From a virus, in IMG/VR virus record IMGVR_UViG_3300009160_000119, positions 1 through 30,109 of that record: a stretch of DNA of 30,109 nucleotides, one strand, 5' to 3'. Below the pieces are notes generated by a model. It was not told where the DNA came from, did no database searches, and saw only the letters and a list, made by a program, of their open reading frames with translations. Position numbers and translations under genes: made by a program. Shown here piece after piece: positions 1-30,109 of the stretch. Numbering within the stretch: position 1 is the stretch's first letter; each line of letters opens with the position of its first letter.

Positions 1-480
1 CAGCAACTAATGCAGCCGCAAGTGCTTCAGCCGCAGCGACATCAGCTACTAACGCAGCAGCTTCAGCTTCTACAGCATCAGGTTATGTAGCAACAGTTGC
101 TACTTCTGCAACGAACGCAGCTAGTTCTGCAACAGCTTCTGCAGCCTCTGCTGCAACAGCTTCTACTCAAGCAACGAACGCAGCAAACTCTGCAACATCA
201 GCTTCTACAAGTGCTTCTACTGCAACAACACAAGCAACTAACTCTGCAAACTCAGCAACATCTGCATCTGGTTCAGCATCTACTGCAACTACACAAGCAA
301 GTAATGCTTCTACATCAGCTACTAATGCAGCGTCATCTGCAAGTGCAGCAAGTACATCTGCTAGTAATGCAAATACATCTGCAACTAACGCAGCATCATC
401 TGCAAGCGCAGCAAGTTCTAGTGCATCAGCAGCAAGTGCAAGTGCATCTTCCGCTTCAGGATATGCAACAGCAGCACTAG
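1..480 (+). repeat. Degenerate Ala/Ser/Thr-coding repeat tract
   Basis: The DNA is a run of imperfect short repeats built from GCA, TCT, ACT and AGC codons, with recurring units such as TCTGCAACTAACGCAGCA. It codes the low-complexity part of the fibre. Such tracts can change length by slippage or recombination, but no second allele is available to show this. Confidence 0.7.
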
Positions 481-887
481 CAGCTCAGACTGCTGCAGAA
501 TTAGCCGCTGATAATTTTGATGATAATTATTTAGGCGCAAAATCTTCTGCTCCAAGTGTTGATAATGATGGTTCAGCATTAACTGCTGGAGATTTATATT
601 TTAATACAAGTTCAAATACACTTCAGGTTTATAATGGTTCAGCTTGGCAAACAGCAGCAATAAGTTCTTCTGGATTTGCTACTCTTACAGGAGTTGAAAC
701 ACTTACAAATAAAACAATTAGCGGTTCTACAAATACTATAACTAATATCAACGCAACTTCTGTTGGTTCAGGAGCTGTAGATAATACGGAGTTTGGTTAT
801 TTAGATGGAGTTACATCTAGCATTCAAACACAATTAACAAGCAAACCAAGTGCAGGCTTTGTTATTGCAATGTCAATCGCACTTTAA
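3..887 (+). CDS. Tail fibre protein, 5' end cut by window edge
   Basis: The reading frame is open from the first bases and ends at TAA 885-887, giving 294 visible codons. The first ~160 residues are almost only Ala, Ser, Thr and Asn in short repeats of the SATNAAS type, like the flexible low-complexity shaft of many podovirus fibres. A more ordinary segment follows with DNYLGAKSSAP, GDLYFNT, LQVYNGSAW and then TLTNKTI, wording typical of marine phage fibres. It probably links the tail to host-binding parts encoded just downstream. The N-terminal tail-attachment domain lies outside the window. An overlapping Leu/Gln-rich frame over 97-480 is a by-product of the repeats. Confidence 0.78.
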   Translation, partial: ATNAAASASAAATSATNAAASASTASGYVATVATSATNAASSATASAASAATASTQATNAANSATSASTSASTATTQATNSANSATSASGSASTATTQASNASTSATNAASSASAASTSASNANTSATNAASSASAASSSASAASASASSASGYATAALAAQTAAELAADNFDDNYLGAKSSAPSVDNDGSALTAGDLYFNTSSNTLQVYNGSAWQTAAISSSGFATLTGVETLTNKTISGSTNTITNINATSVGSGAVDNTEFGYLDGVTSSIQTQLTSKPSAGFVIAMSIAL

Positions 888-902
888 CTAATAATAAAAA
901 AT

Positions 903-1226
903 ATGGCTCAAGACTTTACAAGATACAAACAAAGATTAATTGGAGCATCTGCTGTTACATTATTTACAGCAAACTCTAATGACACAGTAGTTGGTATATC
1001 GGTAGCTAATATAACTACAAGCTCAGTACTTGCTTCTGTTTATATTAATGATGGTACTAACGATTTTTATTTAATTAAAAACGCACCAATTCCTTCAGGT
1101 TCAGCATTACAAGTTCTTGATGGTGGTGCAAAAGTTGTAGTTCAATCAGGAGATATTTTAAAAGTTGTATCAGATACAGCTTCATCTTTAGATGTTTGGA
1201 TTTCAACTGTTGATGCAATTTCTTAA
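903..1226 (+). CDS. Small predicted virion protein, unknown function
   Basis: This 107-residue protein starts 15 bases after the fibre gene and is followed by a C1q-type fibre gene. It has no signal peptide, no cysteines and no clear catalytic motif. Alternating hydrophobic and small residues, for example TVVGISVANITTSSVLASVYIN, then LDGGAKVVVQSGDILKVV, suggest an all-beta fold. Position among fibre genes makes a small structural or head-fibre-like role likely, but this is inference from context. Confidence 0.7.
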   Translation: MAQDFTRYKQRLIGASAVTLFTANSNDTVVGISVANITTSSVLASVYINDGTNDFYLIKNAPIPSGSALQVLDGGAKVVVQSGDILKVVSDTASSLDVWISTVDAIS

Positions 1227-1242
1227 CAGGAGAATAATATAA

Positions 1243-1926
1243 ATGCCTTTCATAGGAAATAAACCTTCTGCAGTACCTTTAACTTCTGCGGATATAGCTG
1301 ATGGTATTATAACATCTGCAAAGATTGTAGATGGTACAATAACAAATTCAGATGTAGCTAGTTCAATTATAACTGGACAAACTGCAGAAACTTCTATTGA
1401 TGGTGCAGATAGTGTTTTAATTTATGACGATAGTGCTAGTGCATTAAGAAAAATGACTAGAACTAATTTTGTTAGTGGTGTTGGTGGAAATAACACTCCT
1501 TATTTTTTAGCAACATCAAATACTGGCACAATAGGAAGTGCAACTTGGACTAAACTTCCATTTGCAAATGAAGTTGTAGATACATCAAATTGTTTTGATA
1601 CCACTAATTATAGATTTACTTCTAATGTAGCTGGTTATTATTTTGTTTATATAAAAATGTTGTTTTATGCAAATCCAGGCTCAGACAACATGAAAAGTGG
1701 ATTAGTTTCAATATATAAAAATGGATCAGCAGTACACAATGGAAATAATGGATATTACAGAAATGGTGCTGGTTTGTATTATTTTATGCAACCACAAGTT
1801 TCTTATTATGTCTATCTAAATGGCACTACAGATTACATTGAAGCATGGGGTTTCATGGAATCTAGCGGTGGATTAAATTATGATGGTGGCGGTTGTTACT
1901 TCATGGCTCACAAACTAATAGCATAA
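1243..1926 (+). CDS. Tail fibre protein with C1q-like C-terminal domain (copy 1)
   Basis: This is a 227-residue protein preceded by AGGAG about 10 bases upstream of ATG. The N-terminus MPFIGNKPS followed by SADIADGIITSAKIVDGTI is a short attachment or shaft-type sequence with repeated DGTI/DGII units. From about residue 85 the pattern NTPYFLA, ...YRFTSNVAGYYFVY, ...VSIYKNGSAV, ...YIEAWGF and a final GGCYFMAHKL fits a C1q/TNF-like jelly-roll domain used as a trimeric receptor-binding head. A shorter relative of this domain is encoded at 2228-2767, and each is followed by a similar small gene. Confidence 0.78.
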   Translation: MPFIGNKPSAVPLTSADIADGIITSAKIVDGTITNSDVASSIITGQTAETSIDGADSVLIYDDSASALRKMTRTNFVSGVGGNNTPYFLATSNTGTIGSATWTKLPFANEVVDTSNCFDTTNYRFTSNVAGYYFVYIKMLFYANPGSDNMKSGLVSIYKNGSAVHNGNNGYYRNGAGLYYFMQPQVSYYVYLNGTTDYIEAWGFMESSGGLNYDGGGCYFMAHKLIA

Positions 1927-1930
1927 ATAT

Positions 1931-2227
1931 ATGGCACAGTTATCAACAAAAATAAAACTATACGCAAACAAAGAAGTAGATTTTAGAAATGAAGTTATAC
2001 TTCAAGATGATAGTAACGGATTAGGTGCTTACATTAAAGAATGGAATTTAGATATTGCTAAACCAACTTTTGAACAATTAAATTTATTAGAAGAACAAGC
2101 TAATCAATACGAACAAAATTTAATTAACGAACAAGTTAATAAAGAAGTAAGCAAACAATCAGCACTAAACAAACTTAAAGCATTAGGTTTGAATGATGCT
2201 GAAATCAAATCAATCATAGGAAATTAA
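1931..2227 (+). CDS. Small fibre-associated accessory protein, copy 1
   Basis: This 98-residue protein starts four bases after the C1q-type fibre gene. Its core, KIKLYANKEVDF then LQDDSNG, then YIKEWNLDIAKPT, is closely repeated by the product of 2774-3100, so the two are paralogues. It resembles small tail accessory proteins loosely called XkdW-like. The second half is Gln/Asn/Glu-rich and helical. The strict one-fibre, one-partner order suggests a chaperone or fibre-bound subunit, which is inference. Confidence 0.72.
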   Translation: MAQLSTKIKLYANKEVDFRNEVILQDDSNGLGAYIKEWNLDIAKPTFEQLNLLEEQANQYEQNLINEQVNKEVSKQSALNKLKALGLNDAEIKSIIGN

Positions 2228-2767
2228 ATGGCAACAAAATTAAAAGCTAGTTTAGGAACAACTGCAACAGGTACTCCTAGTGCAAGTACATTTTTAAGAG
2301 GAGATAATAGTTGGGTTGCGGCAGGTGGTGCAAACACTCCAGCTTTTCTAGCTACAACAAATGTAGGAAACACAACAACTGGTGCAGTAACTTTATTTTC
2401 TTTTAATGTTGAAACTTTTGATACAGATGGTTGTTATAATAACACAGCTGGAAATTATCGTTTTACTCCAACTACTGCTGGTAAATATTTTCTTTATACT
2501 CAAACATTACCTTACAATGTTGGACCAACTTATAATTTAATTGATAGAGCATTATACATTTATAAAAATGGAAGTGCTATAGCAAGATGTTCTCAATTAA
2601 CAAGTGTAGGAAGTACTTATGGAGAAGAAATGAATTGTTCTGTTATTGCGGAAGCAAATGGAACAACAGATTATTTTGATGTTAGATATGAAGTTAATGT
2701 TACTTCAAGTACAGCACAACATGATGGCGGTGCTTGTAACTTTTTTGGATTTAAACTTTTAAGTTAA
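2228..2767 (+). CDS. Tail fibre protein with C1q-like domain (copy 2)
   Basis: This 179-residue protein begins directly after the stop of the preceding small gene. A short N-terminal part (TPSASTFLRGDNSWVAAGG) of the kind found in phage fibres leads into a C1q-like region from about residue 38: NTPAFLA, then YRFTPTTAGKYFLY, LYIKNGSA-type strands and a final GGACNFFGFKLL. The domain matches that of 1243-1926 in order and key positions but the shaft is much shorter. It looks like a duplicated head domain on a different stem. Confidence 0.76.
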   Translation: MATKLKASLGTTATGTPSASTFLRGDNSWVAAGGANTPAFLATTNVGNTTTGAVTLFSFNVETFDTDGCYNNTAGNYRFTPTTAGKYFLYTQTLPYNVGPTYNLIDRALYIYKNGSAIARCSQLTSVGSTYGEEMNCSVIAEANGTTDYFDVRYEVNVTSSTAQHDGGACNFFGFKLLS

Positions 2768-2773
2768 TAATAT

Positions 2774-3100
2774 ATGGCACACATACAAACTAAAATAAAC
2801 TTATACGCAAATAAACAAGTTAACTTTAAAACAGAAGTTAAACTTAGAGATGATTCTAATGGTAATGGAATTTATATTTATGAATGGAATCTTGATATTG
2901 CTAAACCAACATTAGCACAGTTAGATGCTTTTGAAGCACAAGCTAATGAAGTTGAAAGACTAAACCTAATTAAAGCAAATAGAGGAAACGAATATCCTGA
3001 TTTTAGAGAGTACCTAGATGGTATTGTTAAAGGCGATGATGCACAGGTACAAAAATATATTAACGACTGCTTAGCAGTCAAAAATAAATATCCAAAATAA
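2774..3100 (+). CDS. Small fibre-associated accessory protein, copy 2
   Basis: This 108-residue protein is a paralogue of the one at 1931-2227: KINLYANKQVNF, LRDDSNGNG, YEWNLDIAKPT are shared nearly word for word in the first 50 residues. The C-terminal halves differ; here it is charged with EYPDFREYLDG and YINDCLAV. Spacing from its partner fibre is six bases. Function is not established; pairing with a C1q-type fibre suggests folding or assembly. Confidence 0.72.
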   Translation: MAHIQTKINLYANKQVNFKTEVKLRDDSNGNGIYIYEWNLDIAKPTLAQLDAFEAQANEVERLNLIKANRGNEYPDFREYLDGIVKGDDAQVQKYINDCLAVKNKYPK

Positions 3101-3103
3101 ATT

Positions 3104-3886
3104 ATGGCATATATCGGCAAACAACCAACTTCTGGAGTTTATCTTAAACTAGATCCAATAACAACTTCTGCAACAACAACATTTAATTTAACAAATAATG
3201 CAGTAGCTTACTTTCCTGGATCAGCTGCTAATTGTTTAGTAACTCTTAATGGTATTCTACAATCTCCAAATTCTGATTACTCAATTTCTGGTTCAACAAT
3301 AGTATTTGCTGATGCACTAACAAGTTCAGATGTAATTAATTCAATAGTAGTTTTAGGAGATACCTTTGCAGTAGGTACTATTCCAGATGGTAGTATAACA
3401 ACAGCAAAATTAACTTCATCATTAACTTTAGTTACTCCAACAATTTCTAGTATTATTAATACAGGTACTTTAACATTACCAACTTCTACTGATACATTAG
3501 TTGGCAGAGCTACTACTGATACTCTAACAAACAAAACAGTTACAAATCCAACAATAACAAATTATACAGAATCTGTAGTTAGCATTGGTACAGTTACTTC
3601 ATCAAATACTATTTCATTAACATCAGGCACAGTTCAAACTGCAACACTAACAGCTTCAACAGCTTGTACATTTACAATGCCTACTGCAACAGCTGGTAAA
3701 TCTTTTATTTTATTATTAAAACAAGCAGCATCTACTGGTAATGGTACAGCTACATTTACAGGAGTAAAGTGGGGAACTTCTGGCTCTCCTACAATAACAG
3801 CAACAGCAGGAAAAATGGATATATTAACTTTTGTATCAGATGGAACTAATTGGTATGGCTCTGCTGCACAAGGTTATACTCCATAA
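3104..3886 (+). CDS. Tail fibre protein
   Basis: This 260-residue protein begins MAYIGKQPTSGVYLKLDPI, an opening common in marine podo- and myovirus fibres. The first ~90 residues (FNLTNNAVAYFPGSA, LVTLNGILQSP, DYSISGSTIVFADAL) look like a beta-rich attachment domain. A middle region carries TLTNKTVTNPTI, similar to the repeat at the end of the first fibre in this window. The C-terminus (FTGVKWGTSGSPTITATAGKMDILTFVSDGTNWYGS) is a common fibre tip sequence. Its stop TAA shares one base with the ATG of the next gene, so the two are likely translated together. Confidence 0.78.
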   Translation: MAYIGKQPTSGVYLKLDPITTSATTTFNLTNNAVAYFPGSAANCLVTLNGILQSPNSDYSISGSTIVFADALTSSDVINSIVVLGDTFAVGTIPDGSITTAKLTSSLTLVTPTISSIINTGTLTLPTSTDTLVGRATTDTLTNKTVTNPTITNYTESVVSIGTVTSSNTISLTSGTVQTATLTASTACTFTMPTATAGKSFILLLKQAASTGNGTATFTGVKWGTSGSPTITATAGKMDILTFVSDGTNWYGSAAQGYTP

Positions 3887-4662
3887 TGTTTGCTTATAAA
3901 AATTCGTTTTTATCTGGTGGTGCATCAGTACCATACACAGTAAATTATTTAATCGTAGCTGGTGGTGGTGGAAACCAAGTAAGTCAAGGTTCTGCCAGAG
4001 AATCTGGTTCAGGCGGTGGTGGACTAAGAACTTCTTATGGTTCAACTTCTGGCGGTGGTTCTAGTGCAGAAGCATCTTTAACATTTACAGCAGGAACAGT
4101 TTACACAATTACAGTTGGTGCTGGTGCAGGTGGAAAAGCTAATGGTGGAAATAGTGAATTATCAGGAACAGGAATATCTACAATAACTTCTTTAGGTGGT
4201 GGCGCAGGTGCAAATTACGATGGAAATTCTGGTAGCAATGGCGGTTGTGGTGGTGGTGGCTGGTACACAGGCGGCAGAGGATATGGAACTGCAAATCAAG
4301 GATTTAATGGAGATACTGGATATACAGGTTCTCCTTATGGTGGAACTGGTGGTGGAGCTGGAAGTGCAGGTGGTAGAGACACTTCAGTTGGAGCAGGTTT
4401 AGCTGTTTCAATAAATGGTTCTGCTATTACTTATTCAACTGGTGGAGTTTCAAATAACTTTCCAGGTACATATAGAAATTCAAGTGGTGCATCAAATACA
4501 GGAAATGGTGGTGGTGGAGCTGGTAATGGTGGTTCAGGAATTGTAGTTCTTCGTATGCCTACATCAAGATATTCAGCAACTCATTCAGGTTCTCCGACAA
4601 TTACAACATCAGGTACAGATACAATATTAACTTACACAGGTTCTGGGAGTTACACAGCATAA
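3886..4662 (+). CDS. Glycine-rich phage adhesin
   Basis: I place the start at ATG 3886, inside the stop of the preceding gene (TAATG). An upstream in-frame start at 3850 would overlap the fibre gene out of frame and is less likely. The 258-residue product opens MFAYKNSFLSGG and is then dominated by GGGG-containing loops (VAGGGG, GSGGGG, GGCGGGGWYTGG) separated by short aromatic beta strands. It ends with GSGIVVLRMP and a YTGSGSYTA tail. This is the pattern of glycine-rich tip adhesins that use polyglycine-sandwich-like folds to contact the host surface. The same TAATG coupling joins it to the next gene. Confidence 0.75.
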   Translation: MFAYKNSFLSGGASVPYTVNYLIVAGGGGNQVSQGSARESGSGGGGLRTSYGSTSGGGSSAEASLTFTAGTVYTITVGAGAGGKANGGNSELSGTGISTITSLGGGAGANYDGNSGSNGGCGGGGWYTGGRGYGTANQGFNGDTGYTGSPYGGTGGGAGSAGGRDTSVGAGLAVSINGSAITYSTGGVSNNFPGTYRNSSGASNTGNGGGGAGNGGSGIVVLRMPTSRYSATHSGSPTITTSGTDTILTYTGSGSYTA

Positions 4663-5015
4663 TGGCACACTTTGCAAAATTAGGAGTTGGAAATATTGTT
4701 GAACAAGTAATTGTAGTATCTAATGATATTGCAGTAACTGAACAAGCTGGAATAGATTTTATAAATAATCTTTATAGAACAAGTGATGTTTGGAAACAAA
4801 CTTCATACAATGGTAGCTTTAGAAAAAACATGGCTACAATTGGTGGCACTTATGACGAACTAAGAGATGCTTTTATTTTTCCTAAATATAACAAGAGCTG
4901 GATATTAGACGAAGAAACCTTGTCTTGGAAACCACCTATTGAATATCCTAATGATGGAAAAGATTATGTATGGAATGAGCCAACTTTATCTTGGAACGAA
5001 GTAGAAATTAAATAA
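4662..5015 (+). CDS. Conserved marine phage tail-region protein, unknown function
   Basis: This 117-residue protein starts with ATG overlapping the adhesin stop by one base. The pattern MAHFAKLGVGNIVEQVIVV, W-KQTSYN, RKNMATIGGTYDE, AFIFPKYNKSW and two W-containing repeats near the end (LSWKPP, LSWNE) is one I associate with a small protein found near fibre genes in pelagiphages and cyanophages. No biochemical role is known to me. Location suggests a fibre or adhesin partner. Confidence 0.75.
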   Translation: MAHFAKLGVGNIVEQVIVVSNDIAVTEQAGIDFINNLYRTSDVWKQTSYNGSFRKNMATIGGTYDELRDAFIFPKYNKSWILDEETLSWKPPIEYPNDGKDYVWNEPTLSWNEVEIK

Positions 5016-5047
5016 TTAAAATTTCTTAACAACTAACAAATAACAAC

Positions 5048-5170
5048 ATGACAATATTATTAATGACATTAAGTTTTATCGTAGGAGTTTGGTTAGCATG
5101 GAGATATGAAAATATATTAGATGATTTCATAGAACACTTTAAAACAATTTATCATGGCAAAGAAAAATAA
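5048..5170 (+). CDS. Small single-span membrane protein (40 aa)
   Basis: A short frame runs from ATG 5048 to TAA 5168-5170. Residues 1-18 are strongly hydrophobic (MTILLMTLSFIVGVWLAW) and are followed by a charged helix with DDFIEHFKTIYHGKEK. It overlaps the next holin-like gene by 17 bases. Placement at the head of the lysis region makes a holin accessory or antiholin plausible, but this is based on topology and position only. Confidence 0.5.
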   Translation: MTILLMTLSFIVGVWLAWRYENILDDFIEHFKTIYHGKEK

Positions 5171-5375
5171 AAAACTTGTAAGTCAAGTTTCGTTAACAAC
5201 AATCGATCAAAAGATTTGCGAACTTCATAAAATAGTTCAAGGAAATTCAAACGACATTCAAATTATCAAGGAAGAGATGGCGTATGGCAAAGGTGGAGTT
5301 AAAGTTCTGGTATGGATTATCGGAATAGTTGTTACTCTAATTGCTGCGTGGAACATCTTACCATTTAAAAAATAA
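5154..5375 (+). CDS. XhlA/holin-like membrane protein
   Basis: This 73-residue protein has a basic N-terminus (MAKKNKK), a helical heptad-like segment around residues 15-45 (IDQKICELHKIVQGNSNDIQ) and one C-terminal transmembrane span near 49-68 (VKVLVWIIGIVVTLIAAW). A coiled helix followed by one membrane span is the build of XhlA-type lysis accessory proteins. The gene lies before a lysozyme and directly abuts the next frame. A holin or holin-helper role is likely. Confidence 0.6.
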   Translation: MAKKNKKLVSQVSLTTIDQKICELHKIVQGNSNDIQIIKEEMAYGKGGVKVLVWIIGIVVTLIAAWNILPFKK

Positions 5376-5699
5376 TTGAAACATTACAACAAAGGAATTG
5401 CAGCTCACATGATTGCAATTCTTGAATTAGTAGATGATGACCATTTAGTATTCACAAATGTTAATGGCGTTGGTCCAATAGACATTGTTACTGTTAATAC
5501 AAAAACAGGCAAAGTTGATCTATATGATGCCAAATCTGATCGTGAAAGCAGGCATTACAAAAGACCAATTAATGACATTCAAAAAAAATTAAAGGTTAAA
5601 CAATTTTATATAAATCTAAAAAAGCGAACTTACAAATTAGGTAACAAAAGAGGATCTATTTTTGCAAATGAACTTACAGACAATAAAAGATCGGATTAA
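5376..5699 (+). CDS. Small PD-(D/E)XK nuclease-like protein in the lysis region
   Basis: This is a 107-residue frame starting with TTG immediately after the stop at 5373-5375; an internal ATG lies at 5409. I prefer the TTG because the helix KGIAAHMIAILELV would otherwise be lost. The segment GPIDIVTVN, a short turn, then VDLYDAKS has the spacing of a restriction-endonuclease-like core (Asp, then Asp-Ala-Lys). The protein ends in a basic tail. It overlaps the lysozyme gene by about 30 bases. Nuclease activity is inferred from motif spacing only; a Holliday-junction-resolvase-like or inactive fold is equally possible. Confidence 0.55.
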   Translation: MKHYNKGIAAHMIAILELVDDDHLVFTNVNGVGPIDIVTVNTKTGKVDLYDAKSDRESRHYKRPINDIQKKLKVKQFYINLKKRTYKLGNKRGSIFANELTDNKRSD

Positions 5700-6096
5700 A
5701 AAACACGAAGGTTATAGAGATACAATCTATACTGATAGCCTTGGCTACAATACAATTGGCTATGGTCATCTTGTTGTTGAGGATGGATTTATACCTGGCG
5801 TTCAATATTCTAAAAAAGAACTTGAAGAAGTTTTTGAAAAAGATTTTGCAATAGCAATTCAAGGAGCAAATAAATTAGTAGGAGATTTTGATATTGATGA
5901 TGATGCTTTTGGCGTTGTTGTTGAGATGTGTTTCCAATTAGGATTTCCAAGAGTTTTAAAATTCAAATTCTTTTTAGCTGCGTTACAAAAACAAGATTAT
6001 GAAAAAGCAGCAGAAGAAATGCTGCTAAGTAAATGGCACGAACAAACGCCTTCACGTTGCCAAGAATTATCAAACATTATGAGGAGCTGCGAATAA
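5668..6096 (+). CDS. GH24 lysozyme (T4-type muramidase, endolysin)
   Basis: The product cleaves the beta-1,4 bond between MurNAc and GlcNAc in peptidoglycan to release progeny. The T4 catalytic triad is visible: E14 in KKHEGYR, D23 in YTDSLG and T29 in YNTIGYGH (numbered from ATG 5668). Length (142 aa) fits the family. No signal peptide or SAR anchor is seen, so a holin should be needed. An AGAGGA near 5649-5654 is better spaced for a TTG at 5662, so two residues more are possible. It sits between holin-like genes. Confidence 0.92.
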   Translation: MNLQTIKDRIKKHEGYRDTIYTDSLGYNTIGYGHLVVEDGFIPGVQYSKKELEEVFEKDFAIAIQGANKLVGDFDIDDDAFGVVVEMCFQLGFPRVLKFKFFLAALQKQDYEKAAEEMLLSKWHEQTPSRCQELSNIMRSCE

Positions 6097-6097
6097 T

Positions 6098-6457
6098 ATG
6101 TTAGGATTTATAACTGCATTAATTAAAAATCCATTAACGAGTTTAGTTGTAGATAAAACAGTAAATGCAATTAATCATCATTTAGAAGTTAAAAAGTTAG
6201 AACGAATTGCAGAGATTGAAGCTGCTAAAGTTGTTTCCGTTGCACAAGTAGAGGCTTCAGAAAAAAGTTTAAAAGATGAATATCTAACAATCTTTATTAC
6301 AGTCATTATTGGTATGGCATTCCTGCCACAAACACAGGCTTATGTTATTAAAGGTTTTGATATTTTAAAGCAGGCTCCAGCAGAATTTTGGTGGTCTGTT
6401 CTAATAGTATTCTCAGGATCATTTGGAATTAATGTCATCGACAAATTCAAACGATAG
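6098..6457 (+). CDS. Holin-like membrane protein (3TM type)
   Basis: This 119-residue protein begins two bases after the lysozyme stop. An N-terminal amphipathic segment (MLGFITALIKNPLTSLVV) and a charged helix (LERIAEIEAAKVVSVAQVEASEKS) precede KDEYLTIFITVIIGMAFLP and a second hydrophobic span near residues 96-112 (FWWSVLIVFSGSFGINV). The layout helix-rich N-terminus, EAS-K-S-x-KDE, then two spans resembles the holin family described for gene-transfer-agent release. It is likely the pore former that lets the lysozyme reach the wall. Confidence 0.65.
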   Translation: MLGFITALIKNPLTSLVVDKTVNAINHHLEVKKLERIAEIEAAKVVSVAQVEASEKSLKDEYLTIFITVIIGMAFLPQTQAYVIKGFDILKQAPAEFWWSVLIVFSGSFGINVIDKFKR

Positions 6458-6537
6458 CTGCATCTACAAAACAGCTTTTGGCTGCTGTCTAATCAAAGCC
6501 TGCAAGTGCCAATCTAAATAAACCAAACAGTACATAA

Positions 6538-6903
6538 ATGTTAAATAAAGCCTCAAAGCGTAAGCGAGTGCTTACGTTCAAATGTTCTTTTTGTGGAACA
6601 CAATTGGATAGCAACGATACCTTTGTTGTTAGTGCAGAATATAAGCATTTTTGTATTAAAATAAATCCAGGTCATCCTCCAATTAAAGATTGCATGGAAG
6701 ATTACCGCAACAAAATAAAAGAAGATCATGTACGGAATGAACGCTTACGGCAAGAAGCCGCTATCAAAGAAAAGCAAGAACAAGAAAAAATCAAACAAGA
6801 AAAGATAAAAGCAATTCCTGCTTTAGAAAAAAAAGTTCAGGAGTTTAAACAATTTCAAAAACAACAAAGATTACAAAATGAAAAAAGGTTATCACAAAAC
6901 TAA
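6538..6903 (+). CDS. Zinc-finger-like protein with coiled-coil tail, unknown function
   Basis: This 121-residue protein has KCSFCGTQL at residues 15-23 and further C/H residues at HFCIK and DCMED, enough for one zinc site. Residues ~70-121 are a highly charged helix rich in Lys, Glu and Gln (KEKQEQEKIKQEKIK). It overlaps the next gene by 26 bases. I do not recognise a family. The build suggests nucleic-acid or protein binding. The start of the gene contains a perfect 7-bp inverted repeat (6559-6576). Confidence 0.6.
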   Translation: MLNKASKRKRVLTFKCSFCGTQLDSNDTFVVSAEYKHFCIKINPGHPPIKDCMEDYRNKIKEDHVRNERLRQEAAIKEKQEQEKIKQEKIKAIPALEKKVQEFKQFQKQQRLQNEKRLSQN

Positions 6904-7036
6904 ATCTGGTAAGATGGCTCGCAAAGGTTTGTACTATAATATTAATCGTAGAAAAAAAGCAGGCACAAGCAGAAGCAAAGCTAAATCAACAATATCTAAA
7001 AAATCCTACCAATCCTTATTAGGTGGCTTTAAATAA
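6878..7036 (+). CDS. Very basic 52-residue protein
   Basis: The frame runs from ATG 6878, inside the end of the previous gene, to TAA 7034-7036. About a third of residues are Lys or Arg. The sequence GKMARKGLYYNINRRKKAGTS followed by SRSKAKSTISKKSY resembles small basic proteins common in pelagiphages and some larger viruses. No enzyme motif is present. It could be a DNA-condensing or virion protein. Its C-terminus SLLGG echoes the LLG ends of three proteins encoded between the terminase and portal genes. Confidence 0.7.
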   Translation: MKKGYHKTKSGKMARKGLYYNINRRKKAGTSRSKAKSTISKKSYQSLLGGFK

Positions 7037-7121
7037 GCTATATCTACCTAAAATTCCTTCCATAAAGACTCCAGGATTAACGATTTAAAGTCGTTACTAT
7101 ACTTGGCTCCTACCTAAAAAC

Positions 7122-7156
7122 AGACTCGATTTTGAGTCTATAAATCAAACTTTTTT
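7122..7156 (+). terminator. Possible terminator after the lysis operon
   Basis: A 6-bp perfect stem AGACTC/GAGTCT with loop GATTTT (7122-7139) is followed, after 11 AT-rich bases, by six T residues. The gap between stem and T-run is longer than usual, so efficiency is uncertain. The same 3' flank recurs after the integrase gene. Confidence 0.4.
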
Positions 7157-7183
7157 AAAAACCTCATATAAGACAATATAATT

Positions 7184-7220
7184 TTTGGTACAAAAATAAC
7201 TTGTAAGTAGTGGTACAAAT
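7184..7220 (-). repeat. Two TGGTACAAA sites (putative integrase arm sites, left)
   Basis: TTTGGTACAAAAA at 7184-7196 and GTGGTACAAAT at 7210-7220 are the reverse complement of the TTTGTACCA motif found on the other side of the tRNA-like core. Opposite orientation on the two sides is compatible with arm-type binding sites of a lambda-like integrase. Binding itself is inferred. Confidence 0.5.
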
Positions 7221-7307
7221 TCTCTATAAGATTTTATAATATTATGGTAAATAATTTGTATAAGGTGCAGTTTATTTTTTTTTTGCAATACAAAAGAGTT
7301 ACACCAC

Positions 7308-7327
7308 TTTGTACCAAACTTGTACCA
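7308..7327 (+). repeat. Tandem TTTGTACCA pair upstream of the tRNA-like core
   Basis: Two GTACCA units begin at 7311 and 7322, 11 bp apart, that is about one helical turn. The 20-base unit TTTGTACCAAACTTGTACCA recurs with few changes at 7541-7560 and at 17823-17842. It is a likely protein-binding site, most simply for the integrase. Confidence 0.6.
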
Positions 7328-7344
7328 GACGATTTTTGTCGTCT
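7327..7344 (+). other. Hairpin just upstream of the half tRNA
   Basis: AGACGA and TCGTCT form a perfect 6-bp stem with loop TTTTTG, ending 10 bases before the tRNA-like sequence. There is no downstream T-run, so it is not a standard terminator. It could shape a tRNA precursor leader or a recombination complex. Confidence 0.4.
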
Positions 7345-7354
7345 AGAAGTCAAT

Positions 7355-7394
7355 GGCGGGGTAGCTCAGTTGGTTAGAGCGCAGGACTCATAAT
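7355..7394 (+). other. attP: attP core: 5' half of an elongator tRNA-Met (CAT)
   Basis: The sequence begins GGCGGGGTAGCTCAG and runs through a complete D-arm (GCTC/GAGC), the 5' strand of the anticodon stem (CAGGA) and the whole 7-base loop CTCATAA with anticodon CAT at 7389-7391. After T7394 the expected TCCTG partner strand and the rest of the tRNA are absent. No 3' half is found in the window. Its place beside the integrase gene marks it as the integration core. A tRNA-Ile2, which also has a CAT anticodon, cannot be excluded. Confidence 0.82.
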
Positions 7395-7540
7395 TTTAGT
7401 TCGTTCTAGCTTTGTAGTTGTTAAAATTAAATTAGTCGCATCTTTGTTAACTTAACAAAGGAAATAATTAATCAGATAGTTTGTCAGAAAGTATAATGAA
7501 ATCAAATCATTTTGATTTTTGAATATTTTTTTTAAAACTT

Positions 7541-7560
7541 TTTGTACCAAATTTGTACCA
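7541..7560 (+). repeat. Tandem TTTGTACCA pair between core and integrase
   Basis: GTACCA units start at 7544 and 7555, again 11 bp apart. This copy differs from the one at 7308-7327 at a single base (T for C at the twelfth position). It lies about 150 bp beyond the tRNA-like core, a normal distance for an arm-type site. Confidence 0.6.
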
Positions 7561-7671
7561 GAATTTATTAACTTATTTTGTTTAGCAACTCATAAGTTAT
7601 ATTTTTGTAGAGTGCAGGCTTTGTATCATTAAGTCACTTGCCAACTTATCTGAGTGCATTATTAAATTAAT

Positions 7672-8919
7672 ATGAACTACTACTTAATAAATAAAAGAAA
7701 TCTTTGGACCATACAACGTAAGCAAGATCGCAAGCAAATGGCTCCAGGATTTAAGTTAAAATCTGAAGCTAATGATTATCTTGAAAAGCTATTAGCTAAA
7801 GATGCAGCACAAACTAAAAATCTTTCAGAGTATAAATTTAAAGAAGAATGGCTTGCCTATTCTAGTAAAAGATTATTGGATGCACAAGATCCTAATAATC
7901 GTTTGACAACAGGCGGAGTGCAAACTTACATTGGTCATTATAATCAGAGGATCAACAAGTATATGCCTGATGTTCTTTTATCTGAATTTAATATTTTAGT
8001 TTTAGAAAAGTTTTTATTAGCTGCTCATAAAGCTGGACAGCCATACAAAACTTTAAGAAGGCAAGTCAGAGATATTAGAACATTTTTAAGACGAATGAAT
8101 GTTGAAGGCAAAAAACCATGTCTTGAAGTTTTAAATTTTAAGATACATGAATTTTATGCAATCGTTCCAGCCGATGATGATAAATTTTTTACAAAAAAAC
8201 CAACTGTAATAAATGACAATCAAGTAAAGGCAATCCTGGATAAACTTAATAATGAAAAAAATAAAGATGCAGAATGCGCTATGAAGTTTGCAATCTTTAC
8301 TATGTCATTGTTTTTTGGATTAAGAAGATCTGAATTACTTGGTCTTAAAAGATCTCATGTAGATTTAGAAAATGGTTATCTAAATGTTGAAGGCGTTAGA
8401 GATCGTAACGGAGCATGGTTAAATCGTACAAAGAACCAAGCTAGCAAAAGAGCTATTGAACTTGATGAACATTCAAGCAAGTTCCTTAAATATTGGTTAG
8501 ATTATATTAATGAACATTATCAACATTCTCTTTGGTTATTTCCAAGTTTAAGAAAAAGTACATACGGAACTTTATCTCTTAAAAAAGTATCGGAATTAAT
8601 CTGGACTACTTACGCTGATATGGGGTTGGCTACAATTGAAAGAAGATATGATGGTCATATTAAGGTTGTTGAGTCTTTATTTAAAGGCGCACCTCTTAAA
8701 ACTTTTAGACATAGATTAGCAACAATGCTTATTAACTCTATGAATTCTGAAAAAACTTTAGATGCTAACTACGTTAAATCAGTTCTTGGTCATAGTCGTT
8801 TCCAAACAACTAGCGGTATTTATGGTAATCATTCCTTAGTTGGTACTGCTAAAGAACGTCAGGAAAGAGTAAAAGCAAAACAAAGAGCTTTAAATCACGA
8901 CACAATATTTAAAAGTTAG
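7672..8919 (+). CDS. int: Tyrosine recombinase (phage integrase)
   Basis: This 415-residue enzyme inserts and excises the phage at a tRNA gene through a covalent phosphotyrosine intermediate. The N-terminus (residues 1-45) looks like a small arm-binding domain, residues ~50-160 are the SAM-like core-binding domain, and the catalytic domain follows from ~180. Visible catalytic residues are R218 (FFGLRRSELLGL), K254 (RTKNQ), R346 (KTFRHRLATML), H374 (VLGHS) and Y384 (SGIYGNH). The position usually held by the first His of the HxxR box is K343. attP lies directly upstream. The gene ends at a convergent hairpin region. Confidence 0.93.
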   Translation: MNYYLINKRNLWTIQRKQDRKQMAPGFKLKSEANDYLEKLLAKDAAQTKNLSEYKFKEEWLAYSSKRLLDAQDPNNRLTTGGVQTYIGHYNQRINKYMPDVLLSEFNILVLEKFLLAAHKAGQPYKTLRRQVRDIRTFLRRMNVEGKKPCLEVLNFKIHEFYAIVPADDDKFFTKKPTVINDNQVKAILDKLNNEKNKDAECAMKFAIFTMSLFFGLRRSELLGLKRSHVDLENGYLNVEGVRDRNGAWLNRTKNQASKRAIELDEHSSKFLKYWLDYINEHYQHSLWLFPSLRKSTYGTLSLKKVSELIWTTYADMGLATIERRYDGHIKVVESLFKGAPLKTFRHRLATMLINSMNSEKTLDANYVKSVLGHSRFQTTSGIYGNHSLVGTAKERQERVKAKQRALNHDTIFKS

Positions 8920-8933
8920 TACATACACTAACT
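8914..8933 (-). terminator. Hairpin terminator for leftward transcription
   Basis: AGTTAGT (8914-8920) and ACTAACT (8927-8933) form a perfect 7-bp stem with a 6-base loop. On the minus strand the stem is followed by TTTTAAATATT, giving a plausible rho-independent stop for the leftward operon. It overlaps the integrase stop codon. Confidence 0.45.
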
Positions 8934-8938
8934 CATCG

Positions 8939-8985
8939 GAGGCTTGGATCGTTAAAATCTGAGCCTCTTAATCAAACTTTTTTTT
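8939..8985 (+). terminator. Hairpin terminator after the integrase gene
   Basis: GAGGCT (8939-8944) pairs with AGCCTC (8962-8967), with an inner partial stem. Ten bases later there is a run of T residues at 8978-8985. The integrase gene and the leftward operon converge here, so terminators are expected on both strands. Confidence 0.5.
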
Positions 8986-9222
8986 ATATTTTATTAATAA
9001 AACGTTACCGCAAAGGTAATCGTTATTTTTATAACAGTAGTTGTAAAGTCTTGTAGCTTTATTATTTTTTGGTAATTTTTTTAATTTACCTTCAACATCC
9101 ACAATAAAAGAATATTTATTATTTAATTTTATTTCTTCTAAATTTCCACCAATAAAAGATTTAGCTTTAGAGTAAAAAAATTGCTGATTGCCTGCTAGAG
9201 TAATTGTTTTTATTTTGTTCAT
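8968..9222 (-). CDS. DUF3846-like small protein
   Basis: This is an 84-residue protein, last gene of the leftward cluster. The pattern YSFIVDVEGKLKKLPKNNKAT, a stretch of aromatic residues, then NDYLCGNVLLIKY fits the DUF3846 pattern of phage and plasmid proteins (a short 'value-entry' domain with D-x-x-G-x-L...P.N...G-N at conserved places). Function of the family is unknown. It is separated from the gene before it by 219 bp, longer than other gaps in this operon, so it may have its own promoter. Confidence 0.6.
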   Translation of the reverse strand: MNKIKTITLAGNQQFFYSKAKSFIGGNLEEIKLNNKYSFIVDVEGKLKKLPKNNKATRLYNYCYKNNDYLCGNVLLIKYKKKFD

Positions 9223-9282
9223 AACGTAACCTAATGTTCCTACTTTCTATCTATTTAAGTACTAACTAAAGTTATTCGTTAA

Positions 9283-9306
9283 ACAATTAAATTGCTTTTT
9301 AATTGT
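9283..9306. other. AT-rich perfect inverted repeat between leftward genes
   Basis: ACAATTAAA and TTTAATTGT form a 9-bp perfect stem around TTGCTT. It lies in the 219-bp gap 9223-9441, which otherwise shows only AT-rich sequence and no convincing gene. The stem has two C/G pairs at most, so it may be a protein site rather than an RNA structure. Confidence 0.35.
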
Positions 9307-9441
9307 ATTATTAAAATAAACCAGCAAGCACTCTGGAGTCAAATTTATTTTTATTTTGCTTTATTTTTATTGGATTTGGCAAGAACTCTTGTACCCAAAA
9401 ATTGCATATAAAATTTATATACAAAATAATACACATTACTT

Positions 9442-9573
9442 CTACGATTTTTTTTTCTTACGAATAGCTACTTTAGAACCATCTTTATACAAGGTGTAGA
9501 AATTTCCTCTACCATCACCATAGTAACCTGTTATGTCTTTTTTAGTCTGTCTTAAATTTTTCATTAATTTCAT
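9442..9573 (-). CDS. Small basic protein (43 aa), unknown function
   Basis: ATG at 9573 is preceded by GAGGATAAG at good distance for ribosome binding. The product has a GYYGDGRGNFYTLYKDGSKVAIRK core that looks like one beta hairpin with a glycine-rich turn, and a poly-Lys end coded by a run of nine A residues. It overlaps the preceding gene by 32 bases in another frame. No family recognised. Confidence 0.5.
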   Translation of the reverse strand: MKLMKNLRQTKKDITGYYGDGRGNFYTLYKDGSKVAIRKKKKS

Positions 9574-9694
9574 TTAACTTATCCTCTAAGGAGGCAATTA
9601 TTTGGTTCTTATCTACAATCATCTTCTGTAAATTCTCATTCTCTTCAGCTAGCCTTTGAAAATCCTCTAATTTTATTTCAATCATTTCACTCAT
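9542..9694 (-). CDS. Short coiled-coil protein (50 aa)
   Basis: ATG at 9694 overlaps the stop of the gene before it. The product is one acidic heptad-rich helix (FQRLAEENENLQKMIVDKNQII followed by ASLEDKLNEINEKF). Such proteins usually dimerise. It shares its end with the start of the 43-residue gene. Function unknown. Confidence 0.5.
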   Translation of the reverse strand: MSEMIEIKLEDFQRLAEENENLQKMIVDKNQIIASLEDKLNEINEKFKTD

Positions 9695-9953
9695 AATCTT
9701 CAATAATCTCAACAGTATCTCCAGGAACTAAATCATATTTACTGTGAGGCTCCTCTAATTGAGCTATCTCAGCTTTAGTTTCCTTTAGTATTTGTTTAAC
9801 GTGATCTTTAGTTTGGTCCAAAACTACAGATAAATTAGGATAATTCTGCGGATATATTCCATAAATGTATAGATCACTTATAGATGTCATTAACCTAGAC
9901 AATCCTTGGTATTGTTTTTTTAATCTTAATATCCTGCTGTCGTATTCAATCAT
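9687..9953 (-). CDS. Unknown protein of the leftward operon (88 aa)
   Basis: The product has two helical segments (SRILRLKKQYQGLSRLMTSI; QTKDHVKQILKETKAEIAQLEE) separated by a Tyr/Pro-rich turn, and a C-terminal acidic end (VPGDTVEIIEDYE). It overlaps the next gene by eight bases. The 50-base gap upstream holds no clear gene. I do not recognise a family. Confidence 0.55.
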   Translation of the reverse strand: MIEYDSRILRLKKQYQGLSRLMTSISDLYIYGIYPQNYPNLSVVLDQTKDHVKQILKETKAEIAQLEEPHSKYDLVPGDTVEIIEDYE

Positions 9954-10003
9954 TATTTTTCCATAGTAAATACAGTAATAGCATCGCCGCTATAAAAAAA
10001 ATT

Positions 10004-10204
10004 TCAATCCAAAGAAGGTTTTGTACTAGTTCCAACATCTATTGCCTGTTTAATTTTATATTTAACGTTGAAAACTTTTAGGTTTAAAAACGTTGCATTA
10101 GTTATTTTTTTACCTTCTTCAACCTGCGCTGCAGCTTCATCTGGATATTCTTGCTCCAGGATAAAATCACAATTGCCTGTTGTTGTTTTCACAATTACTG
10201 ACAT
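10004..10204 (-). CDS. Unknown protein of the leftward operon (66 aa)
   Basis: The start ATG lies inside the last codons of the gene before it (10-base overlap), suggesting translational coupling. The sequence MSVIVKTTTGNCDFILEQEYPDEAAAQVEEGK has the spacing of a small beta-beta-alpha fold. There is no catalytic motif. Function unknown. Confidence 0.55.
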   Translation of the reverse strand: MSVIVKTTTGNCDFILEQEYPDEAAAQVEEGKKITNATFLNLKVFNVKYKIKQAIDVGTSTKPSLD

Positions 10205-10416
10205 ATCCTTGTTACAGAGCTTGCTGCTGTTTTAGTTACAATGTTACCTTGGTTATTAGTAAAGCTAGTAAAAGGCATATTATCAGTCATAATCATCGCT
10301 AATAATTTTTCGTGTTCGCCTTTTCTTACTTTAATATAAACACACCATTTGGCACTTACTTCAGGATGTTGTTTTTGAAATTCAATCTCAACATCATCAA
10401 CTCTAATTATTGCCAT
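10195..10416 (-). CDS. Unknown protein of the leftward operon (73 aa)
   Basis: I choose ATG 10416 because GGAG sits six bases before it, and longer versions would run deep into the preceding gene. The product starts MAIIRVDDVEIEFQKQHPE and contains WCVYIKVRKGEHEKLLAMIM. Alternating strands and one helix are likely. It overlaps the XRE-like gene by 14 bases. No known family is apparent. Confidence 0.55.
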   Translation of the reverse strand: MAIIRVDDVEIEFQKQHPEVSAKWCVYIKVRKGEHEKLLAMIMTDNMPFTSFTNNQGNIVTKTAASSVTRICQ

Positions 10417-10822
10417 TAGCAGCTCCTTCATATTTAAGATGTAGCGTTGTGTTGTGATAATCTTTAACAGATACATTTTTTGAAAGATCCGCCATCGTTG
10501 CAAGATTAACAGAGCCTAATTTAAAATCTTTATCTGAAGTGTTAAAAAAATTAGCTTCAACCAACTTACTCATTATTGCGATGTAATCTGGATTGATTAA
10601 ATTTTTAATTTCTTCTTTAAAAAAATCAGCAAATTGTTTTAATCTAAATATAGTTAAAGCATTAATACCATTTTCATATTTATAGATTTGCTGATAAGCG
10701 ACACCAATTACTTCAGATACAGCAGTCATACTTAATTTTCTTAAAACTCTGCAGTATCTTAAATTAGCACCGATCATTTTATTAAATGGATCTTCAATAC
10801 TTTCCATCATCTTTTTACGCAT
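10403..10822 (-). CDS. XRE-family helix-turn-helix regulator
   Basis: I place the start at ATG 10822, preceded by GGAG at seven bases. The 139-residue product carries a Cro/CI-type HTH at about residues 16-70: GANLRYCRVLRKLSMTAVSEVIGV followed by AYQQIYKYENGINALTIFRLKQFADFF. The second half is unlike known sensor domains. It lies well inside the leftward operon and overlaps both neighbours, so it is probably an early regulator acting on phage or host promoters rather than the main repressor, which I assign to 14187-15383. That division is inference. Confidence 0.75.
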   Translation of the reverse strand: MRKKMMESIEDPFNKMIGANLRYCRVLRKLSMTAVSEVIGVAYQQIYKYENGINALTIFRLKQFADFFKEEIKNLINPDYIAIMSKLVEANFFNTSDKDFKLGSVNLATMADLSKNVSVKDYHNTTLHLKYEGAANGNN

Positions 10823-11036
10823 CTTTGTTCTCCTGGTTGTTTGGTTTATTTGTTGTGCTTTCAAAACAAGCAGCTGGAAACTCTTTAAAAGTATTACCTA
10901 TTCTTAAAAAGTAGCCTGGGATGTTATTGAAATTTTTTATGTACCAAGATGTACCGATTATATTTTGACAGATACCTGTTGAATTATCTTTAAATCTAGC
11001 CTCACCAATGATGGTCCTGTATCTTCTTCTAGGCAT
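10815..11036 (-). CDS. Unknown protein of the leftward operon (73 aa)
   Basis: ATG 11036 is favoured by GAGG six bases upstream and overlaps the preceding stop region. The product opens with a basic patch (MPRRRYRTIIGEARF) and has GTSWYIKNFNNIPGYFLRIGN in the middle, probably beta strands. The C-terminal dozen residues are polar. No family recognised. Confidence 0.52.
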   Translation of the reverse strand: MPRRRYRTIIGEARFKDNSTGICQNIIGTSWYIKNFNNIPGYFLRIGNTFKEFPAACFESTTNKPNNQENKDA

Positions 11037-11319
11037 CGGCAGCCTCATTAATTTCATCTAAAATATGCTGCTGCTCAATAATTCTTGCTGCAAGATTTGA
11101 AATTAGTCTGCGTGCAGTAAAGCTATCAAAGAACATTATATCGGCATATTCTGCAAGTTTTTCTACATCTTTGTTATCTATTGGATGAAGATCAAAATCA
11201 TTTAAGTTCATTAATGCTTTCATTTTTTTTTGAACAATTGTTAATTCTTGTTCAATTTGAATTAACTGTGCGTTTTCCTTACCAGGAAATAAAATAATAT
11301 TATCTAAAATTTTGGTCAT
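11029..11319 (-). CDS. Unknown helical protein (96 aa)
   Basis: The product is mostly helical, with a coiled-coil-like region (QLIQIEQELTIVQKKMKALMNL) and a C-terminal helix (ARRLISNLAARIIEQQHILDEI). It overlaps the preceding gene by about 20 bases and the following one by eight. There is no enzymatic motif. Function unknown. Confidence 0.52.
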   Translation of the reverse strand: MTKILDNIILFPGKENAQLIQIEQELTIVQKKMKALMNLNDFDLHPIDNKDVEKLAEYADIMFFDSFTARRLISNLAARIIEQQHILDEINEAADA

Positions 11320-11419
11320 ATTTTTTTAAATATTTTGTATATTGTTTCATTATTTTATAATCAGATGTTGTATCTTTATGAGATAATTCCAAATTAATTT
11401 TAAATTCTTTATAGTTCAT
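11300..11419 (-). CDS. Very small lysine/tyrosine-rich protein (39 aa)
   Basis: The frame is open further upstream, to 11506, but ATG 11419 overlaps the preceding gene only slightly, as is the rule in this operon. No clear ribosome site is seen for either. The product (MNYKEFKINLELSHKD, ending YLKKYDQNFR) is too short to classify. Reality of the gene is uncertain. Confidence 0.35.
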   Translation of the reverse strand: MNYKEFKINLELSHKDTTSDYKIMKQYTKYLKKYDQNFR

Positions 11420-11726
11420 AAGAGTTTTTAAATTTGTTTGTAAATTCTTTAGTTTCATTTTTTTCATGTAACTGTCTTGCTTGTTCCAAATAACTTTGTG
11501 CATCAATGTAACTATCTTCTTTAAATTTATGTGAGGCTCTTACTAATTTCGCTGCTGTGTACATTAAGCAAACTTGATGAGCCATAATTTCTGTTTTTAA
11601 TATTTCAGAAAGAAGTACGGACCAGACTTTAGCAATTGATTTCATATTGCAATCGAATGATCCATACTCCAATTCTTTTATTTTTCTTATGGAGTTCAAT
11701 CTTTTATTTAGATTGTTTGTTTCCAC
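11409..11726 (-). CDS. DUF6378-like phage protein
   Basis: I place the start at GTG 11726, with GGAG five bases upstream; a TTG 42 bases earlier lacks such support. The 105-residue product has EYGSFDCNMKSIAKVWSVLL, then AHQVCLMYTAAKLVRASHKF and KEDSYIDAQSYLEQA. This order (YG...N...A-W, then a K-x-x-R-x-x-H helix, then D-S-Y-x-D) fits the DUF6378 family of small phage proteins, whose role is unknown to me. The His/Asp pattern is also reminiscent of all-alpha NTP pyrophosphohydrolases, a weak hint only. Confidence 0.6.
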   Translation of the reverse strand: METNNLNKRLNSIRKIKELEYGSFDCNMKSIAKVWSVLLSEILKTEIMAHQVCLMYTAAKLVRASHKFKEDSYIDAQSYLEQARQLHEKNETKEFTNKFKNSYEL

Positions 11727-11877
11727 TCTTACTCCAATCTTTGTGAGCCTCTTTAATAAAGAACTCAATTGTCTTACTCATTGATATTGGCAGCTCAAAT
11801 CTTTTAGCAGCCAACTCTTCGATCTTTTTGTAAGTTTCAATGTTGATCGCTATTGATTTAAACTTATCTGGATCCAT
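11704..11877 (-). CDS. Small ribbon-helix-helix-like protein (57 aa)
   Basis: ATG 11877 shares one base with the stop of the preceding gene (TAATG). The product MDPDKFKSIAINIETYKKIEELA continues KRFELPISMSKTIEFFIKEAHK. One strand followed by two helices, with a hydrophilic turn, matches Arc/CopG-type DNA-binding proteins. It overlaps the DUF6378-like gene by 23 bases. It could be an early regulator. The call rests on pattern alone. Confidence 0.55.
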   Translation of the reverse strand: MDPDKFKSIAINIETYKKIEELAAKRFELPISMSKTIEFFIKEAHKDWSKSGNKQSK

Positions 11878-12143
11878 TACATCTTCTCCAATTCATCTGG
11901 GTTAAAAGATGTTTGTGCAGTCATTGTGTTTCCTGCAGCATCAGCAAGCTCAACTCTGTGGAACCAATAATATTCAGATCCTTTTGGCATTTTACCTTCG
12001 CCATTAGCAATCGATTTATAAGCACCAAATCTATATTTCACTCCAGCAATATCTATTGATCCAGAGAGATCATAACTGTTTGCATTTTTTTTATCAGATT
12101 TAGGAACAGCAATTCCTAAATTCTTTTTTTTAGTATCAACCAT
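11877..12143 (-). CDS. Unknown protein next to the annealing protein (88 aa)
   Basis: AAGGAG lies about nine bases before ATG 12143, and the gene overlaps the end of the annealing protein gene by eight bases. The basic N-terminus (MVDTKKKNLGIAVPKSDKK) leads into beta-type sequence (YDLSGSIDIAGVKYRFGAYKS) and YYWFHRVELADAAGNT. Many phages have a single-strand-binding or recombination partner here, so such a role is possible, but no OB-fold signature is clear. Confidence 0.58.
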   Translation of the reverse strand: MVDTKKKNLGIAVPKSDKKNANSYDLSGSIDIAGVKYRFGAYKSIANGEGKMPKGSEYYWFHRVELADAAGNTMTAQTSFNPDELEKM

Positions 12144-12717
12144 TAAGGTTAACTCCTTTGTTTGTTAGGTTAGTTTTTACGACTGTAAATTTTTCCATAA
12201 ATCTTTTGTAAGATAATGGATTATGCACTTTCAATTTTTCGAAAGCTGGTTTGTAAGTTGACAGCCATGCTTTGTAGGCTCCAAGATGACTAATTACTTC
12301 AAGCTCTGTTAAAGCCTTTTGTAGTTGTTTATCTTGCTGTTCGATTGCCAGACTAACTTCTTCAGCAGAAGCAATCTGATCGTTTATTATTCCAAGAAAT
12401 GCAAGCGCACGACCTACTGCAGAAGTTTCTGCATTTTCAAGCGCACTTGTTTGGTTAATTCTGGATGCAGATCTAAATTCTTCTGCAAGTCCTGTACTAA
12501 CGTGCTTTCCTTCAAGGAATATATCCGCCTGGACAACAGCTTTTTCGTTATCCAAATGAATTATTTTTGTTGTTATATCTAATTCAATGCCTAAATTTCT
12601 GCGTGCTATAGCAAGTCTATGTGCAACAGTTGCATAATCTTTGCCGTGAATAGATATGGTTTGACCATTCAATGAATTCTTAAAATCACTAATGGTTTTT
12701 ACTAATTTATCAGCCAT
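12136..12717 (-). CDS. Single-strand annealing recombinase, Rad52/ERF-like
   Basis: This 193-residue protein has a strong AGGAGG upstream of ATG 12717. The region KDYATVAHRLAIARRNLGIELD at ~26-47, the strands at ~50-75 and the signature ASRINQTSALENAETSAVGR followed by ALAFLG (~84-108) resemble phage single-strand annealing proteins of the Rad52-like superfamily. Such proteins coat resected DNA and anneal complementary strands. A RecB-like exonuclease gene lies just upstream with only a 43-residue gene between, the usual exonuclease-annealing pair. The exact subfamily (ERF, Sak or other) is uncertain. Confidence 0.68.
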   Translation of the reverse strand: MADKLVKTISDFKNSLNGQTISIHGKDYATVAHRLAIARRNLGIELDITTKIIHLDNEKAVVQADIFLEGKHVSTGLAEEFRSASRINQTSALENAETSAVGRALAFLGIINDQIASAEEVSLAIEQQDKQLQKALTELEVISHLGAYKAWLSTYKPAFEKLKVHNPLSYKRFMEKFTVVKTNLTNKGVNLNG

Positions 12718-12833
12718 AAAATTAAACCTCCTGTTGTTGTTATTATTGTAAGTGCTAATAAAATTTTTTGTCGTCTTAACTTTTTACGCAGCTTTCGATC
12801 TTCTAAAATTAATGAGCCAATATAATTATACAT
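12702..12833 (-). CDS. Small membrane protein between exonuclease and annealing genes (43 aa)
   Basis: ATG 12833 lies seven bases after AGAGG and overlaps the exonuclease stop by eight bases; the gene also overlaps the start of the annealing gene by 16. The product has a basic amphipathic start (EDRKLRKKLRRQK) and one C-terminal membrane span (ILLALTIITTTGGLILWLI). A longer frame to 12917 lies inside the exonuclease gene. Its role in a recombination operon is unclear. Confidence 0.5.
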   Translation of the reverse strand: MYNYIGSLILEDRKLRKKLRRQKILLALTIITTTGGLILWLIN

Positions 12834-13869
12834 TCCATAACCTCTTAGCTTGCTCGACAAATTCTTGACCAATGTTCCATTGAAACGGATGATCGAATTG
12901 CGGATCCACATCTTCAATTAAATTTTTCTTAATTTCATCAACACTTAAATCTTGGTATCTTGTAAATAAACGTTCTCTTCTTTTTGCTACATTTAAAATA
13001 TATTTAAAATTCTTTTTTAATCCTTCAGCTGTAAGCCATGGACAATTTGTTTCATCAAAAATTGCAAAGTCTTGTTCTGATACATAAAGAAGTTTAATTG
13101 GAACTTCATAATTGTAAGCAGCAGCATAAAATGAAACTTGAATTAAATGCGATTGAGAAGGCAAGGCTGGACATTTAGAAGATACAAACGACAAAGTACC
13201 ATCTTTTTTTATTTTACCTGGTCTTGACCATGAAGTCTTTAGTTCAAGGAGAAAGGAACCAGCAGGCTGGGGTATAGGAGAAGAAATGCCTGTTGGAAAA
13301 GACTTGACTAAAGATCCAAACTCAAAATCACTTCTTCCGATAATGTCAAGAAAGAGAGAAAAAACATTACCTGAAATTGTTACATGATTTTCGCAAGTTA
13401 CAGGACCAGCCTTACCTAATTTTCCAATTGCTTGGAAAGCGTTATCAATTGTACTAGGAATTGTGTTTAGATAATGATCTTTTTTTGCTTGATCTTTATC
13501 ATTCACAGGCTTGTACGTTTTGAATTCATCTATTGCAGCTCTAATTGCAAAATCTTTTTTTAATTTTATATGATTAGTAGGAGATAATTTATTTGCAGAA
13601 TTTAACTTCCATAAAATATCCGCATAGTGCCATTGAAGAGCATTGTTAACACAAACTCCTGCAGCCATTTGTGCGTTGCCTTCAAATAATCTTCGAGTAG
13701 CTTGATCGCAAATTACATATTTATAAATGTATGGACCATCAGGCATTAAAGTCTGAGTTGGTGAGTGATGAGTTAATTTTAATTTTGCAGCAAAAGTTGG
13801 AAGTTGATTTTTAATTTCCGCAAGTGGATCTAAAATTTTATTTTCTGAAATTATATTCGTGTTTGTCAT
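12826..13869 (-). CDS. PD-(D/E)XK exonuclease, RecB/YqaJ-like
   Basis: This 347-residue protein carries a RecB-type nuclease core in its second half: IIGRSDF with D181, FLLELKTSW with E209 and K211, and HLIQVSFYAAAY with Q244 and Y248. This order (Asp, Glu-x-Lys, Gln-x3-Tyr) is that of RecB, Cas4 and phage exonucleases that resect double-strand ends. Residues 1-160 are helical with a basic region. Partnership with the Rad52/ERF-like gene downstream indicates a role in phage recombination. It has no obvious ribosome site, and a promoter-like sequence places the transcript start close to ATG. Confidence 0.78.
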   Translation of the reverse strand: MTNTNIISENKILDPLAEIKNQLPTFAAKLKLTHHSPTQTLMPDGPYIYKYVICDQATRRLFEGNAQMAAGVCVNNALQWHYADILWKLNSANKLSPTNHIKLKKDFAIRAAIDEFKTYKPVNDKDQAKKDHYLNTIPSTIDNAFQAIGKLGKAGPVTCENHVTISGNVFSLFLDIIGRSDFEFGSLVKSFPTGISSPIPQPAGSFLLELKTSWSRPGKIKKDGTLSFVSSKCPALPSQSHLIQVSFYAAAYNYEVPIKLLYVSEQDFAIFDETNCPWLTAEGLKKNFKYILNVAKRRERLFTRYQDLSVDEIKKNLIEDVDPQFDHPFQWNIGQEFVEQAKRLWNV

Positions 13870-13875
13870 AACACG

Positions 13876-13904
13876 AGATATAAACTGCTAGTCTAAGATG
13901 TCTA
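13876..13904 (-). promoter_or_regulatory. Candidate leftward promoter of the recombination genes
   Basis: On the minus strand TAGACA (13904-13899) and TATATC (13881-13876) are 17 bp apart. Transcription would start about at the exonuclease ATG (13869), giving a leaderless message, which agrees with the lack of a ribosome site. An operator-like element lies just upstream. Confidence 0.45.
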
Positions 13905-13910
13905 TAGAAC

Positions 13911-13927
13911 TTGTCAGACTTGACTAT
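13911..13927 (-). promoter_or_regulatory. Operator-like element, copy 2
   Basis: The minus strand reads ATAGTCAAGTCTGACAA, 16 of 17 bases identical to the element at 15418-15434 in the immunity region. It overlaps the last codons of the excisionase-like gene and sits just above the candidate promoter of the exonuclease. A further ACTTGTC half-site lies at 13909-13915. Binding by the phage repressor is a reasonable inference. Confidence 0.6.
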
Positions 13928-14190
13928 GATTTGTCCGCAAAGGCTCTTTTGTCTATAACGGCTGATATGGCAGTATTGGCACTTTTGTTTGTTCTCTTTT
14001 TTTGTCTTTGTAACCACATTTCAAATTTATCCGCAGGATAATGAGGTCTATTACAAACTATAAAATATTCTGGAACATCACCTTTATTGGCTTTTGGATT
14101 TTCTCGCATGGTTCTTAAAGTGCGCTCATCAATACCGTACAGTCTTTTAATTTTAGATGGTTTTAAAGCAACGCCTGTAAATTCATTCAT
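13924..14190 (-). CDS. Excisionase/MerR-like helix-turn-helix protein
   Basis: This 88-residue protein has KPSKIKRLYGIDERTLRTMRENP at ~10-32 followed by FIVCNRPHYPADKFEMWLQRQ. A helix-turn-helix, a wing and a C-terminal W-L-x-R helix are the layout of phage excisionase or helix-turn-helix-17 proteins. Its ATG overlaps the stop of the repressor-like gene (ATGA), so the two are translated together. It could act as Xis, directing excision, or as a co-regulator. No attP site lies nearby to settle this. Confidence 0.6.
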   Translation of the reverse strand: MNEFTGVALKPSKIKRLYGIDERTLRTMRENPKANKGDVPEYFIVCNRPHYPADKFEMWLQRQKKRTNKSANTAISAVIDKRAFADKS

Positions 14191-15383
14191 GCTGTTTTTT
14201 TTCTCTGAATAGTTTTAATTCCATCATCTAAATTACCAAGCAAACTTTCATACTGATTTAAAACTTGTTGGTATTTCTTTTTTACCTCTAAACCTTTTTT
14301 GTGATCCTTAATTCCAAATAATAATTTTTTTGTTTCTAATAAAGTTTTTTCAACGTTGTCAATTTTTTCTTGGATGTCTTTACGCAAAATTGCGCTTTTA
14401 ACTCTATTAGATTTTTTTGTAATTATTGGATCAACAATTGCAACTACAGGTGATACAAACAAAGGATCAACAATATCTTCAATTACAATTTTATTTTTTG
14501 AAAAAGGATCTGGATTTAAAATATTTATTTTGCCACGAGCATTTTCATAAATACCGTAGTAATATCTTATTTCATCTATTCCAAATTCTTCATGTACAAA
14601 TTTTTTACCAATAATAACTAATTTACCGTGATAGTTTTTTGTATCGCTACCTTTATAATAAAAAATTATGTGATTATTATAAACTGAACCTCTGCTTAAA
14701 ATTTTAATTGCTTTGATAGATGGTCTGTAAATATCTCTTGGTACAGTAACTGTTTCGTTATCGTAATACCAAATTTCTCCTGGAACGTAATTATGTTCTC
14801 CAAATTCATTTCCTGATAATAAATCTACAGCTCCCCAAACTTCACAACGCAGCTCATTAAATAATAAATCTACAGGATCGCAATTTAATATTTCTGAATA
14901 ATGTATTGCTTGATCGATAGATATATTTCTTTTGCCTCGAACTTCTTTCCAAACATTTGAAAAATTTTTATCAGCTTTATCTGCAAAAGATTTATCATCA
15001 AAATTATTTATGTGTAATTGTGTACTTAGCTGTTCTGCTGTATCTGCAATTGAAAAATGGCTGCTTAATAATTTTTTTTGGTATTCACTTTTTTCAAAAG
15101 TCCACTCACTAATAAAATTTTCTTTGTTTTTAATAAAATCTAAAGCTAAAATTTTTCTATAAACATCAATAGAATTGCCGCTGACTTCATAATTCCATGT
15201 CTTGCCTTTGTAATCTTCACTAATTTTTAAAGACCAAATATTAATTGAAACTGTTGCAAATGTTCCTGTTTGAATTCCTGGATTTTTTTTAAATGATATA
15301 AAGTAATCGAAATCTTGTGCCGACATTAATTCTAGTTCTGTTGGCTGCGCTGGTTTCCAGATATTTTTTAAAGCTATTTCCAT
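14187..15383 (-). CDS. Putative CI-like repressor with HTH and coiled-coil end
   Basis: This is a 398-residue protein, first gene of the leftward operon. Residues ~142-177 (NVWKEVRGKRNISIDQAIHY then SEILNCDPVDLLF) look like the last helices of an XRE-type HTH. The following region, with PGEIWYYDNETVTVPRDIY, RPSIKAIKI and later KINILNPDP and FVSPVVAIVDP, has the order of the beta-rich C-terminal domain of CI/LexA-type repressors, though a catalytic Ser-Lys pair is not obvious. The last ~65 residues are a coiled coil. A divergent promoter region with operators lies before it. Repressor function is inferred from these features and position. Confidence 0.6.
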   Translation of the reverse strand: MEIALKNIWKPAQPTELELMSAQDFDYFISFKKNPGIQTGTFATVSINIWSLKISEDYKGKTWNYEVSGNSIDVYRKILALDFIKNKENFISEWTFEKSEYQKKLLSSHFSIADTAEQLSTQLHINNFDDKSFADKADKNFSNVWKEVRGKRNISIDQAIHYSEILNCDPVDLLFNELRCEVWGAVDLLSGNEFGEHNYVPGEIWYYDNETVTVPRDIYRPSIKAIKILSRGSVYNNHIIFYYKGSDTKNYHGKLVIIGKKFVHEEFGIDEIRYYYGIYENARGKINILNPDPFSKNKIVIEDIVDPLFVSPVVAIVDPIITKKSNRVKSAILRKDIQEKIDNVEKTLLETKKLLFGIKDHKKGLEVKKKYQQVLNQYESLLGNLDDGIKTIQRKKTA

Positions 15384-15394
15384 AGATATATAAG

Positions 15395-15425
15395 ATTATA
15401 TAATTTAGACCATTTCTATAGTCAA
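15395..15425 (-). promoter_or_regulatory. Strong leftward sigma-70 promoter of the repressor-like gene
   Basis: On the minus strand TTGACT (15425-15420) and TATATA (15402-15397) are 17 bp apart; TATAAT also overlaps at 15400-15395. The start site should fall near 15388-15390, only 5-7 bases before ATG 15383. No ribosome site is present, so the message is probably leaderless, as for lambda cI from PRM. The -35 box overlaps the operator. Confidence 0.65.
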
Positions 15426-15444
15426 GTATGACAAAAGACTTGAC
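15418..15444 (+). promoter_or_regulatory. Operator in the divergent immunity region
   Basis: It contains ATAGTCAAGTATGACAA (15418-15434), repeated upstream of the exonuclease gene, and a perfect inverted repeat GTCAAGT (15421-15427) / ACTTGAC (15438-15444) with a 10-base spacer. It covers the -35 boxes of both the leftward promoter and the candidate rightward promoter, so one protein bound here could control both. Confidence 0.65.
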
Positions 15445-15467
15445 AGGCTATCTGGGTAAATTATTGA
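15440..15467 (+). promoter_or_regulatory. Candidate rightward promoter of the replication operon
   Basis: A perfect TTGACA (15440-15445) is followed 16 bases later by TATTGA (15462-15467). The -10 match is modest, as expected for a regulated promoter. It would drive the genes from 15499 to 16937 and overlaps the operator. Confidence 0.45.
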
Positions 15468-15498
15468 GGATTTGCGATGAATTTATACGGATTAAATA

Positions 15499-15993
15499 AT
15501 GGCTAGAAATGAGTTTTATAGCGTAACACGCACTCCTGTAAGCATTTGGCACAGAAATCAGCATGATTTGATTGCCGCAACGGATATTGATTTATGCGAA
15601 ATATGTCCAGCTTGCGCTAAAATCCTTGTAATTAGCGACACAATTTACAATGTGGATGGCTCATTTAGAGGCAAATCAGAGTGGCTGCAAAGACCATACA
15701 AAGAAATAGCCAAATGTTTAAATATTCCATTTTGGGAGGTTTTTTACACAGTCAATGAATTTGACGCACAAAGACCAATTGTAGAATTTAATATTCGAAG
15801 AATTTATCCAAATCCAACAAACGATTTAATTAAATTATCTCCAGACGAATACCTGCAATACCTGGAACATAAAGTTCAGCAACATATTCCAGATTGCAAA
15901 TCAAAAAAATATTTAAAAAAAAGAATGAACACACCGACACAACAAAACAAAACATTAGCAAGAAAAAATAATTATGAAAGATTATTATCCTAG
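15499..15993 (+). CDS. Unknown protein, first gene of rightward early operon
   Basis: This 164-residue protein opens MARNEFYSVTRTPVSIWHRN and has DIDLCEICPACAKILVISD at ~29-47, then EVFYTVNEFDAQRPIVEFNIRRIYP and LSPDEYLQYLE. Three cysteines lie close together in CEICPAC. The order resembles small phage proteins with an S-x-W-H-R start and a Cys-containing D-E core that have been likened to nuclease folds; I hold this only as a weak suggestion. The C-terminus is basic. It overlaps the next gene by 20 bases. Confidence 0.55.
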   Translation: MARNEFYSVTRTPVSIWHRNQHDLIAATDIDLCEICPACAKILVISDTIYNVDGSFRGKSEWLQRPYKEIAKCLNIPFWEVFYTVNEFDAQRPIVEFNIRRIYPNPTNDLIKLSPDEYLQYLEHKVQQHIPDCKSKKYLKKRMNTPTQQNKTLARKNNYERLLS

Positions 15994-16501
15994 CTGCAAA
16001 GCGTTAATAACAAATTTAAAATTAACAAATCAAGAATTTAGAATTTATCAATATCTTTGCTCTCAATATAATTTACGAAAACATGAGCCGTTTGTTCGAA
16101 TTGTAAATATTGCAGGATTTTTTCAAATATCAATCGCAACAGTTAAAGAAATATTATCCAGGCTTGCAGAGCTGGAACAGGATCAAAAAAAATTACTTAC
16201 AGTTAATTTTAATGGAACTTATTTAGAATTTGAAATGCCGTATTACAAATCTTTTTTAGAAAATTTAGGATTTAAAAAAAATAATCTTGCGGCTGGTTTT
16301 AAAAACGTACAAAATAAATTAAAAGAATTAAATTCGCAGGCAGATACTAAAATATATTTATTTCCTAAATTAGATCAATTTGATTTGTCTGAGGCTTTGC
16401 GAGATATGCCAGATGAAGATTTTGATAAAATAAAGCCAAGTCAATTAAGATTTCCTTGGGTATATTATGATGAAAAAACTAGACGAACAAATACTCAATA
16501 A
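15974..16501 (+). CDS. Winged-helix protein, likely replication initiator or loader
   Basis: Residues ~14-68 (NLKLTNQEFRIYQYLCSQYN, then FVRIVNIAGFFQISIATVKEILSRLAELE) form a winged helix of the type at the N-terminus of phage replication proteins (DnaD or lambda-O-like). The middle is a Lys/Asn-rich helix and the C-terminus ends in SEALRDMPDEDFDKIKPSQL-RFPW. No helicase or primase motif exists in the window, so the phage probably recruits host enzymes. A regulator is the alternative. It overlaps both neighbours, indicating one operon. Confidence 0.6.
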   Translation: MKDYYPSCKALITNLKLTNQEFRIYQYLCSQYNLRKHEPFVRIVNIAGFFQISIATVKEILSRLAELEQDQKKLLTVNFNGTYLEFEMPYYKSFLENLGFKKNNLAAGFKNVQNKLKELNSQADTKIYLFPKLDQFDLSEALRDMPDEDFDKIKPSQLRFPWVYYDEKTRRTNTQ

Positions 16502-16937
16502 AGAATTATATACAGAAGTTCAGCTTATGATTTTGCTGGAGGATGCTGTTTATACTGAAAGATTTATATCAAAACCTAGTAATCGCAGAGTTCCTGCTAT
16601 GTATAAGATTATAGAATGTTCTTATGATGAACAGGATTATGGATATTATATTGCATCATACAAAGGCAGAGCAACGCCAAGGCAGCTCACAAGATATAAT
16701 TTTGCGGTTGAAGTTATGCTTATGATAAAATCTGATGTTGATATTGATCCTGTATTTGCAAGGAAATTGCTATGGATGAAAGCAAATAGATTTCCAATGA
16801 CAAAGTTAGCAAAGATGTTTGGTTATCACAGAACTACATTAAAAATTAAATATCAGACAATATTGGAACGATTAGTTAAAAAAATAAATTCTACATTTTC
16901 GTTTGACAGACTCGACAAAATTCTTTACAAATATTGA
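16467..16937 (+). CDS. DUF6362-like protein with C-terminal HTH
   Basis: This 156-residue protein overlaps the preceding gene by 35 bases. The segment SDVDIDPVFARKLLWMKANRFPM then TKLAKMFGYHRTTLKIKYQTILERLVKKIN, with a helix-turn-helix followed by a regularly spaced basic helix, fits the C-terminal part of DUF6362 proteins of alphaproteobacterial phages. In such proteins the R/K-L-W-x-R/K-A-x-x-x-P-W/M pattern recurs. Role unknown; a late-gene regulator would fit its place before the packaging genes. Confidence 0.6.
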   Translation: MMKKLDEQILNKELYTEVQLMILLEDAVYTERFISKPSNRRVPAMYKIIECSYDEQDYGYYIASYKGRATPRQLTRYNFAVEVMLMIKSDVDIDPVFARKLLWMKANRFPMTKLAKMFGYHRTTLKIKYQTILERLVKKINSTFSFDRLDKILYKY

Positions 16938-17010
16938 TACGCTCATCGTATTATTTATTTCTCACACACATCATAAATAAAGTTATTATCCTAGCCTATA
17001 CAAATAAGCG

Positions 17011-17074
17011 AACAGCTGTAAAATAACAGTCTGTTGTCAACTACAGTTCATCTATGCGCTGTTGTTTATTTTTT
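17011..17074 (+). terminator. Possible terminator after the early rightward operon
   Basis: AACAGC (17011-17016) can pair with GCTGTT (17058-17063), enclosing smaller inverted repeats, and is followed by TTTATTTTTT. The loop is long. It lies in the 190-base gap between the DUF6362-like gene and the packaging module; no gene is seen in the gap. Confidence 0.35.
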
Positions 17075-17127
17075 AAATAAAAAGTCTTGCAACAGGATAG
17101 TTAAGAATAATACTCACAACAGTACTT

Positions 17128-17415
17128 ATGAAGAAGATTAGAGTTGATTGCGAAACCATAAACAAACAAAATAAACTTCCTTGCAAAGCTCCAGGAATAT
17201 TATGCAAGAACGGTAATATTCGTTGTAGAGTTCATGGTGGATATTCCACAGGTCCAAAGTCTGCAAAGACAACCGAAGGTAAGATAAAATTATTAAAGAA
17301 TTTAAAACTTAAAAATTATGAACGAATTGCAACTGACATCAGAAATAGAGAACTCAATCATAACTCAATTGATGAACGGAACACCATTAACCAAGATTTG
17401 CAAAGCCAAAGATAG
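17128..17415 (+). CDS. HGGxSTG domain protein
   Basis: This 95-residue protein has cysteines at CETINKQNKLPCKAPG, LCKNGNIRCRVHGG, then YSTGPKSAKTTEGK. The CRVHGGYSTGPK signature defines the HGGxSTG family, small phage proteins with a Cys-rich, probably zinc-binding core, usually encoded just before the small terminase subunit as here. Their role is not known to me; DNA binding in packaging is plausible. Its last 32 codons overlap the start of the next gene by 98 bases. Confidence 0.75.
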   Translation: MKKIRVDCETINKQNKLPCKAPGILCKNGNIRCRVHGGYSTGPKSAKTTEGKIKLLKNLKLKNYERIATDIRNRELNHNSIDERNTINQDLQSQR

Positions 17416-17767
17416 TCCAAGTTTATCTAAAGTTTATAAATGGATTGCAACTAACAAAGAATTCGCTGATAAGATTTTAACTGCAAGACGCATTGGAGCG
17501 CAAACATATTTAGACAGTATGATTGAAGAGCTTGAAGGCGCAGACAATCGCAACATACAAGTTGTTAGAGAAAAATTACATCACTATCGTTGGTTAGCCT
17601 CAAAGCTAATTGGTATCTATGGTGATAAACAAGAAATTAGAACAGACAGCAAGATTGAAATTACTTGGAATGTGCCAGACGTTAACACAAATACAAATAC
17701 GAATGTGATTGATGTGAGTGTAAGTCCAGATGATATTAGTTTAAATAGTTCGGTAGTGCGCACATAA
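17318..17767 (+). CDS. terS: Terminase small subunit, Sf6-like
   Basis: The 149-residue product recognises phage DNA for packaging. The N-terminal HTH region, LTSEIENSIITQLMNGTPLT then KICKAKDSPSLSKVYKWIATNKEFADKI, and the following RRIGAQTYLDSMIEEL helix match the Sf6-type family. The start at 17318 is kept despite the 98-base overlap because a later Met (17372) would remove the first helix of the domain. The C-terminus is Asn/Thr-rich and probably disordered. The large subunit follows after one small gene. Confidence 0.8.
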   Translation: MNELQLTSEIENSIITQLMNGTPLTKICKAKDSPSLSKVYKWIATNKEFADKILTARRIGAQTYLDSMIEELEGADNRNIQVVREKLHHYRWLASKLIGIYGDKQEIRTDSKIEITWNVPDVNTNTNTNVIDVSVSPDDISLNSSVVRT

Positions 17768-17822
17768 AAACATATTCTCGCACGCATCAAGAGGTTAGGA
17801 ATTTAATAAGTAATTAATAGTT

Positions 17823-17842
17823 TTTGTACCAGACTTGCACCA
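17823..17842 (+). repeat. Distant copy of the attP tandem motif
   Basis: TTTGTACCAGACTTGCACCA keeps the two units 11 bp apart seen at 7308-7327 and 7541-7560, with two changes from the first copy. It lies in the 224-base gap 17768-17991 after the small terminase gene, over 10 kb from attP. The gap otherwise holds a weak hairpin and no gene. Confidence 0.55.
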
Positions 17843-17884
17843 ATATATTAAATAGATAAGGCAATCCGCTACAGAGTGTCGGCT

Positions 17885-17906
17885 AGTCAAGCTAATGACT
17901 GTTTTT
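17885..17906 (+). terminator. Weak hairpin with T-run before the large terminase genes
   Basis: AGTCA (17885-17889) and TGACT (17896-17900) form a 5-bp stem followed by GTTTTT. TAGTCAAG here also matches eight bases of the operator element, so it might be a protein site instead. Both readings are weak. Confidence 0.3.
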
Positions 17907-17991
17907 CGCCAGGCAAATTACGTTTTTTCTGTGGTACTACACCTCAAAATCGTGGGTGCGGTCTGTATGCGATAAATTACCGATCAAACAA

Positions 17992-18201
17992 ATGAACGAA
18001 CGAACACAGTCATTAATGAAATATATTTTAGATAAATACAAAAACATACAAGCGGTTACATTCTCAACGCATAATAACGATCTTGTGATTAACTTCTCAG
18101 GATTTGAATGTGAAGAAGATTTAAAAGACTTTGCAGATTTTGTATTTACCAAAATCAAAATGCAATATGTGGATCTGCACAAGATGCCTAGCATTCACTA
18201 A
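17992..18201 (+). CDS. Small unknown protein before the large terminase (69 aa)
   Basis: ATG 17992 is the first clear start; a GTG at 17956 would add 12 residues. Neither has a good ribosome site. The product (NERTQSLMKYILDKYKNIQA, then VTFSTHNNDLVINFSGFECEED) looks like a helix followed by two strands and another helix. Its stop shares one base with the ATG of the terminase gene, so it is probably coexpressed. No family recognised. Confidence 0.58.
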   Translation: MNERTQSLMKYILDKYKNIQAVTFSTHNNDLVINFSGFECEEDLKDFADFVFTKIKMQYVDLHKMPSIH

Positions 18202-19475
18202 TGAAAGTTGTTCTACCTTATACACCAAGAAAACAGCAAGCCTACGTTCACGATGAACTAAGCAAATACAGGTATGCGGTTCTGTGTTGTCATAGAAGAT
18301 TTGGCAAAACAGTTTTGTGTATTAATCATTTAATTAAAATGGCGATGACGAATAGAAATCATCAGCCACGATATGCTTATATTGCACCGACTTATAGTCA
18401 GGCAAAGAAGATAGCCTGGGATTATTTAAAACATTTTACCGACAAGATACCTGGCACTAAATATAACGAAACAGAGTTACGTTGTGATTTGGTCAATGGA
18501 GCCAGAATAACTTTATTGTCATCTGAAAATCCTGATAGCATTCGAGGAATATATTTAGATGGCTGTATTATTGATGAAGCTGCACAAGTTCAAGCTGCTT
18601 TAATAGATGAAGTTATTACTCCTGCGTTATCGGACCGCAAAGGATTTATGATCCTAGTTGGAACGCCTGCAGGTATGAATAATTTATTTTACGATTATTA
18701 CCAAAAAGCTCAGTCAAATAAGAATTGGTTTTTATATAAAGCAAAAGCCTCTGAAACAAAGATAGTTGATAAAGAGGAATTGCAAGCCGCTCTCGGAGTT
18801 ATGGGGGTTGCTAAATATAACCAAGAATTTGAGTGTTCTTTTATTGGTAATATTAAAGGCTCTATTTATGGAGAACTACTAGGCAAACTTGAAGATAAAA
18901 AACAAGTTGCCTCTATTCCTTATGATCCTGCTTATCCTGTAAATACTGCCTGGGATATTGGATTTAGTGATAGTACATCCATAATATTTTTTCAGCAGAT
19001 CGGACACGCTATTCACATTATTGATTACTATGAAAATAATAATCAGGCGTTTCCACACTATGCACAAGTCTTAAAAGAAAAAGATTTTGTGTATGAAAAT
19101 CACTACGCACCACACGATATAGAAGTTACAGATTTTGCCTCTGGTAAGACCAGAAGAGAAGTTGCTTATCAAATGGGGATTAGATTTAGAGTAGCACCAA
19201 AAATTCCGTTAGAAGATGGAATACATAGTGTCAAAATGGTTTTAGAGAGATGTTTCATTAATATTGATAACTGCTCTAAATTAATAAATGCACTACGTCA
19301 TTATCACCGAAAGTATAATGACAAAGACAGAGTATATAAACTTTCAGTAAATCACGATTGGTCATCGCACGCAGCAGATGCTTTGCGAACCTTAGCCGTT
19401 GGTTTGCAAGAAGTTAAAATTTTTAACAACACCAGCCGACAACAAGTGGCTGATAACCAATTTAATATATTATGA
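18201..19475 (+). CDS. terL: Terminase large subunit
   Basis: This 424-residue packaging motor has an ATPase domain with a Walker A-like CCHRRFGKT (29-37), Walker B CIIDEA with D125 and E126, and motif III VGTPAG (~153). The RNase-H-like nuclease domain shows D252 in WDIGFSDST, D306 in APHDIE and D393 in HAADALR. It cuts concatemeric DNA and drives it into the procapsid through the portal. Length is normal. The start overlaps the preceding stop (TAATG), and the ATG of the next gene overlaps its own stop (ATGA). Confidence 0.95.
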   Translation: MKVVLPYTPRKQQAYVHDELSKYRYAVLCCHRRFGKTVLCINHLIKMAMTNRNHQPRYAYIAPTYSQAKKIAWDYLKHFTDKIPGTKYNETELRCDLVNGARITLLSSENPDSIRGIYLDGCIIDEAAQVQAALIDEVITPALSDRKGFMILVGTPAGMNNLFYDYYQKAQSNKNWFLYKAKASETKIVDKEELQAALGVMGVAKYNQEFECSFIGNIKGSIYGELLGKLEDKKQVASIPYDPAYPVNTAWDIGFSDSTSIIFFQQIGHAIHIIDYYENNNQAFPHYAQVLKEKDFVYENHYAPHDIEVTDFASGKTRREVAYQMGIRFRVAPKIPLEDGIHSVKMVLERCFINIDNCSKLINALRHYHRKYNDKDRVYKLSVNHDWSSHAADALRTLAVGLQEVKIFNNTSRQQVADNQFNIL

Positions 19476-19696
19476 GTTTTATTTTTGGAAAACCAAAAAT
19501 GCCAGAACCTCCAAAATTTATAGAACCTAAAGTAGAGGCGGTTCCAAATTTTGAAGATGTAAAAAGAAGAGAAGCAGAAGAACTTGCTATGCGTGAGAGT
19601 ATGGCTAGAAGAAGAGGTAGACGTTCTACAATATTGACAGGTACAGGACTTACAAGTTCTCCTGAATTAGATAATAAAACTTTATTAGGCGCTTAG
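19472..19696 (+). CDS. Small LLG-tailed protein 1 (74 aa)
   Basis: This first of three small genes between terminase and portal overlaps the terminase stop (ATGA). The Pro/Glu-rich start (KPKMPEPPKFIEPK) is followed by RRRGRRSTILTGTGL and the end DNKTLLGA. The RRGR-x-x-x-LTG and terminal LLG elements are repeated in the third gene. Similar small proteins at this place occur in other marine podoviruses. Role unknown; binding to portal, capsid or DNA is conceivable. Confidence 0.7.
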   Translation: MSFIFGKPKMPEPPKFIEPKVEAVPNFEDVKRREAEELAMRESMARRRGRRSTILTGTGLTSSPELDNKTLLGA

Positions 19697-19698
19697 TA

Positions 19699-19890
19699 AT
19701 GGGGTTAGGAAAAAAGATTGTTGATATAATGCAACAAGCTAAAGCAATTAAAAAAGTTGAAGAAGCAGCAAAATCTACACCAGCTGCTAAAGCAACAGCA
19801 GATGATAAATTACCAATGTCAAAAAGAAGAACAAGATCTTTGCAAAAACAAAGTCAGTTAAATAATCAAACAACTTTACTAGGAGGTTAA
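19699..19890 (+). CDS. Small LLG-tailed protein 2 (63 aa)
   Basis: The product is helical and Ala/Lys-rich (IVDIMQQAKAIKKVEEAAKS), then SKRRTRSLQKQSQLNNQTTLLGG. It shares the basic patch and terminal TLLG with its neighbours but lacks the LTG element, so it is a diverged relative or has converged on the tail. Its end also provides the AGGAGG ribosome site of the next gene. Confidence 0.65.
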   Translation: MGLGKKIVDIMQQAKAIKKVEEAAKSTPAAKATADDKLPMSKRRTRSLQKQSQLNNQTTLLGG

Positions 19891-19891
19891 T

Positions 19892-20131
19892 ATGGGTGGA
19901 CCTGTTCCAAATCCGTTTAAATCAAAACCAAAAGCACAAGAGCAACCGCAAGTGCCAGCACAAATGGAAGCACCAAAACCAGCTACCGTTCCTGCAGGAC
20001 CAACTGCTGTCGAAATGACAGATCAAAGATTGATCGATGCAAGACGCAAAGGCAGACGTGCAAATGTTTTGACAGGCGTTACAGGACCTGCAGACACATT
20101 GTCTTTAGGTTATAGATCTTTACTTGGATAA
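19892..20131 (+). CDS. Small LLG-tailed protein 3 (79 aa)
   Basis: AGGAGG lies five bases before ATG. The first half is Pro/Ala-rich and disordered (KPKAQEQPQVPAQMEAPKPA). The second half, DQRLIDARRKGRRANVLTGV and the end YRSLLG, repeats the R-R-K/R-G-R-R-x-x-x-LTG and LLG elements of the first small protein. The portal gene follows after three bases. Confidence 0.7.
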   Translation: MGGPVPNPFKSKPKAQEQPQVPAQMEAPKPATVPAGPTAVEMTDQRLIDARRKGRRANVLTGVTGPADTLSLGYRSLLG

Positions 20132-20134
20132 AAA

Positions 20135-21763
20135 ATGCAAGAACAAAATTTAAGAGATCTCTCACGAGATTTAAAAAGAAATTTGTCTAGGCTAATGGAG
20201 CAAAGAAGCAACTTTGAAAGCCATTGGCAAGAAATAGCAGACGTACTGCTGCCTAGACGAGCCGACATTACAAAAGAACGAGCAAAAGGCGACAAGCGAA
20301 ACATAGAAATATTTGATGGAACAGCCATACATTCGCTCGAACTTTTGGCAGCTTCACTACATGGAATGTTAACCTCATCCGCAAATAGATGGTTCTCTTT
20401 AAGATTTAAAGAGCCAATTCTAAATGATGAGGATGAAGCGAAAGAGTGGTTGGATGATGCAACAAATAAAATGTATGTAGCCTTCAACCGTTCTAATTTT
20501 CAGCAAGAAGTTTTTGAGTGTTACCATGATTTAATTGCATTCGGTACCGCTTGTCTAATGATCGAAGAAGATCGAGAGGACATCGTTCGTTTTTCATCAA
20601 GACACATAAAAGAATTATACATAATGGAAAATGACAAAGGATTTGTTGATACCATTTATCGTAAATTTAAAATGCCAGCTCAGGCAATTGTTTCAAAATT
20701 TGGAGCAGAGAATGTTAGCACTTCTATTCAAAACGCATTTAAAAAAAATCCATTTGACGAAATATCTTTAGTTCATGTTGTACGACCAAGATTAATGTAC
20801 GATGAGAAGAAAAAAGATAAAAAGAATATGCCGTTTGAAAGTATTTATTTTGAATACGAAAGCGGACATATTATTTCACAAGGAGGATTTAAAGAACTTC
20901 CTTACGTTGTACCAAGATATTTAAAAGGTTCATCAGAGATATACGGTAGATCTCCTGGAATGAATGCTTTACCTGATGTTAAAGTTTTAAACAAAATGGT
21001 TGAAGTATCATTAAAGGCTGCAGCTAAGATGGTTGATCCACCATTATTAGTTCCTGATGACAGTATGATTTTGCCTGTTCGTACAGCTCCAGGCTCATTA
21101 AATTATTATCGATCAGGCTCACGAGATAAAATTGAACCATTACAAATAGGTGCAAACTCTCCACTTGGAATTAATTTAGAAAACCAAAGAAGAGATGCGA
21201 TTGCAAAAACTTTTTATGTAGATCAATTAATGATGTCTAGTTCTAATCGTTCTATGACAGCCACAGAAGTTACGGCTCGTAATGAAGAACGAATGAGAAT
21301 TCTAGGACCAGCATTATCAAGATTACAAAACGAATTATTGCAGCCAATGATTATTCGAGTGTTTAATATTATGTTAAGAAATAATTTATTTGTTCAAGCT
21401 CCACAAATGCTTGCAGGTCAAGAAGTGGATATTGAATATGTATCACCAATGGCGATTGCACAAAGATCCCAAGAACTACAATCGATTATGAGAGGACTAG
21501 AAGTATTTGGCTCTATTAGCCAAGTATCTCCTGTAACAGATTATATTGATGAAAACGGTCTAGTTAAAACCATTATCAATGTTTTAGGATTACCTGCGAA
21601 GATGATTAGATCAGATGCGCAAGTAAGACAAAAAAGAGAGCAACAAGCACAACAACAACAAATGCAGATGCAAATGCAACAAGAACTCGCTGGTAGCGAA
21701 ATTGCAAGAAACTCTGCACCAATGGTGAAAGCTCTCAATGGAACACAACAACAACCACAATAA
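20135..21763 (+). CDS. Portal protein (T7-like head-tail connector)
   Basis: This 542-residue protein forms the dodecameric ring through which DNA enters and leaves the head. Hallmarks of the T7-like connector family are visible: FESHWQEIADVLLPRRADIT near the start, LAASLHGMLTSSANRWFSLRF, YGRSPGMNALPDVKVLN and MTATEVTARNEERMRILGPA. The last ~50 residues are Gln/Met-rich (EQQAQQQQMQMQMQ), as often in this family. Position after terminase and before the scaffold is standard. The 3' end overlaps the next gene by 26 bases. Confidence 0.93.
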   Translation: MQEQNLRDLSRDLKRNLSRLMEQRSNFESHWQEIADVLLPRRADITKERAKGDKRNIEIFDGTAIHSLELLAASLHGMLTSSANRWFSLRFKEPILNDEDEAKEWLDDATNKMYVAFNRSNFQQEVFECYHDLIAFGTACLMIEEDREDIVRFSSRHIKELYIMENDKGFVDTIYRKFKMPAQAIVSKFGAENVSTSIQNAFKKNPFDEISLVHVVRPRLMYDEKKKDKKNMPFESIYFEYESGHIISQGGFKELPYVVPRYLKGSSEIYGRSPGMNALPDVKVLNKMVEVSLKAAAKMVDPPLLVPDDSMILPVRTAPGSLNYYRSGSRDKIEPLQIGANSPLGINLENQRRDAIAKTFYVDQLMMSSSNRSMTATEVTARNEERMRILGPALSRLQNELLQPMIIRVFNIMLRNNLFVQAPQMLAGQEVDIEYVSPMAIAQRSQELQSIMRGLEVFGSISQVSPVTDYIDENGLVKTIINVLGLPAKMIRSDAQVRQKREQQAQQQQMQMQMQQELAGSEIARNSAPMVKALNGTQQQPQ

Positions 21764-21965
21764 AAAATTTCTCGAACTTGTTGCTGATTACAAAATTGTA
21801 TTCGGTAGCGATGAAGGAAAACGAGTTTTAAGCGATCTCGAAAAAAGATGCCACGAGTTTGCGACTACTCATCAAAAAGGTGATAGTCACGAAACAGCCT
21901 ACTTAGAAGGTCAACGCTCTGTGCTTATCTTTATTAAAAACGCTCTTAAACAAACTAACAGTTAA
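21738..21965 (+). CDS. Bbp19-like virion-module protein (75 aa)
   Basis: The product starts in an Asn/His-rich stretch and then has FLELVADYKIVFGSDEGKRVLSDLE, KRCHEFATTH, and AYLEGQRSVLIFIKNAL. The order Y-x-x-V-F-x-S-x-x-G-x-x-V-L and E-G-Q-R-S-V is that of the small protein encoded beside the portal in Bordetella phage BPP-1 and relatives. Its role is not known; the location implies head assembly. Confidence 0.68.
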   Translation: MEHNNNHNKKFLELVADYKIVFGSDEGKRVLSDLEKRCHEFATTHQKGDSHETAYLEGQRSVLIFIKNALKQTNS

Positions 21966-21969
21966 ATAA

Positions 21970-22842
21970 ATGGAAAATCAGACAACTGCTCCTGTAGCAA
22001 CAGGACAATCTGATGTTCAACAAAATGTTGCTTCATCAGTACAAGCGCCAACAACTTTAGCGCAACCTGTATCTACACAGGCTAAACAGGAAAATAAAAT
22101 AGATTTTAAAACTTTAATTCCTGAAAGTTATAAAGAAGAAAAATCATTACAAAATTTTAACGATATGGAAAGTTTTGTAAAAAGTTATCTGCACGCACAA
22201 AAATTAGTAGGAATGGATAAAATTCCTGTACCTAATAAATATGCAACAGATGAAGATTGGCAAGCCGTATTTAAAAAATTAGGTGCGCCAGAAACTCCAG
22301 ATCAATATAAATATTCTTTTAAAGATGAGGAAGTTGATCCAAGTCAGTTAAAGGAATTTAATCAAGCTGCACATAAATTAGGATTACTTCCTAAACAAGC
22401 AGAAGGATTAATAAAATTTTATAATGAGCTTAATCAAAATTCTGTACAGCAACAAGAAGCACAAGCTGCAACTGTTAGACAAGAAGCAGAATTAAGTTTA
22501 AAAAAAGAATTTGGACCAGAGTTTAACAAAAGACTTGACCAAGCTAAAAGACTTGCAAGTTCAACTTTAGGTGCTGAATTTTTAAATAATACAATTTTAC
22601 AAGATGGCTCCAGACTTGGTGATAATGTTTTATTAGTAAAAGCATTTTCACAACTTGCAGACAAATTATCTGAAGATGAGATTGTCAAAGGTGAAGGTTC
22701 TGGCTATCAAACCGCAACTGAAATCCAAAGAGAAATAGATGCTCTTATGGAAGAAGGTTCTCCATATTGGACAAGCGGTCATCCTAACCACAAAAGAGCT
22801 GTTGAAGAAGTTTATAAACTTAGACAGTTATTAAATGGTTGA
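21970..22842 (+). CDS. Capsid scaffold protein
   Basis: This 290-residue protein lies directly before the capsid gene. The N-terminal 50 residues are low complexity (Gln, Ala, Thr, Val). The centre, with KYATDEDWQAVFKKLGAPETP then DQYKYSF and LLPKQAEGLIKFYNELNQ, followed by long charged helices, is typical of scaffold proteins of marine podoviruses. It would shape the procapsid and leave before or during packaging. A peptidase motif is not seen. Confidence 0.75.
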   Translation: MENQTTAPVATGQSDVQQNVASSVQAPTTLAQPVSTQAKQENKIDFKTLIPESYKEEKSLQNFNDMESFVKSYLHAQKLVGMDKIPVPNKYATDEDWQAVFKKLGAPETPDQYKYSFKDEEVDPSQLKEFNQAAHKLGLLPKQAEGLIKFYNELNQNSVQQQEAQAATVRQEAELSLKKEFGPEFNKRLDQAKRLASSTLGAEFLNNTILQDGSRLGDNVLLVKAFSQLADKLSEDEIVKGEGSGYQTATEIQREIDALMEEGSPYWTSGHPNHKRAVEEVYKLRQLLNG

Positions 22843-23017
22843 TAAAGAAATTCTAACCGAAAACGAAATACGCCTGGAATGCTTGCGTCTAGCTGTTGAA
22901 TTCGCATCTGAAAATGTGAAGCTAGATCCAATTCCTGTGGCACAAACATATTTCGATTGGGTAATGAAAAAAAATTCTGTTGAGAAAATCCGCAAGGATC
23001 TCAAAGATAAACGATGA
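22835..23017 (+). CDS. Small unknown virion-module protein (60 aa)
   Basis: It overlaps the scaffold gene by eight bases. The product is an amphipathic helix (LTENEIRLECLRLAVEFASEN), then IPVAQTYFDWVMKK and a basic helical end. Proteins of this size and pattern recur between scaffold and capsid genes in related phages. Function unknown. The 94-base gap that follows holds only a small palindrome (CCAGA/TCTGG near 23046) and the capsid ribosome site. Confidence 0.6.
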   Translation: MVDKEILTENEIRLECLRLAVEFASENVKLDPIPVAQTYFDWVMKKNSVEKIRKDLKDKR

Positions 23018-23111
23018 AGTGTAATCGCTAAATACACAGGCAAGATCCAGATCTTCTGGAAAATCGAACCGACTAATCAAAACTTAAACTAACAATAAGG
23101 AGATTGACAAT

Positions 23112-23975
23112 ATGTCAAACCAAATAACTACAGCTTTTGTACAGCAGTATTCAAACAATGTACAAATGTTGTCACAACAAAAAGGTTCGCTTCTTAGAGG
23201 TACTGTGAGAGTTGAAAGCGTTGTAGGAAAAAATGCTTTCTTTGACCAAGTTGGTAGCGTAGCTGCCGTGTTAAGAACAACACGACACGCTGAAACGCCT
23301 CAGCTGGACACTCCACATTCACGAAGAAGAGTATCTTTGGCTGATTATGAGTTTGCTGATCTTATCGACAATCAAGATAAGTTAAGAACTCTAATTGATC
23401 CAACATCATCTTATGCTTTAGCTGCAGCTTATGCTTTAGGCAGAGCGCAAGACGATGTAATTATAAGCGCTGCAACAGGAACAGCATTCACAGGCGAAAC
23501 AGGTAGCACATCTACTTCTTTCACAGCTGGTAATGCAATTACTGAAGCATCAACAGGCGGATTAACATTAACAAAATTAAGAAGTGCGAAAAAAATTCTT
23601 GATAGTGGTGATGTAGATCCTTCAATTCCAAGATATATCGTTGTTGGTCCACAACAAGTTATCGATTTACTTGGAGATACAAACGTTACAAGTTCTGACT
23701 ACAATACAGTTAAAGCTCTTGTGAATGGTGAATTAAATACATTCATGGGTTTCAACTTTATTATGTCGAACAGACTTTCAATTGCTAGCAGCAAAAGAAA
23801 AGTGCTTGTGTACACACAAGACGCAATTCTTATGGCAGTTGGACAAGACATTATGACTAGAATTGATGAGCGATCAGATCGTGGTTACTCAACACAAGTT
23901 TATGTATGTCAATCCATCGGCGCAACTAGAATGGAAGAAGCTAAAGTTGTATCAATCGAATGTTACGAAGCATAG
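23112..23975 (+). CDS. Major capsid protein, BPP-1-like
   Basis: A strong AGGAG lies nine bases before ATG. The 287-residue product matches the capsid family of BPP-1-like podoviruses: FVQQYSNNVQMLSQQKGSLLRG at the start, TRHAETPQLDTPHSRRRVSL then DYEFADLIDNQDKLR, an E-loop-like central part and DIMTRIDERSDRGYSTQVYV with GATRMEEAKVVSIE at the end. It should assemble the icosahedral head with an HK97-type fold. The decoration protein gene follows. Confidence 0.88.
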   Translation: MSNQITTAFVQQYSNNVQMLSQQKGSLLRGTVRVESVVGKNAFFDQVGSVAAVLRTTRHAETPQLDTPHSRRRVSLADYEFADLIDNQDKLRTLIDPTSSYALAAAYALGRAQDDVIISAATGTAFTGETGSTSTSFTAGNAITEASTGGLTLTKLRSAKKILDSGDVDPSIPRYIVVGPQQVIDLLGDTNVTSSDYNTVKALVNGELNTFMGFNFIMSNRLSIASSKRKVLVYTQDAILMAVGQDIMTRIDERSDRGYSTQVYVCQSIGATRMEEAKVVSIECYEA

Positions 23976-23987
23976 GAGGAATAAAAT

Positions 23988-24452
23988 ATGGCAACAGTAT
24001 ATTCAGTTCAAAAAACTAAATGGAGTCAGAATGTTCCTTCAGAAAACATCAAAACTAATGAACAAAGCGGCAAAGTAAGAATTGCTTTCGCACAATACGA
24101 AGCAAGCTCACTTCAAATCGCTGACGTTATTCAGTTCTTTAACCTACCAAACGGTGCAAGAATTCTTGACGGTTATTTAGCTTATGGTGCTTTAGGAGCT
24201 TCAACTACATTATCAATTGGAAATGCGGCTTATGTAAATGCAGCAGGAACAGCAGTCGCTGCTTCAGCTACATCTTATTTAGCAGCAACTTCAACAGTAT
24301 CAGAAGGCAGAACAGACGCTTTTGCAGTAATAAGCAAAGGTTCTGGAGCAATTGTAGATGCAAATAAAGACGGATTACCGATCACAGCAACACTTGCTGG
24401 TGGAGCGGCAACTGGAACTATCTACTTAGCAGTAAGATACGTTGTTGACTAA
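23988..24452 (+). CDS. Capsid decoration-type protein
   Basis: The gene has AGGAGG before ATG. The 154-residue product is rich in Ala, Thr and Ser, with EASSLQIADVIQFFNLPNGARILDG and GALGASTTLSIGNAAYVNAAG, and ends TGTIYLAVRYVVD. It resembles small proteins that follow the capsid gene in BPP-1-like phages and are thought to cement the head surface. A hairpin terminator comes 15 bases later. Confidence 0.72.
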   Translation: MATVYSVQKTKWSQNVPSENIKTNEQSGKVRIAFAQYEASSLQIADVIQFFNLPNGARILDGYLAYGALGASTTLSIGNAAYVNAAGTAVAASATSYLAATSTVSEGRTDAFAVISKGSGAIVDANKDGLPITATLAGGAATGTIYLAVRYVVD

Positions 24453-24466
24453 TTCATAGTCAAAAT

Positions 24467-24491
24467 GGGGGAGGCGTAAATTGCCTCCTCC
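24467..24491 (+). terminator. GC-rich hairpin after the capsid genes
   Basis: GGGGGAGGC (24467-24475) pairs with GCCTCCTCC (24483-24491) through nine pairs including one G-U, with loop GTAAATT. It is by far the most GC-rich hairpin in the window. No T-run follows, so it may be a partial terminator or an mRNA-stabilising end that keeps capsid expression above that of the tail genes. Confidence 0.6.
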
Positions 24492-24506
24492 GACAATCAA
24501 AAAATT

Positions 24507-24701
24507 ATGTTTCAATTTTATACGCTGGTGAGCGTAATCTGTTCACCATTATTAACAGAATGTTTAAATATAAATCATCAAACAGAATTTAAAAATTTAC
24601 AAGACTGCGAACGAGCAGCACAAAGAATTAATTTAAAAATTACTAGACCAGGAACAACAATTAAAAATTATTGTAAGGAAAAAAAATTATGGCAAGTGTA
24701 G
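24507..24701 (+). CDS. Small cysteine-containing protein with hydrophobic N-terminus (64 aa)
   Basis: The N-terminal 20 residues (MFQFYTLVSVICSPLLTECL) could be a signal sequence or membrane anchor, though no Lys/Arg precedes it. Cysteines at about positions 12, 19, 34 and 56 could form disulphides outside the cytoplasm. The gene overlaps the tail tubular gene by 13 bases. An entry-exclusion or envelope role would fit such a build, but this is speculative. Confidence 0.5.
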   Translation: MFQFYTLVSVICSPLLTECLNINHQTEFKNLQDCERAAQRINLKITRPGTTIKNYCKEKKLWQV

Positions 24702-25267
24702 TAGAAATAGTTAACTCAGCATTAAATTTACTTGGCGCATCTACAATAACAGCTCTTACCGATGATAGTAAGAATGCAAGAATTTGTAATCAAAGATATG
24801 AGCCAATAAGAAATAGAATATTTAGATCACATCCTTGGAACTGTTTATTAAAAAGAGTTCAGCTTGCACAAGATACAACGGCTCCTGTGGTTGAATATGC
24901 TTATGCTTATACTTTGCCTTCAGATTGTTTGAGAGTTTTAAAATTACATACAGGCGCACTTGATAGCATTGAATCTGATATTAAATATAATATTGAAGGT
25001 AGAAAATTAGTAACTGACGAAGCAACTGTTTATATTCTTTATGTTGCTTTAATTACCGATCCAAATCAGTACGATACTTATTTACAAGAAGCTCTTGCTG
25101 CGCAGCTTGCAGCCGATATTGCTTACGGTATTACCAACAATGCAACGCTTGCAAAATATTATCAAGAACAAGCTGATGAAAGATTAAGAGAAGCAAGATT
25201 TATTGATGCAACAGAAAATAGTATTAGCTCACTTGAAAGTAATGAATTCACAGATGCGAGGCTATAA
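24689..25267 (+). CDS. Tail tubular protein A (T7 gp11-like)
   Basis: This 192-residue protein forms the ring joining portal and nozzle. Family marks are IVNSALNLLGASTITALTDD, ARICNQRYEPIRNRIFRSHP then WNCLLKRVQLA, and LQEALAAQLAADIAYGITNN with a C-terminal helix. The gene directly abuts the tail tubular B gene (stop at 25267, start at 25268), as in T7-like phages. Confidence 0.9.
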   Translation: MASVVEIVNSALNLLGASTITALTDDSKNARICNQRYEPIRNRIFRSHPWNCLLKRVQLAQDTTAPVVEYAYAYTLPSDCLRVLKLHTGALDSIESDIKYNIEGRKLVTDEATVYILYVALITDPNQYDTYLQEALAAQLAADIAYGITNNATLAKYYQEQADERLREARFIDATENSISSLESNEFTDARL

Positions 25268-27727
25268 ATGGCTCGTACAACATTAGCGCTTACTTCTTTT
25301 GTATCTGGTGAGCTTGGCTCTAAACTAGATGGCAGAACTGATTTTGATAAATATAGAACAGGCTGCAAAACTTTAGAAAACTTTTTAGTTCATCCACAAG
25401 GAGCAGCTACTAGAAGAGTAGGCACTCAATTTATTAGTGAAGTTAAAACTTCTGCTAATAAAACAAGATTAATACCGTTTGAGTTTTCAACAACACAAAC
25501 TTATATTTTAGAATTTGGTAATCAGTACATTCGTTTTTATAAAGATAAAGGTCAAATTTTATCAGGCGGATCTGCTTATGAAATAGCTTCGCCTTATTTA
25601 ACAGCAGAATTATTTGAGATTAAATTCGCACAATCGGCAGACGTTTTATATATTTGTCATCCAAATCATGCGGTAAGAAAATTATCAAGAACAGGACATA
25701 CTAATTGGCTTTTAGAAGAATTACTTTTTACTTACGGTCCATTTTTAGATGATAATACTGAAACAACTACTTTAAGTTCAAGTGCGATCTCAGGTAATGC
25801 AGTAACTATTACTGCATCAGCTATAACAGGAATAAATAATAATACAGGCTTTCAAACAACGGATGTTGGTAGATTAGTTAGTATTGGTTATGGACTAGGT
25901 TATGCAGAAATAACTGCACGAACTTCCACAACCGTTGTCACAGCAGATATACTTGAAACATTGGCACCGAAAGTTAATCCATCTAAACTTTCAAAAGAAA
26001 TTTCATCATCTGATACAACAATCGTTGTAGATAAAATTGATGATTATGCTGCAACAGGCACAATTAGAATTGATGATGAATTAATTACTTACACAGGCAA
26101 AGATGCAGCCACAAGAAGTTTTACAGGTTGCACTAGAGGAACCAGCTCAACCACAGCTGTAACACACAGAACTTTAGCTTTTGTTTATAGCACAGAAAAT
26201 ATTGCAACGACTAAATGGAAACTTGGAGCCTTCTCTAATTTTTCAGGTCATCCTGCTTGCGTATCTTTTTTTGAACAACGATTAGTTTTTGCTGGTACAA
26301 ATACAGAACCACAAACAATTTATTTTTCAAAATCTGGCGATTATGAAAACTTTGCAACAGGAACTTTAGCTGATGATGCGATGATTTATACAATCGCTTC
26401 TAATCAGGTAAATAGAGTTAGATATTTAAAAGCACAGAGAACATTAATTATAGGAACCACAGGCGGAGAATTTACAGTCACAGCAGATGGAACAGACGCT
26501 GCAGTTACACCGACAAACTTAACAATTAAAAAACAAAGTTCATTTGGAACTGCTGATGTAGATGCTTTACCTGTTGGTAATGCAGTTATCTTTTTACAAA
26601 AAGCAAAAAGAAAATTTAGAGAGTTAGCGTACAATTTCGATTCTGATGGTTATGTCGCACCAGATCTTTGTATCTTAAATGATGCTGTAACTGATAGTGG
26701 AATAAATGAATTTACTTATCAGCAAGAGCCTTCAAGTATTTTGTGGGCTGTTCGAGATGACGGAATTTTAATTGGTCTTACTTACCAAAGATCTGAGAAT
26801 GTAGTTGCTTGGCATAAACATAAATTAGGTGGTTCTTTTGGAACTAATCAATTTGGTATTGTTGAAAGTATTGCATCTATTTCAGGAACTTTAGATGAAG
26901 ATGAATTGTGGGTAATTGTCAAACGCACAATTAATGGATCTACTAAAAGATATATTGAATGTTTTTCTGATTTTGATTTTGATGAAACTAACTCAACAGA
27001 CTTTAAATTTTTAGATAGCTTTTTAACTTATTCAGGACCATCTACTACTTTAAATGGTACGATTTCAAGTTCAGCAACTTCTATTGTATTAACGGATGCT
27101 AGTTCATTTACTGCGACAGGAACAATCTTAATTGATAACGAACGTATTTCTTATACAGGTAAATCCACTAATACTTTAACAGGCTGCACAAGAGGATTTA
27201 ATAGTACCGCTGCAGTAACACACACAACAGGCGCAACTGTAAAACAAGTTGTTAATTCATTTTCAGGATTATCACATCTTGAAGCTCAATCAGTTGGCAT
27301 CCTGGCGGATGGATCAACACACGCTAATAAAACTGTTTCATCAGGTGCAATAACTTTAGATCGATATGTTAATAAAGCAGCTGTTGGTTTAAATTATTCA
27401 AGTGTACTTCAAACAATGAGAATTGAAGGCGGAGCTGAAGAAGGAACTTCACAAGGAAAGACTAAAAGAATTTCAAAAGTTGTTCTTAGATTATTTGAAA
27501 CCGTTGGAGTTAGAGTTGGACCAGATTTAAACAATTTAGAAACTATACCTTTTAGAAGTTCATCAGATCCAATGGACACTCCTGTTTCAACTTTTTTAGC
27601 AGGTGATAAAGAAATAGAATTTAGAGATGATTACAATACCGATGGATTTATTTTTGTAAAACAAGAACAAGCATTACCTTGTTCGGTTCTTGCAATTTAT
27701 CCAACGGTTGTTACATCGGATGGTTAA
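25268..27727 (+). CDS. Tail tubular protein B / nozzle-type protein
   Basis: This is an 819-residue protein. The opening LTSFVSGELGSKLDGRTDFD then KYRTGCKTLENFLVHPQGAATRRVGTQF is the standard start of podovirus tail nozzle proteins. Beta-propeller-type strands follow. Two copies of a ~65-residue domain (residues ~240-300 and ~594-661) share TGTIxIDxExIxYTGK and GCTRGxxSTxAVTH. They probably decorate the nozzle. The 3' end overlaps the next gene by eight bases. Confidence 0.85.
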   Translation: MARTTLALTSFVSGELGSKLDGRTDFDKYRTGCKTLENFLVHPQGAATRRVGTQFISEVKTSANKTRLIPFEFSTTQTYILEFGNQYIRFYKDKGQILSGGSAYEIASPYLTAELFEIKFAQSADVLYICHPNHAVRKLSRTGHTNWLLEELLFTYGPFLDDNTETTTLSSSAISGNAVTITASAITGINNNTGFQTTDVGRLVSIGYGLGYAEITARTSTTVVTADILETLAPKVNPSKLSKEISSSDTTIVVDKIDDYAATGTIRIDDELITYTGKDAATRSFTGCTRGTSSTTAVTHRTLAFVYSTENIATTKWKLGAFSNFSGHPACVSFFEQRLVFAGTNTEPQTIYFSKSGDYENFATGTLADDAMIYTIASNQVNRVRYLKAQRTLIIGTTGGEFTVTADGTDAAVTPTNLTIKKQSSFGTADVDALPVGNAVIFLQKAKRKFRELAYNFDSDGYVAPDLCILNDAVTDSGINEFTYQQEPSSILWAVRDDGILIGLTYQRSENVVAWHKHKLGGSFGTNQFGIVESIASISGTLDEDELWVIVKRTINGSTKRYIECFSDFDFDETNSTDFKFLDSFLTYSGPSTTLNGTISSSATSIVLTDASSFTATGTILIDNERISYTGKSTNTLTGCTRGFNSTAAVTHTTGATVKQVVNSFSGLSHLEAQSVGILADGSTHANKTVSSGAITLDRYVNKAAVGLNYSSVLQTMRIEGGAEEGTSQGKTKRISKVVLRLFETVGVRVGPDLNNLETIPFRSSSDPMDTPVSTFLAGDKEIEFRDDYNTDGFIFVKQEQALPCSVLAIYPTVVTSDG

Positions 27728-28175
27728 TTATAAAGTTATTCCGTATCGTTCTACACATGGAACGGAAATTATAAATTATGGAATGAATGATCCATTAATG
27801 GATCAGGATGCAGAAAATTACGAAAACAGAATTGATATTGCTGCACCAGGACTATCATTTACTTTACTAGCTAATGAGCAGCCAATTGTTTCAGGTGGAA
27901 TTTATCCGCTCTGGCAAGGCTGTGCTGAAGGCTGGGTATTATCAAGTAAAGAAATATTTAAACATAAAATTAGAGCTGCCATTCTTGTTAAACATAGAAT
28001 GGATATGCTTTGTATTAACAATAAAATTTGGAGATTACAGACAGCAGTAAAAGAAGATTTTAAACTTGGAATACGTTTTGCAAAATGGCTTGGACTTCAA
28101 GAAGAAGGAGTAATGGTGCAATACGGACCAGATAAAACTAACTACTACCGCATGGCTAAAATATATAAAATATGA
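27720..28175 (+). CDS. Internal virion protein A-like (T7 gp13-type, acetyltransferase fold)
   Basis: I choose ATG 27720, which overlaps the previous stop; an earlier Met at 27690 would lie inside that gene. The 151-residue product has ANEQPIVSGGIYPLWQGCAEGW then VLSSKEIF and a C-terminal RFAKWLGLQEEGVMVQYGPD then NYYRMAKIY. The A-W-L-GF/L-x-x-E-G pattern near the end is that of GNAT-fold proteins such as the T7 gp13 family. An enzyme role is not implied. It precedes gp14- and gp15-type genes as expected. Confidence 0.7.
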   Translation: MVNYKVIPYRSTHGTEIINYGMNDPLMDQDAENYENRIDIAAPGLSFTLLANEQPIVSGGIYPLWQGCAEGWVLSSKEIFKHKIRAAILVKHRMDMLCINNKIWRLQTAVKEDFKLGIRFAKWLGLQEEGVMVQYGPDKTNYYRMAKIYKI

Positions 28176-28651
28176 GTTTTTTAGGAAATATCGCAGCAGC
28201 TGAAAGCGCAAAGGCAATTGGTAATTATAATAATAAAGTTTATCAACAACAAGCAGCACTTAAAGAAAAACAAAAAGAACAAAGACAACAAATATTTAAT
28301 ACAGTTACAAGACCACAAGTTGTTAGAAAACAAGAAACTCAATATTCACAATTTTTAGTTAATGTTTTTAAATCAGGTGCAGAATTTAGACCTGGCACTA
28401 CTCCTTATTTAGTTGGTTTAGAAAACAAAAATATTGATGCCTTTAATATTGCAACAGCAGAATTTAATGCAATTACTGAAAGTGAAAATATACAAAACGA
28501 AGCGATCATGCTGCGTTCACAAGGACAAGGTGAATTGTATAAAGCTAATCTTACAGCACGAAGTCAATATATTGCAGCCGTTGGTAGCTTATTAGGCGAT
28601 GCTAATATGGCTTACGGTGCTTACGACAAATATTCAACAAAAACAACATAA
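28172..28651 (+). CDS. Internal virion protein B-like (T7 gp14-type)
   Basis: The ATG overlaps the previous stop (ATGA). The 159-residue product is helical and rich in Ala, Gln and Asn (AIGNYNNKVYQQQAALKEKQ) with a late small-residue segment (YIAAVGSLLGDANMAYGAYD) that may insert in a membrane. Size and position match proteins ejected into the host envelope to make the DNA channel. Sequence evidence alone is modest. Confidence 0.65.
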   Translation: MSFLGNIAAAESAKAIGNYNNKVYQQQAALKEKQKEQRQQIFNTVTRPQVVRKQETQYSQFLVNVFKSGAEFRPGTTPYLVGLENKNIDAFNIATAEFNAITESENIQNEAIMLRSQGQGELYKANLTARSQYIAAVGSLLGDANMAYGAYDKYSTKTT

Positions 28652-28659
28652 CCTTAATT

Positions 28660-30109
28660 ATGGCTATTCTTAAAATTTCAGAAGTAATCACGCAGCCTGA
28701 AGGATTAAAGGTTCCACAATCATCATCTTTAACTTTACCTTTGTCACTTGTAACTGAGCAAGCAACAGGAATTGGTAATATTGGAAAACAATTAGTTAAG
28801 ATTTACGAAGATCAAAAAGATAAAGAAGATAACAGCACTTACTTAGATATTATAACTAAAATATCTCCAGAGCTTTCAACAATCTATTCTGCAGCATCTA
28901 ATGAAACAAACGTATTAAAAGGTGCGCAAATATTTAGAGATACAATTAAAGAAAAAGATTTTTTATCTCAATATCCAGACATTAGTCGTAATGCCAAAGA
29001 TAAAATTAATACTTGGCTTGTTAAACAACAAATAGAATTACTACCAAAACTTTCATCAAAGATTACAGAAAACAGTATTAAAAAAACTGAAGTAACAAAT
29101 GAAAATTATTTAACACAATTAAATATAAAACGATCAACCGTTACTAATCCTTATGAAGCTGCATTAGGTGATGCTGAATTTAATAAAACTATTAACGATC
29201 CAGCATTTAAAAATATTTATGATGCAAAGGAATACGATAAAATTGTTAAAGATAAAAATTTACAATCTTTAAGATTTATTGTTGAAAATAATACTAAGCT
29301 AGATCCATTACTTACAATTAATAATGCTGAAACTATTGCAAATACTTTTGGAGAAAAAAGAGCTAATTTAATTTTAGAAAATGCAAAAGCAAGATTAGTA
29401 TCAGAGTCCACTAAAAAACTTGATCGAGAAAAATTTGAAACTCGTGCAACAACAGAGTCGCAAAATACTTATTTTGCCGAACTTTCAACTCGTATTAATA
29501 ATGCTAATAAAAATCCTAATGATAAAGAAGCAATTGAAGCACGACCAGATTTAGATTTTATTTATGATCTTAAAAATAAAGGATCAATTAATTCAGCTCA
29601 ATATGCACGACTTGTTCAAACTTATACTAGCAAAGAAGTTTTAACTGACGATCAATTTTTAAATGAACTAAATGTTCAAATTGCAGTTGCTGACAGCGTA
29701 GATAAGATTGATATTTTACAAGAGATTGTTAATGCCGATGTAACAATAATGAAACGATTAAAGGTAGATGATTTAGTTAAATTTAATGAAATATTAAATA
29801 AGTCAAAAGAAGATCGTAAAGGTTTTAGAGATTTCCAAAATTATTTAAAAATATTGCAAGCTGATGTGGGTGATCCAACAGGTGTATTATTTGCATTTAA
29901 TAAAGATGCAGGTGACGCAAAAACAAGAGCGGTCAGAGCAGCAGAGCGTTATAAGAGTTTTGTTTATGAGGAGAAAATGAAACCTGAAGATGCTTATGTA
30001 GCAGCTATTAAAGATGAGCAAAAATTTATACCTAAGATTACTCAAATACCACAGCCAGAAAGATTTACTCCAAGGTTTAGAGAATTTAATCAAGAAAATT
30101 ATAAAGATA
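28660..30109 (+). CDS. Large internal virion (ejection) protein, 3' end cut
   Basis: A frame opens at ATG 28660, eight bases after the previous stop, and is open for 483 codons to the window end. The product begins MAILKISEVITQPEGLKVPQ and becomes a long, charged, mainly helical protein (KDKEDNSTYLDIITKISPEL; LSTRINNANKNPNDKEAIEA). No transglycosylase motif is seen in the visible part. Position after gp13- and gp14-type genes suggests a gp15-like ejection protein, the inner part of the DNA translocation channel. Confidence 0.7.
   Translation, partial: MAILKISEVITQPEGLKVPQSSSLTLPLSLVTEQATGIGNIGKQLVKIYEDQKDKEDNSTYLDIITKISPELSTIYSAASNETNVLKGAQIFRDTIKEKDFLSQYPDISRNAKDKINTWLVKQQIELLPKLSSKITENSIKKTEVTNENYLTQLNIKRSTVTNPYEAALGDAEFNKTINDPAFKNIYDAKEYDKIVKDKNLQSLRFIVENNTKLDPLLTINNAETIANTFGEKRANLILENAKARLVSESTKKLDREKFETRATTESQNTYFAELSTRINNANKNPNDKEAIEARPDLDFIYDLKNKGSINSAQYARLVQTYTSKEVLTDDQFLNELNVQIAVADSVDKIDILQEIVNADVTIMKRLKVDDLVKFNEILNKSKEDRKGFRDFQNYLKILQADVGDPTGVLFAFNKDAGDAKTRAVRAAERYKSFVYEEKMKPEDAYVAAIKDEQKFIPKITQIPQPERFTPRFREFNQENYKD

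Follow-up and report, generated by a model that had tools for sequence, protein, structure and literature searches.

The usual explanation of why integration into tRNA genes does no harm is that the promoter of the gene is kept, and a review states that the rebuilt tRNA retains its original promoter with very few exceptions (PMC8371274). The Islander collection holds 159 islands with 5′ tRNA fragments as against 3760 with 3′ fragments (159 of 3919 in total; PMC4383910); taken together with the review, this marks the 5′-fragment design as rare but known. The tRNA-dependent lysogeny of mycobacteriophages relies on a shared core of about 10 bp and rebuilds no tRNA (PMC10865867), and for ICEKp1 a state-dependent switching of the int promoter was shown by experiment (PMC13023037). 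At the locus described here, temperate viruses of SAR11, a group that ranks among the most abundant bacteria of the ocean, would instead take over the 5′ flank of a single-copy tRNA gene. It is considered highly probable that positions 7355-7393 of the window (the whole stretch of DNA analysed, a virus record of 30,109 nt) form the attP core of a temperate HTVC010P-type pelagiphage, that integration takes place at the anticodon loop of tRNA-Met, and that an intact tRNA is rebuilt behind phage DNA. From the anatomy of the attachment site, a design found clade-wide and the junctions of relatives at tRNA-Asn and tRNA-Asp genes, we infer integration of the window's own phage at tRNA-Met.

The phage and its attachment site

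The gene content of the window is that of a temperate podovirus, with domain or phrog matches to an integrase, an HTH repressor-like protein, lysozyme, portal, capsid, terminase and tail proteins. Its portal is 71% identical to that of HTVC028P and 58% identical to that of HTVC010P, and the window was therefore assigned to the HTVC010P-type pelagiphages, the portal identity and the capsid, terminase and tail matches together representing the structural module of this type. The HTH repressor-like protein (10403..10864, minus strand; PF01381, phrog_3/4/8) is consistent with a temperate phage. The tyrosine integrase, of 415 aa (7672..8919, plus strand; PF00589, E 1.2e-14; phrog_1, E 6.2e-28), adjoins the attachment site and contains the catalytic residues R218, K254, K343, R346, H374 and Y384, which are invariant across the family; the box II His position is occupied by Lys.

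Located 278 nt upstream of the integrase, the attP core (7355..7393, plus strand) is an exact 39-nt match to positions 1-39 of the host elongator tRNA-Met(CAT) gene. It comprises the acceptor 5′ strand, the D-arm, the anticodon-stem 5′ strand and the full loop CTCATAA (7387-7393), after which the match stops. The original prediction had extended the tRNA half to 7394, but that base is already phage: past position 39, host genomes continue with GCCTGAGGTCAGTGGTTCGATCCCACTTCCCGCTACCA and the window phage with TTTTAGTTCG, the host 3′ half starting GCCTGAGGTCAG. Its central claim, that attP carries the 5′ rather than the usual 3′ half, was borne out, as the exact match ends at the last anticodon-loop base. 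No complete tRNA was found anywhere in the 30.1-kb window with ARAGORN or Rfam. The core 39-mer was present in 107 host contigs, nearly all Pelagibacteraceae/SAR11, where it almost always runs on into a complete tRNA, and also in 10 viral contigs. A chance match was rejected, since a 39-nt exact identity has no realistic chance expectation. An Ile2 or initiator tRNA was likewise rejected as the identity of the core, since the Ile2-type (GGGCCTG...) and fMet (CGCGGGG...) sequences are other genes in the same genome; the three CAT tRNAs of one near-complete SAR11 contig (953 kb) are distinct genes with one copy each. Elongator tRNA-Met was found as one copy in this contig and in nine of the ten SAR11 genomes examined; the tenth also has an island-derived tRNA-Met 3′ fragment. 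Given this single-copy status, the gene, which had been suggested as possibly essential, is probably so.

Six repeats, all forms of TTGTACCA (TTGTACCA/TGGTACAAA), lie on both sides of the core and are conserved or co-varying in relatives. Two outer repeats of the form TGGTACAAA are on the minus strand (7186-7194 and 7211-7219), and TTGTACCA occurs on the plus strand twice to the left of the core (7309-7316 and 7320-7327) and twice on the int side (7542-7549 and 7553-7560); the remainder of the window has just four more copies of the repeat 8-mers. They are predicted to be arm-type integrase binding sites flanking the core. The left-side repeats of relatives L128 and L130 have changed together to GGTGTAAA/TACACCA, and the L128 integrase also differs at its N-terminus, as would be expected for arm-type sites and an arm-binding domain. 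The core at 7355-7393 and the arm repeats that flank it, upstream of the integrase, make up a complete attP.

The probable crossover region was deduced from the end points of the tRNA portions carried by different phages. In 5′-carriers, identity stops with the final base of the anticodon loop (position 38 or 39), bar a few chance-agreement bases, and in the 3′-carrier found in SAR11 genome G134 it begins at the first loop base. The 7-nt anticodon loop, CTCATAA (7387..7393, plus strand), which bounds the attP/attB identity, is therefore the common segment and the expected overlap. Both the polymorphism at tRNA position 29 (G002) and that in the D-loop (G195) lie 5′ of this crossover.

Relatives and their lysogens

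The comparison took in integrases from about 30% to 99% identical to that of the window, encoded in viral contigs, in SAR11 genomes and by the isolate HTVC028P. Outside one sister lineage, every informative locus (a phage or prophage locus with enough sequence upstream of int) had a same-strand tRNA 5′ half 206-435 nt upstream of int. This half was of tRNA-Met in the window clade, L010, L139 and L307, of tRNA-Asp in L127-L132, L147, L148, L171 and L313-L318, and of tRNA-Asn in HTVC028P and L309-L311. As the tRNA-Met 5′-half design occupies two places in the integrase tree and the window groups among tRNA-Asp carriers, the tRNA target has switched.

In the sister lineage, attP holds either a complete tRNA-Met or the 3′ half only. 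The complete gene lies inside attP in L312, L138 and the G002 prophage, so that both G002 junctions are intact. G134 is a classical 3′-carrier, with a complete tRNA-Met behind a host-type promoter on the int side and a far-side 3′ fragment starting CTCATAAGCCC. The host-side tRNA is thus intact in both of these relatives, and the wider family is not fixed on the 5′-half design. A whole-gene attP is plausible as an intermediate between the 3′-half and 5′-half designs, and the occurrence of all three in one integrase family suggests how the classical and the inverted arrangement could be connected and makes the cost and regulation of the latter testable. Several candidates were discarded during this comparison: L008/L138 was rejected as a 5′-type prophage end, being a free phage with a complete tRNA-Met in attP (confirmed by L312); G134 was rejected in the same role as a classical 3′-carrier; and the tRNA-Cys and tRNA-Val genes beside some integrases proved to be intact neighbours of interrupted Asn/Asp genes rather than signs of 3′-carriers.

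Both junctions were recovered in three SAR11 genomes, two at tRNA-Asn (G079 and G296) and one at tRNA-Asp (G195); a related integrase was present in 7 of the 397 SAR11 genomes sampled, and for G342 only attL was found. These genomes are single-cell or metagenome assemblies in which separate contigs hold the two junctions of each prophage, and the integrases of the three lysogens are 38-45% identical to that of the window. In G079 and G296, attL consisted of the host tRNA-Cys, the Asn 5′ half and int, and attR of phage DNA upstream, a complete tRNA-Asn and the host locus downstream; the G296 attR flank closely matched that of HTVC028P. In G195, attL consisted of tRNA-Val, the Asp 5′ half and int, and attR of phage DNA, a complete tRNA-Asp and nuo genes. 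Other genomes have empty Cys-Asn and Val-Asp sites, which served as mutual controls and confirmed the native gene order. In all three relatives the only intact tRNA copy found was at the int-distal junction and the host upstream flank stayed with the displaced 5′ half, an arrangement of intact tRNA downstream and 5′ fragment upstream that is the mark of a 5′-fragment island. Furthermore, the displaced host half of G195 has the D-arm sequence CAGTTTGG, with one T more in the D-loop than the restored copy (CAGTTGG). The intact tRNA-Asp is accordingly a phage-host chimera with the phage D-arm, formed by a crossover 3′ of the D-loop.

The prediction that the rebuilt tRNA would be preceded by phage sequence was therefore seen in lysogens of relatives, at Asn and Asp genes. 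For tRNA-Met, none of the SAR11 genomes sampled contained a 5′-half-only phage with both junctions, and the SAR11 genomes and the host contigs with the 39-mer yielded no lysogen of the window's own phage, so that the mapping of attL and attR succeeded at Asn/Asp in relatives but not at tRNA-Met for the window phage. As natural lysogens exist, host cells do stay viable with a tRNA gene whose start lies in viral DNA.

Other features were recorded at related loci. The attR tRNA-Met of the G002 prophage (L136:2381-2457) is a chimera with an A-C anticodon-stem mismatch (phage GCAGG with host GCCCG). In G134 (L231 and L238), one tRNA-Met gene bears a stacked 5′-type small island, a 3′-type prophage and a further 3′ fragment. 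Five SAR11 genomes have integrase-less islands of 1.2-1.9 kb at the 5′ side of tRNA-Met (L134, L055, L070, L073 and L101); these islands leave a displaced promoter and about 50-55 nt of tRNA, provide a new host-type promoter and 5′ half for the intact copy in four of the five (none was recognised in G001), and carry, among others, a methyltransferase-like protein and secreted-type proteins. Tandem 5′-side elements were seen on the reverse strand of L137 (about 1175-11283 from the far end), where a phage-like element end and a tRNA-Met 5′ fragment are followed by a different, 334-aa integrase, about 10 kb of cargo and a complete tRNA-Met. Between attP and int, a conserved small ORF of about 48 aa (MFLFS...) occurs at about 2800-2990 of L119 and in its L250/L309 counterparts; in these Asn phages it is possibly an excision factor or leader peptide. 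In two contigs, the gene usually found ahead of attP in related phages is immediately followed by a complete tRNA-Ser(TGA) (L159:3694-3783 and L161:4279-4368).

Expression of the rebuilt tRNA

In the model proposed here, the target of the window integrase would be the single-copy elongator tRNA-Met gene of SAR11, with which attP recombines at the anticodon loop. As attP keeps tRNA positions 1-39 and none of the 3′ half, integration would displace the host promoter and 5′ half. The int-proximal junction would then consist of the host promoter, half a tRNA and int, and at the int-distal junction the phage 5′ half and host 3′ half would form an intact tRNA with nothing but phage DNA in front of it. 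A leader-tRNA transcript may start from a phage promoter located upstream of the arm sites, at 7154-7230, with its leader trimmed by RNase P. The region able to feed int in the free phage would in this case feed the tRNA in the lysogen and the host tRNA promoter would feed int, amounting to an exchange of promoters.

The tRNA-Met promoter of SAR11 is very regular, with TTGAAA or TTGCAC, a 16-nt spacing and TATAAA/TATAAG about 15 nt before the tRNA. A host promoter model was built from 96 such promoters, and scores were compared with those of shuffled sequence. A host-like promoter directly before the core was rejected as absent, the best match of the 96-promoter model in the window lying 124 nt upstream; the stretch just before the core is occupied by arm repeats and a hairpin. 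A promoter-like site had been proposed within 7201-7240 and was indeed present as TTGTAA-18-TATAAG (7201..7230, plus strand), the best match in the window, scoring 9.9 against a shuffle mean of 4.2, with 3 of 100 shuffles as high. Its spacer contains the arm repeat at 7211-7219, and its TATAAG block is conserved in L127-L130, as is the block of a second candidate, TTTAAA-17-TATAAT (7154..7182, plus strand), a type for which 4 matches were found against a mean of 3.7 in shuffled sequence. The upstream regions of relatives lacked a strong host-type element at some 15 nt ahead of the tRNA, and few beat shuffled sequence. The hairpin also proposed upstream of the core was exact (AGACGA-TTTTTG-TCGTCT, 7327..7344, plus strand) but not conserved, and was rejected as a required element because it is missing in relatives L127 and L129. 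Another hairpin, around GACTCGATTTTGAGTC (7120-7141), lies between the late genes and attP; it is kept in L127/L130 and nearly so in L128, and has a terminator-like score on the minus strand only. As sequence evidence for a promoter, these motifs are weak. A phage-borne promoter is the likely, and expected, source of the rebuilt tRNA transcript; the transcript may also come from a promoter farther away or from late phage genes by read-through. A wider scheme is put forward tentatively, as conceivable but on balance doubtful: the promoter left of attP would read int through the half-tRNA in the free phage and become the sole promoter of an essential tRNA once integrated, with the host promoter driving int, arm-bound Int linking the supply of tRNA to the level of integrase, and a backup tRNA gene being added in some lineages.

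Such additional genes could also point to compensation, in which expression of the rebuilt tRNA is low and the phage or another gene provides a further tRNA of that isotype, much as in tRNA-dependent lysogeny. In seven contigs of the L235-type Asp clade, the int stop is indeed followed after about 30 nt by a complete, divergent tRNA-Asp(GTC); the Asp phage of G195 has a further complete tRNA-Asp near attR. An extra phage tRNA gene was, however, present only in this one Asp subclade and the G195 phage; it was absent from the window and not seen in the examined stretches of the Asp relatives L127-L132 or of HTVC028P, and an intact tRNA is rebuilt here, unlike in the published cases. Compensation for a displaced host tRNA is possible in the Asp phages, and as a general account it is judged unlikely. 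The tRNA-Asp(GTC) genes are convergent with int (L235:12604-12680; L313:2749-2826; L314-L318; L255:2439-2515).

It had also been predicted that loss of the prophage would be penalised, which amounts to a prophage addiction in which costly loss of the driver of an essential tRNA keeps the prophage in place. The single copy of tRNA-Met would favour this, as would the retention of an intact tRNA by the small integrase-less islands, where in four cases out of five a host-type promoter immediately precedes it. However, any tRNA-located element, whether 3′ or 5′, is equally expected to keep an intact tRNA, and integrase-mediated excision would re-join the host promoter, 5′ half and 3′ half into the native tRNA-Met gene. 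The penalty is unsupported because precise excision regenerates this gene, a cost to the tRNA arising only through imprecise deletion of the int-distal end of the prophage, and addiction is regarded as quite improbable. That the tRNA half is a mere relic of gene capture or homologous recombination, with no working attachment site, deserves almost no credence: although an integrated copy of the exact window phage was not found, exact identity ends at the anticodon loop, the integrase adjoins, six arm repeats are present and the layout is the same across divergent integrases with real integrated relatives.

Comparison with described systems

The literature searched, in which coverage of key pelagiphage papers was incomplete and an earlier description is possible, contained no description of a 5′-half attP in pelagiphages. 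Within the same coverage, no account was found of its clade-wide use in SAR11, the chimeric tRNA of a lysogen, the series of 3′, full and 5′ designs, or the backup tRNAs. Pelagibacter phage HTVC028P resembles the window phage in its portal, in an integrase about 38-40% identical and in a tRNA 5′ half upstream of int, and differs in its target, which is tRNA-Asn rather than tRNA-Met. With tRNA-dependent lysogeny, the present system shares an integrase that disrupts an essential tRNA gene and, in some Asp-type relatives, a tRNA gene of the same isotype; the core here is 39 bp long rather than short, complete tRNAs are rebuilt in relatives, and the window has no tRNA gene. The likeness to ICEKp1, deduced here from geometry, is that the host tRNA promoter would transcribe int in the integrated state and a promoter at the element end would do so in the free state; in ICEKp1, however, transcription of the intact tRNA still comes from the host tRNA promoter. 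The classical 3′-half attachment of the Reiter/Williams/Campbell model likewise has a tRNA target, an overlap in the anticodon loop and a tRNA rebuilt on integration, but the tRNA keeps its own promoter there and loses it here. With the 5′-fragment islands of Islander, this system has in common a displaced 5′ tDNA fragment upstream of an intact gene, a tRNA attachment site and a tyrosine integrase. In contrast to that minority of islands, the design here extends over a whole clade of SAR11 podophages and three tRNAs, for which free phages, empty sites and lysogens are known.
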